From Nitrosospira sp. Nsp2 (GTDB lineage: Bacteria > Pseudomonadota > Gammaproteobacteria > Burkholderiales > Nitrosomonadaceae), in contig NZ_QAOU01000001.1 of assembly GCF_003050965.1 (NCBI RefSeq), positions 248,001-312,000 on the forward strand: DNA of 64,000 nucleotides. The letters run 5' to 3'. The first letter of the stretch is position 1. Each line of letters starts with the position of its first letter. The notes under the pieces are model-generated. The model was given only the letters and a program-made list of their open reading frames with translations, ran no database searches and had not been told where the DNA came from. The position numbers were made by a program, and so were the translations under genes. Shown one piece after another: positions 1-64,000 of this stretch.

Positions 1-372
1 CTCTACTTCTTTTGCGCCTACGGCAGCGTTGCGATTAACCTTCTGAAGATTTCCAGCATTCTCGGCAAATAAAGTCAGCTCCGGGTTTGGCAGCAGTCCG
101 GCTTGAAGCGTGACGCCCTTAAGGGCCTGAGTTTCTTTGGCAAAAGCCGCCAACTCCGGGTTACGCTGCAATGCGAGGCGCGCGGCATTGCGCAAAATGA
201 GGTCGTTCTTTTCTTCGAGCAAAGACGGAGCGGAGTAATCCACGCTCGCGTCAGGCAGTGCGCCGGAAAAAGTATTTTGGGCAAAGGCCGAAGATATGAA
301 GCCCAGTGCCAAAATAAATGATCCGGCTGGCAAAAAGTGTCGGCACACCGTGGGCAACACGGTAAATTTCAT
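1..372 (-). CDS. czcC: CzcC/CusC-like outer membrane efflux protein, N-terminal part
   Basis: This is the first 124 codons of a gene that runs off the left edge. The protein has a signal peptide of about 30 residues ending in SSAFAQ, followed by the TolC-family N-terminal helix pattern (RLALQRNPELAAFAKE, LQAGLLPNPELTLFAEN). That pattern is typical of the outer-membrane factor of RND heavy-metal pumps of the CzcCBA/CusCBA type. The family forms the trimeric outer-membrane channel for export of zinc, cobalt, cadmium or copper. The ATG at 372 precedes the signal peptide directly. The gene lies 172 bp downstream of a CzcI-like gene on the same strand, which favours the czc branch, but the metal cannot be told from this fragment. 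Confidence 0.85.
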   Translation of the reverse strand, partial: MKFTVLPTVCRHFLPAGSFILALGFISSAFAQNTFSGALPDASVDYSAPSLLEEKNDLILRNAARLALQRNPELAAFAKETQALKGVTLQAGLLPNPELTLFAENAGNLQKVNRNAAVGAKEVE

Positions 373-544
373 GGGTTTCTCCGCAAGTAATGCACTAACT
401 CAATTGCACCATCAGCCATTTCAATGAGCGAATGGAGCAGATAAACTGTGCAGCAAGCCCGCGAAGCCAGATAACACCTGACGTGGCTTAGGCGACCTTG
501 CCTAAACAGTATTCAGGTTGTTATACCGGTGGGAACTCGCCGAT

Positions 545-922
545 CTAACTTGCGAAGGTGTTTCGGGGGGGATGAAGCGGGGAATCAGGAATGGATTCGG
601 GAACGATGATAGAAATGAACAATGTCAACCCTTCCATGCCGGTGGAAGTGGGTACGATTAAAGGGGGGGTGAAGAAAAAGGGCTGATATTGTCCTGCGGC
701 ATGCAGGCATAAGTGCGTCGCGGCATCCAGATGACCATCGTCATTAATAGCGGCGTGTTGATGCGCCTCAAGATGGGCCGCGGGGTCAAGAGAAAGGACA
801 TGATGCTCATGATCGAGTTCATGAGCGAACACTTCCCCGTTAAAGGCCCAGCTGAATGCGTTCGTCAGCATCGTAACGAACAATATCAGCATGACAGAAT
901 AATTATGGCGGCGCTTGCTCAT
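545..922 (-). CDS. CzcI-like small histidine-rich periplasmic protein
   Basis: A protein of 125 residues with an N-terminal hydrophobic segment (about residues 9-27) that looks like a signal peptide or membrane anchor. Histidine-rich stretches follow (HELDHEHH, HLEAHQHAA) and the C-terminus is proline-rich (DSPLHPPRN). The size, histidine content, PPR-type tail and position just upstream of a CzcC-like gene match the CzcI family of small proteins that head czc operons, where they are thought to modulate metal efflux. I start at the ATG at 922 because the residues right after it make the signal segment; an upstream TTG at 961 would add 13 residues. Metal binding is inferred from composition only. 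Confidence 0.65.
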   Translation of the reverse strand: MSKRRHNYSVMLILFVTMLTNAFSWAFNGEVFAHELDHEHHVLSLDPAAHLEAHQHAAINDDGHLDAATHLCLHAAGQYQPFFFTPPLIVPTSTGMEGLTLFISIIVPESIPDSPLHPPRNTFAS

Positions 923-1015
923 GGCTTCGGAGATTCTATACCCTGGAACGAGGGCTGCCAATAGATGTTTTTTCCGTTAGCTCCCGCGACAACTTGCGTC
1001 CCCTCAAGGGTTTGT

Positions 1016-2878
1016 TCAGGGGTGTCCAGAATCAACCTTACGCCACACTCGGCCGTAGTTGGGTGGAATAGTCAGCCAGCGCGTCTCACCTTCACGCACG
1101 ACAAAATTATCCTGGTTGTGCAGTTGTTCTATATAGTTTCCCGGGCGGGTGAACATAAATGCCACACTTTGCTCGATGTCGGTAAAATTTACTGCGATCA
1201 GGCTTATTGCGTCGCTATTCTCTCGTTGAAAAAGCAGAATACCGCGCGAAAGATAACGCTCGTAATCGTTATGAAAATAGTGGCTGCCGCGACGCCACTC
1301 GGCGCAATTTTTACGCAGACTCAGCAGACTTCGCGTCAGCTTGACCAAGCTTCTCCCCGCGGGGTCGTAGAAATAATCCCAACGCAGCGGTCGCAATAAC
1401 AATACCCGCCCGAGGCCCGCCTCGGGCAGAAAGTAATTCTCGCCGAATTCCTGACCCTGCCATAGCAGAGGGATGCCTTTGGCGGCGAGAAATGCGATCA
1501 GGTAGGGTTGAAGCCGGTACCACTGCGCGCGGTCACCCTCTGCAAATAACGGATTTCCGTCGCGTTGATCGAGGCCGAACTCGCAAACGAAACGGCTGTG
1601 GTCGTGGTTCTCGATATACTGCAGCGGACGCTTGGCAAGGACTTCCCCGTTCTGAGTTGTCTGTTCGATGTAGCCGAGTGCACCCAGCCGATGGCCCAAA
1701 CTCTCGATGGCGCCTGGTGCCCCGCGCGCGCAGGTGGTAGCCGCGCCGAAGCTTGCGTTCTGCCAGGCGGCGTTGCTGTAGCTCTGTTCAAGGATCTGCT
1801 CCGGAGCCTCCAATTGCTCTGCGATCTGGATCAACCGAGACCCTTCCGGCGTGCCGAAGCGGGAAAGGCTGGCGAGCGAGTTTTTGACATAATCATGAGT
1901 ATTAAAGACCAGGTTGGCGTATCCGACGCCTAGCGCGCCGTCCCAATAGTTCGGCACGCAGTCATAACGGAAACCGTCGATATGATAGGTATTCAGCCAG
2001 TGCAGGTTGACGCTATAGAAAAAATCGCGGGTCAATGCGCGGTTGAAATCGGTGCTGACACCGAGATCACTAAAATAGTCTTTGGCAAAGGGCCCCATGA
2101 AGGGATTCTCTTTGTATCCAAGCCGGCGGTAGAGATCGGCATAAGGAAAGTCCAGACCCGTATGGCCGTATACGGCATCGATGATTACCGCCAGCCCATG
2201 CTGGTGTGCGGCGTCAACAAAACGCTGGAAATCGTCGCGCCGTCCGAAACGTTCATCGACACCAAAATACCCGAGCGGCAAATAGCCCCAGTCGACATCA
2301 AGAGAAACATTGTTGACGGGCATGAGCGATAGTGCGTTTACACCGAGGTCGGCCAGATAGTCCAGGCGGTCGATGGCACCTTCGAGACTGCCGCCGAATT
2401 CGGCAAGATTCAATTCGTACAGAATCAGGTCAGGTAGAGCGGGTGTTTTCCAGATCTGCTCGGCTTCGCTCCAGATATATGGCGCGTAGCCGAGCGTAAA
2501 GGCCGAAAGTTTGCCTGTTGCATACTCGCGCGAAAAAGGGTCGATGATCCAATCCAGTACACCTGCGTTGGGATTGTGCAGTTCAAAGCGATAGACATGC
2601 CGGCCGGGCAAACCGAAATGGGAGTTGCCCTGAAAATCGTGGATAGTGTGGAAATCCACCTTCGCCCACCAGAAATCTCCATAGTTGGTATCAGTTTTGT
2701 GCTGCAGCTCGAAGGCGAGCGGCTGAATTGACTGAATAAACTGGTCTCGCTCATGAATGATTTTCACGAATAGCCTGTTACCCGCCAAGGCTGAAATCCA
2801 GGGCAGCAATATGCCGAAATCGACTACGCCTGGCTCGGACTCTCGGGGGCCCAGCCGATTCAGTGGAAGGTGTTTCAT
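1016..2878 (-). CDS. GH13 alpha-amylase-family glucan enzyme
   Basis: A 620-residue glycoside hydrolase family 13 protein. An N-terminal beta-sandwich (about residues 10-125, resembling CBM48 modules) precedes the TIM barrel. The conserved GH13 blocks are present: DAVYGHT (residues 234-240), the nucleophile D306 in DGFRYD, the acid/base E354 in QIAEQLE, and the stabiliser D426 in ENHDHSRF. Architecture and length recall glycogen branching enzyme and malto-oligosyltrehalose trehalohydrolase, but motifs alone do not fix the reaction. It starts 79 bp after a cupin gene on the same strand and may be cotranscribed with it. No glycogen or trehalose partner genes are visible here. Confidence 0.85.
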   Translation of the reverse strand: MKHLPLNRLGPRESEPGVVDFGILLPWISALAGNRLFVKIIHERDQFIQSIQPLAFELQHKTDTNYGDFWWAKVDFHTIHDFQGNSHFGLPGRHVYRFELHNPNAGVLDWIIDPFSREYATGKLSAFTLGYAPYIWSEAEQIWKTPALPDLILYELNLAEFGGSLEGAIDRLDYLADLGVNALSLMPVNNVSLDVDWGYLPLGYFGVDERFGRRDDFQRFVDAAHQHGLAVIIDAVYGHTGLDFPYADLYRRLGYKENPFMGPFAKDYFSDLGVSTDFNRALTRDFFYSVNLHWLNTYHIDGFRYDCVPNYWDGALGVGYANLVFNTHDYVKNSLASLSRFGTPEGSRLIQIAEQLEAPEQILEQSYSNAAWQNASFGAATTCARGAPGAIESLGHRLGALGYIEQTTQNGEVLAKRPLQYIENHDHSRFVCEFGLDQRDGNPLFAEGDRAQWYRLQPYLIAFLAAKGIPLLWQGQEFGENYFLPEAGLGRVLLLRPLRWDYFYDPAGRSLVKLTRSLLSLRKNCAEWRRGSHYFHNDYERYLSRGILLFQRENSDAISLIAVNFTDIEQSVAFMFTRPGNYIEQLHNQDNFVVREGETRWLTIPPNYGRVWRKVDSGHP

Positions 2879-2957
2879 ACCCGATAGCTCCGTGATTAAA
2901 CGCCAGCCGGCTTGACACTTTTGCTGGCGGACGAGGATGGGCGGCGTGCGCCGCTTT

Positions 2958-3320
2958 TCAGGCGGCAGTCACGCCATTCTTTTCGCCGCCCTTGGGTCCC
3001 CAGAACACGACCCAGGTGCCGAAATCATCTGAAAAGTTTTCGAAGCGATGCTGGACGTTTGCTCCCACAAAAAGGCAATCTCCCGCCTTGAATGCATAAC
3101 GCTCGCCGCCGATGACGAGTTCGCCCGTTCCGCGGTGGACGAAGTAAATTTCGTCCTGCTCATGTGGAGTTTGGGGATCATTGCCGACAGGGGCGTAATA
3201 CTCAACTGACATGCTGCCATGGGCAAGCGCCACGGCAAATCGCTCTCCCATTGGCCACTCCGGCGTGACCGGGCCGGGGATGCGAGAAAATACTTCTTCA
3301 ACGGTGCTTTTAACTTTCAT
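2958..3320 (-). CDS. Small single-domain cupin protein
   Basis: A 120-residue cupin_2 protein. The first cupin motif is seen as HEQDEIYFVHRGTGEL, giving His and Glu metal ligands, and the second as the later H in ANVQHRFENF. Such proteins are small beta-barrels that bind a metal and act as isomerases, dioxygenases or sugar-binding proteins, so no reaction can be named. I start at the ATG at 3320, preceded by AGGATCT at suitable distance; an in-frame GTG at 3365 would add 15 residues. It lies directly upstream of the GH13 gene, which makes a carbohydrate-related role possible but unproven. Confidence 0.75.
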   Translation of the reverse strand: MKVKSTVEEVFSRIPGPVTPEWPMGERFAVALAHGSMSVEYYAPVGNDPQTPHEQDEIYFVHRGTGELVIGGERYAFKAGDCLFVGANVQHRFENFSDDFGTWVVFWGPKGGEKNGVTAA

Positions 3321-3797
3321 TGCGAGATCCTGGCACGTGGCAAGGTAATGACAGTTTGCTATCACATTTCGCTGGTCATAAAACCTCCAGCAAAATTTAT
3401 TTTACCCGCCCCCTTCGCGGCGCACCGATTTTTTTTCGCTGTGTATCGGAGCTGCGGTGGGTAAAACTGCGAAGCAACCGAACCCATACAGGAAGATCGC
3501 AGCTAAAAGTTGTTGGAGATTCCCCGCTCAGTCAGGTTATGTGTGCGTTCCCGAACTGAAGCGAGCGAACCCGAGGATTAAGCTGGTGTATGTTAGGTCC
3601 AATCGGCCTTCTACTCTGCTCATGGGAAATTCGTTAACGGGGCTGGTATGAGACAGTCTGGCTCTGAAACAAGGTCCCGATCTCCAGGAGTCTAAGTCTT
3701 AGTGGTCGCCGAGCGACAGCGCTGTTCGATGAACAACAGACCTTGGCGGATCTGCGCCCCGGTTAAAACTGTTTCTCCATAATCGAGAGTCTTCTCC
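3321..3797. other. Intergenic region between cupin gene and lon
   Basis: A divergent spacer of 477 bp that must hold the promoters of the cupin operon (minus) and lon (plus). I see no convincing gene, repeat or terminator. I looked for a heat-shock (sigma-32) promoter ahead of lon and found no acceptable match with normal spacing. The lon start also lacks a clear Shine-Dalgarno sequence. Confidence 0.5.
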
Positions 3798-6188
3798 ATG
3801 ACCGAGAGTCAAACGGGACAGCTTATCCTAGCCAAACCGGAATTGCCGGAGGATGTGGTCGCATTGGTGCCGATGCGGAATGTCGTAATGTTTCCGCATG
3901 TGTTAATGGCTATTACGGTCGGCCGCGCCAAGTCCATTGCCGCGGTGGAGCATTCCTTGCGTTCCAACGTCCCGATAGGGATTGTCCTGCAAAAGGATCC
4001 CAATGTTGATGACCCGGGGTTGGAAGCTTTGTTCAAGATGGGCACGGTGGTGAATATCGTGCGTCATCTCAGTTCCACCGATGGGTTGCGGCATGCAGTG
4101 TGCCAGGGTTTGGAGCGATTCTGCATCGAAGACATGGTTGAAGGCTACCCGTTTTTAGCCGCTCGCATTCGGCGTATCGAAGAACCCGCCGAGGTGTCAA
4201 CGCAGGCCGAGGCCCTCGCCATGCAACTGCGCGAGCGAACGATCGAAATCCTTTCATTGCTGCCGGGAGCGCCAGCGGAGCTCGCGCACGCGCTACAGAC
4301 AACGCGGGCACCGTCACATCTTGCCGACATTACGGCAAGCCTGCTTGACACGGAAGTGGCGGAGAAGCAGATGCTGCTCGAAACCGTCAATACCGAGGAG
4401 CGGTTGCAGAAGGTGCTCCAGATATTGTCACGCCGTATTGAAGTGCTGAGGTTATCGCAGGAAATCGGCGAACGCACGAAAGAGCATCTGGATGATCGCG
4501 AACGCAAATTTTTATTGCGCGAGCAATTGAAGACGATCCAGAAGGAGCTCGGCGAGACAGATAGTGATGACCAGGAGATAGCAGAGCTGGAAGAGGCCAT
4601 CGCCAATGCCGGCATGCCGGAGGATATCGAGGCGCAGGCGCGCAAGGAGTTGCAGCGTTTAAAGCGGATGCCGCCTGCTTCAAGCGAATATTCGATGCTT
4701 CACACCTACCTGGAATGGATGACCGAACTGCCCTGGCGGCTGCCAGAGGATGCACCAATCGATCTCGATGCCGCGCGTCAAATTCTCGAGGCCGATCATT
4801 TTGGACTCGAACGAGTGAAGCAGCGCATTTTGGAGTTCCTCGCAGTGCAAAAGCTTAAACCCCAGGGTCGCGCGCCGATACTATGTTTTGTAGGCCCGCC
4901 AGGGGTAGGGAAAACTTCCCTCGGCCAGAGCATCTCACGCGCCTTGCAACGTCCATTCGTGCGCGTTTCGTTGGGTGGCGTCCACGATGAAGCCGAAATG
5001 CGGGGGCATCGCCGCACATATATCGGCGCGATGCCGGGAAACATTGTGCAAGGATTGCGTAAGGCGGATGCGCGAAATTGCGTCATGATGCTTGACGAGG
5101 TCGACAAAATGTCGGCCAGCCTCCACGGCGATCCTTCGGCCGCGCTGCTGGAAGTGCTGGACCCGGAGCAGAATTCTACCTTTCGGGACAACTACCTGGG
5201 CGTGCCGTTTGACCTGAGCCGGGTCGTTTTCATTGCTACCGCAAACGTGATCGATAATGTCCCGCCCCCGGTCCGCGACCGCATGGAGATTATCGATCTT
5301 CCGGGTTATACGCGCGAGGAAAAACTTCAGATCGCGTTACGTTACCTGGTCGGTCGGCAAAGGGAAGCGAACGGTTTAAGCGAAGAGCAGTGCGAGATAA
5401 CGGTCGCGGCGATCGATAGTATTATTGCAAATTACACGCGCGAAGCCGGGGTACGCCAATTGGAACGCGAGATCGGTCGCGCGATGCGGCACGTTGCGAT
5501 GCGCATTGCCGAAGATGCGCAACTCAAGGTAAGGGTTGACGTCGCAGACCTGGAGGTCATCCTCGGTCCGGCGAAATTCGAGCACGAGACTGGGCTGCGC
5601 ATTGGTTTGCCGGGTGTGGCGACCGGTCTGGCCTGGACACCTGTGGGCGGTGACATTCTATTCATCGAAGCCACACGGGTCAGCGGCCGCGGACAGCTGA
5701 TTTTAACCGGGCAGCTTGGCGACGTAATGAAGGAAAGCGCGCAGGCCGCGCTCACGCTAGTGAAAGCCAAGGCAGATAGCCTCAATATCCCCTATGGCAC
5801 CTTTGAGGGCATTGACGTGCATGTGCATGTGCCCGCTGGCGCTATTCCCAAGGATGGCCCGAGCGCTGGCGTGTCAATGTTTATTGCGCTTGCCTCGCTT
5901 TTTACCGATCGTCCGGTAAATCACGACGTAGCAATGACAGGCGAAATAAGTCTGCGCGGACTGGTGCTTCCAGTGGGGGGTATCAAGGAAAAGGTGCTTG
6001 CCGCACAGCGTGCGGGCCTGCGGGTGGTGCTATTGCCGGCGAGGAACGAGAAGGATTTGCGCGACGTTCCCGAATCCGCGCGCGCTGCGTTGCAATTTGT
6101 CATGCTGGACACGGTCGACGACGCGATTCAGGCATCGTTGGGTCAACGGGAGAGGCGCCACACCATATCCGAATTCAAGCTTGTCTAG
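3798..6188 (+). CDS. lon: ATP-dependent protease Lon (LonA)
   Basis: A 796-residue cytoplasmic AAA+ serine protease that degrades misfolded and regulatory proteins. The N-terminal LON substrate domain covers about residues 20-215 and is followed by a helical region. The AAA+ module carries Walker [10 protein letters not shown] near residue 368 and a Walker B with MMLDEVDKM. The C-terminal peptidase domain has the catalytic dyad S689 (DGPSAGVS) and K732 (GGIKEKV). Length is normal for LonA. It stands alone and converges with the dioxygenase gene 45 bp downstream. Some betaproteobacteria carry more than one lon, so this need not be the only copy. Confidence 0.96.
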
Positions 6189-6233
6189 CCCACGCTGGTG
6201 GAGCGGCTCGGCGACCGGCTATGCTGGGACTGA

Positions 6234-6977
6234 CTACGCGGGAATTCCCTTTAGGCCAACATCAAACGTTGCAACATATCCTTGGTTCGTCTCGACGAGA
6301 GTAAGCACTAACTGATCGCCTCCTGCACGGTATATGCCGTCTTGCTCATTTCTCGTGCGCGGGAGACGTGACTTTGCCGAGGTGTATGGCGGCTGCGCAT
6401 GTACCCGGTCCGTCAGGGTGTCGTCGAAATAGAACTGCGATGTAAACTCATGAGCCGAGCGGTGTTTTCCCTTCGTGCGAATTTTGAAGTGAATATGCAC
6501 TGTTCTGCCCGGATACGACCCGGGATAAATGGTGAGGAATCGCGCGATGCCCTTAGCGTCCGTCATCTGGTAGCCGCGTAGAAATTTCTTTCCGCGGGTC
6601 TGGAACGCAGGGTCCATGACATCAGAATAGACACCCTGTGCGTCGCACTGCCAGATATCAACGACGGCATCCTGCAGAGGTACACAGCCTGTTTGACCGA
6701 CGTTGAGTATGCGGATTTCGAGCGCGAGCGGCAGCCCTTCTTTTACCGACCCGTCCGAAGGATCGGAACGGACATCCGAGCGATGCAAGCGCTCATCAAC
6801 AAAATAAGGACCTTCGGTTTGCGCAGGGGTGACCACGCAGGCAGGGGTTCGTCGCGCTGATTCGCCGCCACCGCCGGAGCTCGCCGATGAGTGCGCCGAA
6901 AGCGCGTTCACCCCGGTGACGCCAAGCAGGGCAAGCATTTTCCGGCGATTTCTGAACCAGTCCTGACGATCATCCAC
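6234..6977 (-). CDS. Secreted intradiol ring-cleavage dioxygenase
   Basis: A 247-residue protein of the catechol/protocatechuate intradiol dioxygenase superfamily, which uses Fe(III) to open catechol rings between the two hydroxyls. The expected iron ligands are visible: Y117 (QGVYSD), Y155 (YPGSYPGR), H161 and H163 (VHIHFKI). The N-terminus has RNRR followed by a hydrophobic run (residues 10-29), which looks like a Tat-type signal and would place the enzyme outside the cytoplasm. It lacks the helical dimerisation domain of classical catechol 1,2-dioxygenases. No aromatic degradation genes flank it, so the true substrate is unknown. Confidence 0.85.
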   Translation of the reverse strand: MDDRQDWFRNRRKMLALLGVTGVNALSAHSSASSGGGGESARRTPACVVTPAQTEGPYFVDERLHRSDVRSDPSDGSVKEGLPLALEIRILNVGQTGCVPLQDAVVDIWQCDAQGVYSDVMDPAFQTRGKKFLRGYQMTDAKGIARFLTIYPGSYPGRTVHIHFKIRTKGKHRSAHEFTSQFYFDDTLTDRVHAQPPYTSAKSRLPRTRNEQDGIYRAGGDQLVLTLVETNQGYVATFDVGLKGIPA

Positions 6978-7107
6978 GTGCGAATGCCTCCCCTCGATTC
7001 ATCGCGTCAGCCACCTTTCCTATTATCGCTGTGTACATTGGTGGCCGACCCGATGCATTAAGTTCCCGCTTATCGACGACCCCCTTAACCCAAGTTTGCT
7101 ATCCGCC

Positions 7108-7710
7108 TTAATCCTCGCCGCGATCATAGGCTATGAGCTTACTCGTCAGGTTGCTTTTTACGGCGGGCCACTCATGGCCAAGAATCGAGTAAATAACCGT
7201 ATCTCGAATTGAACCGTCGCGCATCATTTGGTGGCTGCGCAGAATTCCGTCTTGCTTGGCTCCCAGGCGTTCAATCGCGGTTCTGGAGACCTGGTTGAAA
7301 TAATGCGTCCTGAACTCGACCGCGATGGCGTTTTTTTCCTCAAACGCATATTGAAGCAGCAGCAGCTTGCATTCGGTGTTCACCCTCGTCCTGCAGACTG
7401 AGTTCGCGTACCAGGTGTAACCGAGCATCGGCCGTCGGTTGATTTCATCCACGTTATAGAAACGCGTCGTTCCCACGATTTTGTGCGTGCTGTTAAGCCT
7501 GACGGCAAATGCAACATTTCCCTTGGCTGAACTTTCAACAGCCCGCATCACATAGTCTTCCATCTGGTCGCAGGAGGGGACGTTCGCAAACCAGAGCTTC
7601 CAGAGCTCTCCATCCATGACAGCCGCCTTCAGAGGCTCGACATGATTGATTCCAAGGGGAATCAGCGTCACGGCTGCGCCCGTCAATTGTACAGGTTCAA
7701 GCCAGGTCAT
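7108..7710 (-). CDS. GNAT-family N-acetyltransferase (RimJ/RimL-like)
   Basis: A 200-residue GNAT protein. The N-terminus (VTLIPLGINHVEPLKAAV) and the central segment (KIVGTTRFYNVDEINRRPML) match the RimJ/RimL branch. In that branch acetyl-CoA binds in the following segment (about residues 106-121) and a late block resembles FNQVSRTAIERLGAKQDGIL. This branch acetylates protein N-termini, amino acids or small amines, so the substrate cannot be stated. It is separated by 150 bp from ppa on the same strand. Confidence 0.8.
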   Translation of the reverse strand: MTWLEPVQLTGAAVTLIPLGINHVEPLKAAVMDGELWKLWFANVPSCDQMEDYVMRAVESSAKGNVAFAVRLNSTHKIVGTTRFYNVDEINRRPMLGYTWYANSVCRTRVNTECKLLLLQYAFEEKNAIAVEFRTHYFNQVSRTAIERLGAKQDGILRSHQMMRDGSIRDTVIYSILGHEWPAVKSNLTSKLIAYDRGED

Positions 7711-7860
7711 CTTTTATTGCTCTCCGCCGAGCGCGGCGTGAGGCCGCGAAATACGCTAAATGAACCATTGGGCGCCGGGAGGGAGTTGCGATGCACTGTC
7801 CGCCCGCGTCACACGCTCATCCATTGGGATATTGACGCTGCGTCGAGGGTGAATCAGGTT

Positions 7861-8409
7861 TTAGAACATAGGCTTTTTCTTCGCCGAATTATAGCGTTTC
7901 ACCCCGTCTACAATTTCTGCTTTGGCTTCCTTGACTCCCACCCAGCCATTTATCTTGACCCACTTGCCGGGTTCAAGATCTTTGTAGTGCTCGAAGAAAT
8001 GCGAGATTTGCGCACGTACCAGTTCAGGTAGATCCTCATGGGATTTTTTTTTGCGGTAGAGACTGCACAACTTGTCGATGGGCACCGCTAATATTTTGGC
8101 GTCCTCGCCGGCTTCATCAGTCATTTTTAACATACCGAGCGGTCTGCAGCGGACGACTACGCCGGAAATGAGTGGAACCGGCGAGATCACCAGCACATCC
8201 ACCGGGTCTCCGTCGTCCGATAGAGTATGGGGAACGTAGCCATAATTGCATGGGTAGTGCATTGACGTTGACATGAAACGATCAACGAACATTGCGCCGG
8301 TCTCCTTATCCACTTCGTATTTGATGGGATCAGCATTCATGGGTATTTCTATGATGACGTTGAAATCATTCGGGACGTCACGGCCAGAATTTACCCGATC
8401 GAGATTCAT
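7861..8409 (-). CDS. ppa: Inorganic pyrophosphatase (family I)
   Basis: A 182-residue soluble family I pyrophosphatase that hydrolyses PPi to two phosphates and so drives biosynthetic reactions. The signature DDGDPVDVL is at residues 65-73, with the metal-binding aspartates D66, D68 and D71. Other family blocks ([19 protein letters not shown]) are intact and the length is normal. The ATG at 8409 has a TATAAT box about 35 bp upstream on the minus strand. The gene is divergent from a serine hydrolase gene. Confidence 0.95.
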
Positions 8410-8443
8410 TTGATAGTCCTACTCTAGGTGACTGAAACTGGTT

Positions 8444-8449
8444 ATTATA
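8444..8449 (-). promoter_or_regulatory. Candidate -10 box for ppa
   Basis: On the minus strand this hexamer reads TATAAT, a perfect sigma-70 -10 box, 35 bp upstream of the ppa start. It sits inside a small inverted repeat (GGTTAT-T-ATAACC). I find no good -35 box at 16-18 bp, so the promoter is only suggested. Confidence 0.4.
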
Positions 8450-8496
8450 ACCGTGAGTTGCGAGAAAAAATTCAACTTCCACCTGATTACCTTCCT

Positions 8497-9309
8497 ATGC
8501 TTTTCAAATTGGGCATTCTGGCTGCTACTGGTTACGCTGTTCTTGCTGGAGTCCTATTCCTCATCCAGTCACGCTTTGTTTACTATCCGGAAACTGGACG
8601 GGCCATTATCGGCACGCCGGATGCTCATGGGCTCGACTATGAGTCGGTAAAAATTGCTACGGAAGATGGAGAAACATTGAACGGCTGGTTTGTTCCGGCG
8701 AAAGACGCAACGGCGACGGTATTGTTTTTCCATGGCAACGCAGGAAACATTTCGACCCGGATGGGATACCTGCTGATGTTTTACCGTCTCGGGTACAACA
8801 CATTGATCATTGACTATCGCGGCTATGGCGAAAGCAGCGGAACGCCATCCGAGCAGGGTACTTATCGCGATGCCCAGGCCGCGTGGCGATATCTCACCGA
8901 GCAAAGAAATATTCCATCAACGCGCATTGCGCTGCTCGGCGAATCGCTGGGGGGGGCGGTCGCAACCTGGCTCGCCGTGCGCGAAAAACCCGCCTTATTG
9001 GTGTTAGCTTCCGCGTTTACCTCGGTGGACGATATGGCGGCGGCAATTTACCCGTTTCTGCCGACGCACCTGTTGACCCGTTTCCAGTACAACACCCGGG
9101 ACTACCTGCGGGGCGTTACCTGCCCGGTATTCGTTGCGCACAGTCCGCAGGATGAAATCGTGCCGTTTGCGCAGGGCCAGGCCCTGTACGCATCGTCACC
9201 CGAGCCAAAACAGTTCGTGGAGTTGCAGGGCGGGCACAACAACGGGTTCATATACATGCGCGAGGAGTGGGTGCGCGCATTGGGCGACTTTATGGCCAGG
9301 AATTTATAA
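8497..9309 (+). CDS. Membrane-anchored alpha/beta hydrolase
   Basis: A 270-residue serine hydrolase of the BEM46/YfhR-like group. One N-terminal membrane helix (about residues 4-24) is followed by the alpha/beta fold. The catalytic triad is S150 in GESLGG, D219 in SPQDE and H247 in GGHNNG, and FFHGNAGN is the oxyanion region. Family members are esterases or thioesterases of unknown physiological substrate. I use the ATG at 8497, which starts just before the membrane helix. A GTG at 8428 would extend the protein by 23 residues but would leave only 18 bp to the divergent ppa start and cover its likely promoter. Confidence 0.8.
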   Translation: MLFKLGILAATGYAVLAGVLFLIQSRFVYYPETGRAIIGTPDAHGLDYESVKIATEDGETLNGWFVPAKDATATVLFFHGNAGNISTRMGYLLMFYRLGYNTLIIDYRGYGESSGTPSEQGTYRDAQAAWRYLTEQRNIPSTRIALLGESLGGAVATWLAVREKPALLVLASAFTSVDDMAAAIYPFLPTHLLTRFQYNTRDYLRGVTCPVFVAHSPQDEIVPFAQGQALYASSPEPKQFVELQGGHNNGFIYMREEWVRALGDFMARNL

Positions 9310-9378
9310 ATCCGCGAGATGCCAGCTCGGAACTTGATAACGGGCCGCCCGCGATTTGATTAATGTTGGAGCAATCTC

Positions 9379-10041
9379 ATGCTGGTAATAGCGCATCGCG
9401 GTTATCACGCGAAGGTGCCCGAAAATACACTGGCGGCTTTTGAAGCCGCAGTGAATGCGGGCGCAGGCGGTATCGAGACTGACGTGCGCATCAGTCGCGA
9501 GGGGGTGCCGGTGCTGATCCATGATCGCATTATTGCATCAGGCCAAGCAGTGGCGGATCTGACGCGAAAGGAGATCGAGCAGGCAGTGGGCTACGGGATA
9601 CCCACGTTGGATGAAGCGCTGGAGTATTTTCCCGGTGTATTGTGGAATGTGGAAATTAAAACTGCACAGGCCCTATCGACCGTCATAAAAGTGCTCGAAA
9701 GGCATCAGGCTGGCCACCGCCTTGTGGTGACGTCTTTCCGCCATGATCTGGTAGCGGTTTGCGCCTCATCGCTCAAGGTTAATTGCGGGCTGTTGCTGGC
9801 ACATCGACCGCTTACGCTGAGTTCCGTGCTGGCTGACTTCAACTGTGACGGAAATCCGAGGGTTAATCATCTCGTCTGGAACTACGAGGTTCTGGATGAT
9901 ACCCTTTTGAAAGAGGCAGCCGAGGACGGGTACCGCAATTTTGTTTATGGCGCCGTAACCAGAGCCGAGCATGACATTTGCCGGGAAGCGAATGTGGACG
10001 GGATCATCACAGACTACCCGCTTCTTGTGCAGAACGTATAG
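9379..10041 (+). CDS. ugpQ: Glycerophosphodiester phosphodiesterase
   Basis: A 220-residue GDPD that cleaves glycerophosphodiesters to glycerol-3-phosphate and an alcohol. The characteristic start IAHRGYHAKVPENTLAAF supplies H6, R7 and E15. GIETDVR supplies the metal ligands E33 and D35, and LIHD supplies the second catalytic His, H48. There is no signal peptide, so it is cytoplasmic like UgpQ. GGAG seven bases before the ATG supports the start. It lies 69 bp after the hydrolase gene on the same strand and may share its transcript; it converges with the M48 protease gene. Confidence 0.88.
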   Translation: MLVIAHRGYHAKVPENTLAAFEAAVNAGAGGIETDVRISREGVPVLIHDRIIASGQAVADLTRKEIEQAVGYGIPTLDEALEYFPGVLWNVEIKTAQALSTVIKVLERHQAGHRLVVTSFRHDLVAVCASSLKVNCGLLLAHRPLTLSSVLADFNCDGNPRVNHLVWNYEVLDDTLLKEAAEDGYRNFVYGAVTRAEHDICREANVDGIITDYPLLVQNV

Positions 10042-10136
10042 CTGCTCTTTTGGTGGGGTGGCACGAACACCAAATGCATCTATTAAAATATCGTGGAATG
10101 CTTCAGCAGGGTTCGTGACCTTGGGAAGCAGATGTA

Positions 10137-11651
10137 CTACTTCACAATTTTGATGAGCTGACCCGTAATCGGTTCACCTTCGGGATACTGGCCATTGAGC
10201 AAGCGCAAATAGCCTTCGGCGTGGGCGCCCAGAGGAGACTCTCTCGCCAGTTCGGCATAGGTGAGGCCCTTGGCTGCCGTAATGGTTCGGATCTCAAGTG
10301 CCTTGATTCCTTCTTTCTCCGCATCGGTTAGCGGGCGAAAACTTTCAATCGCGCGGGCGATGACTGGATGATGGCGCTCGAATGCGGCCCGTGAATCGCC
10401 CCGTCCTGCCACGAGATACGCGTTATTGTCGAGATAAATCACTCCGGCCGTGAAGCGTTCTCCGTTCTGCGTATTCGCGGTCACCACAGCAGTAGGCAAC
10501 CCATTGCTGACCGTCGACGAAATTTCTGTAGAGCTTCCAAGGCGAAATCGTTCGCGTGCAAGATCAGCGGGGGAACCGCGGGGACTATCGAATCGACTTA
10601 ACACCATCAATGCGTCCCCATCAGGGCTGGTAGCGACAACTTCGTTGGGCTTGTTTCGTATTCGCCACTCGGGCGGAAACGACAATGTGAAGCCCATCTC
10701 CTTGTGATGAAATGTATTTCCTCGTACCACCCCCTGGTTGACAGGATCCCCGAAAGTCAAACCTTCGGTTTGGCGCAGAAACTCCGTGCGTCGATCGTCT
10801 ATCGCGCCGGGCTGGGCATATTGCTGGGCCTCACCGACCACTTCCTGCAAGCGAGTGTCATTGTCGGGATGGGTGGAAAAAAGCCCATGATAGCGACGCG
10901 GCTCCCGACCCTCTTGTTGGGCGGCCGCAATATCGAACAGTTCCTGATTTTTGAGTACGCGGATGACTTTGATCATTGCCTGGGGATCATAGCCGCTTCG
11001 CGCCAGATATTCCGCTCCCAGGCGATCGGCTTCCAGCTCATGGCTGCGGCCGTAGCCGGAAAGCAGGGCATCACCCGTAACGCCCAACAGGCTTTGAACA
11101 CCTTGTGCAAGCGCTCCGCCCAGCTGCGGCACAAATATTCCAGCCACAACCCCGCCGATCGTGGCAGCAACGTTCGCGGCGGTGGCGGCACTATATTGCC
11201 GCACGCTATGGCGTGCCGTGACATGGCCTAGTTCATGCCCGAGCACGGCAGCGAGCTCGGCTTCTGAATTAAGGTAGGCCAGAATACCCCGCGTGACATA
11301 AATATAACCGCCGGGTAGGGCAAAAGCATTTACCTGAGGACTGTCGACGACGGTGAAATGATAATTGAGCTGAGGCCGGTGGCTGTTTTTCGAGAGTTTT
11401 TGCCCGATCTCGTTGACGTAATCTTGCAAAGCCGGCGACTCGCTGTAAATCCCATAAACTTCGGGCACATTGGCAGCCGCTTTCTCTCCCCTGCGGATCT
11501 CGTCGGCTTCCGTCATGAGCGTGAAGTTCTGCTTGCCGGTCACCGGATTGGCGGCGCAGCCGCCTAACAGAAGCAGGCCGACGAGAGGAACGATGAATTT
11601 GAGTCCGCTTATCCTTCTCATTGTGGTCATTTCGCCATCTAAAATAACCAT
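10137..11651 (-). CDS. M48 metalloprotease lipoprotein (BepA/YfgC-like)
   Basis: A 504-residue lipoprotein with a lipobox ending in LLGGC (C32), then an M48 peptidase domain with HELGH (zinc ligands H139 and H143, catalytic E140) and the third ligand in SHELEADRLG. The C-terminal 200 residues form an extra domain ending in ITGQLIKIV. Such enzymes act in the periplasm on outer-membrane protein assembly and envelope quality control, as BepA does in E. coli, but BepA's TPR domain is not evident here and the tail is different. Start choice is uncertain: 11651, 11630 and 11621 are all possible and all keep the lipobox. Confidence 0.85.
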   Translation of the reverse strand: MVILDGEMTTMRRISGLKFIVPLVGLLLLGGCAANPVTGKQNFTLMTEADEIRRGEKAAANVPEVYGIYSESPALQDYVNEIGQKLSKNSHRPQLNYHFTVVDSPQVNAFALPGGYIYVTRGILAYLNSEAELAAVLGHELGHVTARHSVRQYSAATAANVAATIGGVVAGIFVPQLGGALAQGVQSLLGVTGDALLSGYGRSHELEADRLGAEYLARSGYDPQAMIKVIRVLKNQELFDIAAAQQEGREPRRYHGLFSTHPDNDTRLQEVVGEAQQYAQPGAIDDRRTEFLRQTEGLTFGDPVNQGVVRGNTFHHKEMGFTLSFPPEWRIRNKPNEVVATSPDGDALMVLSRFDSPRGSPADLARERFRLGSSTEISSTVSNGLPTAVVTANTQNGERFTAGVIYLDNNAYLVAGRGDSRAAFERHHPVIARAIESFRPLTDAEKEGIKALEIRTITAAKGLTYAELARESPLGAHAEGYLRLLNGQYPEGEPITGQLIKIVK

Positions 11652-11664
11652 GACCGCCGGAAAT

Positions 11665-11698
11665 GAAAAAGGGCAGCTTCAAGCTGCCCTTGTTTTTT
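11665..11698 (-). terminator. Rho-independent terminator of rpmE (bidirectional shape)
   Basis: GGGCAGC at 11671-11677 pairs with GCTGCCC at 11683-11689 around a five-base loop. On the minus strand the stem is followed by TTTTT (11670-11666), right after rpmE. The plus strand also has a TTGTTTTTT tract (11690-11697), but no plus-strand gene reads into it. Confidence 0.85.
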
Positions 11699-11717
11699 GA
11701 TCGCGCTTCCCTGGACG

Positions 11718-11942
11718 TTAAGCTGCAGCCTGCTTCTCAGGCTTTTTGCCGTATTTCTGCCGAAATTTCTCGACCCGACCGGCCGTGTCAACAATTTTCT
11801 GCTTACCCGTATAGAAGGGATGGCACACTGAGCAAACCTCGATATGCAAAGGCCGACCCATGGTGGATCGCGTCTGAAAAGTACTGCCGCAACTACAGGT
11901 CACGGTGATTTCCTGGTAGTTTGGATGAATGTCTGGTTTCAT
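11718..11942 (-). CDS. rpmE: 50S ribosomal protein L31 (zinc-binding type)
   Basis: A 74-residue L31 of the large ribosomal subunit, where it bridges to the 30S head. It is the zinc form: C16 and C18 (TCSCGS) with C37 and C40 (CSVCHPF). Non-zinc paralogues (ykgM type) lack these cysteines and are used under zinc starvation; none is seen here. A strong terminator follows the gene. Confidence 0.96.
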
Positions 11943-12079
11943 GGGTAAATCCTTGAACTGTGCCGCTACAGCGGAAACTGTGAGCGAAAATGTGGAACGA
12001 AACGTATATTATCCTTTAACCCATGCCCCGGTGCAACAATATTCCGCGCCGCGGGTGAATTGAACGCGGTTTTCGTGCT

Positions 12080-13339
12080 TCAGACCCGCCGCATCGAATC
12101 AAAGAAATCCGCATTATTTTTGGTAGCCTTGATCTTGTCCAGCAAAAATTCCATTGCCTCCAATTCATCCATTGGATAGAGGAGCTTGCGTAGCACCCAG
12201 ATCTTCTGCAGCACGTCAGGTTTGATTAACAATTCTTCCTTGCGGGTACCGGAGCGGTTAACGTTGATGGCGGGATAAATGCGTTTTTCCGCCATGCGCC
12301 GGTCCAGGTGTATTTCCATGTTACCTGTACCCTTGAATTCTTCGTAAATTACATCATCCATGCGCGAACCGGTATCAACCAACGCGGTCGCAATAATCGT
12401 AAGCGATCCGCCTTCCTCGATATTTCGAGCTGCGCCGAAAAAACGCTTGGGACGTTGCAACGCGTTTGCGTCGACGCCGCCGGTTAAAACCTTGCCGGAT
12501 GCGGGCACGACCGTATTGTAGGCGCGTGCAAGTCGCGTGATCGAGTCCAGCAGTATCACCACGTCTTTTTTATGCTCTACCAGCCGTTTGGCTTTTTCGA
12601 TCACCATATCGGCCACCTGAACGTGCCGCACAGCGGGCTCGTCAAATGTGGAAGAAATCACCTCCCCTCTAACGGAGCGGATCATCTCGGTAACTTCCTC
12701 CGGGCGCTCATCTATCAGCAGCACCATTAGGATGACATCCGGACAATTGGCCGCGATCGCGTGAGCGATGTGCTGAAGCATTACTGTTTTTCCGGATTTG
12801 GGGCTTGCGACCAGCAATCCGCGCTGTCCCTTACCAATTGGCGCGATAAGGTCGATAATGCGGCTGGTGATGTTTTCTTCGGCTTTGATGTCGCGTTCGA
12901 GCTGCAATCGCTCGGTAGGAAAGAGGGGGGTGAGATTTTCAAATAGTATCTTGTGCTTGGAATTTTCCGGCGGCTCGTTGTTGACCTTATCCACCTTGAC
13001 CAAAGCGAAGTAACGTTCTCCATCCTTGGGGGTGCGGATTTCCCCTTCTATGGAGTCCCCCGTGTGCAGGTTGAATCGCCTGATCTGGCTCGGTGAGACA
13101 TAGATGTCGTCGGGTCCGGCCAAATACGAGGTATCCGGCGAGCGTAGAAAACCAAAGCCATCCTGCAACACTTCCAGCGTCCCCTCACCGTAAATGCTCT
13201 CGCCTTTCCGCGCCTGGTTTTTCAGTAATGCGAAAATCAGATCCTGTTTTCGCAGACGATTAGCGCCGTCGATCTCATTGGCGATGGCCATCTCTACCAG
13301 TTCGGTGACGTGAAAATTCTTGAGGTCTGATAAATGCAT
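12080..13339 (-). CDS. rho: Transcription termination factor Rho
   Basis: The 419-residue hexameric RNA helicase that ends factor-dependent transcripts. The N-terminal helical and OB-fold RNA-binding domain occupies about residues 1-130 ([20 protein letters not shown]). The RecA-type motor follows, with Walker A ASPKSGKT near residue 180, Walker [10 protein letters not shown] and the Q/R-loop region. Length equals the usual 419 residues. It lies 145 bp downstream of trxA on the same strand, the common trxA-rho pairing in proteobacteria. Confidence 0.98.
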
Positions 13340-13484
13340 GAAGGGAAACCCGAGGGTGAAAAAGCAGGGACGTAAAGCGTCAAAGACGTAGAGAAGCGCT
13401 GATGGGGCAGACTAGAATCAGAACGGAGCGGTGAATCGAATCAGATTCCGCTTAGGGAGGCGGTTGGCCGTAAGTTTATCTTGT

Positions 13485-13811
13485 TTAGATGTGGCTGTCA
13501 ATAAAGGCGGTTAGCTGAGATTTCGACAGGGCGCCGACCTTGGTTGCCTCAATGTTGCCATTCTTGAACAGCATGAGGGTAGGGATCCCACGAATGCCGT
13601 ATTTTTGCGGCGTGGCCTGGTTCTCATCGATATTCAGCTTTGCTACCTTTAGCCGATCCCCATATTCGCCGGCGACTTCATCCAGGATAGGCGCGATCAT
13701 CTTGCACGGTCCGCACCACTCTGCCCAAAAATCCACCAGAACAGGAACAGTGGATTGTATTACTTCGGTCTCAAATGTTCCATCCGCGACATAATGGATA
13801 TGCTGGCTCAT
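13485..13811 (-). CDS. trxA: Thioredoxin 1
   Basis: A 108-residue cytoplasmic thioredoxin that reduces protein disulfides, with the redox motif WCGPC (C33, C36), the buried D27 (VDFWAEW) and the conserved cis-proline in RGIPTLMLF. Length is exactly that of classical TrxA. It precedes rho. No thioredoxin reductase gene is in the window. Confidence 0.97.
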
Positions 13812-14193
13812 AGGGATTCTCGTGAGAAGTTAATGTTTCGTGTGTTGGGTCAACGGCTGCGGTTGTGGGCAAAAAATTTGAAGCGGGATAAGGAAGCTCG
13901 GGTAGTCCGGCAGAAACGCAGGAAATGGCGGCTCGCCCGTTTCCACATGGCTTGCATCACTCTTGTTTCGATATGCTAGCGAAAAAAGTCTCGGAAGGGA
14001 AGAGTAACTTTATAACTGCTGTCCAACCGTAACGAATTATTGCGAAATCAGGTTTTTCCTTCCGGGAACCTCAATGAGTGTCCGTTCGTCGATTCGCGCG
14101 GCTAGCGGGAAATCTGATCATAACCGTCAAGGAACTCCTTCGGCCGCTGTAGCGGTCATGCCATGGGGCCGCGCACAACCTCCCGCTCCCGAA
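13812..14193. other. Intergenic region between trxA and glnS
   Basis: A 382-bp spacer that must carry the trxA promoter and the 3' end of the glnS transcript. A GC-rich hairpin (CCGCT-GT-AGCGG) lies near 14142-14153 just past glnS, but it has no T-tract. I see no credible gene. Confidence 0.5.
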
Positions 14194-15891
14194 TCAAGCC
14201 TTCTTACCCCATGAGTCCCGAAGTGTTACCGCGCGGTTGAAAACAGGCTTTTCATGTTTCGTATCCACCGGGTCGGCGATAAAGTACCCATTCCGTTCAA
14301 ATTGAAAGCGATCCTCCGGTTGGATATTCCTGAGCGACGGTTCCACGAAGGCCGTTATGATGCTTTTGGAATGAGGATTAAGAAATGTTTTGTAATCCTG
14401 CCCGCTGGCGTCGGGATGCGCGTGAGCAAACAAACGGTCATAAAGCCGTACTTCGACCTGTTGCGCATTCCTTACAGAGAGCCAGTGGATATTTCCCTTG
14501 ATTTTGCGCTTGTCCGCTCCAGGCGTGCCACTTTTACTGTCGGGATCATAAGTGCAGTGAATCTCCACCACTTCTCCACTATCATTCTTGACCATGCTTA
14601 TGCATTTTACAACGTAAGCATAGCGTAATCGCACCTCTGCGCCGAGGGACAGCCTGAAGAAGCCTTTGGACGGCGTTTCCATGAAGTCGCCGCGCTCGAT
14701 GTAGACGATTTTCGAGAAGGGTACTGAACGGTTCCCCCATTCCGGCTTTTGCGGGTGATTCGGCGCCAGGCACTCCTCTTCCTGGTTTTCAGGGTAATTG
14801 TCAATCACCACCCTTAACGGTTCCAGGACGGCGAGACGCCGGGGAGCAGACTCGTTCAAGTCCTGTCGCAGGCAATCTTCCAGTACGCTCATATCGATCC
14901 ATGAATCAGCTTTACTGACACCGATACGTTCCGCGAAAAGACGTATCGATTGGGGCGTGTACCCGCGGCGTCTAAGTCCGGCCAGGGTATTCATGCGCGG
15001 GTCGTCCCAGCCGTCCACCAAACCCCCGTTCACCAGTTCAATCAATTTGCGCTTGCTCATCACACTATAGGTAAGATTCAGCCGCGCGAATTCAATTTGC
15101 TGCGGATGACATGGGACAACATCCGACAATTGATCCAGCACCCAGTCGTATAGCGGACGATGATCTTCGAACTCAAGCGTGCAGAGGGAGTGGGTGATTC
15201 TCTCTAGCGCGTCCGAAACGCAATGTGTGTAATCGTACATGGGATAGATGCACCATTTGTCACCGGTGCGGTGGTGATGGGCATGGCGAATGCGATATAT
15301 GACGGGGTCCCGCAAATTAATGTTGGGTGATGCCATGTCGATCTTGAGGCGTAAAACATGCATGCCGTCGGAAAATTCACCTGCCTTCATTCGCCTGAAC
15401 ATGGCGAGATTTTCCTCAACGGAGCGGTCGCGATACGGGCTGTTCTGTCCGGCCTCGGTCAACGTGCCACGCAGAGTCCGAATTTCATCCGCAGTGAGAC
15501 TGTCCACGTAGGCCTTGCCCTGCCTGATGAGGAGTTCAGCAAACTCATATAGCTTGTCAAAATAGTCGGAAGCATAATGGAGGTGGTCGCCCCAGTCGAA
15601 GCCAAGCCACCTGACCGAGCCGCATATGGAATCAACATATTCCTGTTCTTCTTTTTCGGGATTGGTGTCGTCCAGGCGCAGGTGGCATATGCCGTCATAA
15701 TCTCGCGCGAGACCGAAGTTAAGGCAAATGCTTTTAGCATGGCCGATATGAAGGTAGCCGTTGGGCTCGGGTGGAAAACGGGTTTCGACACGTCCCCCCC
15801 ATTTGCCGCTCCGGTTATCCTCTTCAATGATATTGCGGACGAAGTTGGAAGCGGAGGTTGGGGCGGCGTAAGTGTCAGCGTTATTTGTCAA
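14194..15891 (-). CDS. glnS: Glutaminyl-tRNA synthetase
   Basis: A 565-residue class I synthetase that charges tRNA-Gln directly. The ATP-binding HIGH motif is in [14 protein letters not shown], and the KMSKR-type motif appears as YSVMSKRKL. The C-terminal anticodon-binding beta-barrels follow, with the block [11 protein letters not shown]. Length is normal for bacterial GlnRS. It is divergent from birA with a 129-bp spacer. Having GlnRS makes a tRNA-Gln amidation route unnecessary, though GatCAB may still serve Asn. Confidence 0.97.
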
Positions 15892-16020
15892 GTTGGCCTC
15901 TCAAACTTTCAATCGCCGTCATTATAGAGCTAATGTCGTTTCATTACGCTAATCCGAGCACGTTCTGCGCAATGGAGCCTCTCTAGCGCAATCCCCGATA
16001 TTTAGACTACACTCGCTAAA

Positions 16021-17010
16021 ATGAAGCCCCTCACTTTTTCCATTTTGCGCCTCCTGAGCGATAACGAATTTCATTCTGGCGAGGTAATTGCCCGGGCTAT
16101 GGGGGTGTCGCGGGCGAGTGTATCGATCGCCTTGAATGACGTGAACGAGACGGGTCTCACTTTGCAGAAAGTTCATGGCCGTGGCTACCGCCTGCTCGGT
16201 CCGGTGCAATGGCTGGAGCGAGACACCGTTCTGAAACACCTCGGCGGAGAGGCGAACCGCTTTAATCTCGAAGTGCTCGACATCATCGATTCTACCAGCA
16301 GTTATTTACTGCAGAGGGCAGCTAGAGGAAGCGGCGCCAGTAGCGAACATATTCATGTGGTGGCCGCGGAATTGCAGACTAGCGGGCGGGGTCGACGCGG
16401 GCGGCGGTGGTACTCCGGCTTGGGTGACGGCCTTGCTTTTTCGTTGCTATGGCGGTTCCAGCATGGGGCGAGCTTGCTGGCGGGTTTAAGTCTCGTAATT
16501 GGATTAGCCATAATACGCACACTTGAGTCCGCGGGCGTGGACGGCGCCGTGTTGAAGTGGCCCAACGACGTACTTTATAACATGTGCAAGCTGGCTGGCA
16601 TCCTGATTGAATTGCACGGAGATATGCTTGGCCCCACCATGGCCGTGATCGGGGTGGGGCTTAACCTGAAACTGTCGAACGTGACGCACGCGCGCATAGA
16701 TCAGGGGGTCACGGACGTGTACTCCATCAGCGGAGAGACCCCAGACCGCAATAAATTCCTGGCTGCGCTCCTGATGTCGCTCACAAGCGCATTAAGAGAT
16801 TTTGAGCGCGAAGGCTTCAGTCTGTTTAAGCAAGAGTGGATGACTCATCATTGTTGTGAAAATAAAGTAGTCAGACTTGGCTTCCCCGACGGCTCCAGTC
16901 TTGAAGGCGTGATCCATGGCGTGGCAGATGACGGGTCGTTGCTTGTAAGAACTTTCGCCGGGGTTCAGCGCTTTAACAGCGGCGAGATCACGCTGTACAA
17001 GATGGAGTGA
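16021..17010 (+). CDS. birA: Biotin--protein ligase / biotin operon repressor BirA
   Basis: A 329-residue bifunctional BirA. The N-terminal winged HTH (about residues 5-60, GEVIARAMGVSRASVSIAL) can repress biotin genes. The catalytic domain activates biotin to biotinyl-AMP, with the adenylate-binding motif GRGRRGRRW and the KWPND loop. The C-terminal SH3-like domain is present. It transfers biotin to carboxylase carrier proteins. coaX starts one base after its stop codon, so the two are translationally linked. Confidence 0.95.
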   Translation: MKPLTFSILRLLSDNEFHSGEVIARAMGVSRASVSIALNDVNETGLTLQKVHGRGYRLLGPVQWLERDTVLKHLGGEANRFNLEVLDIIDSTSSYLLQRAARGSGASSEHIHVVAAELQTSGRGRRGRRWYSGLGDGLAFSLLWRFQHGASLLAGLSLVIGLAIIRTLESAGVDGAVLKWPNDVLYNMCKLAGILIELHGDMLGPTMAVIGVGLNLKLSNVTHARIDQGVTDVYSISGETPDRNKFLAALLMSLTSALRDFEREGFSLFKQEWMTHHCCENKVVRLGFPDGSSLEGVIHGVADDGSLLVRTFAGVQRFNSGEITLYKME

Positions 17011-17011
17011 C

Positions 17012-17761
17012 ATGGATCCGCTTTTTCTACTGGTTGATTCAGGCAACACAAACATCAAGTGGGCGTTACGCGACGGACTCACTTGGCTCCAAAGAGGAGC
17101 AGTGGCGCAAGAAGAAATCACGTTGCTGGAGCAGGAATGGCAAAAACTGAGGGAACCCTCGTGTATCATGGTTTCCGATGTTGCCGGGGCTGAGGCCAAA
17201 GCCGAACTGTCTACGCTGTTTTCTCGATGGAATGTAGAGCCGCGTTGGGCTAGCGCTGTCGCGTACCAGTGTGGCGTACGCAACTACTACGCCAATCCGG
17301 CTCAGCTGGGCAGCGACCGCTGGGCAGCGCTGGTCGCGGCATGGCAGACGGAACGGCAGGGTTGTCTTGTGGTTGATGCCGGAACCGCTATGACGGTGGA
17401 TGCGCTTTCCGACACCGGAGAATTTCTTGGCGGCATCATTACACCCGGTTTTGATCTGATGCGAAAGACCCTCATCGGTAATACTGCAGTCCCGAACAAG
17501 GATGACGGGGACTTTTGCGATTATCCAGACAGCACGGCGGATGCGATATACAGCGGCGCGACGCATGCCATGGCGGGTGCCGTCGAGCGCATGGCGGCTC
17601 TGCTCACCAATACCCTGGGCCATGCGCCTGTCTGTATCCTGAGCGGCGGAGCGGCTCAGCTGCTCCAATCCCAGCTTTGCGTGACGGTCAAAGTGATTGA
17701 TAATCTTGTATTGGAGGGTTTATTTGCAATTGCTCAGGAAAATCCCGAAACGCCGCCGTAG
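17012..17761 (+). CDS. coaX: Type III pantothenate kinase
   Basis: A 249-residue CoaX that phosphorylates pantothenate in the first step of CoA synthesis. The ASKHA-fold start LLVDSGNTNIKWAL holds the phosphate-binding aspartate D9. DAGTAMTVD and GGIITPGFDLMRKTL are the substrate blocks. Type III enzymes use ATP poorly, need a monovalent cation and are not inhibited by CoA. The birA-coaX order is typical of betaproteobacteria. Confidence 0.95.
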   Translation: MDPLFLLVDSGNTNIKWALRDGLTWLQRGAVAQEEITLLEQEWQKLREPSCIMVSDVAGAEAKAELSTLFSRWNVEPRWASAVAYQCGVRNYYANPAQLGSDRWAALVAAWQTERQGCLVVDAGTAMTVDALSDTGEFLGGIITPGFDLMRKTLIGNTAVPNKDDGDFCDYPDSTADAIYSGATHAMAGAVERMAALLTNTLGHAPVCILSGGAAQLLQSQLCVTVKVIDNLVLEGLFAIAQENPETPP

Positions 17762-17832
17762 CGGCGAACCCAACTGTCGACGCAGCGCTCAAGTTAATCT
17801 CCTCTCGTGTTGCCCGTCCTGAGTAAGAAAAC

Positions 17833-18459
17833 ATGTCTGTTTTTCAGCACGCATCCTTTTACACTACCGTTAATCAGTTGCGGCAATTGCCGACGCCCGA
17901 TGGCGTGGAGATCGCCTTCGCCGGACGCTCCAATGCAGGTAAATCCAGCGCAATCAACTCGCTTACCAACCGCAGTCGTCTTGCTTTCGTCAGCAAGACG
18001 CCTGGACGTACCCAAAACCTGAATTTTTTCCAGTTGGGCCATGGCTTTTTGGTGGATCTCCCGGGTTATGGTTACGCTAAGGTACCCTCTGAAATTCGTC
18101 AGCATTGGGAACGCTTGCTCAGCACTTATCTTCAAACGCGGGAACCCCTTTACGGCATGGTCCTGATCATGGATGTGCGTCACCCGTTAACGCCGCTTGA
18201 CCGCCAGATGCTCGACTGGTTCGCGCCAACGGGAAAGCCGGTGCATGTGCTGCTTACGAAATCGGATAAGCTTTCCAGACAGCAGGCTCGAAAAACCCTC
18301 AGCCAAGTGCAGGCTTTGTTGCAGAATGCCTACCCGCAAGGCAGTGTACAGTTATTTTCCAGTTTAACGAGGGAAGGGGTGGAAGAAGCCGCGACCTTGC
18401 TCGGAACGTGGCTGGAGGAGAAAACCGATCCGGGAGAACTCGCTGACCTGAAAAAATAA
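17833..18459 (+). CDS. engB: Ribosome biogenesis GTPase EngB (YihA/YsxC)
   Basis: A 208-residue essential GTPase acting late in 50S subunit assembly. G1 is GRSNAGKSS at residues 31-39, the G2 threonine is in KTPGRTQ, G3 is DLPGYG and G4 is TKSDK. The gene ends with a lysine-rich AAA AAA TAA run that overlaps the A-tract of the structured spacer before hemB. It follows coaX by 71 bp. Confidence 0.95.
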
Positions 18460-18606
18460 AAAACCCCCGGTTAAAGGGGAATAAAACCGGGGGCAAACTA
18501 CCTTAATAGGGATTAAGGTAACCCGCTCAGGGAGGAAAAGCGGGAGACAATAAATAACGTCTGCAGGTAAGATAAAGATTTCGCGGACAAGTTCCCCCGG
18601 TTTTAT
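18451..18606 (-). ncRNA. Candidate small RNA or structured element in the engB-hemB spacer
   Basis: Three hairpins follow one another. In plus coordinates they are 18464-18472/18485-18493 (9 bp), 18499-18507/18512-18520 (9 bp, four-base loop) and 18522-18527/18539-18544 (6 bp). On the minus strand the loops read TTATTCCCCTTT, CCCT and TTTCCTCCCTG, all C-rich, and the last holds a perfect complement to GGGAGG. The final minus-strand hairpin runs straight into TTTTTTATTTTTT (18463-18451), the form of an intrinsic terminator, although engB and hemB are both on the plus strand. A 13-bp perfect inverted repeat (18481-18493 with 18594-18606) could form instead of the terminator hairpin. A TATAAA box on the minus strand (18607-18602) is a possible promoter element, without a clear -35. 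If transcribed on the plus strand, the same structure would be a hemB leader with G-rich loops. Confidence 0.45.
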
Positions 18607-18632
18607 ATATTTATCAATTTATTTCTTTTTAG

Positions 18633-19640
<1,008 letters not shown>

Positions 19641-19685
19641 AAGGAACAGTGGCGTCTAAGATATGACGTAATTTCCCGCTCGATC

Positions 19686-22073
19686 TCAAGGGGACAGGAA
19701 CTCATTTATGATGTCTTCTACCGACTTCAGATGACCGTCCACCTTGTCCACTTTCTCCACCTTTTCCACCTTTTCCACCTTTTCCACCTTTTCCACCTTA
19801 TCCTCCGCTTCCGGGGGCAATTGCTCCTCCAAAAAATATTCCGTCAAGGTGCCGGCCGGTTCTCTCAAGCCCGTTTCGGGATTGATTTTCGCGGTTGCAA
19901 TTCCGGAAGGTGGCTTATAAACGGAAACCGGCATGCCTTTTAATGCTTGGCCCATATAGCTCATCCACATTGGCAAGGCGGCGTGACTCCCGGTTTCGTT
20001 ATTTCCCAGGGATTTGGGGTTGTCAAAGCCGATCCAGGCAATAGCGACCAAATCTCCTTGATAGCCGCAAAACCATGCATCCACATAATTGCTGGTCGTG
20101 CCTGTCTTTCCCGCCAGATCGGCACGACCGAGCTGTCGTGCTTTAGTGGCCGTGCCGCGCTGCACCACATCCTGCATTATGCTGGTCATGAGGAATGCAT
20201 TACGAGGATCAATGATTTGCTTCGCCCCCTCTCCCGCCAGCACGGGTTTTGCCTGTTCCAGGATGTTGCCTTTTTCATCTTCGATGCGTTGGATGAAATA
20301 GGGTGATATCCGGAACCCGCCATTGGCGAATGCCGCATAACCAATCGCCATTTGAATAGGCGTCACCGATCCGGCGCCCAGCGCCATTGTCAGATAGGGA
20401 GGGTGTTGCTTGGGGTCGAATCCAAAGCGGGCAACGTAATCCTGCGCATATTGAACGTCGATGGACTGCAGAATGCGGATGGAGACCAGATTCTTCGATT
20501 TCGCCAGCGCCTCGCGCATGCGCAATGGACCCTCGTAATTTCCATCATAGTTCCGCGGATCCCACTGCTCGCTTCCTGTTTCTTCGGCAGTGAAGGAAAG
20601 GGGTGCATCATTGATGACCGTTGCGGGCGTGAAACCCTTCTCCAGCGCGGCAGAATAGATGAATGGCTTGAAGCTCGATCCTGGCTGACGCCATGCCTGC
20701 GTGACGTGATTGAATTGGTTTCGGTTGAAGTCAAACCCGCCCACTATGGCACGGATCGCGCCATCCCGCGGATTCACCGCGACCAGTGAGGCTTCGACCT
20801 GAGGGAGCTGTATAATTTGCCACGCTCCCTTATCGTTTTTACGTATCCGGATTAATGAGCCCGGGCGAATATTCTGCTGGCCGGGGGCAGCTTTGGTAGT
20901 AAGAAATTTTTGCGCGAACTTGAGGCCATCTCCGCTGATCTCAACAATTTCTCCGCCTCTGCGATACGCCCGTACCAGCTTGGGATCTACGGCCAAGGCG
21001 ACAGCGGCGTGGATGTCACCGCTATCGGCCACTTCCTGAAGCGCATCTTCGAGCATCTCCTCCCGATCGGCGCCGTTTTTCGATAAATCTATCACCGCTT
21101 CGGGACCGCGGTATCCGTGACGCCGGTCGTAGTCCATTACGCCCTGACGCACTGCTTTATAGGCGGCTTCCTGATCCGATCGCCGAATCGTGGTATAGAC
21201 TTTAAAACCTTTGCTATACGTATCGTCCTGATGGCGTTCGAAAACTGCCTGACGCGCCATTTCCGCCACATAGTCCGCGCGCATTCCAAATTCCTGTGAC
21301 TCGCGCTTCACCTGTATCGGTTGTTTTTCCGCTCCTTTGAACTCTTCGCTGGGGATATAGCCAAGGTCATTCATGCGCCTGAGGACGTAGAGTTGGCGTG
21401 TCTTGGCGCGCTTGGGATTGACTACGGGGTTGAAGCGCGACGGCGCTTTCGGCAGACCTGCGAGCATCGCTGCTTCCGCGAGATTAATGTTATTCAGCGA
21501 TTTTCCAAAATAGACCTGCGCGGCGGCGGCAAAACCGTAAGCTCGCTGCCCCAGATAAATCTGATTAAAGTAGAGTTCGAGGATTTCGTCCTTGCTCAAG
21601 CTATGTTCGATCTTGAAGGCAAGCAAAGCCTCGCTGAATTTTCTGGTTAAGGTTTTTTCCTTCGTCAGGAAAAAATTACGCGCGACCTGCATAGTGATCG
21701 TGCTGGCTCCCTGCCGTACGCCGCCGGAGGTGAAATTGGAGTAGGCTGCGCGCAGTATGCCAATGTAATCCACCCCGCCATGCTGGTAGAAACGATCGTC
21801 CTCCGCTGCAAGGATGGCCTGCTTGAGGCGCTGGGGAGCCGCGCCGATTTTTACCATTTCCCGCCGTTCTTCACCGAATTCGCCTATGAGGATCCCTTCT
21901 GCGCTGTAAACGCGCAAAGGAATTTTGGGGCGATATTCGGTCAGGGCTTCCAGCGACGGAAGGGTGGGAATCGTAACCAGAGCGGCGAAACCGGTCAATA
22001 AAACCGCGAGAAGACCCAGTGCGGAAACAGCAGCGAGAAGATAAATCCACCAACGCGCTAGCATGTCTGGCAA
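19686..22073 (-). CDS. mrcA: Penicillin-binding protein 1A (bifunctional PBP)
   Basis: A 795-residue class A PBP that polymerises and crosslinks peptidoglycan. One N-terminal membrane helix (about residues 10-32) precedes the GT51 transglycosylase domain (AAEDDRFYQHGG, with the catalytic Glu). An OB-like insert follows. The transpeptidase has the active serine in PGSSFKPF and the KTGTT motif near residue 655. After the transpeptidase domain the protein ends in a low-complexity tail of (V-E-K) triplets coded by a 9-bp tandem array at 19737-19803. Charged tails of variable length are tolerated in PBP1A, but a perfect array is unusual. Confidence 0.95.
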   Translation of the reverse strand: MPDMLARWWIYLLAAVSALGLLAVLLTGFAALVTIPTLPSLEALTEYRPKIPLRVYSAEGILIGEFGEERREMVKIGAAPQRLKQAILAAEDDRFYQHGGVDYIGILRAAYSNFTSGGVRQGASTITMQVARNFFLTKEKTLTRKFSEALLAFKIEHSLSKDEILELYFNQIYLGQRAYGFAAAAQVYFGKSLNNINLAEAAMLAGLPKAPSRFNPVVNPKRAKTRQLYVLRRMNDLGYIPSEEFKGAEKQPIQVKRESQEFGMRADYVAEMARQAVFERHQDDTYSKGFKVYTTIRRSDQEAAYKAVRQGVMDYDRRHGYRGPEAVIDLSKNGADREEMLEDALQEVADSGDIHAAVALAVDPKLVRAYRRGGEIVEISGDGLKFAQKFLTTKAAPGQQNIRPGSLIRIRKNDKGAWQIIQLPQVEASLVAVNPRDGAIRAIVGGFDFNRNQFNHVTQAWRQPGSSFKPFIYSAALEKGFTPATVINDAPLSFTAEETGSEQWDPRNYDGNYEGPLRMREALAKSKNLVSIRILQSIDVQYAQDYVARFGFDPKQHPPYLTMALGAGSVTPIQMAIGYAAFANGGFRISPYFIQRIEDEKGNILEQAKPVLAGEGAKQIIDPRNAFLMTSIMQDVVQRGTATKARQLGRADLAGKTGTTSNYVDAWFCGYQGDLVAIAWIGFDNPKSLGNNETGSHAALPMWMSYMGQALKGMPVSVYKPPSGIATAKINPETGLREPAGTLTEYFLEEQLPPEAEDKVEKVEKVEKVEKVEKVDKVDGHLKSVEDIINEFLSP
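19737..19803 (-). repeat. 9-bp tandem repeat coding the C-terminal tail of PBP1A
   Basis: In plus orientation about seven head-to-tail 9-bp units of the form TTCCACCTT are seen. The central four are identical and the outer ones carry single changes. Each unit encodes one V-E-K or V-D-K triplet. Units of three codons keep the frame, so slippage would change tail length without breaking the protein. Confidence 0.9.
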
Positions 22074-22315
22074 TGAGTGGAAAGTGGCGAAATCTGCATG
22101 TCAGGTGAAAAGAACCGACCGTGATCGGACAGGGGAATGAAATGAGGCGAAGTATAAAGTCGAAAAAACAGTTCCAATATCACTTCTTGGAGAACCAAAA
22201 GGTTGAGCTTAAAGCAATATCGCGTGGAGTGCTATGCACTGTAAATCGTACGCTGGGATTTTACCGCGTTGTAGAGCTGTTTTTTGACGACCCGAAACTA
22301 TCTTTAGTTTCAGTA

Positions 22316-22708
22316 TTACGAGGTTGCACCGAAATATAATGCCGGGTTTTTTGTCACCGCAACGAGAACGATGTAAAAAAAAACAAACTGAGCCGCAATC
22401 CACGCGTAAATCCTCGCATTGCGGGTTTTGCCAAATCGCAGTGTCACCATGCCAAGCGCAATATATATCAGCAGACCCACAACTTTGGCGCCGAGCCACG
22501 AGTCATGTATCGGGTCCTGCCCGATCTTGACAGCCAGGGCGATGGCGCTTGTCAGCAATACGGTATCGACGATGTGAGGCGTTATTTTAACCCAGCGTTG
22601 TTTCAGGGCTACGGAGTCCTGCATCATCCATATCCCACGTAGTGAAAACAGCAGGTAGCTGATGACTACGCTGGTGACGTGAATCATCTTTATCGCCGCG
22701 TAGCTCAT
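22316..22708 (-). CDS. SirB2-family integral membrane protein
   Basis: A 130-residue protein with four predicted membrane helices and the family start MSYAAIKMIHVTSVVISYLL. The family block WVKITPHIVDTVLL contains a His that could be a haem or metal ligand. SirB2 proteins are named from a Salmonella regulator locus, but their biochemical role is unknown. Its ATG lies two bases after the stop codon of the CopD-like gene upstream, so both are surely cotranscribed. Confidence 0.75.
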   Translation of the reverse strand: MSYAAIKMIHVTSVVISYLLFSLRGIWMMQDSVALKQRWVKITPHIVDTVLLTSAIALAVKIGQDPIHDSWLGAKVVGLLIYIALGMVTLRFGKTRNARIYAWIAAQFVFFYIVLVAVTKNPALYFGATS

Positions 22709-22710
22709 GC

Positions 22711-23193
22711 TTAGTCCCCTGGCAGCATCCAGCCGTGACTGCCGGCCACGGCCCCCCCAACAGCAACAAGGCTCAGACTTAACAATACTTGGTGCATGCG
22801 CCGCATCCGTCTGAAGTTTTTATCGGGGTCCCCGTTATCCGTGCGCCTGACTTGCCGACGCAACACGAAGGGTTCCACCACGAACAGCATCAAGGTAAAG
22901 ATCCCCCATACCAGAACCATGGCGTGCATCCACCAGTAGCGAAGTTCTGCAAATCGGCTCCAGGCGTTGAGTATATGCACCATGTAAAAACCACTCAAAC
23001 CGACGAGCAATGTCGTGAAGCGTGCCTGAGGAGCGAAGCGGCTTTCAATACGGCCGAAAAATTCCATTCGCTCGGATGACGATCTCATTTGGGCCATCGC
23101 CGGAATCAACACCGTCGTTACCATCGCTACGCCACCAATCCAGAACACAACGCCCAAGACGTGGAGTACTCTGGCAAACGCGAATTCGTTCAT
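22711..23193 (-). CDS. CopD-domain-like small membrane protein
   Basis: A 160-residue protein with four membrane helices. The start FARVLHVLGVVFWIGGVAMV, with its His, resembles the copper-resistance CopD domain and related cytochrome-b-like proteins. Later histidines (MVHI, WWMHAMV, MHQVLLS) sit in helices and could bind haem or copper. The function is inferred only from this pattern. It forms a tight two-gene unit with the SirB2-like gene. Confidence 0.65.
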   Translation of the reverse strand: MNEFAFARVLHVLGVVFWIGGVAMVTTVLIPAMAQMRSSSERMEFFGRIESRFAPQARFTTLLVGLSGFYMVHILNAWSRFAELRYWWMHAMVLVWGIFTLMLFVVEPFVLRRQVRRTDNGDPDKNFRRMRRMHQVLLSLSLVAVGGAVAGSHGWMLPGD

Positions 23194-23522
23194 AAAACAG
23201 ACTCCTCATGTAGCCCAGGACTTCACAATTCTATGCGAACCGATCATTGCATAGCTCGGGCACACGCAAGGAAACGGTATCCGCATCAAAACGATTTGCC
23301 ATGTGTCTGCTGGAAAAATCGCAGTATGTAAATCGAATCAGACTGAGATAAGTAAACGGTTTAAGACAAATAAACGATTATGAAGGGCGAGTTCGATCAC
23401 GACTTGCCGGGGGGAACAGGCATATGGACGTTCGCATCGAAGCGATTATAGGCTGTTGCATGCGTACTTTCTACAGTAACGTCATCACCAGGACGGGGCA
23501 ACGTATGGATGAATCCGCGCGA
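23194..23522. other. Intergenic region 5' of the CopD-like gene
   Basis: A 329-bp spacer between the promoter side of the CopD/SirB2 pair and the end of the flavoprotein gene; both flanking genes are on the minus strand. I see no credible gene or terminator in it. Confidence 0.45.
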
Positions 23523-24953
23523 TTATTCCAGCGCCTCGGCATTGAGAGGCTCGCAACCCGCGAGGTCGGACTCGCCGCATGATGGCAGTTGTGCCGCCAA
23601 CTCGCGCAGGGCGGTGCGAACACTCTCCTCCAGGACCGGGTGGTAGAAAGGCAATCGCAGCATGTCGTGGACCGTCAGCGAGCGTTCGATAGCCAGTGCC
23701 AGCAAATGCGCCAGGTGTTCCGCGGCCGGCACGCACATCTCTGCGCCGAGCAGCCTGCCGCTTTCCGATTCTGCGTAAATGCGTAAGACGCCTCGGTCGC
23801 GCTGACCGGCTTGTGCACGTCCCTGATGGTGAAAGTCCGCTTCCCCCACAAGCATGTTGCTGTCACCGGATTCAAAGCGCTTCCCTACCATCGCGATGCC
23901 GGGGTCGGCAAAGACGATCGCAAGCGGAGTGCGACGCGCAAAAATTGCTGTGTTGGAACGGCTGGCGTTGATTCCGGCTATGTGACCGTCATCGGTCGCC
24001 TCATGCAATAGCGCCTTTTCGTCATTGACGTCGCCAGCCATGAAAACGGGCAGATCACCAATTTGCATGGTATGGGGATCGACTGGAGGCAACCCCTGCT
24101 CATCGAGTTCGACACCCAGGGTTTCGAGGCCCAGATGTTGGATATTAGGGCGCCGGCCCAGGCTGACCAGAACACTATCAACTACGGCTACGCTATCCTT
24201 GCCACGCACCCGCACTGCGCCGCCTTGGCCACCGTTCATCACCGCCGCATCCAGGTCAGCCTTTTCTCCGAGATGCAAGGGAAATTCCTGTCTTAAAAGA
24301 TCTATCGCGACCGCGTTGACCCGCGGATCGCTTAATCCTGCAATAGCGGTTTCCGCCCCAAACGCGACGATGTCAATACCCAGTCGGGAAAGCGCCTGTG
24401 CCATCTCGATGCCGATGGGCCCCGAGCCTATTACCGCAATGCGGCGCGGCAGTGTTTCCTGCTCGAACAGGGTATCGGTGGTAAGCAGTTGTTGTGTGAC
24501 GGTGCGCCAGGCTTCCGGCACGACCGGGTGAGATCCGGTAGCGATGATGATGTTGCGGGCGTGCAGTTCGCGACCGTTTACCACAAGCCTTCCCACCCCA
24601 AGTAAACGCGCTTGTCCGCTGATTGCCTGCTCGCCTAGCGCGTTGGTCGCTTTAAGCGTACTGGCAACGAAGGCATCGCGGAGCCTGCGCACGCGCCGCA
24701 GCACGGCTGGAATGTCGACTGTAAGCGATTCCTCTCCCCGGATACCGAATTCGTCAAAGGTCCCGCGGTGATGAAAGGCGTTCGCGGCTTCGATCAGTGT
24801 CTTGGAGGGCATGCACCCAACACGGGCGCAAACTGTGCCCCACGGGCCATCATTGATCAGGATGAAATTGCGAGTACGCTTCTTTACTTCCCGTAACGCA
24901 GCTAAACCGGCGGTACCCGCACCGACAATAACAACGTCGAATATCTTATTCAA
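23523..24953 (-). CDS. Dihydrolipoamide-dehydrogenase-like FAD disulfide oxidoreductase
   Basis: A 476-residue class I pyridine nucleotide-disulfide oxidoreductase. The FAD-binding motif VIVGAGTAGLAAL comes first, then a redox disulfide in VCARVGCMPSK, a second Rossmann fold (AVIGSGPIGIEMAQAL) and the dimerisation domain with the catalytic His in PFYHPVLEE. Housekeeping E3 enzymes carry CLNVGCIPSK; the changed motif and the absence of E1/E2 genes argue for a stand-alone relative. I choose TTG at 24953, with GAGGA eight bases before it, over an upstream TTG at 24986. A Sel1 protein gene lies upstream on the same strand. Confidence 0.8.
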   Translation of the reverse strand: MNKIFDVVIVGAGTAGLAALREVKKRTRNFILINDGPWGTVCARVGCMPSKTLIEAANAFHHRGTFDEFGIRGEESLTVDIPAVLRRVRRLRDAFVASTLKATNALGEQAISGQARLLGVGRLVVNGRELHARNIIIATGSHPVVPEAWRTVTQQLLTTDTLFEQETLPRRIAVIGSGPIGIEMAQALSRLGIDIVAFGAETAIAGLSDPRVNAVAIDLLRQEFPLHLGEKADLDAAVMNGGQGGAVRVRGKDSVAVVDSVLVSLGRRPNIQHLGLETLGVELDEQGLPPVDPHTMQIGDLPVFMAGDVNDEKALLHEATDDGHIAGINASRSNTAIFARRTPLAIVFADPGIAMVGKRFESGDSNMLVGEADFHHQGRAQAGQRDRGVLRIYAESESGRLLGAEMCVPAAEHLAHLLALAIERSLTVHDMLRLPFYHPVLEESVRTALRELAAQLPSCGESDLAGCEPLNAEALE

Positions 24954-25138
24954 GGCAGATTCCTCGGTGGCGCAGTTTTTGTTCAAATGAGCACGGGCTT
25001 TGCTACGGGTCTGGTAAGGACCTTGTCCAAAGGCTCAAAGCTTTCGTGGATAATACGCGATCAGGAATTCGCAAATGCTGGCAAGACTACGCAAGCTGAA
25101 CACCGGTTACAAACGATCGGATCGGCGTGCAGTAGATG

Positions 25139-25993
25139 TCATTCATGGATGTCGCGGCTCGGCTTGCTGCTGCCATTGTCCGGTGTTTTGGATTTTGATT
25201 TCGAGGCGAGCCAGTCCCGAGACGCCTTTTGCGCTTGAGCAAGCTGCTTCCCATTGAGAGAGCGCATGACTTCCTCTCTCGCCGCCACCGCTTGCTGAAT
25301 GCCGGCCGCGGCGGCAAGATTAAGCCAAACGTAACTCTGAACCTGATCAATCGCTACGCCATGCCCCGTGCGATAAATGAGCCCTAATTCGTACTGTGCG
25401 AGCGCGTAACCCTGCTCCGCTGCCAGCTTAAGCCATTTTGCAGCCTCGGCGAAATCCTGCAGAGCACCATTTCCCGTCAGATAGAGTAAACCGAGCTTGT
25501 ACTGCGCATCGCTGTTTCCGTTTTCCGCGCTTTCCTGATACAGCCGCACGGTGAAGTAATGATCATCCGTTGGGCTGGATACTTGAGGCGCAGGCTGCTT
25601 TTTGCTGCGTTCGGTCTTGGAATCTTTTGAAGGTATGATTCCGGCATCTGTCGCGGTCGGATATGTTTGCTGCGCGGCAGCGGATTTACCCGCGCCTATA
25701 GTCTCTTGCTTCGGCTGGCCTTCGCTTGCTGGCTGACCTTCGCTTGCCGGAACGATGTACTGGTCAACCGAGTTTTGTTCAATAAGCAGCCAGACAGTGG
25801 TAAAGACCAGCACGATAAGCGAGAGTGCTGCCCCTGCCGCAACATACGCGGTGGGATTTTGCACCCAGAAGCGCTCCCTGCACTCACGGCAGCGCACCGG
25901 CTTGAGGAAGAGCATCGCCGCTGTGCGTTCGCCGGGCCTCACGCGTGAACTGTGCGTTTTCTGACTGCCGCACTTAATGCAATTCGCGTACAT
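25139..25993 (-). CDS. Zinc-ribbon membrane protein with Sel1-like repeats
   Basis: A 284-residue protein of unknown function. A short N-terminal zinc ribbon (CIKCGS near residue 5 and CRECRERF near residue 35) is followed by one membrane helix (about residues 50-72) and a low-complexity linker with a repeated ASEGQP. Two to three Sel1-like (TPR-type) repeats then span about residues 150-235 (AQYKLGLLYLTGNG, AQYELGLIYRTGHG). The tail is Lys/Ser-rich. The layout suggests an inner-membrane scaffold with a periplasmic protein-binding domain. Partners are unknown. Confidence 0.7.
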   Translation of the reverse strand: MYANCIKCGSQKTHSSRVRPGERTAAMLFLKPVRCRECRERFWVQNPTAYVAAGAALSLIVLVFTTVWLLIEQNSVDQYIVPASEGQPASEGQPKQETIGAGKSAAAQQTYPTATDAGIIPSKDSKTERSKKQPAPQVSSPTDDHYFTVRLYQESAENGNSDAQYKLGLLYLTGNGALQDFAEAAKWLKLAAEQGYALAQYELGLIYRTGHGVAIDQVQSYVWLNLAAAAGIQQAVAAREEVMRSLNGKQLAQAQKASRDWLASKSKSKTPDNGSSKPSRDIHE

Positions 25994-26261
25994 AACGTCC
26001 CGTATTCCTTTTATTGTTCTGCTCCGGAGGCGGCATTACCCCACAGTCTAAGTATTGGGTGATCAAGCGTCAACTCGATGGAATGCGATGGAGAACAGAC
26101 AACCAATAGCGTTTGTCTGTTTGTCTTTCCAGAGCATGCTAGCGGTGATCCACGATCGAGGAGTTCTCAGACGTTGGGGCGGCGCGGATGGTCATGGTGG
26201 TTCGCTGGCTGTCGAAGAGCCGCTGATAAGTTTTACAGTCTACGAATGTCACTAGAATCCG

Positions 26262-27185
26262 CTAGATGCCGGCACCGCCCTCAAATACCTCACTGCGCGT
26301 CTGTGCCTGTGAAATGGTGCTGCCAGGGGGAACGCTGCGCGTAAGCCAGACATTGCCGCCAATGGTTGAGCCACGTCCGATAGTGATGCGGCCAAGAATG
26401 GTGGCGCCGGCGTAGATGACGACATCATCCTCGACGATGGGATGGCGCAAGTTGCCTTTTACCAGCGCGCCGTGTTCGTCAACCGGGAAACGCTTCGCCC
26501 CAAGCGTTACAGCCTGATACAGACGTACGTGTTCACCAATGATAGCGGTTTCACCAATAACGACACCCGTGCCATGATCAATAAAAAAACTACCGCCGAT
26601 CTGCGCGCCCGGATGGATTTCAATGCCGGTAGCAGAGTGGGCGATTTCCGAAATCATGCGCGCGATCAAGGGCGCGCCCAGACAGTGCAGTTCATGCGCA
26701 AGCCTGTAATGCATGATGGCTGTGATGCCGGGATAGCAGACGAGTACCTCGTCGACGCTACGCGCGGCCGGGTCGCCCTCATAAGCCGCCTGAACGTCGC
26801 TTTCCAGCAAGCTGCGCACACGCGGCAACTGCCGGGCAAATGCCTGTGTGATGCCGGCCGCCTGTTCCCGATCCGAATTGCCCGAGGGATCCGAACCGGA
26901 TACGAAGCGGAGTTCGCGGCGAACTTGCACCATTAATTCCCGCAGCGTCACATCCAGCATATGCCCAACGTAGTAATCGACGCTTTCATTAGTGAGGTCA
27001 GGTAAGCCCAGACGGTTGGGAAACAGTACCGCTCTTAAGCCATCGGAAATGCCCACCAATACCTTACGGGAAGGAAGCTTCGGCGGCCTGTCGCGTCGCT
27101 TCCGCGTATCCAGCGATCTCAATCGCAAAGTTCGCAATTCGGCCACAACCGTGCCGATCTCAAGGTTTGTTTCTTTTAACGACAT
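26262..27185 (-). CDS. cysE: Serine O-acetyltransferase
   Basis: A 307-residue CysE/EpsC that acetylates L-serine with acetyl-CoA, the first step of cysteine synthesis. The helical N-terminal domain is followed by the left-handed beta-helix (IHPGAQIGGSFFIDHGTGVV, with the catalytic His-Asp pair). The protein ends in GAGI; a C-terminal Ile after Gly is what inserts into the CysK active site in the cysteine synthase complex, and the cysK gene lies 76 bp upstream on the same strand. The N-terminal extension is longer than in E. coli CysE. Confidence 0.92.
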   Translation of the reverse strand: MSLKETNLEIGTVVAELRTLRLRSLDTRKRRDRPPKLPSRKVLVGISDGLRAVLFPNRLGLPDLTNESVDYYVGHMLDVTLRELMVQVRRELRFVSGSDPSGNSDREQAAGITQAFARQLPRVRSLLESDVQAAYEGDPAARSVDEVLVCYPGITAIMHYRLAHELHCLGAPLIARMISEIAHSATGIEIHPGAQIGGSFFIDHGTGVVIGETAIIGEHVRLYQAVTLGAKRFPVDEHGALVKGNLRHPIVEDDVVIYAGATILGRITIGRGSTIGGNVWLTRSVPPGSTISQAQTRSEVFEGGAGI

Positions 27186-27261
27186 CGAGTATTCCGGTAG
27201 ATTGGCGATCTGGAGTCGAATCTTGAGCCCCTATGCAGGTTCAGCCTAGGGTTGTTCAGAT

Positions 27262-28224
27262 TCAAGCGTCAAGTGCGTCTTCGAAGAGGGTGGAACTCAA
27301 ATAACGCTCACCGGAATCCGGCAGAATTACGACGATTGTTTTGCCCGCGTGTTCAGGATGCCGGGCATAGCGGACTGCCACGGCCACAGCCGCTCCACAT
27401 GAAATTCCGGAAATGATTCCTTCCTCGCGCGCAAGCCGGCGTGCGTAACGTATCGCCTCCTCATTGCTCACCTGCTGGATTTCATCCACCAGTGACAGAT
27501 CCAGGTTTTCCGGGACGAAACCCGCTCCAATACCGGGAATTTTATGCGGACCGGGATTCAACGGCTCTCCCGAACGCTGTTGCGTGAGTACGGGACTGGC
27601 GGAGGGCTCCACTGCCACTGACATAACGGCTTTCTCCTTCGTTTTCTTGAGATAGCGTGAAACGCCCGTGATAGTGCCGCCCGTGCCCACACCGGATACG
27701 AAAATATCGACCGCCCCGTCAGTGTCATTCCATATTTCCGGTCCGGTCGTGCGCTCATGGATAGCGGGATTCGCCGGATTGGTGAATTGCTGAAGCAATA
27801 CATAGCGGTCGGGGTCTGACGCGGCCAGTTCCTCTGCCTTTACTATTGCCCCTTTCATACCGCGCGCGCCTTCGGTCAAAATCAGTTTCGCGCCATAAGC
27901 ACTGAGCAACTTGCGGCGTTCGAGGCTCATGGTTTCCGGCATGGTCAAGGTCAACGGTATCCCCCGCGCAGCCGCGACAAATGCTAGCGCAACGCCGGTG
28001 TTACCGCTGGTCGGCTCCACGAGTTCTTTTCCTGGATGGAGTAGCCCCCGGTGCTCCGCATCCTCGATCATCGCGGTGCCAATGCGGCATTTTACGGAAT
28101 AGGATGGATTCCGACCTTCGATTTTGGCCAGCACGGTCGCGGGTGCGCCGTCGGTAATGCGATTGAGTCGAACCAAGGGAGTGTGCCCGATGGACCGGGA
28201 GTTATCTTGGAACCATTGCGACAT
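27262..28224 (-). CDS. cysK: Cysteine synthase (O-acetylserine sulfhydrylase)
   Basis: A 320-residue PLP enzyme that makes cysteine from O-acetylserine and sulfide. The PLP lysine is K45 (SVKCRIG), and the substrate loop [10 protein letters not shown] and the phosphate-binding GTGGTITG loop are intact. I start at the ATG at 28224, with AAGGAAG seven to eight bases before it, rather than 12 codons upstream at 28260. The gene leads a cysK-cysE operon. CysM-type use of thiosulfate cannot be excluded from sequence alone. Confidence 0.93.
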
Positions 28225-28515
28225 TGGAGCTTCCTTAATGAGGCGTGCGTGGCGGGTCATGCTCGGCGGCTGACCATCGGTGAGCGGGATGCCATAGTAT
28301 TTGGCTTTATGAGTGAAGTTCCCCTGGATCGAGCTGCTCTCGCTACGCTCACGATTTGTTCCGCGCGTGCTTAATTTTATTCCGGATCGGCAGTGTGATT
28401 ATAATAGCGGGATTTATCGCTGCATCCGCCATCCGCATAAGTACTATCCCAATGAAATTACGGGGATATTTTAACATAAGTAAAAAAATTTAAATCAATT
28501 AGAGGGAACGTCGAA

Positions 28516-29895
28516 ATGAAGCTCAATCCGATGGATGGCTGGAACCGCTGGACACAGTTTATTCCGGCCGTGCTGTTGTTGACTCTTGCCGCATGCGATG
28601 GGGGTGATAAACGCGGGGGTAACGGCGGCGGAAAGCCGGAAACAGGGCCTACGACCGGGGTGTTAACGGATGCGGCGGTTGCCGGCGTTGCCTATACATC
28701 GTCCTCAGGAGCGGCGGGCACCACAGACGAGAGAGGGAGCTACAAGTACAATCACGGAGATACAGTTGAGTTTAAGCTCGGCAGCATGATTCTGGGAAAG
28801 GTCAAAGGCGCGCCTATCGTTACGCCAATCGAGCTGGCTGCGGATAACCCGAACAGGTTGAAGAATATTCTTGTGCTCCTGCAATCGCTGGATGCGGACG
28901 GCAACCCGGAGAATGGTATTTCGATTCCGGCGGGTGCTGCAGCCGCCGTTAGCGCCGCCATTAATCTAGATGGCGACTTCGCAGGGTTCGGGTCCTCAGC
29001 CGAGTTGCAGAAGGCGAGGGACGCGGGCGGGATTGGCGGACCCGTCAGGGGCGTGGAACTGGCCGGTGCTCACTTTCTCTCGCAAGGCATGAGCTTGCTC
29101 AGTACGGATATCTGGGTAAGCTACGACGACACCATGGCAATCGCCATCCGCGCCTCGACAAGCGGAACCGGCGAGTATCTGCAAGGGGAAGCGACCCCTG
29201 ATGATTCCTGCGATGTCAATCGCGTTTGCGGCAGTAAGCTGGTCAGTAAAGCGGGGGTGGAATACGGCGCCGCGCGCATGTCGGAGTTTGATACCAGGGG
29301 ATTCAAATTCGCCGGAGAGCCGGTCGTTGACACTAATCTTCAGGCCGGACTATCGCATTTGCGCCCGAATTGGCGCATCCGTATCGATGGTTCGGGACTG
29401 GTCGCTACCGATATCGTCGCGGCTCCTTCAGAACTGAAACCCGCAACATCCGCATTCAATCCTGGGGCATTGATCAAAACCACCGCCGAGGAACCGACTA
29501 GGACAATGGTCAAGGAAAGCCGTTATCCCAAAATGGAGAACGATCCAAAGGGAATCATCGGTGCCTGGGCGGTCGACACCTCTACCCTCAAGACGCAAAC
29601 GTACCTGTTCTTTTCTAACGGTAAAATTTTGATGATGGATCCGATTGGGGATCCTGAGCGTCCCGGTCATAACAGTTGTGGCGGTCCGGGTGTCGAATTC
29701 GCCTCGTATTCCTACGATTCCGCAAGCGGCGCGCTAAAGGTAAAAGGTTTTACCTATGATTCGAATGGTTGCGCAGGCTTTTCCGCAAACGAAACCACCT
29801 CCTTCAAGCTGGGGGCAGACGGAACAACAGCCATAATGCAAACCGCCAGTGCGGCTCCACTTACGCTTCATCGAATTTCCCGGGGGGGGCGCTGA
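28516..29895 (+). CDS. Secreted lipoprotein of unknown function
   Basis: A 459-residue protein with a signal peptide and a lipobox ending in LAAC (about residue 27), then a Gly/Lys-rich linker. The first folded part (GVLTDAAVAGVAYTSSSG, GSYKYNHGDTVEFKLG) is a beta-rich module also seen in other cell-surface proteins. The C-terminal part has a lipocalin-like look (IIGAWAVDTSTLKTQTYLFF) with two Cys pairs. It stands alone; AGAGGGAACG precedes the ATG. A TATAAT box at 28400-28405 may belong to its promoter. I cannot assign a function. Confidence 0.7.
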   Translation: MKLNPMDGWNRWTQFIPAVLLLTLAACDGGDKRGGNGGGKPETGPTTGVLTDAAVAGVAYTSSSGAAGTTDERGSYKYNHGDTVEFKLGSMILGKVKGAPIVTPIELAADNPNRLKNILVLLQSLDADGNPENGISIPAGAAAAVSAAINLDGDFAGFGSSAELQKARDAGGIGGPVRGVELAGAHFLSQGMSLLSTDIWVSYDDTMAIAIRASTSGTGEYLQGEATPDDSCDVNRVCGSKLVSKAGVEYGAARMSEFDTRGFKFAGEPVVDTNLQAGLSHLRPNWRIRIDGSGLVATDIVAAPSELKPATSAFNPGALIKTTAEEPTRTMVKESRYPKMENDPKGIIGAWAVDTSTLKTQTYLFFSNGKILMMDPIGDPERPGHNSCGGPGVEFASYSYDSASGALKVKGFTYDSNGCAGFSANETTSFKLGADGTTAIMQTASAAPLTLHRISRGGR

Positions 29896-29961
29896 GAATC
29901 GTACCGAGTGCCCAAAATGAACGACATCTGATGGGAGCCAAGATCGTTCCCGAGATTCATC

Positions 29962-31275
29962 ATGGATGTTCTTGACCTCCCGGCAGTTAAAACTGCACGG
30001 GGAACCGTGCGTCTGCCCGGCTCGAAGAGTATTTCCAATCGTGTTTTATTGCTTGCCGCACTGGCGGATGGCGCAACGGAGATACGCGATGTGCTCGTTT
30101 CCGACGACACGGCACGCATGCTGGACGCGCTGAAAGCCCTGGGCGTGCCCATCGTCAAGGTGAATGAAGGGGTTTATCGGGTGCAGGGCGTGGGCGCTCA
30201 TTTTCCGTTACGGTTCCCGGTCAGTAAAGCCGATTTATTTCTGGGCAATGCAGGAACCGCTTTTCGTCCTCTGACTGCGGCGTTGGCGCTGTCCAACGGA
30301 AGTTATCGGTTGTCTGGCACTGCGCGCATGCATGAACGGCCCATCGGTGATCTGGTGGATGCGCTCCGTCAACTGGGCGCGGATATTACCTATCTCGGCA
30401 ACGCAGGCTTCCCGCCGCTGCAAATCAAACCCGGGCATATTCGCGCCGGCAATATAACAGTGAGGGGCGATGTCTCAAGCCAGTTTTTGACCGGCCTGCT
30501 CATGGCAATGCCTTTCTGCGCAACCGATAGCGACCGGGAGTCAGTAATAACGGTGAGCGGCGAGCTGATTTCGCGTCCTTATGTTGAGCTGACGATAGCA
30601 CTGATGGCTCGGTTCGGCATGCGCGTGGAACATGAAAACTGGCGGCGCTTTAATGTTCCAGGGGGGAAGCGTTATCGCAGTCCGGGTGAAATATTTGTCG
30701 AAGGCGACGCTTCCTCCGCTTCATATTTTCTCGCTGCCGGCGCTATCGGTACCGGTCCGGTACGAGTGGAAGGCATCGGGCGTGACAGCCTGCAGGGTGA
30801 CGTGCGTTTTGCTGAAGCGTTAATGAAAATGGGTGCGCAAATTACCTCAGGCGCCAACTGGATGGAAGCCCGTGCGCCTGCATCGGGCTTTCTCCGGGCA
30901 ATTGATCTGGACTGCAATCATATCCCCGATGCGGCCATGACGCTTGCGGTGACCGCGCTGTTTGCCAAAGGCACTACGATGCTGACGAATATTGCGAGTT
31001 GGCGCGTAAAAGAAACGGATCGTCTCGCGGCAATGGCGAAGGAGTTGCGTAAACTGGACGCGACGGTGGATGAAGGGGCGGATTTTTTACGCATCACGCC
31101 GCCAGCCAAGGGCCTTGCCACGCACGCCGTGATCGATACATACGACGATCACCGGATGGCCATGTGTTTCTCGCTGGCCTCGCTTGGCACTTCGGTTCGT
31201 ATTAACGATCCGCATTGCGTAGCGAAGACCTTCCCCGATTATTTCGACAAGTTCTCAGCAATAGTGCAAGGCTGA
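29962..31275 (+). CDS. aroA: 3-phosphoshikimate 1-carboxyvinyltransferase (EPSP synthase)
   Basis: A 437-residue EPSP synthase that adds an enolpyruvyl group from PEP to shikimate-3-phosphate in aromatic amino acid synthesis. Signature blocks [32 protein letters not shown] and [11 protein letters not shown] and the late [10 protein letters not shown] and DDHRMAM motifs are intact. NAGTAFRPL with G and P in these positions is the usual glyphosate-sensitive class I form. It heads the aroA-cmk-rpsA-ihfB run. No tyrA or hisC precedes it, unlike many relatives. Confidence 0.97.
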
Positions 31276-31323
31276 TCCGGTATCATTCATATGATCAGCC
31301 ACGGGCTTTAATTTAGATCTGTC

Positions 31324-32004
31324 ATGAGTACACATCATATTCCTGTCATCGCCATAGATGGCCCTTCGGCTTCGGGCAAGGGCACCGTTGCCCAACGCGT
31401 AGCGGTAAAGCTGGGTTTTCATTATCTCGACAGCGGCGCCCTCTATCGATTGGTCGCGCTGGCGGCGACGCGGTCCGGCGTCGATCTGAATGGCGAAGGG
31501 GCGCTCGGCGAAGTCGCGGCCAATCTCGACGTAGCCTTTATAGATTCGCAAATTCGTTTGGGAAGTGAAGATGTCAGCGATGCCATTCGCGCAGAAGCAT
31601 GCAGCAATGCCGCTTCCAAGATCGCTGCTTTCCCGCGGGTGCGGCTGGCGCTCCTGGATCGGCAGCGGGCTTTCCGTCAGCTTCCCGGTCTGGTGGCTGA
31701 CGGCCGCGACATGGGCTCCGTCGTTTTTCCCGAAGCCGTTCTAAAGATATTCCTCACGGCGGATGCTGAAACGCGTGCGCAGCGGAGACATAAACAGTTG
31801 ATGGAAAAAGGGGTTGATGCTAATATTGCCTCCCTTCTGGAGGATATACGGGAACGCGACAGGCGTGACAGCAATCGCGCCGTGGCTCCTTTGCAGTTGG
31901 GTGCAGACACCTTTTTGCTGGATACCAGTTTGCTCAGTATTGCACAAGCGGTGGATAGTGTACTCGTGCGCTACGCCGATGTCTGTACAAAAGGGCGCTC
32001 CTGA
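31324..32004 (+). CDS. cmk: Cytidylate kinase
   Basis: A 226-residue CMP/dCMP kinase. The P-loop [12 protein letters not shown] is at residues 13-24, followed by the CMP-binding insert, the [10 protein letters not shown] block and the LID segment [13 protein letters not shown]. It recycles CMP for nucleotide synthesis. It lies 48 bp after aroA and upstream of rpsA, a conserved arrangement. Confidence 0.96.
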
Positions 32005-32387
32005 ACACAGCTTGAAGGCCCTCGGTTTTGGTATGGACGTGGTGTCTCAGTTGCTCAGTTGCTCAGTTGAGCAGTTGCTCTGTTGAGTTGTATTGCGGCT
32101 TCAATTGGTGCGGATACCAGCAATAAGCACACTTAATGCTGCAGTTTTTTTAAGCCTTATTGTGATGCTGGTAAGGATGCCATGGATGGTAACACCATGG
32201 AACGAAACTGACATCGCCAAATATAAAGCCGAGGTAGTGTTGAAGGTAAACGATTAGTAGTTCAACTCTCGTGCTGCCGAGCCTCTCTCTTTGTACGCGA
32301 AGAGGGCGGATTCAGCGGCGTTATTATTAATCCATTAGCCCCGTCAGGGCAGTATTGACGGGATTCCCAAATCAGGTATTTTTTACA
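32005..32387 (+). promoter_or_regulatory. cmk-rpsA spacer and likely rpsA leader
   Basis: A 383-bp spacer without a gene. It holds a tandem 8-bp array (32045-32084), a CCATGG...CCATGG inverted repeat (32179-32199) and a hairpin at 32340-32362 with a 7-bp stem (CCCGTCA/TGACGGG) that ends 25 bases before the rpsA start. In gammaproteobacteria S1 represses its own mRNA through leader hairpins, so this hairpin is a plausible target; that link is inference. Confidence 0.45.
32045..32084. repeat. Tandem 8-bp repeat (GCTCAGTT)
   Basis: Five head-to-tail 8-bp units are seen: TCTCAGTT, GCTCAGTT twice, GAGCAGTT and GCTCTGTT, followed by a partial unit. The array lies in non-coding DNA after cmk. No function is evident. 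Confidence 0.85.
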
Positions 32388-34103
32388 ATGAACATTGCTT
32401 CCCCCGCCACAGACGTCTCCGAAAGTTTTGCCGCGCTATTTGAAGAAAGTCTTTCCCGCCAGGAAATGCGCATCGGTGAAGTCATCACCGCTCAGGTCGC
32501 CCGCGTCGACTACAACATCGTAGTCGTAAATGCTGGACTGAAATCCGAAAGTTTCATCCCCGTCGAAGAATTCAAGAATGACAAGGGCGAAATCGAAGTC
32601 AAGGCCGGTGATTTCGTCAGTGTCGCCATTGAAGCGCTTGAAGATGGCTACGGCGAGACTCGTCTATCGCGGGACAAGGCCAAACGGCTGACAGCCTGGC
32701 ATGATCTGGAAGCTGCCATGGAAAGCGGCGCCATTGTGAAAGGAGTGGTAAGCGGCAAGGTCAAAGGTGGACTCACCGCCATGATCAACGGTATTCGCGC
32801 CTTTCTGCCGGGTTCGCTCGTGGACATCCGTCCGGTCAAGGACACGAGTCCATACGAAAACAAAGAGATGGAATTCAAGGTGATCAAGCTTGACCGCAAG
32901 CGAAACAACGTGGTCGTGTCGCGCCGAGCGGTTCTGGAAGAAAGCCAGGGCGCTGACCGGCAATCCCTGCTTGCAAATTTAACAGAGGGTGCCGTGGTCA
33001 AGGGCATCGTCAAGAACATCACCGATTATGGCGCCTTTGTGGACCTCGGCGGCATAGACGGCCTGCTGCACATTACCGATCTGGCGTGGCGTCGCGTTAA
33101 GCACCCGTCGGAAGTGATCAGTGTGGGCGACGAGGTGACCGCGAAGGTACTTAAGTTCGATCAGGAGAAAAACCGCGTCTCGCTGGGTATGAAGCAACTG
33201 AGCGAAGACCCATGGGTAGGGCTCTCCCGCCGTTATCCGCAACATACCCGTCTGTTCGGTAAAGTGAGCAATCTGACGGATTATGGTGCGTTTGTCGAAA
33301 TCGAGCAGGGCATCGAAGGCCTGGTTCATGTCTCCGAAATGGATTGGACCAATAAAAACGTATATCCCTCAAAAGTCGTGCAACTGGGCGACGAAGTGGA
33401 AGTGATGATTCTGGAAATCGATGAGGAGCGACGTCGTATTTCACTGGGTATGAAGCAATGCAAGGTCAATCCCTGGGAAGACTTTGCGATGAACCACCAG
33501 AAAGGCGATAAGGTACGGGGGCAAATCAAGTCCATCACCGATTTCGGCGTTTTCATTGGTCTACAGGGCGGAATTGATGGACTTGTGCACCTTTCCGATC
33601 TCTCATGGAACCAACCGGGTGAAGAAGCGGTTCGCAACTATAAAAAAGGCGATGAAGTCGAGGCCGTCGTATTATCTATCGATGTGGAGCGCGAGCGCAT
33701 TTCGCTTGGCATAAAACAACTCGAAGGTGATCCATTCAACAGTTTTGTTTCGGTGAATGATAAAAATAGCATCGTCAAGGGCACAGTAAAGTCTATCGAT
33801 GCCAAGGGCGCCGTGGTTGCATTGGAGAATGATGTCGAGGGTTACTTGCGCGCATCCGAAGTATCGCGCGACAGGGTCGAGGACATTCGCACACGCCTTA
33901 AGGAGGGCGATACGGTTGAGGCGATGATCATTAACGTGGATCGTAAAAACCGCAGCATTAATCTTTCGATTAAGGCTAAGGATATGGCGGAGGAATCCGA
34001 TGCCATGCAGAAAGTTGCAGTGGATAGTTCCGCGAATACAGGAACGACCAGCCTGGGAGCGTTGCTGAAGGCCAAGATGGATGTTAAAAATACCGAACAA
34101 TAA
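32388..34103 (+). CDS. rpsA: 30S ribosomal protein S1
   Basis: A 571-residue S1, which binds mRNA on the 30S subunit and promotes initiation. Six S1 OB-fold repeats are visible, each with a [17 protein letters not shown] core (for example [20 protein letters not shown] and [20 protein letters not shown]). I start at the ATG at 32388, which gives the usual [20 protein letters not shown] beginning; an upstream in-frame start at 32355 would fall in the leader. ihfB follows after 8 bp. Confidence 0.97.
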
Positions 34104-34111
34104 GGACATTC

Positions 34112-34396
34112 ATGACAAAGTCTGAACTGATCGCCAGGCTTGCAGCTCGCTATCCGCAGTTGGGGGCAAAGGATGCCGAGCTGGCAGTCAAGGTTATCCT
34201 TGATGCTATGGCAAAGAGTTTGGCACAGGGACAGCGCATTGAGATCCGAGGTTTCGGTAGTTTTGATCTGAATTACCGCCCTCCGCGCGTCGGGCGCAAC
34301 CCTAAGTCAGGAGAAAAAGTTCGAGTACCCGAGAAGTACGTGCCTCATTTCAAAGCGGGGAAAGAAATGCGAGAGCGGGTCGATCAAAAAAACTGA
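34112..34396 (+). CDS. ihfB: Integration host factor subunit beta
   Basis: A 94-residue HU/IHF-family protein that bends DNA as a heterodimer with IhfA. It starts with [15 protein letters not shown], as IhfB does, and contains the family signature around [20 protein letters not shown] with the intercalating proline arm ([13 protein letters not shown]). It is joined to rpsA by an 8-bp gap and ends before a strong terminator. Confidence 0.95.
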
Positions 34397-34426
34397 AATA
34401 ACGCATGAGATGGGATGAGTATAATG

Positions 34427-34461
34427 GCGGTGTGATCGCAAGATCACGCCGCTTTTTATTT
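34427..34461 (+). terminator. Rho-independent terminator after ihfB
   Basis: An 11-bp stem (34427-34437 with 34442-34452, one G-U pair) closes a GCAA tetraloop of GNRA type and is followed by TTTTTATTT. It separates the rpsA-ihfB transcript from lapA. Confidence 0.92.
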
Positions 34462-34544
34462 CACCTCTTCGGTGACTCCGACGAGATTCATCGGATGCCT
34501 TTACTCTATTTACGCCCGCGGTATGCCTTTTGGAAAAACGAATC

Positions 34545-34802
34545 ATGCGTTATCTGATGTGGTTCCTGCGGATTGCCTTGTTTCTCCTGTTGCTGGGCTT
34601 TACGGTAAAGAATACGGAAACGGTAACCCTGCGTTATTATTTCGGGTACGAATGGCAGGCACCATTAATATTGATTGTCCTGCTGTCGTTCGCCTTGGGT
34701 CTCGCAATCGGAATAATGTCGTGCCTCGGCAAGATACTCCGCCAAAAGCGGGAAATTGCGACGGGCAGAAGAAAGTACCACTTGCCGGAGGAACATGGAT
34801 AG
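34545..34802 (+). CDS. lapA: LapA-family (DUF1049) inner membrane protein
   Basis: An 85-residue protein with two membrane helices (about residues 4-22 and 38-62) and the DUF1049 core LRYYFGYEWQAPLILIVLLS. LapA works with LapB in control of lipopolysaccharide synthesis in E. coli. I start at the ATG at 34545, with GGAAA upstream, rather than a TTG at 34530. The usual next gene, lapB, is missing: pyrF follows after 51 bp. Confidence 0.85.
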   Translation: MRYLMWFLRIALFLLLLGFTVKNTETVTLRYYFGYEWQAPLILIVLLSFALGLAIGIMSCLGKILRQKREIATGRRKYHLPEEHG

Positions 34803-34853
34803 ATACGGGCCTAATCTCCAGGTAGCTTCTTCACATCCTGGAAGCAAGACGAA

Positions 34854-35570
34854 ATGAGCGATTCACGAATTATCGTTGCGCTGGATTTTTCCAGCGAGCG
34901 GCAGGCGTTGGATCTTGTGGTCATGCTGGACCCGGCGTTGTGCAGGGTAAAAGTGGGAAAGGAGCTCTTTACCGCTGCCGGACCGCAGCTGATCGCCAAG
35001 CTGATGGCGCTGGGTTTTGAGGTATTCCTCGATTTAAAGTTTCACGACATTCCCAGCACGGTCGCGAATGCGTGCAAGGTGGCGGCGGGAATGGGGGTAT
35101 GGATGATGAACGTTCACGCGCTGGGCGGCCGGCGGATGTTATCCGCGGCCCGCGAGGCTGTGCCGGCAGGCTCGGCCAAGCTCATCGCGGTCACCCTGCT
35201 CACCAGCATGGAACGTAGTGATCTGAGCGATATCGGGCTGGAACAAGACCCAAAAGAGGTGGTGGCGCGGTTGGCGTGGCTGGCGAGGGATTGCGGACTG
35301 GATGGAGTGGTATGTTCCGCGCTTGAGGCTCAAAGCCTCCGCGAAACCATGGGCGTTGGGTTTTGCCTGGTTACGCCTGGAATACGCCCGGCCAACGCTG
35401 CCCTGAACGAACAAAAACGCGTTACGACGCCACGCGAGGCGATCGAGAACGGCGCGGATTACCTGGTCATTGGCCGACCGATCACGCAAGCGGAAGATCC
35501 GATATCGATGCTGCGGCGATTGAATGATGAAACAAGAGGAATCGGACGCAAAACCGGAACCCGGAAATAA
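34854..35570 (+). CDS. pyrF: Orotidine 5'-phosphate decarboxylase
   Basis: A 238-residue PyrF that decarboxylates OMP to UMP, the last step of pyrimidine synthesis. The catalytic signature is [12 protein letters not shown], with the Asp-Lys-Asp array, and the phosphate-binding block is VTPGIRP...[11 protein letters not shown]. Length is normal for the short bacterial group. It ends the gene run; a separate promoter for the CBS gene follows. Confidence 0.95.
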
Positions 35571-35698
35571 CCGTTAGGATCTATTAACCGGGGCCTATGT
35601 TCGTATCCCGTCGCTCTCGCATTTCCCGTACAAGTTTTCCTGTGGCGTTCGCGGTTTTATAAGCTGTTGCGCTGCTTTAGCGACGGTCGAACATCATA

Positions 35699-35727
35699 TT
35701 GACCCCTACTCCCTTTAGGGGTAATGT
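35699..35727 (+). promoter_or_regulatory. Candidate sigma-70 promoter with internal inverted repeat, upstream of the CBS gene
   Basis: TTGACC (35699-35704) and TAATGT (35722-35727) are spaced by exactly 17 bp. The spacer contains an inverted repeat CCCCTA/TAGGGG (35703-35708 and 35716-35721), and the AGGGGTA half resembles heptamers bound by NarL-type regulators. The site lies 76 bp before the CBS gene. The regulator is unknown. Confidence 0.45.
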
Positions 35728-35802
35728 GAACATACGGGGTGTTTGGAATTGGTTTTTTGATTTCAAGTGTATCCCCAACCATTAACGTTGGAGGACCATG
35801 CC

Positions 35803-36393
35803 ATGCCCGACTATCACATGCTTCCCGCGCAGCGCCTGACGGGCGCTGTTCGGATAGTTCGCCCAGCGCCGCCCAGATCCGTCACGCTGGAATCACCCGC
35901 TTCTGATGTTATGACCGATCTCCGCCACGCCCATGCCGCTATAGTCGACTCGCGCGCATCTATGGAAGCAGCAAATGAATATATGAAGCAGCGCGGAGTC
36001 CGTTCTTTGCTTGTGCTAAATGAGGATGAGATTCTCACAGGCATTATCACCGCAACGGATGTGCTTGGTGAGAAGCCGCTGCGATTCATTCAGGAGCGAC
36101 GCGTGAAGCACAGCGAGATCCTGGTGTCTGACATCATGACCCCGCTCGATCGGCTCGAAGGAATTCCCCTTGAGGTAGTGCGTCGCGCGAAGGTCGGGGA
36201 TATTGTCGCGAGCTTGCTGGACACCGGCCGTCAACATACCCTAGTGTTAGAGGATGATATTGAAGGGAACCCGGTGGTATGCGGTATATTTTCGTTGACC
36301 CAAATCGAGAAGCAACTGGGCGCCTCAATCCCATCCATCGAAATAGCTCGAACTTTTACAGAAATTGAAGCAACATTAACTGCGGGTGCATAA
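35803..36393 (+). CDS. CBS-domain protein
   Basis: A 196-residue protein made of a pair of CBS domains (about residues 25-85 and 95-160: RSLLVLNEDEILTGIITATDVLG, HTLVLEDDIEGNPVVCGIFSLTQ). CBS pairs bind adenine nucleotides and act as energy or redox sensors. No catalytic domain is attached. I choose the ATG at 35803, seven bases after GGAGG; an in-frame GTG at 35767 is unlikely. A good sigma-70 promoter precedes it. Its partner is unknown. Confidence 0.8.
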   Translation: MPDYHMLPAQRLTGAVRIVRPAPPRSVTLESPASDVMTDLRHAHAAIVDSRASMEAANEYMKQRGVRSLLVLNEDEILTGIITATDVLGEKPLRFIQERRVKHSEILVSDIMTPLDRLEGIPLEVVRRAKVGDIVASLLDTGRQHTLVLEDDIEGNPVVCGIFSLTQIEKQLGASIPSIEIARTFTEIEATLTAGA

Positions 36394-36666
36394 TCCGGCC
36401 AACCTATCGCGGGAGCCGTTTGGCGGTGCTGCGTCTCAATGCTCAGGCGGCGTCCCTCATGTATTCAGGAATTAGGTCTGGCCTTCGGCAGAATGTCAGA
36501 GGCGTTTTTTCTTTCGTAGCTGGCTGTACTTCATTCACTCCAAGGTTTGTTATTTTTGCTCAGCTTGGGGTGTTTCACATCTTTGTTGCGGGGCTTCCAG
36601 CCAAGTCAGGGGGGCCATTTCGCCATCTCCCATCCTGCAGAGCCGCGACCCCCCTGATACTTCCGG

Positions 36667-37026
36667 TTACGGTTCGTTCCGCTGGCGTTCAATGCATACC
36701 CCTACCTTTTTCACTCCGCGTATCGCGCTGAGCTTGGCGACGCTAATTTTGACCCGGGGTGACTTGAATTCCATCAGGATGATTTCTGCGATGTGCTGGG
36801 CCAAGGCTTCCAGCAATGAGAAATGCTGCTGGGCAAGTGTCTCATGAATACGTTGGACGATAAGGGCATAATCCAGCGCATCCTCAAAATGATCCGTATA
36901 GCAGGCAAGATTCGACGGTAGGGCGATCTCCAGATCGAGCTGAATGGTCTGCGCAACGTTGAGCTCCCATGGATAAATTCCAATGAGTGTTTTAACTTTG
37001 AGTTCTTGCAGGAAGATAATATCCAT
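36667..37026 (-). CDS. folB: Dihydroneopterin aldolase
   Basis: A 119-residue FolB that cleaves 7,8-dihydroneopterin in folate synthesis. The family start MDIIFLQELKVKTLIGIYPWE, the substrate Glu in FSLLEALAQHIAEIIL and the catalytic Lys in ISVAKLSAIRGVKKVGV are visible. It is divergent from plsY, a common neighbour in betaproteobacteria together with tsaD. Confidence 0.93.
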   Translation of the reverse strand: MDIIFLQELKVKTLIGIYPWELNVAQTIQLDLEIALPSNLACYTDHFEDALDYALIVQRIHETLAQQHFSLLEALAQHIAEIILMEFKSPRVKISVAKLSAIRGVKKVGVCIERQRNEP

Positions 37027-37399
37027 TTGAGGAACCTCCTAATAAGCCTTACTTGGCGATTGCGGGCTTGAGGAATTTGCCTATACGAAGCGAGACGAGG
37101 GCGGGACGAAGCGATTGACAGGTATTCCGGAGAGGTGGCATCCCGGGGGGTATCGGAATTCGGAGGATCACCGCAGTGCGGTAATCGCCGCCGTCAGAAG
37201 AGGAAACACTCGAACAGACACTCAAGCTATAGCCCGACACCCAAGATTTGCGCCCAGGGCGATTTTATCAGCAACTGATCAGTGATGGGCCTGTTTGATG
37301 CTAATAAACAGGTAAGAACGGGACGCTCCCGAAGCGCATCGACGGTTTTTTACGTAGAATCACCGCGTGATTTTCAATGCGCGGCTTGGCGCCAATAAG
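37027..37399. other. Divergent spacer between folB and plsY
   Basis: A 373-bp region that should carry both promoters. The only structure I see is a 7-bp hairpin at 37290-37312 (CCTGTTT/AAACAGG, nine-base loop), without a T-tract. No gene is supported. Confidence 0.45.
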
Positions 37400-38008
37400 A
37401 TGACTCTAATTGCTGTTGTCCTGATGGCTTATTTGCTGGGTTCCATTCCCTTCGGTGTGGTGGCAAGCCGTTTGTTTCACCTGCCTGATCCTCGCTCTTA
37501 CGGCTCAAGAAACCCCGGTGCGACAAACGTCCTCCGCAGCGGGAAAAAAGCGGCGGCCGTATTCACCCTTGTCGGTGACGCTGGTAAAGGCTGGGTGGCG
37601 GTGGCGTTGGCGAGATACGCCGGCCCCATCCCAGGGGTGGAGGTGGATGCAACTGCTCCGGTGGCGCTGGCGGTGTTTCTTGGCCATTTGTTCCCTGTAT
37701 TTCTGGGTTTCAAAGGCGGAAAGGGAGTAGCGACTGCGCTTGGGGTATTATTGGGGTTTAACCCGTGGATGGGGCTGCTATCCGCAATCATCTGGATTAC
37801 GGTCGCTGTAGTGTGGCGCATTTCTTCGCTGGCTGCGTTAGCCGCTGCAGGGCTTGCACCCGTTTACGCGCTGTTTTTTCTTGGTCTCGATCAACCGACT
37901 TTAGTAGTTTTCATCATGTCGTTGTTGCTCATCTGGCGGCATAAATCCAATATCGCAAGTCTGCGCGCGGGAACCGAGGCGCGAATCGGCAAGCAAAGCA
38001 CGCCCTAG
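37400..38008 (+). CDS. plsY: Glycerol-3-phosphate acyltransferase PlsY
   Basis: A 202-residue inner-membrane enzyme with about five to six helices that transfers acyl groups from acyl-phosphate to glycerol-3-phosphate, the first step of phospholipid synthesis. The three PlsY motifs are present: GSIPFG with SRNPGATNVLR, GHLFPVFLGFKGGKGVAT, and the third near WRISSLAAL. I start at the ATG at 37400; a GTG at 37367 is in frame but gives an atypical N-terminus. Confidence 0.94.
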   Translation: MTLIAVVLMAYLLGSIPFGVVASRLFHLPDPRSYGSRNPGATNVLRSGKKAAAVFTLVGDAGKGWVAVALARYAGPIPGVEVDATAPVALAVFLGHLFPVFLGFKGGKGVATALGVLLGFNPWMGLLSAIIWITVAVVWRISSLAALAAAGLAPVYALFFLGLDQPTLVVFIMSLLLIWRHKSNIASLRAGTEARIGKQSTP

Positions 38009-38012
38009 ATTT

Positions 38013-39059
38013 TTATAACGCGGATGGGGTTGCCTGCATTTCCAGGTCCCACCGAGCTTTAACCGTGAACTCGTCGTTCAGCTTTTGCCTCGCGATATCG
38101 ATGGACTGCAACCGCATTGCTCCTGCGAAAGCAATCATGGCGCCATTATCGGTACAGAATTGCAGTTCAGGATAAAAAACGGTGGCCCCGATTTCCCCGG
38201 CTTTTCTGAGCAGCGTACTACGCAGATGGCGGTTGGCCCCCACGCCGCCTGCAACCACCAGTCGGTTGAGACCGGTTTTTTCAAGCGCCGCCAGTGCTTT
38301 TTCGGATAGGACATCTGTTACGGCTCTCTGAAAAGCAGAGGCAATGGCACCCTTGGTTTGCGGCGTCATTTCGTGTTTTTTGGTGAGCGTCAGCACCGCG
38401 GTTTTCAGCCCGCTGAAGCTGAAATTCAAATCACCGCTATGCAGCATGGGGCGCGGGAGCTCGAAGCGCTCAGGCCGACCCGAACGCGAAAATTCATCCG
38501 CAAGTTTCGACAGCGCGGGGCCGCCGGGGTAGCCTAAACCCAGCAGTTTCGCCGTCTTGTCGAACGCTTCCCCAGCCGCATCGTCCACGGTCTCGCCGAG
38601 TAACCTGTATGAACCAAGCCCGTCGACCTGCATCAACTGTGTATGCCCGCCGGATACCAGCAGTGCAATGAAGGGGAAGTCAGGCGCGGGGTCGGATAGC
38701 AGTGGAGAAAGAAGATGCCCTTCAAGGTGATGAATGCCCAGGGCCGGAATTTCCAGCGCGAAGCCAAGGGAGGCGGCGACGCTTGCGCCCACCAGCAGTG
38801 CTCCCGCCAGCCCCGGACCCTGGGTGTAGGCTATAGCGTCGAGGTCTTGCAACCCGATGCTGGCCCCGGCTAGCGTTTGCCTTATCAGGGGCAATACGCG
38901 ACGGATATGGTCCCGGGAGGCAAGTTCAGGCACGACACCCCCATACTCGCCATGCATTTCCGTCTGCGAGTAAAGCGCATGGCTCAGCAATCCCTGCCGG
39001 GTATCATAAATCGCCACCCCGGTTTCGTCGCAGGAGGTTTCAATGCCGAGTACTAGCAA
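38013..39059 (-). CDS. tsaD: tRNA N6-threonylcarbamoyladenosine transferase TsaD
   Basis: A 348-residue ASKHA-fold protein (formerly Gcp) that with TsaB and TsaE adds the t6A modification at position 37 of ANN-decoding tRNAs. The start [16 protein letters not shown], the metal histidines in [12 protein letters not shown] and the nucleotide block [12 protein letters not shown] are intact. It ends 5 bp from plsY (convergent) and is divergent from rpsU, as in many proteobacteria. Confidence 0.97.
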
Positions 39060-39082
39060 TGGTGTAGGGAAAGGAATGACTC

Positions 39083-39114
39083 TTTACAACAGTATTTGGT
39101 ACTTGTTATATAAT
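39083..39114 (+). promoter_or_regulatory. Candidate promoter of the rpsU macromolecular-synthesis operon
   Basis: A perfect TATAAT box (39109-39114) lies 75 bp before rpsU. TTTACA (39083-39088) is 20 bp upstream of it, or 17 bp upstream of an overlapping TTATAT, so the exact pairing is open. Confidence 0.5.
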
Positions 39115-39188
39115 AGTGGATTACAGGTTACACATATACGCGACAATTTGTCGAGCCGTTTAACATTTTTGAGAGGAACTCCATTTTC

Positions 39189-39401
39189 ATGACGACTATT
39201 AAAGTAAAGGAAAACGAGCCATTTGAGGTTGCCATGCGCCGCTTTAAGCGCACCATAGAAAAAACCGGCCTGCTCACCGAGTTGCGCGCCCGGGAATTTT
39301 ATGAAAAACCGACTGCTGAACGCAAGCGCAAGCTCGCGGCGGCGGTTAAACGTACGTACAAACGTCTACGTAGCCAATTGCTCCCTCCGAAACTTTATTA
39401 G
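39189..39401 (+). CDS. rpsU: 30S ribosomal protein S21
   Basis: A 70-residue basic S21 with the typical start [20 protein letters not shown] and an Arg/Lys-rich C-terminus. It helps base pairing between mRNA and 16S rRNA during initiation. It heads the classical rpsU-(yqeY)-dnaG-rpoD order. GAGAGGAAC precedes the start codon. Confidence 0.97.
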
Positions 39402-39448
39402 TTTCAGTCAGTCTAAAACTTACAAAACGTGCTTGGCCCGTTTTTCAC

Positions 39449-39895
39449 TTGAATCTCACACAACAAATCTCCGAAGACATGAAGACTGCGATGCGCGCTG
39501 CTGATACCAAGCGGCGCGACGCCATCCGTCTGCTGCAGGCGGCCATCAAGCAGCGGGAGGTGGATGAGCGGATACAGTTGGATGATGCGGCGGTGGTTGG
39601 TGTCATCGAGAAAATGCTCAAACAACGCAGAGACTCCATTGTTCAATTCGAAGCAGCCCATCGTCACGATTTGGCCGATGCGGAGAAATATGAAGTCAGC
39701 GTATTGCAGGCTTACATGCCTCAGGCAATGAGTGACGCGGAGATCGAAGAAGCCGTAAGCGAAGCGATCTCTATCGCGGGGGCCAAAGGCCAGCAAGACA
39801 TGGGGCGGGTAATGGCGCAGCTCAAGTCCAGCCTTTCCGGACGCGCCGATATGGGTAAAGTATCCTCATTGGTCAAAACGAAGCTCATTGGCTAA
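39449..39895 (+). CDS. YqeY/GatB-tail-like protein
   Basis: A 148-residue YqeY-family protein, related to the C-terminal tRNA-binding tail of GatB. The pattern LTQQISEDMKTAMRAADTKR and the late block GRVMAQLKSSLSGRADMGKV are typical. Function is not firmly known; a link to tRNA metabolism is suspected. The start is TTG at 39449, supported by the conserved N-terminal sequence that follows. It sits between rpsU and dnaG, a common place for it. Confidence 0.87.
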   Translation: MNLTQQISEDMKTAMRAADTKRRDAIRLLQAAIKQREVDERIQLDDAAVVGVIEKMLKQRRDSIVQFEAAHRHDLADAEKYEVSVLQAYMPQAMSDAEIEEAVSEAISIAGAKGQQDMGRVMAQLKSSLSGRADMGKVSSLVKTKLIG

Positions 39896-40027
39896 GCCGA
39901 TTTTTGGCAGCAGACCAAAGCTATGTCAAGTCCGGTCACAAGCAGCAAAGCTACGGTACGCAAATAGGATTTCATCGCTGTAATCCCGTTAGCAATCCTC
40001 CTGAAATATTCGGAGTTATATCCAGTA

Positions 40028-41830
40028 ATGATTTCACAATCATTCATTCAGGAGTTGCTGGACCGGGTTGATATTGTTGATGTCATTGAACGTCACATAC
40101 CGCTCAAGAAAGCGGGCGCAAATTACACCGCGTGCTGCCCCTTTCACAGCGAGAAGACGCCTTCTTTTACCGTAAGTCAGACCAAGCAGTTTTATCACTG
40201 CTTTGGGTGTAGCGCGCACGGCAACGCCATCGGTTTCCTGATCGAATATAACGGCTTGAATTTTTTGGAAGCGGTGGCCGATCTTGCGGCGCGCGTTGGT
40301 CTGCAGGTTCCCGCGGAGCAATCGGGGTCGCATTCCCGATCAGCAGACTCAGAACCCGGGCCGGGTGACGCAGGGGAGAAAGCCCATTCCCACGAAAGCC
40401 ACCAAAGTGAAAGCGTTTCCAAAAAACTGAGTGAAGTTATGGATGTTGCCGCCCGGTTTTACCGGCAGCAGCTTCGACACTCGGCCGGTGCCATCTCCTA
40501 TCTTAAAAAGCGGGGCATAACGGGGCCGACAGCCGGTCATTTCGCCATTGGCTATGCTCCGCCTGGTTGGCGGAACCTTGAGGGAGAATTTGTCGATCAG
40601 GCAGAAAAAGCGCAGCAAGCATTGCTGGTAAAGGCCGGGCTGATGATTGAGAACGATGGCAAATGCTACGACCGTTTTCGCGACCGGATCATGTTTCCCA
40701 TTGTTAACCTTAAAGGCGCGATCGTGGGTTTCGGTGGGCGAGTGCTGGAGCATGGCGAACCCAAATATCTCAACTCACCCGAAACACCCCTTTTTCAGAA
40801 GGGCCGGGAACTCTACAATCTATTCGGTGCAAGAAGGGCGATTCGTCAGGCAGGGCGAGTCCTCGTCGTCGAAGGTTACATGGACGTGGTGGCCCTTTAT
40901 CAGCATGGCATTGAATATGCAGTGGCCGCGCTTGGAACCGCTACCACACCTTATCACATCCAAAAACTCCTGCGCCAGACCGATAATGTGGTGTTCTGTT
41001 TCGATGGCGACGCGGCGGGGAAAAAAGCGGCATGGCGCGCATTGGAAGCCACCCTGGCACAGCTTGCGGATGGCAAGAACATCAGCTTTCTCTTCCTGCC
41101 CGAAGGAGAGGATCCCGATAGTTACGTTCGAAATTTCGGCAAGGAAGCGTTTGAAGAATTGCTCGAGCAAACATTGCCTCTGTCTGTCTTCTTGTTCAGG
41201 GAACTGTCAGCGCGAGTGGACCTCAAAACCAGCGAAGGGCGGGCCAAGCTGGTCCAGGATACGAAGCCGCTGCTTGCACAGGTAGCTGCCCCAGGGCTTG
41301 CGCTCATGCTGTTAAAAAAGTTGGCGGAAATCAGTGGCCTCAGCCAGAATGAATTGGAAGATTTGTTGAAGATCAGGCATGTTTCTGCTTCTCCGTTCCG
41401 TGGACGAACACCGCGGCCGCAACCCCCCTCGCCGTACCAGTGGCTCATGCAGGTATTGTTATACGACCCGAATTACATCGAGAAATTGAACCGGGAACTG
41501 CTCGCGCATGACCATGACTATGCGGACGAAGTGGCGGCGTTGCGGGCACTGGTTGAATTTATCGATTCTAATCCCCATGTTAGGGAAAGCACCGCCATGC
41601 CATCCGTTATCGCTTATTTTCGCGGCAGCTCGCATCGTGTCCTGCTCGAAAAAGCCGGGAGCAAGACGCTTGGATGGGATAGCGGGATAGACCTTGAAGC
41701 AGAATTTACCGGAGCAATGGAGCGCCTGAGCGAAATGTATCGCAAGCAACGCATGGCAATGTTGCATGGCAAGTCTCTCAGCGCCCTTACGCCGGAGGAA
41801 AAGCAGGAACTCCAGCGGACAACTTATTGA
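40028..41830 (+). CDS. dnaG: DNA primase
   Basis: A 600-residue primase making RNA primers at the replication fork. The N-terminal zinc finger uses C37, H40, C58 and C61. After a hydrophilic His/Ser-rich linker (about residues 100-135) come the RNA polymerase domain and TOPRIM fold (VVEGYMDVVALYQ; FDGDAAG). The C-terminal helicase-binding domain contacts DnaB. Length is normal. Confidence 0.97.
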   Translation: MISQSFIQELLDRVDIVDVIERHIPLKKAGANYTACCPFHSEKTPSFTVSQTKQFYHCFGCSAHGNAIGFLIEYNGLNFLEAVADLAARVGLQVPAEQSGSHSRSADSEPGPGDAGEKAHSHESHQSESVSKKLSEVMDVAARFYRQQLRHSAGAISYLKKRGITGPTAGHFAIGYAPPGWRNLEGEFVDQAEKAQQALLVKAGLMIENDGKCYDRFRDRIMFPIVNLKGAIVGFGGRVLEHGEPKYLNSPETPLFQKGRELYNLFGARRAIRQAGRVLVVEGYMDVVALYQHGIEYAVAALGTATTPYHIQKLLRQTDNVVFCFDGDAAGKKAAWRALEATLAQLADGKNISFLFLPEGEDPDSYVRNFGKEAFEELLEQTLPLSVFLFRELSARVDLKTSEGRAKLVQDTKPLLAQVAAPGLALMLLKKLAEISGLSQNELEDLLKIRHVSASPFRGRTPRPQPPSPYQWLMQVLLYDPNYIEKLNRELLAHDHDYADEVAALRALVEFIDSNPHVRESTAMPSVIAYFRGSSHRVLLEKAGSKTLGWDSGIDLEAEFTGAMERLSEMYRKQRMAMLHGKSLSALTPEEKQELQRTTY

Positions 41831-41858
41831 CGGCGAACGGACAATAAAGAATTGTTTG

Positions 41859-41867
41859 TGCTATTAT
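41859..41867 (+). promoter_or_regulatory. Candidate extended -10 promoter for rpoD
   Basis: TGCTATTAT matches the extended -10 pattern TGnTATAAT and lies just after the dnaG stop codon. There is no good -35, as is usual for extended -10 promoters. It would give rpoD its own transcript. Confidence 0.35.
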
Positions 41868-42038
41868 GGAGGGTTTAGGCCAACACATCCAAAACCTAAA
41901 CCCGTTTTGGGAAAGACATGGTAAAACCAAAAACAGTAAGGGGACGGTAAAGGCGGGGGCCGGAGCTTTGCATCTGAGGTTGTAGAGCATCCGCATCCCA
42001 GCAGTGACAACGTGTTAGCCAGAAAGGAAATGGACGAT

Positions 42039-44153
42039 ATGAGAAAGCCGTCAAAAGGATCGGTATCGGGATCGGCAAAAGACGCATCTGAAAAAACATC
42101 GCTAAACGCAGCCGCAGGACCTCTGGAGGATGACATTATGACTGTTGCAAAATCGACAGCTAAAGCTCAGGTACGGGTAACAGAAATAGCCAAGGCCGTC
42201 ATGGCCGTCAAGGATTCCGGATCGCTGACGGCAAAAATAGTTAAGACAAAGTCGGCAAAGGAAGGCAAACCTGCCCAGGCCAAGGACCCGGAGAAATCGC
42301 CTCTTGCGCCCCAGGACCTTGAGGCCCGGCGTATGCGCCTCAAGAATTTGATCGTTCAAGGGAAGGAGCGTGGCTACCTGACCTATGCCGAGATTAACGA
42401 TCATCTTCCGGATGACATGCTGGATGCCGAGCAGATCGAAAACATCATAAGCATGATCAATGATGTCGGCATCTCTGTTTACGATGAGGCGCCCGACGCC
42501 GAAACATTATTGATGTCGGAAACCGCGCCCACAGTGGCCGATGAGGATGTGGTGGAGGAAGCTGAAGCCGCGCTTTCCACCGTGGATTCGGAGTTTGGCC
42601 GTACCACTGACCCCGTGCGGATGTATATGCGGGAAATGGGTTCGGTGGAATTGCTCACGCGCGAGAGCGAAATCGAGATTGCGAAGCGCATCGAGGACGG
42701 ATTGAAGCATATGATCCAGGCGATTTCCGCCTGTCCCACCACCATAGCCGGCATTCTCGAGCTCGCGAATAAGGTCTCGAAGGATGAGATGCGCATCGAC
42801 GAGCTGGTGGATGGGCTGCTGGACCCCAATACAGAGGAATTGATTTCCGAAGATATTACCGATGAATCGCTGGAGCAGGAATTAATCGCGGAAAACGGCG
42901 AAGATGACGACATCGCCGCGATTGCAAACGCAAACCTGCTTAAATTGAAAAACGACGCACTGGAACGTTTTGCGGTGATTCGGCAGGCCTATAACGATAT
43001 GCAGAAGGCGCTGGAAAAAGGCCCGAGCAACAAGGCATACAAAGACATCCAGGAGCAGATTACCGCCGAACTCATGGCCATCCGTTTCTCGGCGAAGATG
43101 GTGGAAAGGCTCTGCGATACCCAGCGTGGCCTCGTGGACGAAATGCGCAGCTACGAACGCAAGATCATGGAATTATGCGTGACCAAGGCGGGAATGCCGC
43201 GTAATCACTTTATCAAAGCCTTTCCAGGAAACGAGAGCAACCTTGATTGGGTGACGCAGGAAGTGGCGCTTGCAAAGCCTTATAGTCAAGCGCTGGAGCG
43301 ATACCAGCCGGCGGTCCTGGAACAGCAGCAAAACCTGCTGACCCTGCAAAAGGATGTTGGCATACCCTTGAAGGACCTCAAGGAAATCAATCGCCGGATG
43401 TCAACCGGCGAGGCCAAGGCGCGCCGGGCGAAACGTGAAATGACCGAAGCCAATTTACGGCTGGTGATTTCCATCGCCAAGAAATACACCAACCGCGGCT
43501 TGCAGTTCCTGGACCTTATCCAGGAAGGCAATATCGGGCTCATGAAAGCGGTGGATAAATTCGAGTACCGGCGCGGATACAAATTTTCCACCTACGCGAC
43601 CTGGTGGATTCGGCAGGCCATTACCCGTTCCATCGCCGATCAGGCGCGCACTATTCGCATACCGGTGCACATGATCGAGACGATTAACAAAATGAATCGT
43701 ATTTCGCGTCAGATTCTGCAGGAAACCGGGCAGGAACCGGAACCGGCATTGCTGGCGGAGAAGATGGAAATGCCGGAAGAGAAGATTCGCAAGATTCTCA
43801 AGATTTCCAAAGAGCCGATCTCGATGGAAACGCCTATTGGCGATGACGAGGATTCGCATCTCGGTGATTTCATCGAAGATTCCGCCACCATGGCACCGGC
43901 GGATGCCGCGGTTTACGCCAGCTTGCGCGACGTAACGAAAGAGATACTGGATTCGCTCACGCCGCGTGAGGCCAAAGTGCTGCGCATGCGTTTTGGTATC
44001 GAAATGAATACCGACCACACCTTGGAAGAGGTCGGGAAGCAATTCGATGTCACCCGCGAGCGTATCCGTCAAATCGAAGCGAAGGCGTTGCGCAAGTTGC
44101 GTCATCCCTCGCGTTCGGAACGCTTGCGCAGTTTCCTGGATACCGAAGGCTAA
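42039..44153 (+). CDS. rpoD: RNA polymerase sigma factor RpoD (sigma-70)
   Basis: The primary sigma factor. Region 1.1 ([20 protein letters not shown]), the non-conserved region, and regions 2 ([20 protein letters not shown]-type core), 3 and 4 ([16 protein letters not shown]-type HTH near the C-terminus) are all present. An acidic stretch lies between regions 1 and 2. The start is uncertain: ATG 42039 has AAGGAA upstream (704 residues), GTG 42012 is possible, and ATG 42138 has a very good GGAGG at eight bases. A Lys/Ala-rich N-terminal extension, as coded by the earlier starts, is common in betaproteobacteria. Confidence 0.96.
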
Positions 44154-44186
44154 ACGACTTTCGGTATGCTGTGAGATGTTGTGTAC

Positions 44187-44263
<77 letters not shown>

Positions 44264-44270
44264 ATAGAAT

Positions 44271-44314
44271 AAAGGAGTTACAAGCATCTGCTTGTAACTC
44301 CTTTATTATTATTT
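44271..44314 (+). terminator. Strong terminator after the tRNA gene
   Basis: A perfect 16-base inverted repeat (44271-44286 with 44289-44304, effectively a 14-15 bp stem with a small loop) starts seven bases after the tRNA and is followed by an AT-rich ATTATTATTT tail. It probably ends the tRNA and perhaps rpoD transcripts. Confidence 0.75.
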
Positions 44315-44537
44315 AAAAAACGTAACCAATTTGTAACCACTTTTCTTTGGGGCCCACTCCGGATCGCTTTGCTCCCCATGGCCCACCCCATGGATAATTT
44401 GATGGGCGGTTGCTAAGCCGCCCACGGGGATGACCCGCAGACTTGTCCGAAGTCCCGCTACATAACCGGCTGGCGGCAATTTTTTTGTTCTGTTCGGTAA
44501 ACCACTTTAATTTAGCGTTATTCATTATGACGTTAAT

Positions 44538-46016
44538 TTATCCATTCCTTTCAGTCAGGGGCAAACGGTGGGCTCGGCCCGACATGATTCCGTCATACTC
44601 CGACAAGGTCTCGCCAATCACGATGCCTGCTTCTGTAATGTCAAACAGCCGAATGTCCTTGCTGTGCTCGCTGCCCCGGACTTTAACGACCGAGAAAACG
44701 CGTTTGAGTTGGCCCCCGATTTCGGTATAGCGCAGCACGATAATTGCGTCAGCGAGAAAGGCGCTCCCGAATGGACTAAAGCGCAAGTCAGTGAAACGGT
44801 CTTCCAGTTCTGAGGTCATTAAAATAGTCACGCCCATGCCGGTGAGCTTTGCTACCATCCGATACAGGGAGCCGCGAAAATCTTCGCTAAACTCGGGTGC
44901 CAGTGCTAACTCAAATCCGGACAAAGAGTCGATCACGAGGCGCTTTGCCTGCATGCGATCAATCATGCCGATCAAATCATGCAAGGTTTCATCAATCGAC
45001 AAATCCAGGGAACGCGTGTCGATGACCCCAATTTTTCCGGTCTGCACCAGCGAAGACAGCTTGGTACTCAGCAGTTGGCTGGGACTTTTCTCAAATGCCG
45101 CAATGACACCTGGTTCGCCCTTGCGCACACCTTCGGCAAGAAATTCCGTTGCCAGGATAGTTTTTCCGGAACCGGATGGCCCGACGACGAGGAGCGAATA
45201 TCCCACGGGCAAACCGCCTCCCAGCATGTCATCCAGGCCAGGCGTTCCCATGGAAACACGCTCCTCGCTCGTGGAGAGCTTCTCTGCCGAATCAACCGCT
45301 TCATGTTGTTCCATAATCACGCGTGGGAATACCTCGATTCCATGATCACTGATACGAAACGTATGCAGACCTGGTGCCTGGGCCTGGCCACGTATTTTGA
45401 CCACTTGCATCTTGCGCACCATGGAATTGTGATGCAAATTTTGCGAAAGCGACAGGATGCCGTCCGCTACCGTAAATACGGGGCTTGACTCCGATTCCGG
45501 CGCCAAGTATTCACCGATCAGGAATGTTGTGGCCTGCCAGCTCGTCATTTGCATGGCCAATCGCTGGACGAACCGCTGGAGGTCCAACACGCCTTGCTCC
45601 CCCCGTTTCGCTGACCTCACGACGGATCGAAACGAATCAACAAACACAAGGCTGGGAGCATAGTCTTTCACTTCTTCCTCGATGCGCGCCTTTACGCGGT
45701 CGAAACTGCCATCCATCAAATCCGCAGACAGGTTGACGAAGCGGATCGACTCATTGATTTTGTGTATGTCGAAAAACGGAAATTGCTGTTGATAACGGAG
45801 CATCTTCAACGCCGGCTCCCCAAGCACAGTGAAGAACACTGCCCGATGGTCGGCATTTGCCAGCGAGAACATAATCTGATGAGCCAGCGTGGTTTTTCCG
45901 GATCCTGGCGCGCCTGCAATCACGTTAAAGGAGAACTCCGGCAGGCCGCCGCCCAGCAGGTTGTCCAGACCGGGAACGCCAGTTGCCAAGCAACGTATGC
46001 TTAGTTTTTCGTCCAT
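44538..46016 (-). CDS. KaiC-like two-domain RecA-family ATPase
   Basis: A 492-residue tandem KaiC-domain protein. Domain 1 has Walker A GAPGSGKT (residues 35-42) and domain 2 has GPSGSGKT (residues 279-286). Both carry the family entry GxPGLDxxLGGGLP. The paired catalytic glutamates of cyanobacterial KaiC are reduced: domain 1 has LGEP and domain 2 has FEKSP. No kaiA or kaiB is near, so this is not evidence of a clock. Such proteins occur with two-component systems in many bacteria and may act as ATP-driven signalling switches. Its start overlaps the preceding small gene by 16 bp. Confidence 0.88.
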   Translation of the reverse strand: MDEKLSIRCLATGVPGLDNLLGGGLPEFSFNVIAGAPGSGKTTLAHQIMFSLANADHRAVFFTVLGEPALKMLRYQQQFPFFDIHKINESIRFVNLSADLMDGSFDRVKARIEEEVKDYAPSLVFVDSFRSVVRSAKRGEQGVLDLQRFVQRLAMQMTSWQATTFLIGEYLAPESESSPVFTVADGILSLSQNLHHNSMVRKMQVVKIRGQAQAPGLHTFRISDHGIEVFPRVIMEQHEAVDSAEKLSTSEERVSMGTPGLDDMLGGGLPVGYSLLVVGPSGSGKTILATEFLAEGVRKGEPGVIAAFEKSPSQLLSTKLSSLVQTGKIGVIDTRSLDLSIDETLHDLIGMIDRMQAKRLVIDSLSGFELALAPEFSEDFRGSLYRMVAKLTGMGVTILMTSELEDRFTDLRFSPFGSAFLADAIIVLRYTEIGGQLKRVFSVVKVRGSEHSKDIRLFDITEAGIVIGETLSEYDGIMSGRAHRLPLTERNG

Positions 46017-46432
46017 TCGCGAAACTCCTTGTCGGTGCTATTCCCAGTGTTGATACCCCAAGCCAACTGTAAGATATGGGAGGTTAACTGCGCCCCAATC
46101 AACGAGGCCAAGATCTCAATGAATGTAATCAGCAGCAGACTGTTTGCTTCGCTCGCTTGCGCAGGTGCTTGTGCTTCAAGGCTCGTTTTGAGTTCGTCAA
46201 ACCGGTGCAGAGCGTTTGGCGTCAGTGAGCTGGTCGAGAGCCAGGGAAATTTTGCCTGGCTCAGGAATAGGCTTCTCGCGTAAAGGGAATTGAAACCGTC
46301 TTCACCGACAATCGTAATGATGTGACTAGCCATTTGCTCCCATACGTGAATCGCAGCATCCGCGGCTTTCTCGGGAGGTTGTGCCATGAGAATTTTAATT
46401 ATCTGGTGCCGCGGCAGATCACTGGTAGCCAT
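46001..46432 (-). CDS. Small protein of unknown function coupled to the KaiC-like gene
   Basis: A 143-residue, mostly helical, soluble-looking protein that I do not recognise. It begins MATSDLPRHQIIKILMAQPP, contains an Ala/Gln-rich middle and ends with a hydrophobic helix (about residues 100-128, LLLITFIEILASLIGAQLTS) and a charged tail. Its last 16 bases overlap the start of the KaiC-like gene, which indicates translational coupling and probably a shared function, perhaps as a partner or membrane tether of the ATPase. Confidence 0.7.
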   Translation of the reverse strand: MATSDLPRHQIIKILMAQPPEKAADAAIHVWEQMASHIITIVGEDGFNSLYARSLFLSQAKFPWLSTSSLTPNALHRFDELKTSLEAQAPAQASEANSLLLITFIEILASLIGAQLTSHILQLAWGINTGNSTDKEFREWTKN

Positions 46433-46646
46433 AGTGTGTCCTCAGTCTTTATGTCCTCAGCCGTATTGCTGTCGCAGCGTTTTGCACTAATAGGGACCAT
46501 AAATAAAGCGAGGCTTGTCCACATGACCGGACGTTCAGTCGAATAACCATCGGGAGAAAACGCGAAGGTTGTTCAATACTGCCCCGACTGGAATACGCTT
46601 TCCGCTGGGATATTATGCTGTTTTGGCCCCTTGCTTTCCCCGACTC

Positions 46647-47300
46647 CTAGTGTTCTTCCCTAATCCAATGGGTGGCGTACCGTATTAAATCGGCCGCATC
46701 TTTCAGATTCAGCTTGGTACGGACGTTGTAGCGATGCGTTTCGATTGTTTTAATACTGCGGTTAAGCAAATCAGCGATCTGCCGACTACTGTGTCCCGTT
46801 CCAATCAGATGCAGTACTTCAAACTCGCTGGGAGACAGTGTGCTGATTAGTTCGGATTCCGAATTTCCAGTCGCAACCCGATTCAACAGTCTCGCCTGTA
46901 TTTTGTCGCTGAGAGAGAAATTTCCCTTTAGAACTTTGCGGACAGCCGCAACCAGTACCCTGCCCGGCTCCAGTTTCATCACATAACCCCGTGCGCCTGC
47001 CCGCAAAGCCCGCTCCGCATAGATCATCTCGTCAAACATGGACACAACCAGCACCGGCAATGCAGGGATCAAGCTGTGCATGCTCTTTATTACCTCAAAT
47101 CCGGAGACGGTTTTGAGCGACAGATCCATCAGCACAATATCGGGGTGAGGCCCGGCCTTGAGTGTAGCCAAAGCTTCTTCCCCATCACCGGCCTCGGCAG
47201 ACACCTCCATATCGGACTCGAGATTGATGAGCATCGCCATGCCATGCCGCATCAAGGGGTGATCATCCACCAGCATCACTTGTGCTTTCGAGGCTTGCAC
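46647..47300 (-). CDS. NarL/LuxR-family response regulator
   Basis: A 217-residue regulator. The receiver domain (residues 6-125) has the acidic pair D12/D13, the phospho-acceptor D59 (VLMDLS) and the conserved Lys in YVMKLEPG. The C-terminal LuxR-type HTH (about residues 150-212) has LSPSEFEVLHLIGTGHSSRQIADLL and SIKTIETHRYNV. It starts two bases after the stop of the histidine kinase gene, so the two form one system. Two damaged relatives lie at 51293-51778 and 50526-50594. Confidence 0.93.
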   Translation of the reverse strand: MQASKAQVMLVDDHPLMRHGMAMLINLESDMEVSAEAGDGEEALATLKAGPHPDIVLMDLSLKTVSGFEVIKSMHSLIPALPVLVVSMFDEMIYAERALRAGARGYVMKLEPGRVLVAAVRKVLKGNFSLSDKIQARLLNRVATGNSESELISTLSPSEFEVLHLIGTGHSSRQIADLLNRSIKTIETHRYNVRTKLNLKDAADLIRYATHWIREEH

Positions 47301-47302
47301 AG

Positions 47303-49075
47303 CTACCCTTCCTGAATCATTGGTATTTCTACCCGCACTTCGGTGCCCCCTTCAGAACGAGGCAGCAATTTCAGCTTCGCCCCAATCTGCCGAGCGCGGT
47401 AATGCATGATTTTAATTCCCATCCCGGAGGCGGTACCGCGCTCTGTATCAACACCAGAAAAACCCTTGCCGTCGTCGCATATCGACAGGCGGAGTATTTC
47501 TCCTACAGCGGCCAGGGAAATTACGAGATGCTTCGCATTACTGTGACGTATCGCATTGTTGAGAGCCTCTTGGGCAATCCGGTAAAGATTAAGCGCTACA
47601 TCGTTATCGACAATTGAAAATTCATTCTCGCGCACGAAATCACAGCTTATCCTATAGGTGGTTGCGATCCTCAACGCTAATGCCTGCAAAGCAGGCATCA
47701 AGCCGTGGGTTTCCAGTTCAAACGGAAGCAGGCCCTGTGCGATCTGCTTGCATTGCGTGGCTGCCGCTTGCGCTTGTTTAGCGATGGACGCAGCGACTGC
47801 TGCCTCCTCTTTAATGCCTGCAGCGGATATTCTTATCTCTAGAGCCTCGGCCTGGTAGCCAATCGCCGCGATCTGCTGCCCAAGATTATCGTGCAATTCT
47901 TGCCCAACGGAACGCTGGTGTTCTTCCGCCAAGGAAACCAGTGTCTGCTCCAAACGTTTGCCCTCGAGCCATTTCTGAACGTCGCCTGCAACGCCATCGA
48001 TGAGTCTCTGCTCTTCCGGTACCAGGAAAGGTGTCTCTTCGGGGTAGAACACCCATAACTGTCCGCGCAACGTATTATTCACTGTAATCTTAGACTGCAG
48101 CTCGTGCGTCAGGGAATGGCCACGTTTCTCGGAGAAGAATCTCCTGCCATCGAGTTCGATCATCGCGCTCGCATTTTCGGGGAATTGCATTGCCGGTATC
48201 AGGTGCTCAAAAATGTGTTGGCAGGCATGTTCCAGCGATAATTCCAGCCCCAAGCCGCGGCGAATCTCATAGAGACAGGTGACTTCCTTCAACCGCTCTT
48301 GCAATGTTTCATCAACGTGTTTGCGCTCGAGCCATCTCTCCAGGTCACTCGCTACGGCGTCGATGAGTCTTTGTTCTTCCGGCATCAGGAAGGGCCTGTC
48401 GACCGGATAAAATAAGCGCAGCTGCCCGCATGATTTGTTATCCACACTGATCTTCGAGTGTAGCTCGTGCGTAAGACCCTGTTCGTGTTCGCTGGTAGCG
48501 AATCGCCTGCCGTCGAGTTCGATCACGGCGGTAGCACTTTCGGGGAATTGCAACGCTGGGATCAGGCGTTCAAAAATGCGCTGGCAGACATTATCGACCG
48601 ATAACTCCAGCCCTATGCCCCGTCGAATCTCGTAAAGGCAAGTGATTTCCTTAAGCCATCTCTCAAGATCCCTCGCAATTGCATCGATGAGTCTCTGCTC
48701 TTCCGGCAACCGGAACGGCGTGTCTTCAGGATAGAACACGCGCAATCGTCCGCATAGCCCATTATTCATCACTGTAATAATCGATTGCAGCTCGTGCTTA
48801 GGCCCCTGGCCATGATTCGCGGTGGTAAAGTGCCTGCCGTCGAGTTCGATCATCGCGCTCGCAATTTGCGGATATCGCATTGCGGGTATCAGATGTTCAA
48901 AAATCTGTTGGCAGACATCCTCCACCGGTAATTCCGGACCCATGCGACGATGGATCTCGTAGAGACAGGTGATTTCTTTCAGCCGCTCTCGTAATGCCTG
49001 TGCCGCAATTTCATGCTCTTCGGTGGGGGAACTGGGTGGGGCATCTGCGAAGATTCTTTCGTTTTTGAGCACCAA
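47303..49075 (-). CDS. NarX-type histidine kinase with three tandem sensor repeats
   Basis: A 590-residue kinase with no membrane helix. Residues 32-140, 141-248 and 262-369 are three closely similar copies of a GAF-like sensor module (LKEITCLYEI at the start, MIELDGRRF in the middle, PEEQRLIDAV near the end). The HisKA_3 dimerisation domain has the phospho-accepting H395 in GQELHDNLGQQ. The HATPase domain follows (N-box NNAIRHSNAK, G-box DDGKGFSG). The start is TTG at 49075 or GTG at 49072, after GAGGAG. The soluble design suggests a cytoplasmic signal. The cognate regulator follows immediately. Confidence 0.9.
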   Translation of the reverse strand: MVLKNERIFADAPPSSPTEEHEIAAQALRERLKEITCLYEIHRRMGPELPVEDVCQQIFEHLIPAMRYPQIASAMIELDGRHFTTANHGQGPKHELQSIITVMNNGLCGRLRVFYPEDTPFRLPEEQRLIDAIARDLERWLKEITCLYEIRRGIGLELSVDNVCQRIFERLIPALQFPESATAVIELDGRRFATSEHEQGLTHELHSKISVDNKSCGQLRLFYPVDRPFLMPEEQRLIDAVASDLERWLERKHVDETLQERLKEVTCLYEIRRGLGLELSLEHACQHIFEHLIPAMQFPENASAMIELDGRRFFSEKRGHSLTHELQSKITVNNTLRGQLWVFYPEETPFLVPEEQRLIDGVAGDVQKWLEGKRLEQTLVSLAEEHQRSVGQELHDNLGQQIAAIGYQAEALEIRISAAGIKEEAAVAASIAKQAQAAATQCKQIAQGLLPFELETHGLMPALQALALRIATTYRISCDFVRENEFSIVDNDVALNLYRIAQEALNNAIRHSNAKHLVISLAAVGEILRLSICDDGKGFSGVDTERGTASGMGIKIMHYRARQIGAKLKLLPRSEGGTEVRVEIPMIQEG

Positions 49076-49581
49076 GCGACTCTCCTCTTTCAGCTAAATC
49101 TGATGTCGGCGCTCCGGCAGACATTGTCCGATGCTCTCAATTTGATCATTCCTGTAAAGGGACTTTCTGCGATTGAGAGCACGTCAACTGGTGTGCCTTT
49201 GGAACTATGGGGCGATTAATCTCTTTATAGCCGAAGAATAAAAAAATTGTTTCAATAATCCCTGCAATTAAGCCTGTATGCTACTTAACATAGTTAGCTA
49301 AATGTGAAAAGTTAGTAGCTCGAAAGGACTACTAGGACTATGCCGATGCTCGGACGCTGGGGGAGAGCCTTCCTCCATTCACGGACGTCGTATCACTCAT
49401 CAAGCCATGGCATCTTTAACGATATGTCACCCGTGGATTTAGGTTGCCAACCTGGACAAATCTGGGACATGGCTTGCAAATAAGTACGGTGGTGAGTTCG
49501 CTTCACCAAAGCACCGAGAGGGTCAGCGCGCTGGGATTGAGCTGGATAGGCTGCTTACCTGGGGTCTCCCTGAGGGTCAGT
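49076..49581. other. Intergenic region upstream of the histidine kinase
   Basis: A 506-bp region containing the kinase promoter side. Part of 49440-49600 reads as short open stretches in the plus frame interrupted by stops, which could be the remains of a gene, but I recognise no family. No repeat or terminator is evident. Confidence 0.35.
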
Positions 49582-49848
49582 TTAACTTTTGTTGAGTCCC
49601 GTCTCACTCTTTATGGTACATCGTTGGACCGGGAAAATCGCCGTTAGTATCTTCTGATGCCATACCATTTCCTTGGCCGTATTTTCATCTCGCTTTACGA
49701 TCCTATCGTGGTCGGCAAAAGTGCCGGTACTTTGAGCAGGCCCACTCATATCGTGTTTCTGTCTTTCGGGAGCACCGATTTGGGCGCACGAAGCCAATAG
49801 GCCAAGCGTGGATACAACCGCTACAAATCTCCTTGTTTTGGTTTTCAT
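49582..49848 (-). CDS. Small lipoprotein, probably truncated or frameshifted copy
   Basis: An 88-residue reading frame with a signal peptide and lipobox LLASC (about residue 21). The middle (ADHDRIVKRDENTAKEM) matches the damaged copy at 50920-51114 (DRYLAQRYENTDKEM). After that point the two diverge: the other copy goes on to a charged helix (KVEEQKKKRLQHYDESYRYG), while this one ends in an unrelated hydrophobic tail. I infer that this copy has lost its native C-terminus. AGGAG precedes the ATG, so it may still be translated. Function unknown. Confidence 0.55.
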   Translation of the reverse strand: MKTKTRRFVAVVSTLGLLASCAQIGAPERQKHDMSGPAQSTGTFADHDRIVKRDENTAKEMVWHQKILTAIFPVQRCTIKSETGLNKS

Positions 49849-49981
49849 GGAATGACTCCTAATAAGATTGAATGAGCTTCATCCTAACTCAGTCAATCCT
49901 GTCGGAATATTGGGGTAACTCTGGTTTTGTATTTGGGGTAACTCTGGTTTCATACTAGGTCAAACCCTGAGCAACGCATGG
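49849..49981. repeat. Left arm of an imperfect inverted repeat
   Basis: The reverse complement of this segment aligns with 50814-50922: both run from a GCGTTGCTCAGGGTTT-type end through an ACCAGAGTT/CCCCAATAT block to TTAGGATGAAGCT and a start codon. This arm also has an internal 18-bp direct repeat (49910-49927 and 49933-49950). The arms represent the 5' regions of two inverted copies of the same lipoprotein gene. Confidence 0.8.
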
Positions 49982-50370
49982 ATAAGGGGTCAGCGAAATC
50001 CTGGAAGGCCCTGTTTTTTTCGCTGCTCATTATCGTATTGTGTTCATCCCGGTATTGATGGGTTATCTGATTCGGGGCCGCATACTCGAGGAATAAAAGA
50101 ACTTTCTTAGCCGCTCTTGATCGCCGCGTATTGTCGCTTGCTGGAACGCATGCTGCATCCCCGCGTGTAACATGTATATAGCCGCAGTGATTGCTGCCAT
50201 GACGATATGACCCATGGGGCGGTTGGGTGGAGAATCCACGCCGCTGCTGTGGAGGGAGATTTGCTCTTTATGCGAGTGGCCGGGATAGATCGGTTGACTT
50301 TATTAAAGAGAAATATGAGCTTTACCGCAGGTATGAGTATCCGCGCTTTATGCTGATGTTTTAGAGAACA

Positions 50371-50502
50371 GTCTACAAGGGAAGAAAGCCAGGGCTCAAC
50401 GCAGAGAGGATTGCCAGCTGGGCGAGCAGGCTGAAACGTGAGATAACCTGTCAAAGCTGGCAAAAGAGTTTGGTATAAGCGAGAGAAACGCTTTATCAAT
50501 TT
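50371..50502 (+). pseudogene. Relic of the C-terminal end of a serine recombinase (resolvase/invertase)
   Basis: Reading across frameshifts gives YKGRKPGLNAERIA, then (next frame) KLAKEFGIS, then (third frame) ETLYQF. This is the conserved tail of TnpR/Hin-type serine recombinases, where GRKPGL is followed by a HTH with AxxFGISRETLYQ. The catalytic N-terminal domain is not found and stop codons interrupt every frame. It marks the remains of a transposon or invertible element. Confidence 0.65.
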
Positions 50503-50525
50503 TCGGTTGAGATCCAACCCACCAA

Positions 50526-50594
50526 GGCTTGCGCCGGCTCGCTCAAAAAGAAATTTCCCTTCAATACCTCGCGGATAGCAGTTATCAGCACCCC
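50526..50594 (-). pseudogene. Fragment of a NarL-type response regulator gene
   Basis: Twenty-three codons on the minus strand read GVLITAIREVLKGNFFLSEP and then AQA. They match the receiver end of the intact regulator (RVLVAAVRKVLKGNFSLSD) and of the truncated one (KILVIAIRELLKGHYYLSK). Nothing of the rest of the gene is recognisable. It is a third, nearly erased copy of the same regulator. Confidence 0.6.
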
Positions 50595-50813
50595 CCGGGA
50601 TCACGGGGGTCCCTTATGGTTAATTTTACCTACTCCCTACTCGACCGCGAAGCCTATGGGATTGAAGTACATCTTTTATCTACTAAGACTAAGACACCTG
50701 GAGTTCTTACAAAAAGAAACCCAGTAGCCCAAGCTTAAGGTGGGATATGTCCTTCTTGCTTCGTAAGGAGATTGGGCATGGGTGACATGAGTACTTTCGG
50801 GGGACGCTTACTC

Positions 50814-50922
50814 ACGCGTTGCTCAGGGTTTTACTTAGTATAAAACCAGAGTTTCCCCAATATATGGATAGTATTGGCTGGATTAGGATGAAGCTAATTT
50901 CAATCTTTTGAAGATTATCATG
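50814..50922. repeat. Right arm of an imperfect inverted repeat
   Basis: Inverted partner of 49849-49981, about 830 bp away. It lacks the internal 18-bp duplication of the left arm and ends at the start codon of the damaged lipoprotein copy on the plus strand. Confidence 0.8.
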
Positions 50923-51114
50923 AACACAGAAATACGATCGGTACCTGGCACAGCGATATGAAAATACGGACAAGGAAATGTTGGTAAGGTAGAGGAACAA
51001 AAGAAGAAACGGCTTCAGCATTACGACGAAAGCTACCGCTATGGCAGAGAAGGACAGGATTTCCAACCGCATACCCTGGCTTTACCTCGGAAATACCAGC
51101 GGACGGCAGAGTAA
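50920..51114 (+). pseudogene. Frameshifted copy of the small lipoprotein gene
   Basis: From the ATG at 50920 the signal peptide part is missing. One frame gives DRYLAQRYENTDKEM, then a stop; a neighbouring frame continues as KVEEQKKKRLQHYDESYRYG, followed by GREGQDFQPHTLALPRKYQ and a stop at 51112. Together they look like the mature, helical part of the same protein family as 49582-49848. The open frame on the opposite strand here is a shadow. Confidence 0.65.
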
Positions 51115-51292
51115 GCTACCATCCAAGCTTTTCAACACGGCAGGGGTCGGAGCTTGCGAAGCGCGATTATGCCGCTCCTGCGAAAACACCGCGCCAGCTA
51201 AGCCGATAAAACCAGGGCGAGAATTGGACCAGATTCTGCAACCCATGCAAGAACCAGCACGCACTGTAAGGGCGAGATGATTCCACGGACCC

Positions 51293-51778
51293 ATGAATAT
51301 GCCAGCCTCGAAAGCGAAAGTTATGTTGGTGGACGACCATGCCATGCTGCGCTATGGCATGGCGATGCTCATCAATCTCGAGCCCGATATGGAGGTTTTT
51401 GCCGAGGCTGGTGATTGCGACGAGGCGCTGGCCACACTCAAAGCCGGACATCATCCCGATATCGTTTTGATGGATGTGTCTCTCAAAACCTATTCGGGAC
51501 TCGGCGTAATAAAGAGCATGCACAGCAGGATTCCCGCATTGCCCGTGCTCGTTGTGTCCTTGCACGACGAAGCGGTGTATGCCGAGCGGGCTTTGCGGGC
51601 GGGCGCGCGGGGTTATGTGATGAAGCAGGAGTCGGGCAAGATACTGGTGATCGCTATCCGCGAATTATTGAAAGGCCATTACTATCTGAGCAAGCCAATG
51701 CAGGTGAGATTGTTGAACCGGGTCGCGACTGGAAATTTGGAAAACGAACCGTTGATTAGCCTGACCCCAGCAAGTTGA
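51293..51778 (+). CDS. Truncated response regulator (receiver domain only)
   Basis: A 161-residue paralogue of the regulator at 46647-47300. The receiver is intact (VDDHAML with D14/D15, phospho-acceptor D61 in VLMDVS, Lys in YVMKQESG) and the linker matches (VRLLNRVATGN), but the protein stops at LTPAS exactly where the LuxR HTH should begin. A one-base shift would read SKLTY in place of SEFEV, so a frameshift and loss of downstream DNA are likely. It may survive as a stand-alone receiver competing for phosphate from the kinase, or be a recent pseudogene. Confidence 0.8.
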   Translation: MNMPASKAKVMLVDDHAMLRYGMAMLINLEPDMEVFAEAGDCDEALATLKAGHHPDIVLMDVSLKTYSGLGVIKSMHSRIPALPVLVVSLHDEAVYAERALRAGARGYVMKQESGKILVIAIRELLKGHYYLSKPMQVRLLNRVATGNLENEPLISLTPAS

Positions 51779-52012
51779 CGTATTGTATTTAATTAAGGTC
51801 GCCCATAGCACCGCAGATTAAATGCAATATGCCACTCAGTGGATTTCCAACAAAAGCGTCCCATTTTTCCAAGGTCCGGAGTATTAACCTCCCGGCTCAC
51901 TTTCCATCACTAAAATTCATCCCTGCCCACTGAGCAACTGGGGGCAATATGGGCGACTTCCTCAACGAAGGTTGTAACGCTATCCACCGCCGGGCATCGT
52001 CAGCCTGGCGTG

Positions 52013-52426
52013 CTACCGGGCAACTGCTTTCGCATCATTAAATTGTTTATAGCGAAAAACCAAGTACGTTCCGAAACCTCCAAAAAATAATGCAATGACG
52101 GGCCATGGCTCACCCCCGGATGTAGGCTTACCAGGCAACGCAAATAGACTACTACTTAGGAAAAGAATTATTAAAAAAATCGTGGTTAGATTCCAATCAT
52201 CTGCAAAAACGTTTTTATCTCGTACGCAGCACGCGATAGCTGTAAAAGAACCGTCGTGCAGACGCGACTCTACGGCCACAACAATTTCAGATGAGGTGCC
52301 AACCGGTGCTGAGCTCGAGATTATGCGAACTCGTTCGCCATCTAGAGTAACTATTGCGTAGTACGCCTCATCGCCGTCCTGGAAGTTAAACTCCACTTCC
52401 GTTACACGCCCGCTTATCAAAAACAT
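52013..52426 (-). CDS. Membrane protein of unknown function
   Basis: A 137-residue protein. The first about 75 residues form a beta-rich, soluble part (ISGRVTEVEFNFQDGDEAYY), followed by two membrane helices (about residues 80-97 and 108-124) separated by a Gly/Pro loop. I recognise no family. A start without a strong ribosome binding site and a position in the accessory region make it less certain than its neighbours. Confidence 0.55.
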   Translation of the reverse strand: MFLISGRVTEVEFNFQDGDEAYYAIVTLDGERVRIISSSAPVGTSSEIVVAVESRLHDGSFTAIACCVRDKNVFADDWNLTTIFLIILFLSSSLFALPGKPTSGGEPWPVIALFFGGFGTYLVFRYKQFNDAKAVAR

Positions 52427-52481
52427 TTACAATAAATTTATTATTCGACAGGAGCTTTCAACAGGGTGATAGGAATTCAAA

Positions 52482-52742
52482 ATGAGAATTATTGCAGTGC
52501 TGTTGTTGATCGGGTTGGAGGGATGTGCCACGACTCCCTCTGCTTATTACGGAGAATATACGCGTGGAGGAGAAGTGGCAGATTACAGGGCGGCGCTTCA
52601 CGAATGTCGAGCCGTGGCGAAAAATAGGGCCGATAAGGATAATTACGCAGACCCTTTGACGGCCGTGTGGTGGACTTATGTTGACGAATATACATTGGCC
52701 TGCATGAAGGAAAAGGGATTCGAGTTGGTCAAAAAAAAGTGA
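52482..52742 (+). CDS. Small lipoprotein of unknown function
   Basis: An 86-residue protein with a signal peptide and lipobox LEGC (about residue 15). The mature part is 70 residues, charged, with two cysteines (HECRAVA, LACMKEKGF) that could form a disulfide. AGGA precedes the ATG. Its size and layout, ending in a MKEKGFE block, are those of many small proteobacterial lipoproteins. Function unknown. Confidence 0.65.
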   Translation: MRIIAVLLLIGLEGCATTPSAYYGEYTRGGEVADYRAALHECRAVAKNRADKDNYADPLTAVWWTYVDEYTLACMKEKGFELVKKK

Positions 52743-52917
52743 CCCCTTCTTTTCCTTTGTTTGGAGGTTGACCAACTCCTCTTTAACGTGTCTCGTAATA
52801 CTCGTTCCTCTGAATCAATAACGCCCATGCGTCTATCTATGCGGCTTAGCGCACAGATTTCCCGTATGGGAAACGTAATAATGGTGGCGTATCAACGACT
52901 GCAAGAGGAGGTGCGCC

Positions 52918-53001
52918 ATGAACAGTGTCTTCGTGTTTTGGGGTACGTATATTCTTGTACTCACCGCTGGTTTAGGTCTGTTGGGCGTGAGTTGGAGCTG
53001 A
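52918..53001 (+). CDS. 27-residue single-helix membrane peptide
   Basis: A very short gene: ATG at 52918, stop at 52999-53001, 27 codons. AGGAGG lies six bases before the start, better than most genes in this window. Residues 4-24 are one hydrophobic helix (VFVFWGTYILVLTAGLGLLG). A 12-bp terminator hairpin follows 25 bases after the stop. The combination of ribosome binding site, membrane helix and terminator supports a real small protein. I do not know its family; small subunits of oxidases or transporters look like this. Confidence 0.55.
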   Translation: MNSVFVFWGTYILVLTAGLGLLGVSWS

Positions 53002-53025
53002 TATCCTAGCACTTGAAATATTCAT

Positions 53026-53061
53026 AATGGCCCGGAGCGTATAACGCATCTCCGGGCCATT
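53026..53061 (+). terminator. Terminator hairpin after the small membrane peptide gene
   Basis: AATGGCCCGGAG (53026-53037) pairs perfectly with CTCCGGGCCATT (53050-53061), a 12-bp GC-rich stem with a 12-base loop, followed by TCATTTCC. The T-tract is short, so termination may be partial. Confidence 0.7.
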
Positions 53062-53241
53062 TCATTTCCATCACATAAAACCCCCTGTGGCCCATATTTA
53101 TCCATTTCCGCCCCGTTACTCTGCTCGTACGCTCCGCGTTTACAGGCCCGTCGGGATGTTACACGCAGAAGTGCGATATTTACTCCACCTGTTATTGCTG
53201 GAGAACTCGCCCATGGGAATGGTATGGTGGGAGGATAAGCC

Positions 53242-53289
53242 ATGATGATTTGTCGCAGGATACTGTTTCGCAGCACCTTCATTGTTTAG
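53242..53289 (+). CDS. Possible 15-codon leader peptide before the PP2C gene
   Basis: ATG at 53242, seven bases after GGAGG, opens a 15-codon frame (MMICRRILFRSTFIV) that stops 19 bases before the phosphatase start. The ribosome binding site is strong. It could couple translation to the phosphatase gene or be chance. Confidence 0.3.
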   Translation: MMICRRILFRSTFIV

Positions 53290-53308
53290 CGGACGAGGAA
53301 GCGATGCC

Positions 53309-54091
53309 ATGGTCAGGTTGCTCTCAGCGGCGGTAACTCATGTGGGGCTGGTGCGCACAAATAATGAGGATGCATACCTTGCCATGCCTGAGGTCGGGCT
53401 TTTTGCCCTCTCCGATGGTATGGGCGGAGCAGCAGCCGGTGAAATTGCGAGCAGATATTTTATAGAAACGGCGCAAGCCGTTTTTACCAATGACATTCCT
53501 GGTTCCGCGGAGGAGACGTATGCGCGAGTGGAAAAAATATTCGGGGACTCGAATAAACGCATACTGGAGCACGCTACGCAGAATCCGGATAACGGGGGAA
53601 TGGGTTGCACGGGCGATATTCTCGTGTTTTATGACGACCGCTACGTTGTCGGCCATGTAGGGGACAGCAGGGTATACCTGCTGAGGCACGGGGGCTTGTC
53701 GCAGTTGACCAGCGATCACTCCCTGGTGCAATTGCAGGTGGATAAGGGCCTGTTGACGCCGCAAGGGGCAAGAACTCATCCCCAGAAAAATATCATCCTC
53801 AGAGCTGTTGGCACCGACTCGTTAGTGTTTCCGGATCTTCTGAAAGGTGAAGCGCTCGACCACGATATTTTTCTGCTTTGCTCAGATGGATTGACCGACA
53901 TGGTGGAGGATTCCGAGATCCAGCGTATTCTCAGTTGGAATGGATCGCTGCAACAGAAGGCTGACAGTCTAATCGGGGCGGCACTTGATGCCGGAGGAAG
54001 GGATAACGTCACGGTTGTTCTCTGTGAGGTAGGGATGAGCAGCCAGCAGAACCCGGCATTGGGGATCGCGCAGCAGATGACGAGTTCATGA
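53309..54091 (+). CDS. PP2C-family serine/threonine protein phosphatase
   Basis: A 260-residue PPM-type phosphatase. The metal-binding motifs are in order: RTNNED (residues 16-21), LSDGMGG (D36), GHVGDSRVYLLR and the late SDGLTD and GGRDNVTVVL. It removes phosphate from Ser/Thr of proteins, with two Mn/Mg ions. No membrane segment or sensor domain is attached, and no Ser/Thr kinase gene is in the window. I start at the ATG at 53309, preceded by AGGAAG, rather than a TTG at 53282. Confidence 0.9.
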   Translation: MVRLLSAAVTHVGLVRTNNEDAYLAMPEVGLFALSDGMGGAAAGEIASRYFIETAQAVFTNDIPGSAEETYARVEKIFGDSNKRILEHATQNPDNGGMGCTGDILVFYDDRYVVGHVGDSRVYLLRHGGLSQLTSDHSLVQLQVDKGLLTPQGARTHPQKNIILRAVGTDSLVFPDLLKGEALDHDIFLLCSDGLTDMVEDSEIQRILSWNGSLQQKADSLIGAALDAGGRDNVTVVLCEVGMSSQQNPALGIAQQMTSS

Positions 54092-54175
54092 ATAAGCATG
54101 TGGAAGGTGCTTTTTTTCACGTGTCGCCGGTAAAAATTATTACGCTATACTCTGGTTTCTGTAGCTGGGACGATC

Positions 54176-55351
54176 ATGAAAATTCACGAGTATCAGGCGA
54201 AAAAAATTCTGCGCGACTTTGGCGTTCCCACACCCGCAGGATTGCCTTGTTTTAGCGTTGACGAAGCCGTGGAGGCCGCTAAAAGTCTGGGCGGAAGCGC
54301 GTGGGTGGTTAAAGCGCAAATTCACGCCGGAGGACGCGGCAAGGGCGGTGGGGTGAAAGTGGCGAAGTCGCTCGACGAAGTGAAACAATTCGCGGCCAAA
54401 ATATTGGGTATGACGCTAGTCACGCCTCAGACTGGTCCTAGGGGTCAAGTCGTGCGAAGGCTTCTGATTGAACAGGGCGTCGACATCAAAACGGAGTTTT
54501 ATGCCGGCCTGGTTGTGGATCGCGGCAGTCGCCGTGTCTGCGTGATCGGTAGCGGGGAAGGCGGCATGAATATCGAGGAGGTCGCCGCCACGTCGCCGGA
54601 GAAGATCCACAAACTGCTTATTGACCCCGTGGCAGGATTGACCGTCGCGGACGCTGAAGATATGGTACGGCGGATGGGGATCACCGAATCGGCTGTTATG
54701 GAGGCAGGCGCGTTATTGCAAGATTTATACCGCGCGTACGACAGTACCGACGCGACGCTGGTCGAAATCAATCCCCTCATACTTACCGCGGAGGATCGTG
54801 TTCTCGCGCTCGACGCGAAAATGAATTTTGATGACAACGCCTTATTCCGTCATTCCGAAATTGCCGCACTGCGCGATCTCGACGAGGAGGATCCCGCGGA
54901 GATCGAAGCGTCCAAATATGAACTGTCATACGTCTCGCTGGACGGCAACATCGGTTGCCTCGTGAATGGCGCGGGTCTTGCGATGGCAACAATGGACATC
55001 ATCAAGCTCTACGGCGGAAATCCCGCCAATTTTCTCGATGTGGGTGGCGGGGCAACCGCGGAAAAGGTGGCGGAGGCATTCAAGCTGATGCTGCGCAATC
55101 CGGAATTAAAAGCGATCCTGGTCAATATATTCGGGGGCATCATGAAGTGCGACGTTATTGCCGAAGGCGTCGTGACCGCAGCGAGAGAGGTGCATCTAAA
55201 CGTTCCGCTGGTGGTGCGCCTCGAAGGTACCAACGTGGACCTGGGTAAAAAAATCCTCGCCGAATCCGGATTGCCGATTATTCAGGCTGGAAATATGGCG
55301 GATGCAGCGGAGAAGGCGGTTGCTGCCGCGTCGGCAGGGGGAGGAGTTTAG
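54176..55351 (+). CDS. sucC: Succinyl-CoA synthetase beta subunit
   Basis: A 391-residue SucC of the TCA cycle, which with SucD converts succinyl-CoA to succinate with substrate-level ATP or GTP formation. The ATP-grasp domain (about residues 1-230) includes [18 protein letters not shown], and the ligase_CoA domain holds [14 protein letters not shown]. The start [18 protein letters not shown] is typical. sucD starts one base after its stop codon. Confidence 0.97.
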
Positions 55352-55352
55352 A

Positions 55353-56231
55353 ATGGCTATTCTTATAGACAGGAATAGCCGGGTCATGACGCAAGGCATT
55401 ACTGGGAAGACTGGGCAGTTTCATACGCGCATGTGCCGTGATTATGCTTTCGGAAAAAATTGCTTCGTTGCGGGCGTGAACCCCAAGAAAGGAGGCGAGG
55501 ATTTCGAAGGTGTGCCGATTTTTGCTACCGTCGGGGAGGCGAAAGAGGCCACAGGCGCGACCGTTTCGGTGATCTATGTACCGCCGCCGTTTGCGGCTGA
55601 GGCGATCGATGAGGCGGTCGAAGCGGAACTGGATCTGGTCATCTGTATTACGGAGGGTATTCCGGTTCGCGATATGGTGCGTACCTGTGCCAAAATGGAA
55701 GGTCGGAAAACGCGGTTAATCGGGCCCAATTGTCCAGGCATTATCACGCCCGATGAAATCAAGATAGGCATTATGCCCGGCTATATACATAAAAAAGGGG
55801 GCGTCGGCGTCGTGTCCCGCTCGGGTACGCTCACCTACGAAGCGGTGGCGCAGTTGATGGAGCAGGGATTGGGGCAATCCACCTGTATCGGCATCGGTGG
55901 CGACCCGGTGAATGGGTTGAAGCACCTTGATGTGATGAAGTTGTTCAACGACGACGCCGAGACCGAGGCGGTATTGATGGTGGGCGAAATCGGCGGCTCA
56001 GATGAGGAGGACTGCGCCCGCTGGGTCCGGAACCATATGCGGAAGCCGGTGGTGGGATTTATTGCGGGTCTGACGGCGCCGCCGGGCAGGCGCATGGGGC
56101 ACGCTGGAGCGGTCATTTCCGGCGGAAAGGGTACCGCGCAGGAGAAGTTGGCAGTGATGGAGGAGTGTGGAATCAAGGTAACTCGCAACCCGGCCGAGAT
56201 GGGCAAGTTGCTCAAATCGGTATTGCGCTAA
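55353..56231 (+). CDS. sucD: Succinyl-CoA synthetase alpha subunit
   Basis: A 292-residue SucD. The CoA-binding N-terminal domain begins [20 protein letters not shown]; the phosphorylated His lies in [14 protein letters not shown] (about residue 249). The block [13 protein letters not shown] is conserved. The ATG at 55353 is one base after the sucC stop; longer in-frame starts inside sucC are shadows. A small hairpin (56236-56253) follows the gene. Confidence 0.97.
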
Positions 56232-56279
56232 CTATCCGCGAATATTATCGCGGGTTAATACAGACTTGGGTTTTCCGCA

Positions 56280-57191
56280 ATGACCTTCTTTTCATTAATC
56301 TTCGCTTTCCTGCTGGAGCACTGGCGCCCTATTAACGATCACAATCGTTTGGTTCCGGCGTTTCTTTCCTACGCTGATTCCCTGGAGCGTTATTTCAACA
56401 CGGGTGTGCGGCGCCATGATATCGCCGCCTGGTTTGCTGCCGTAGTCCCCGTACTCGTACTCACGCTGTGGATCTACTATCTACTCTATAGTGTAAACCC
56501 GCTGCTGGCATGGGCGTGGAATGTCGTCACGCTCTATCTCACCATGAGTTCCCGTCAGCTTACCTATTCGTTCAACGAAATCTATACCGCGCTCAAAAAT
56601 GGAGATCTGCCTCTCGCCCGTGAACTGCTGACGAAGTTCTACGGAGTTCCCGCGGAAGAACTCAGCAGTCAGGAAGTTGCACGCCTGACAATTGAACTGG
56701 GCCTGATTAATTCTCATCGCTACGTTTTTGCGATTATCATCTGTTTTGCCCTCTTGCCCGGGCCGCTGGGCCCGGTTCTTTATCGCCTGGCCGAATTATT
56801 GAACGAACGTTGGGGTAGTCGCCCGGATGCGTTTGGCCGGTTTGCGTTAAAAGCTTTTGAAGTCATAGACTGGCTTCCGGCAAGGGCGACCGCCATGAGC
56901 TTTGCCATTGCAGGCAATTTTGAAGATGCCGTTTACTGCTGGCGTGCGCAGGCCGCGTCCTGGGTGGACCGAAATCAGGGAATCGTTCTTGCCAGTGGCG
57001 CCGGGGCGCTGGGGATCTGTCTGGGAGAATCCCTAGGGGAGGCCGGCGGTAGCCACTATCGTCCTGAATTAGGCGTTGGCGACGAGGCTGACGTAGACTT
57101 TTTGCAAAGCGCTGTTGGACTGTTCTGGCGGACGCTGGTGTTATGGCTTGTGCTGCTGTTGCTGTTGGAAATCGCGGGTTGGGCAGGGTGA
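56280..57191 (+). CDS. AmpE/CobD-like inner membrane protein
   Basis: A 303-residue protein with about five membrane helices, related to the CobD/CbiB and AmpE family (start FFSLIFAFLLEHWRPI; block VYCWRAQAASW). CbiB attaches aminopropanol in cobalamin synthesis; AmpE is a sensor in beta-lactamase induction. No other cobalamin or ampD genes are present, so the AmpE-like branch is more likely, and its true role is unknown. It lies 48 bp after sucD. Confidence 0.75.
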   Translation: MTFFSLIFAFLLEHWRPINDHNRLVPAFLSYADSLERYFNTGVRRHDIAAWFAAVVPVLVLTLWIYYLLYSVNPLLAWAWNVVTLYLTMSSRQLTYSFNEIYTALKNGDLPLARELLTKFYGVPAEELSSQEVARLTIELGLINSHRYVFAIIICFALLPGPLGPVLYRLAELLNERWGSRPDAFGRFALKAFEVIDWLPARATAMSFAIAGNFEDAVYCWRAQAASWVDRNQGIVLASGAGALGICLGESLGEAGGSHYRPELGVGDEADVDFLQSAVGLFWRTLVLWLVLLLLLEIAGWAG

Positions 57192-57253
57192 GCAACCCCG
57201 GTTGGGTTTTGATACACTGTTCAGTATTTTAAATCTCAACCTCCGCTGACCTT

Positions 57254-58780
57254 ATGCCGCATCCTTTAGTGATCGCTCATTCCAGCCAAGCAGTTGGCCT
57301 GTTACCCCATTTCGCCAATCGTCATGGCTTGATTACCGGCGCAACCGGTACTGGCAAGACCGTCACGCTACAGGTTCTGGCCGAGCGATTCTCCTCTATC
57401 GGCGTGCCGGTGTTCATGGCTGACGTGAAGGGTGATTTGTCCGGGCTTTCCGTTGCGGGCACGGCGGCGCCGGGTTTGATGGGGCGGCTCGCGCAACGCG
57501 GACTTGAGGAACCGCAATGGTCAGCCTCTCCGGTTACGTTTTGGGATATCTTCGGGACCGCCGGACATCCGGTCCGCGCCACAACATCCGACATGGGCCC
57601 CCTGTTGCTCGGGCGGATGTTCAATCTAAACGATACCCAGCAGGGCGTATTATCGCTGGTGTTCAAGATCGCGGACGACAACGGTCTGTTGCTGCTCGAT
57701 TCCAAGGACCTGCGGGCCATGTTGCAGTTTGTGGGCGACAACGCAAAGAATTTCACTGTCGAGTATGGGAACGTTTCAGCGGCCTCTATAGGCGCGATTC
57801 AGCGCGCCTTGCTTGAAATCGAACAACAGGGGAGCAGGAGTTTTTTCGGCGAGACGATGCTGGATATCCACGACCTGATGCAGACCGATAGCAGAGGCTG
57901 CGGCATGATCAATATCCTCGCGGCCGACAAGCTGATGAACTCACCCAAGCTCTATTCGACATTTCTGCTGTGGATATTGTCGGAGCTGTTCGAGCATCTT
58001 CCTGAAGTTGGCGACCCCGAAAAGCCAAAGCTGGTATTCTTCTTTGACGAAGCCCATCTGCTATTCAATGAAGCGCCAAAACCGCTGCTGGAGAAAATAG
58101 AACAGGTAGTGAGATTGATACGCTCCAAGGGAGTCGGCATTTATTTTGTTACGCAGAACCCCCTGGATATCCCGGAGAATGTGCTGGGTCAGCTCGGTAA
58201 CCGCGTGCAGCATGCATTGCGGGCGTTCACACCGCGCGATCAGAAAGCGGTCCGGGCGGCAGCCCAGACCATGCATGCGAATCCTGGTTTAAATACGGAA
58301 AAAGCAATCATGGAGCTTTCCGTCGGCGAAGCGCTGGTATCCCTGCTGGATGAGAAAGGGCGTCCATCCATGGTTGAGCGCGCCTTCATTCTGCCGCCCG
58401 CATCCAGAATTGGTCCAATAACAGAAGCGGAACGTCGGACAATTATCGAATCGTCGGTTCTTTTCGGTCATTACGAACAGATCTTGGACCGTGAGTCGGC
58501 TTATGAAATAATTAAACGCCGCACAGCTGAAGCAAACGCCGGGAGCGAGCCGGTGCCACTGCCGGGCAGGACTGGGCAAACTGAGCAGGCGAGCGGCGGA
58601 GGTGGCATGATGGACGTACTCGGCGATATGCTTTTAACCCAAACCGGCCCGCGCGGCGGGCGGCAGCCCGGCGTCCTGGATTCAATGGCAAGGAGCGCTG
58701 CGCGCTCTATCGGTTCCCAGGTCGGCCGGGAGATTTTTCGCGGTGTGTTAGGCAGTATTTTCGGCGGACGCAGGCGCTAA
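57254..58780 (+). CDS. HerA-like DUF853 ATPase
   Basis: A 508-residue P-loop ATPase of the YjgR/DUF853 group, related to HerA helicases. Walker A is GATGTGKT (residues 29-36), Walker B is [12 protein letters not shown], and the sensor-like block is [23 protein letters not shown] in part. The C-terminus is Gly/Arg-rich (GGRR). These proteins form hexameric rings; their DNA role is unclear. It follows the AmpE-like gene by 62 bp and may be cotranscribed. Confidence 0.87.
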
Positions 58781-58927
58781 CCACGTGATATCCCCTAGGA
58801 TGCTCGTGGAATATTTTTTAGAGGCTGAGGTTCGCTGAAAAAAAACCAGGGAATTCTCCCGGAACAGCTCTGTCATAAACCGATACGTTTGAGAAACCGC
58901 ATCAGTTTGAGGAGGTAGAGGAGAAAA

Positions 58928-59218
58928 ATGATGCGTTCAATCTCAGCAGTCTTACTGATTGCGGCGTTGGCCGGTTGCGCGTCCACAGGGCCAGGGTCAA
59001 CCGGGCAGAGCGAGCGCCCGGCCGGACCGCCGCCCCCCAGTGCGCGGCCTGTCTATAATCTTACCGGTTATTCACCCGCATTCAAGGATGGCTATATCGA
59101 TGGTTGCGAGACGGCAAAAAAATCTGCATACGGTGCGAAGGACGCGCGCCGGATTTCTGCCGACACGCAGTATCGGCTCGGCTGGAATGACGGCTTCAGC
59201 ATCTGTCGTCGAAAGTAG
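58928..59218 (+). CDS. Small lipoprotein of unknown function
   Basis: A 96-residue protein with a signal peptide and lipobox LAGC (about residue 18), then a Pro-rich linker (PPPPSARP) and a short folded part (AFKDGYIDGCETAKKSA, YRLGWNDGFSICRRK) with two cysteines. GGAGG stands 10-11 bases before the ATG-ATG start. I recognise no function. Confidence 0.7.
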   Translation: MMRSISAVLLIAALAGCASTGPGSTGQSERPAGPPPPSARPVYNLTGYSPAFKDGYIDGCETAKKSAYGAKDARRISADTQYRLGWNDGFSICRRK

Positions 59219-59496
59219 CGACGGCATTCTGCCGTACCGTGGCGCCGGGACGGTCACAGGCCCCGAGCCTTCAACACTGATCGTACGCGGTGGCAAGAGA
59301 TAGCGCAGATTTCGCAGCGAGCTCGAAAGCTGAGGGGCTTGGGCACTCGTATGCTTTCGTTCGATAGTTTTGGGAGAGCATTCTTTTCTGACGGCCTCCT
59401 TTCGCGCCTCTGCTGATAATATCCATAGGCTTATCCAGAGGTTCCTCAATTTGTTCCGCTTGGCTGCGATATAATTGTTTTTTTTAACAGCTTCCA

Positions 59497-60645
59497 ATGA
59501 AACGCTCACTTCCGTTAATCTCGTTATGGCTGTGTTTGTTCGTGTTACCCGCAGCTGCCCAGGAGTCCAGATTTTCCAGGCCGGACGAAGCTTTGTCCTT
59601 GGCTGCCAGGTCTTACATCCTTAGGGATTTTCAGAGTGGCCAGACCTTGGCCAGTCAGAACCTGCACGAACGCATAGAACCCGCATCGCTTACCAAGCTG
59701 ATGACAGCGTATATCGCTTTCTCTGCGCTCTACCAAAAACGCATTTCCCTGACTCAGGCTGTCCCGGTGTCGGAGCGGGCCTGGCGCACGCAAGGCTCCC
59801 GCATGTTTATTGAGCCGAGCAGGGTGGTAACAGTTGATGAATTAATCCGCGGTATGATCGTGCAGTCCGGTAACGATGCATCCATCGCTCTGGCAGAGAC
59901 GGTAGCAGGCACGGAGAGCGCCTTCGTCCAGATAATGAATAGAGAAGCGGCCCGCATGGGCATGAAGAACACCCGTTTCGCCAATTCAACCGGGTTGCCG
60001 CACCCCGAGCACTACAGTACTGCGCATGATCTCGCCTTGCTTGCGACAGCGGTCATCCGGGATTTTCCGGAATACTATCCGCTTTATTCTCTACGCGAGT
60101 ATACATACAACAAGATTACTCAGCCGAACCGTAATCGTTTGCTGTGGCTCGACCCGAACGTGGATGGGCTCAAGACCGGGCATACCGAAGCTGCGGGCTA
60201 TTGCCTGATTACATCCGCCAAGCGGGGCGAGCGGCGGCTAATTTCTGTTGTAATCGGGACTGCATCCGATAGCGCGCGCACCGTTGAAAGCCAACGACTG
60301 CTGAATCACGGTTTTCAGTTTTACGACACCGTCCGCCTCTACCCTAAGGAACACGAAGTGATTGCAATCCAGTTGTGGAAGGGCGCTCAGGACAAGCTCA
60401 AGACCGGATTCGGTCAGGATATTTACTTTTCGCTCCCAAGAAATCAGGCTGATAAGCTGGAAGCCAAGATGGAGTATAAACAGCCCCTTTTAGCCCCCAT
60501 CAACGCCGGCCAGAAAGTCGGCGTAGTGAAGTTTACGCTGAAGGGCAAGACCGTGGCCGAGCACCCGTTGGTGGCGCTGGAAACCGTAAGTGCCGGGAAT
60601 TTTTTTGGCCGCGCCTGGGATAGCGTGCGGCTGATTTTTAATTAA
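59497..60645 (+). CDS. dacC: D-alanyl-D-alanine carboxypeptidase (PBP5/6 type)
   Basis: A 382-residue low-molecular-mass PBP that trims the terminal D-Ala of peptidoglycan pentapeptides. A cleaved signal peptide (about residues 1-21) is followed by the catalytic motifs S64-L-T-K67, S124-G-N126 and KTG (in GLKTGHTEA). The C-terminal beta-rich domain and an amphipathic end that would bind the inner membrane are present. It is followed 48 bp later by D-amino-acid transaminase, another D-Ala gene. Confidence 0.95.
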   Translation: MKRSLPLISLWLCLFVLPAAAQESRFSRPDEALSLAARSYILRDFQSGQTLASQNLHERIEPASLTKLMTAYIAFSALYQKRISLTQAVPVSERAWRTQGSRMFIEPSRVVTVDELIRGMIVQSGNDASIALAETVAGTESAFVQIMNREAARMGMKNTRFANSTGLPHPEHYSTAHDLALLATAVIRDFPEYYPLYSLREYTYNKITQPNRNRLLWLDPNVDGLKTGHTEAAGYCLITSAKRGERRLISVVIGTASDSARTVESQRLLNHGFQFYDTVRLYPKEHEVIAIQLWKGAQDKLKTGFGQDIYFSLPRNQADKLEAKMEYKQPLLAPINAGQKVGVVKFTLKGKTVAEHPLVALETVSAGNFFGRAWDSVRLIFN

Positions 60646-60693
60646 TGTGGATTTACATGCACGCGGTCCGCTACAAATTTACTGGCAAGGTTT

Positions 60694-61560
60694 ATGATGA
60701 TTTATCTTAACGGTACCTTCATGCCGATTGAGGAAGCACGCATTTCGGTACTGGACAGAGGCTTCATTTTTGGCGATGGGGTATATGAAGTCATACCCGC
60801 GTATTCCCGCACGCCTTTTCGGCTGCCTGAACATCTGCGCCGCTTGCAGCACAGCCTTGACGGAATTCGTCTGGAAAATCCCCATACGAACAGCGAGTGG
60901 AGCGAGTTGCTGGAACAAATTATTGCGCGTAACAGCAGCGACGACCAGTATCTTTACCTGCATGTTACCCGTGGGGTAGCGAGGCGCGACCATGCCTTTC
61001 CAAAAGGCGTGGCCCCGACTGTATTCATCATGAGCAACCCCTTGTTGCCCCCCCCGGCCGAGTTGCTTGCGACGGGAGCCACCGCAATCACGGCCGTTGA
61101 CAACCGTTGGTTACGCTGCGACATAAAGGGTATTTCACTATTGCCGAACGTATTGCTACGCCAGATGGCCATTGATGCGGGAGCGCTTGAAACGGTGCTG
61201 ATCCGTGACGGTTTCATGACCGAGGGATCTGCCAGCAATATTTTTGTGGTAAAAAAAGGGCTTTTATTGGCCCCTCCAAAAAACAATTTGATGTTGCCGG
61301 GTATTACCTATGACGTAGTGCTCGAACTGGCCGAAGAGCATGGGATCCCGCATGAAGTCAGGGCGATTTCCGAGCAGGAGGTGCGCGCTGCCGATGAACT
61401 GTTGCTTACTTCCTCCACTAAGGAGGTGATGCCAATTACACGCCTCGATGGCCGCCAGGTTGGGGGCGGCGTGCCGGGAACAATGTTCGCGCTCTTTTAC
61501 CGGCTTTACCAGGATTATAAAGACAAGGTAATGCGTAGAGGCGCTGTGCATACGCCATGA
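60694..61560 (+). CDS. dat: D-amino acid transaminase
   Basis: A 288-residue fold-type IV PLP enzyme that interconverts D-alanine and D-glutamate with keto acids. The PLP lysine is K145 in CDIKGISLLPNVL, and the start ISVLDRGFIFGDGVYEV and the phosphate-binding SSTKEVMPI block are typical of D-AAT rather than the branched-chain enzyme. Two ATGs (60694 and 60697) are adjacent. It overlaps the next gene by 4 bp (ATGA). Confidence 0.93.
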   Translation: MMIYLNGTFMPIEEARISVLDRGFIFGDGVYEVIPAYSRTPFRLPEHLRRLQHSLDGIRLENPHTNSEWSELLEQIIARNSSDDQYLYLHVTRGVARRDHAFPKGVAPTVFIMSNPLLPPPAELLATGATAITAVDNRWLRCDIKGISLLPNVLLRQMAIDAGALETVLIRDGFMTEGSASNIFVVKKGLLLAPPKNNLMLPGITYDVVLELAEEHGIPHEVRAISEQEVRAADELLLTSSTKEVMPITRLDGRQVGGGVPGTMFALFYRLYQDYKDKVMRRGAVHTP

Positions 61561-61961
61561 ATTCTTACGATGACGTTTCCTTAATCGAATATCCCTGCGA
61601 CTTTCCCATAAAAATAATGGGACGGGTCGGCGCTGCGCCGGGTTCTGCATCGTATAAGCTGCCGACGACGCCGCCAGACGGACCGCTGGATGCCGATGAT
61701 ACGACTTTTTCTGCCGTGACCGAACCGGAAGAGGTGAGCGCCGGGGTTCTGGAGCAGCGTCGGCAGGAATTCACTCAGGCAGTACTGACGATTGTCAAAC
61801 GTCATGCGCCTGACTTCGATGAGACGAGCCTGGAGGCCAGGATCAGCAGGAAAAATACTTATCTGAGCCTTACCTGTACTATTCGCGCCGTGTCCCGCGC
61901 GCAATTGGATGCGCTATACCAGGAGTTGTGCGACCATCCGATGGTGGTAATGGTACTTTGA
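61557..61961 (+). CDS. ybeD: YbeD/DUF493-family protein
   Basis: A 134-residue protein. The C-terminal about 85 residues are the DUF493 ferredoxin-like fold (YLSLTCTIRAVSRAQLDALY; CDHPMVVMVL end). An N-terminal stretch of about 50 residues is longer than in E. coli YbeD (87 residues). The family is often beside lipB and is suspected to regulate lipoate or related metabolism; the exact role is unknown. It is coupled to dat by an ATGA overlap. Confidence 0.85.
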   Translation: MNSYDDVSLIEYPCDFPIKIMGRVGAAPGSASYKLPTTPPDGPLDADDTTFSAVTEPEEVSAGVLEQRRQEFTQAVLTIVKRHAPDFDETSLEARISRKNTYLSLTCTIRAVSRAQLDALYQELCDHPMVVMVL

Positions 61962-61991
61962 GGAGAACGGGAAATTCCTGACGTTCTTTCG

Positions 61992-62645
61992 ATGACGGAA
62001 GTCTTGTGCCTTGAACCGGAAACCGATGGCTCAAACATTAGAATAAGATCTGGCGGAGTACTGGATTATCTTTCCGCCTGGCAAGCGATGAAAGAGTTTA
62101 CAGCAGCCCGCAGTGCTGGCACTGCGGATGAAATCTGGCTATTGCAGCATCCGCCAGTTTACACTCAAGGCATCGCGGGCAGATCCGAACACCTGTTGCA
62201 CAATAATGGCATTCTCGTGGTCCGGACAGATCGAGGCGGTCAAATTACTTATCATGGTCCCGGGCAGATTGTTGCTTATCTGATGCTGGATCTTCGCCGG
62301 CTCAAACTTGGAGTACGCGAGCTGGTCAGAAAAATGGAAGGTGCCGTGATAGACTTGCTCCAGGACTACAGCATCCGCGCGTCAGGCTCAGCCGATGCCC
62401 CCGGCGTGTATGTGGATGGCGCAAAGATTGCGTCCCTGGGGCTGAAAATCAAAAATGGTTGTTGCTACCATGGCCTGGCGCTGAACGTAAACATGGATTT
62501 GTTTCCGTTTACGTCAATCAACCCGTGCGGATATTCCGGACTGCGGGTGACACAAACGAGGGACCTGGGAATCACCGATGGGCTTGAGGTGCTAGGTTGG
62601 CGGCTTGCCACAAAATTAAAGGGAAGGCTAGGCGGTATCGGATAA
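61992..62645 (+). CDS. lipB: Octanoyl-(acyl-carrier protein):protein octanoyltransferase
   Basis: A 217-residue LipB that moves octanoate from ACP to lipoyl domains. The family signature RGGQITYHGPGQIVAYLML is at residues 81-99. The catalytic pair is C179 (NPCGYSGL) and K145 (DGAKIAS). It precedes lipA by 179 bp in the usual order. Confidence 0.96.
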   Translation: MTEVLCLEPETDGSNIRIRSGGVLDYLSAWQAMKEFTAARSAGTADEIWLLQHPPVYTQGIAGRSEHLLHNNGILVVRTDRGGQITYHGPGQIVAYLMLDLRRLKLGVRELVRKMEGAVIDLLQDYSIRASGSADAPGVYVDGAKIASLGLKIKNGCCYHGLALNVNMDLFPFTSINPCGYSGLRVTQTRDLGITDGLEVLGWRLATKLKGRLGGIG

Positions 62646-62824
62646 TCGAAGTTTTTCGGAATTTTGGGAAAATGTCCTATATGGGACCATGGCGTGAGTG
62701 CAGCCGTTTCTGGTTTCAACAAACAGGATCTATCGGTTATTGTTATACGACGCAGCAGATTCCCGACTAATTATGAGTTTATGATTTCACATTTCAATCA
62801 GTTTGAGAATAAGACGCACTTTTC

Positions 62825-63769
62825 ATGACAACCCCCACACGCGAGAAAGGCGCGGCTAAAACCGCGCGTAACCCAGTAAAAATTGTGCCGCAGTCACCAG
62901 CAGAAGTACTGCGTAAACCCTCATGGATCAGGGTCCGCTCATCGAACAGCCAGGAGTTTTATGAAGTCAAAAGGATACTCCGGGAACAGAAACTTCACAC
63001 GGTCTGCGAAGAAGCGTCCTGTCCAAACATAGGCGAGTGCTTTGGCAAAGGCACCGCCACTTTTATGATTCTGGGCGACCTCTGCACCCGAAGATGCCCG
63101 TTTTGCGATGTGGCACACGGCCGGCCGTCGGCGCCGGATGCTCACGAGCCTCTGCATCTGGCGCAATCCATTGCTGCCATGAAATTAAAATATGTCGTCA
63201 TCACCAGCGTTGACCGCGACGATCTCCGCGATGGCGGCGCCCAGCATTTCGTGGATTGCATTCGCGAAGTCCGGGCTCATTCCCCAAAAACAAAAATAGA
63301 AATTCTGGTGCCGGATTTTCGAGGCAGACTCGAAATTGCGTTGGAGAAATTATTTGCAGGTCCGCCGGATGTGCTGAACCATAATCTGGAAACCGTCCCG
63401 CGGCTTTACAGGCAATGCCGGCCGGGGGCTGATTATGCACATTCGCTCCGGTTGCTGAAAGACTTCAAGTCGCATTTTCCGGATATTCCGACCAAATCAG
63501 GCTTAATGCTGGGTTTAGGCGAAACCGATGAGGAAATTCTCGAAGTGATGTTCGATCTGCGCAAAAATGATGTCGAAATGCTCACCATCGGGCAGTATCT
63601 TCAACCTAGCAACGGGCATTTGCCGGTCATGCGTTATGTAACGCCGGAAGCATTTAAGGAGTTCGAACGTGCGGCGGTCGAGATGGGTTTCAGCAACGCC
63701 GCCTGTGGGCCAATGGTGCGTTCCAGCTACCATGCCGATCAGCAAGCGCATGAGGCGGGGATCAGATAG
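62825..63769 (+). CDS. lipA: Lipoyl synthase
   Basis: A 314-residue radical SAM enzyme that inserts two sulfurs into octanoyl groups. The auxiliary cluster cysteines are C61, C66 and C72 ([12 protein letters not shown]), and the radical SAM cluster is C87, C91 and C94 (CTRRCPFC). A SAM-binding region and the conserved C-terminal RSSYHAD (serine ligand of the auxiliary cluster) are present. The auxiliary cluster is consumed as sulfur donor. Confidence 0.97.
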
Positions 63770-63848
63770 CCGCTGAATGAAATGGCCATAGCGGAAACGC
63801 GGAGGATCTTTACGCTATTTAGTAATAACTAAAAGGGGAAGTGCCTTC

Positions 63849-64000
63849 ATGCGTACCATTACTGTTTTTATTGTCTGGTTTTGGGCTTCATTCGCCGCGT
63901 TTGCGGCGGAAACCGATACTCTTACGCCTGAAGATACGACCGGCGCTTTAACACTGGCACTTGCTCAAAGTGTTGACGCAGCTGTGGACAGGCTGGGCGT
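63849..64000 (+). CDS. DUF4197-type periplasmic protein, N-terminal part
   Basis: The gene begins at the ATG at 63849, with GGGGAAG nine bases before it, and runs off the right edge after about 50 codons. A signal peptide (FIVWFWASFAAFAAE) is followed by ALTLALAQSVDAAVDRLGV, which resembles the start of DUF4197 proteins. Function unknown. The identification rests on a short stretch. Confidence 0.55.
   Translation, partial: MRTITVFIVWFWASFAAFAAETDTLTPEDTTGALTLALAQSVDAAVDRLG

Follow-up and report, generated by a model that had tools for sequence, protein, structure and literature searches.

An anti-hemB RNA beside engB in Nitrosospira sp. Nsp2 has a conserved sigma-E-type promoter and may share an origin with ErsA and sX13

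In Burkholderia cenocepacia the anti-hemB RNA (RF02837; Burkholderia RNA 7) is ncS04, reported as a 105-nt transcript whose 3' end was confirmed by RACE and dRNA-seq and which the legend of Fig. 6 lists among its Northern membranes (PMC5688073). Its co-purification with Hfq is listed in another report, where its neighbours are given as BCAL0264 and BCAL0265 in the orientation <- -> <- (PMC4603805). According to the 2017 data, Rfam hits of the candidate RNAs gave no functional information, ncS04 did not change significantly in any of the seven tabulated conditions, and short stress exposures, SDS included, were largely without sRNA induction (PMC5688073). We found no function for the anti-hemB family in the literature searched.

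Three other described RNAs are encoded beside polA. sX13 (RF02232), of Xanthomonadaceae, is reported downstream of polA in Xanthomonas and represses through C-rich loops directed against G-rich motifs near starts, independently of Hfq; its authors draw a parallel at the polA locus with Spot 42 and alpha-r7, the remainder being left open in the text available (PMC3771888). ErsA (Pseudomon-1, RF01719), of Pseudomonas, lies in the polA-engB spacer of P. aeruginosa (PMC8575079), is driven by AlgU/sigma22 and is reported to repress algC with Hfq (PMC8395346). It is also described as repressing oprD and as activating amrZ and anr, through base pairing in which its U-rich domain takes part (PMC8395346, PMC5819304, PMC8575079), and a review presents it as a functional orthologue of Spot 42 (PMC8395346). 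Spot 42 (RF00021; spf of E. coli) lies between polA and yihA (that is, engB), in the sense of polA and convergent to engB. No Rfam clan is shown for RF02837, RF02232 and RF01719, and in the full-text literature searched we found no link between anti-hemB, sX13 and ErsA, which may exist in subscription papers.

Here we describe an element between engB and hemB of Nitrosospira sp. Nsp2 that belongs, as a new member, to the known anti-hemB family. The window, by which we mean the whole stretch of 64,000 nt that was analysed (contig NZ_QAOU01000001.1, 248,001 to 312,000), matches RF02837 on the minus strand at 18456..18547 with 77.0 bits in cmscan (cut-off 49.5) over model positions 1-81 of 81, the Rfam-defined core of three hairpins and terminator. 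The only other Rfam match above cut-off in the window is a tRNA. A sequence-only reading of this DNA had raised a possible relation to a computationally described hemB motif of Burkholderia and proposed a search with the published model; that search returned the same family, at full length and above cut-off. Two models of our own, both with the window sequence in their training sets, score it at 103.4 bits (R1, built from 18 sequences, 12 from the window's family and six class loci) and 89.4 bits (R2, described below). Two stem-loops followed by an intrinsic terminator, with covariation in the stems, are present as in RF02837 and ncS04, and nothing essential departs from the family consensus, hairpin 3 having a longer loop in the window. 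From the name and description of the family we take it that a member should lie near hemB on the opposite strand, and the window RNA does so. Its arrangement is also the <- -> <- given for the reported neighbours of ncS04.

Hairpin 1 (18522..18544, minus strand) presents, in the window sequence and its fold, the anti-Shine-Dalgarno loop UUCCUCCCU, in which CCUCCC (18530..18535) is a near-invariant candidate seed by column identity in two alignments (A3 and A5, below). Hairpin 2 (18499..18520, minus strand) has perfect arms of 9 nt (18520-18512 / 18507-18499) around the loop CCCU, and hairpin 3 (18464..18493, minus strand), the terminator stem, has perfect arms of 9 nt (18493-18485 / 18472-18464) and CCCC in its loop. 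Hairpin 3 runs into the U-tract TTTTTTATTTTTT (18451..18463, minus strand), recognised from the sequence and a terminator-like site prediction, which shares the last 9 bases of engB (18451-18459). The folding energy of the 105-nt minus strand is -37.9 kcal/mol, whereas 200 dinucleotide shuffles average -20.2 (sd 2.9) and none of them folds equally well (z -6.2; 0/200). The three minus-strand hairpins and the minus-strand terminator of the sequence-only reading are thus borne out in sequence and fold, and both flanking genes lie on the plus strand as it had stated: engB (yihA/ysxC; 17833..18459), the convergent neighbour, is a GTPase gene recognised as an open reading frame with a match to E. 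coli yihA-type genes, and hemB (18642..19640), the divergent neighbour, is an open reading frame identified from reading of the protein. Beyond hemB lies a minus-strand gene, PBP1A-like by eye, whose product has consecutive VEK repeats close to the C-terminus (VEKVEKVEKVEKVEKVDKV, 19686-19800).

The genome of the window holds one copy of RF02837. In its family, 113 of 125 genomes match the model at E<=1e-3 (89/125 above cut-off), and in the wider class 168 of 369 do so, only 21/369 above cut-off. Below-cut-off matches also occur in 3 of 14 control genomes, so that the score alone is no proof, and position and promoter were used as independent checks. The class genomes are, we infer, Gammaproteobacteria in the wide GTDB sense, since full-score matches to ErsA (121.3 bits) and sX13 (up to 124.5 bits) are found among them. 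Tandem copies of the RNA were seen in Nitrosospira briensis (two, L063:2197-2411), in the genomes G171 and G279 (contig C8; four or five) and in G263 (C3; four). The anti-hemB model matches four tandem copies at C33:13148-13886 of G171; the sX13 model also hits one of these, and the ErsA model a different one.

R1 was applied to 80 named loci (80 of 556 relatives), which had been retrieved through the hemB protein that they encode. Alignment A3 holds 57 distinct rows of named relatives, A5 78 rows, and A4 101 distinct rows from class loci plus ErsA and sX13 loci. MAFFT with RNAalifold on 49 mixed sequences had misaligned hairpin 1 and recovered the terminator only (7 pairs), and R1 was used instead. 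In A3, which like the other alignments was fitted to the minus-strand model and hence leans towards it, pairing holds in 96.0% of the cells and both partners vary in 20 of the 23 pairs; two-sided changes number 228 cells, against 53.6 in shuffles, and the covariation score falls from 0.522 to <=0.113 when partners are slid by 1-3 columns. In A4 all 23 pairs change on both sides (648 cells versus 199 in shuffles). The stem of hairpin 1 is 98.0% paired over the relatives, with changes on both sides in five of its six pairs, and in A3 covariation extends to 8/8 pairs of hairpin 2 and 7/9 of hairpin 3. Covariation in relatives had been set beforehand as a check, and the compensatory changes of A3 and A4 are what it looked for. 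Read as minus strand, G-U cells outnumber A-C cells (56 versus 7 in A3, 46 versus 17 in A5), which supports the minus strand as the RNA. With the full-length RF02837 match and the strong stem covariation, this sustains the proposal of a minus-strand sRNA.

The CCUCCCU columns of loop 1 have an identity of 0.98-1.00 in A3 and 0.99-1.00 in A5, and the stem columns average 0.77 and 0.67. Loop 1 is the most conserved part of the RNA and, being near-invariant while the stems vary, looks like a base-pairing seed. Its letters, CCUCCCU, resemble the anti-Shine-Dalgarno of 16S rRNA. Loop 3 contains CCC in 45 of 57 rows of A3 (shuffle mean 19.1) and in 68 of 78 rows of A5 (45.0). For loop 2 the count is 59 of 78 rows in A5 (37.5 in shuffles), and among the named relatives this loop is not kept C-rich, with CCC in 12 of 57 A3 rows at a shuffle mean of 9.2. 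Of the earlier suggestion that C-rich loops block ribosome-binding sites, the part concerning loop 1 fits its conservation as a candidate, but the CCCU loop of hairpin 2 is unconserved among the named relatives.

The spacer could instead act on the plus strand, as a structure in the hemB leader with G-rich loops of the CsrA/RsmA type, as had also been proposed, or by attenuation through a 13-nt inverted repeat. The plus strand of the engB-hemB spacer does fold better than shuffles (z -3.0), and the repeat (18481-18493 / 18594-18606), made of a terminator arm and bases at the -35 box, is perfect. However, the excess of G-U over A-C cells is that of the minus strand, the structure is present in class loci without a nearby hemB, and the repeat is by eye restricted to the window's species among 22 aligned spacers, a second conspecific genome being one G short. 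We consider a plus-strand leader structure very improbable, and the CsrA-like site is left unsupported. The inverted repeat, which is by eye not common to the other aligned spacers, was set aside both as an attenuator and as the remnant of a tandem copy.

In 60 of the 80 named hemB loci the RNA lies near hemB, and in every one of them the two are on opposite strands. The 80 loci comprise 57 with engB and the RNA, three with engB and no RNA, three with the RNA and no engB found, and 17 with neither. The genomes of 17 of the 20 RNA-less loci (all except L123, L124 and L125) were searched, and a match was found at another place in 14 of them; engB is present in three of the loci so obtained (L242, L252 and L253), and in L252 it lies upstream of the RNA and reads the same way. 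In four Methylophilaceae loci (L243, L245, L248 and L249) the RNA was seen away from engB, divergent from a UvrD/Rep-type helicase gene (by eye), and L244, L246, L247, L250 and L251 are likewise RNA loci without engB. L254, the weakest match, stands among phage-like open reading frames (by eye) and is probably false.

In the wider class, 165 genomes outside the window's order have a match, and 87 loci from their better-scoring part were compared: 27 supplied directly by the search and 60 drawn down a score-ordered list, with some rows skipped in the last 20. Seventy-five of these loci lie beside engB and/or polA, the neighbourhood in which Spot 42, ErsA and sX13 are also encoded. In 71, engB is convergent downstream and/or polA lies upstream in the same sense (both in 35), engB being convergent in 56 of the 87; four lie in the engB-polA spacer with the RNA reversed, and 12 show neither gene, three of these on shortened stretches. 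The reversed loci (L158, L165, L169 and L180) have the RNA between engB and polA, reading the way of engB. In the fetched stretches of all 87 class loci, hemB was absent (tblastn, E<=1e-5). As position was no part of the search, it provides independent evidence that the sub-cut-off matches, down to 33 bits, are mostly real, and the RNA is linked to engB more than to hemB.

This linkage bears on whether the RNA is a cis-acting antisense regulator of hemB, pairing with the hemB leader or interfering with it by transcription. Such a role would suit its divergence from and closeness to hemB, always on the opposite strand, in the 60 named loci, and its promoter may overlap that of hemB, with a weak promoter-like site of the plus strand at 18584-18611. 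But the start placed at about 18561 is some 80 nt before the hemB ATG and reads away from hemB, the RNA follows engB in the named loci (57/80 together, three engB without the RNA), and hemB was found at none of the 87 class loci. A cis-acting role at hemB therefore seems improbable to us.

Upstream of hairpin 1, on the minus strand, an exact pattern match gives GGAACTT-N16-TCTTA at 18568..18595 (-35 box 18595-18589, -10 box 18572-18568), which is also visible by eye in the alignment of 22 spacers. Its shape is that of RpoE/AlgU promoters. With the start placed about 7 nt after the -10 box and the end in the U-tract, the predicted full transcript covers 18451..18561 of the minus strand, about 105-111 nt, and folds to -40.6 kcal/mol (z -6.5). 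Of 60 named relatives, which are not independent of each other, 56 have GAACT-N15..19-TC at a distance of 43-52 nt from the RNA core (hairpin 1), on its upstream side; mononucleotide shuffles of the upstream sequences gave 0.5 of 60 on average and never more than 4. The strict form ending in TCNNA is found in 47/60 named relatives and in 45/87 class loci (shuffle mean 0.19, maximum 2), and GAACT alone stands at the promoter place in 64/87 class loci, against 2.7 in shuffles, these counts too coming from relatives. Genome-wide the pattern is not enriched in the window's genome (17 matches versus 18 for the reversed control) and was rejected as evidence in that form; it is the constant position of the conserved motif that makes the case for a promoter. 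The genome encodes RpoE (TIGR02939, 327 bits, cut-off 236), and the region upstream of rpoE has by eye a similar TGAACT-N17-GTCTCT. These data suggest envelope-stress control of the anti-hemB RNA through a sigma-E-type promoter.

Conservation of this kind also concerns the reading that the element is a mere terminator, for engB or for leftover antisense transcription, with no regulatory RNA. There is a hairpin directly behind the engB stop codon, but the plus strand has no U-run after it; a terminator would not need the conservation seen in hairpins 1 and 2, in loop 1 and in the promoter, and ncS04 is described in Burkholderia as a discrete 105-nt transcript (PMC5688073). We give this reading next to no credence.

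A further possibility is that the RNA acts in trans but is transcribed with the housekeeping or another ECF sigma factor, outside the envelope-stress response, GGAACT serving something else. The four of 60 named relatives without the motif, which read GAACC, and the 42 of 87 class loci without the strict form are consistent with it, as are the sX13 loci L214-L216 and L217, which have no GGAACT promoter in the form used here. The unchanged level of ncS04 in the seven tabulated conditions (PMC5688073) points the same way, and counts against our preferred reading, since a sigma-E-driven RNA might respond. On the other hand, the distance of the motif is fixed across distant relatives, ErsA is reported to be sigma22-dependent (PMC8395346), and the ErsA-type locus L202, with polA upstream, has a GAACTT...TCATA motif before its RNA. 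We think transcription by another sigma factor unlikely, while giving it some weight.

Family membership, covarying structure, support for the strand, a conserved sigma-E-type promoter and the invariance of loop 1 are observed at this locus and its relatives. The reading that we prefer, and consider probable, is a trans-acting anti-hemB sRNA, driven by RpoE, whose C-rich loops block ribosome-binding sites under envelope stress, probably with Hfq. RNA polymerase with RpoE would start the minus-strand RNA near 18561, and transcription would end at the terminator by 18451, giving an RNA of about 105-110 nt. The C-rich loops, above all CCUCCCU of loop 1, would mimic the 16S rRNA anti-Shine-Dalgarno and base-pair at G-rich ribosome-binding sites, Hfq probably assisting, and the translation of a set of mRNAs would be lowered when the envelope is stressed. 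By analogy with parts known from ncS04, sX13 and ErsA, we take the window RNA as a putative sigma-E-driven repressor at ribosome-binding sites; an RpoE-dependent start, binding by Hfq in this strain and repression of targets are inferences. An Hfq gene is present in the window's genome, and the Hfq-independence of sX13 counts against an Hfq-assisted mechanism.

Candidate targets were scanned for as AGGGAGGA-N3..9-ATG, with the reversed motif as control. Loop-1 complements before ATG are not enriched in the window's genome (6 versus 8 in the control). Over 23 genomes of the genus there are 237 sites versus 118 reversed controls, an excess that is as expected of any Shine-Dalgarno-like motif. 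Seventeen sites (six from the own genome and 11 chosen from relatives, mostly for their recurrence) encode mixed proteins by eye and show no conserved target set; one of them, L294, belongs by eye to glucose-6-phosphate dehydrogenase and recurs in other relatives, not in the window's genome. With mixed proteins and 6 versus 8 in the own genome, no target assignment was drawn from these sites.

Several loci are matched by more than one of the curated models. L028 is matched by three, at 47.7 (anti-hemB), 39.5 (sX13) and 22.7 bits (ErsA), all below cut-off. Among 13 genomes with an ErsA match, at least 7 (G171, G291, G267, G064, G309, G156 and G055) have it where anti-hemB also matches, and the same holds for at least 3 (G171, G082 and G234) of the 15 with an sX13 match; in others the sX13 match lies elsewhere in the genome. 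Model R2 was built from 78 anti-hemB-type sequences, with no full-score ErsA or sX13 locus among them but with loci that those models score weakly. With E-values that are rough for our own models, it recovers L214-L216, which are sX13 loci, with E between 8.7e-7 and 1.2e-5, and the intermediate L217 with E 5.4e-9, the latter match including loop 1 (CCUCCCUGA); the ErsA-type locus L202 is a weak match (24.6 bits, E 1.3e-4). Across 26 sources R2 gave no match at E<=1 for L140, L141 and L225 and only E 0.23 for L222, and across the class it matches 170 of 321 genomes at E<=1e-3, training genomes included, these E-values being equally rough. In L214-L216 and L202 the match covers hairpins 2 and 3, the inner hairpin 1 being unaligned, and the likeness of these loci may therefore be a convergence of GC-rich triple hairpins; their position adjacent to polA is independent support for a relation. 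L205 (matched by R2 and the ErsA model), L217 and L220 (R2 and the sX13 model) are polA-adjacent RNAs below the Rfam cut-offs, perhaps further unnamed sub-families.

The sigma-E-type promoter 43-52 nt before hairpin 1, the linkage to engB, the overlap of the ErsA and sX13 models, and the covarying stems with a near-invariant CCUCCCU loop were not found in the searched literature. The promoter and the link to sX13 and ErsA give the anti-hemB family a likely trigger, a likely mechanism and tests, and these two, with the engB linkage, are the parts worth following. The 75 of 87 class loci beside engB or polA bear on the question, put by the sX13 authors in the text available, whether similar sRNAs occur at the polA locus of other bacteria (PMC3771888). 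The anti-hemB RNA may have a common origin with the sRNAs of Pseudomonas (ErsA) and Xanthomonas (sX13); if so, ammonia oxidisers, pseudomonads and xanthomonads would all have kept one envelope-stress sRNA, and comparing the lineages could reveal its targets.

Set against the known systems, the window RNA is closest to ncS04, with which it shares the family, and resembles each of the others in part. As in sX13, there are three stems with C-rich loops in the window sequence, loop 2 not being C-rich among the named relatives; as in ErsA, a motif of the sigma22/sigma-E type precedes the RNA and is conserved, which would fit a promoter of that kind. Neither RF02232 nor RF01719 matches the window at E<=1 in 18300-18800 (cut-off 50 for each). 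ErsA itself differs in its reported length of 132 nt and its U-rich, unstructured target-binding domain (PMC8575079, PMC5819304). RF02278, the Betaproteobacteria toxic small RNA (NcS27/bdhR1; relatives of Bordetella S17), has two hairpins and other loci, unlike the window RNA, and matches weakly at 18457-18549 (25.8 bits, cut-off 50); as it also uses C- and U-rich unpaired stretches, which pair with ribosome-binding sites as predicted or shown in the reports available, a distant common origin is possible. Like Spot 42, the window RNA stands at engB and is convergent to it. RF00021 gives no match in the window (cut-off 80) and is found in 1 of 369 class genomes, below cut-off, while the best R2 match to Spot 42 has 12.3 bits and a rough E of 0.057 with filters off, and nothing appears with default filters; as a sequence homologue Spot 42 was rejected for now. 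On balance we think it likely that anti-hemB, sX13 and ErsA are one ancient sRNA gene beside engB and polA across Beta- and Gammaproteobacteria, which would have had, ancestrally, a sigma-E promoter and three hairpins with C-rich, anti-Shine-Dalgarno-like loops. The absence of hairpin 1 from the match to genuine sX13 and ErsA loci makes this somewhat less likely than it would otherwise be. The lineages would have received separate names because each curated model is too narrow, and Spot 42 would be a replacement or a strongly diverged form of this gene in the E. coli lineage.
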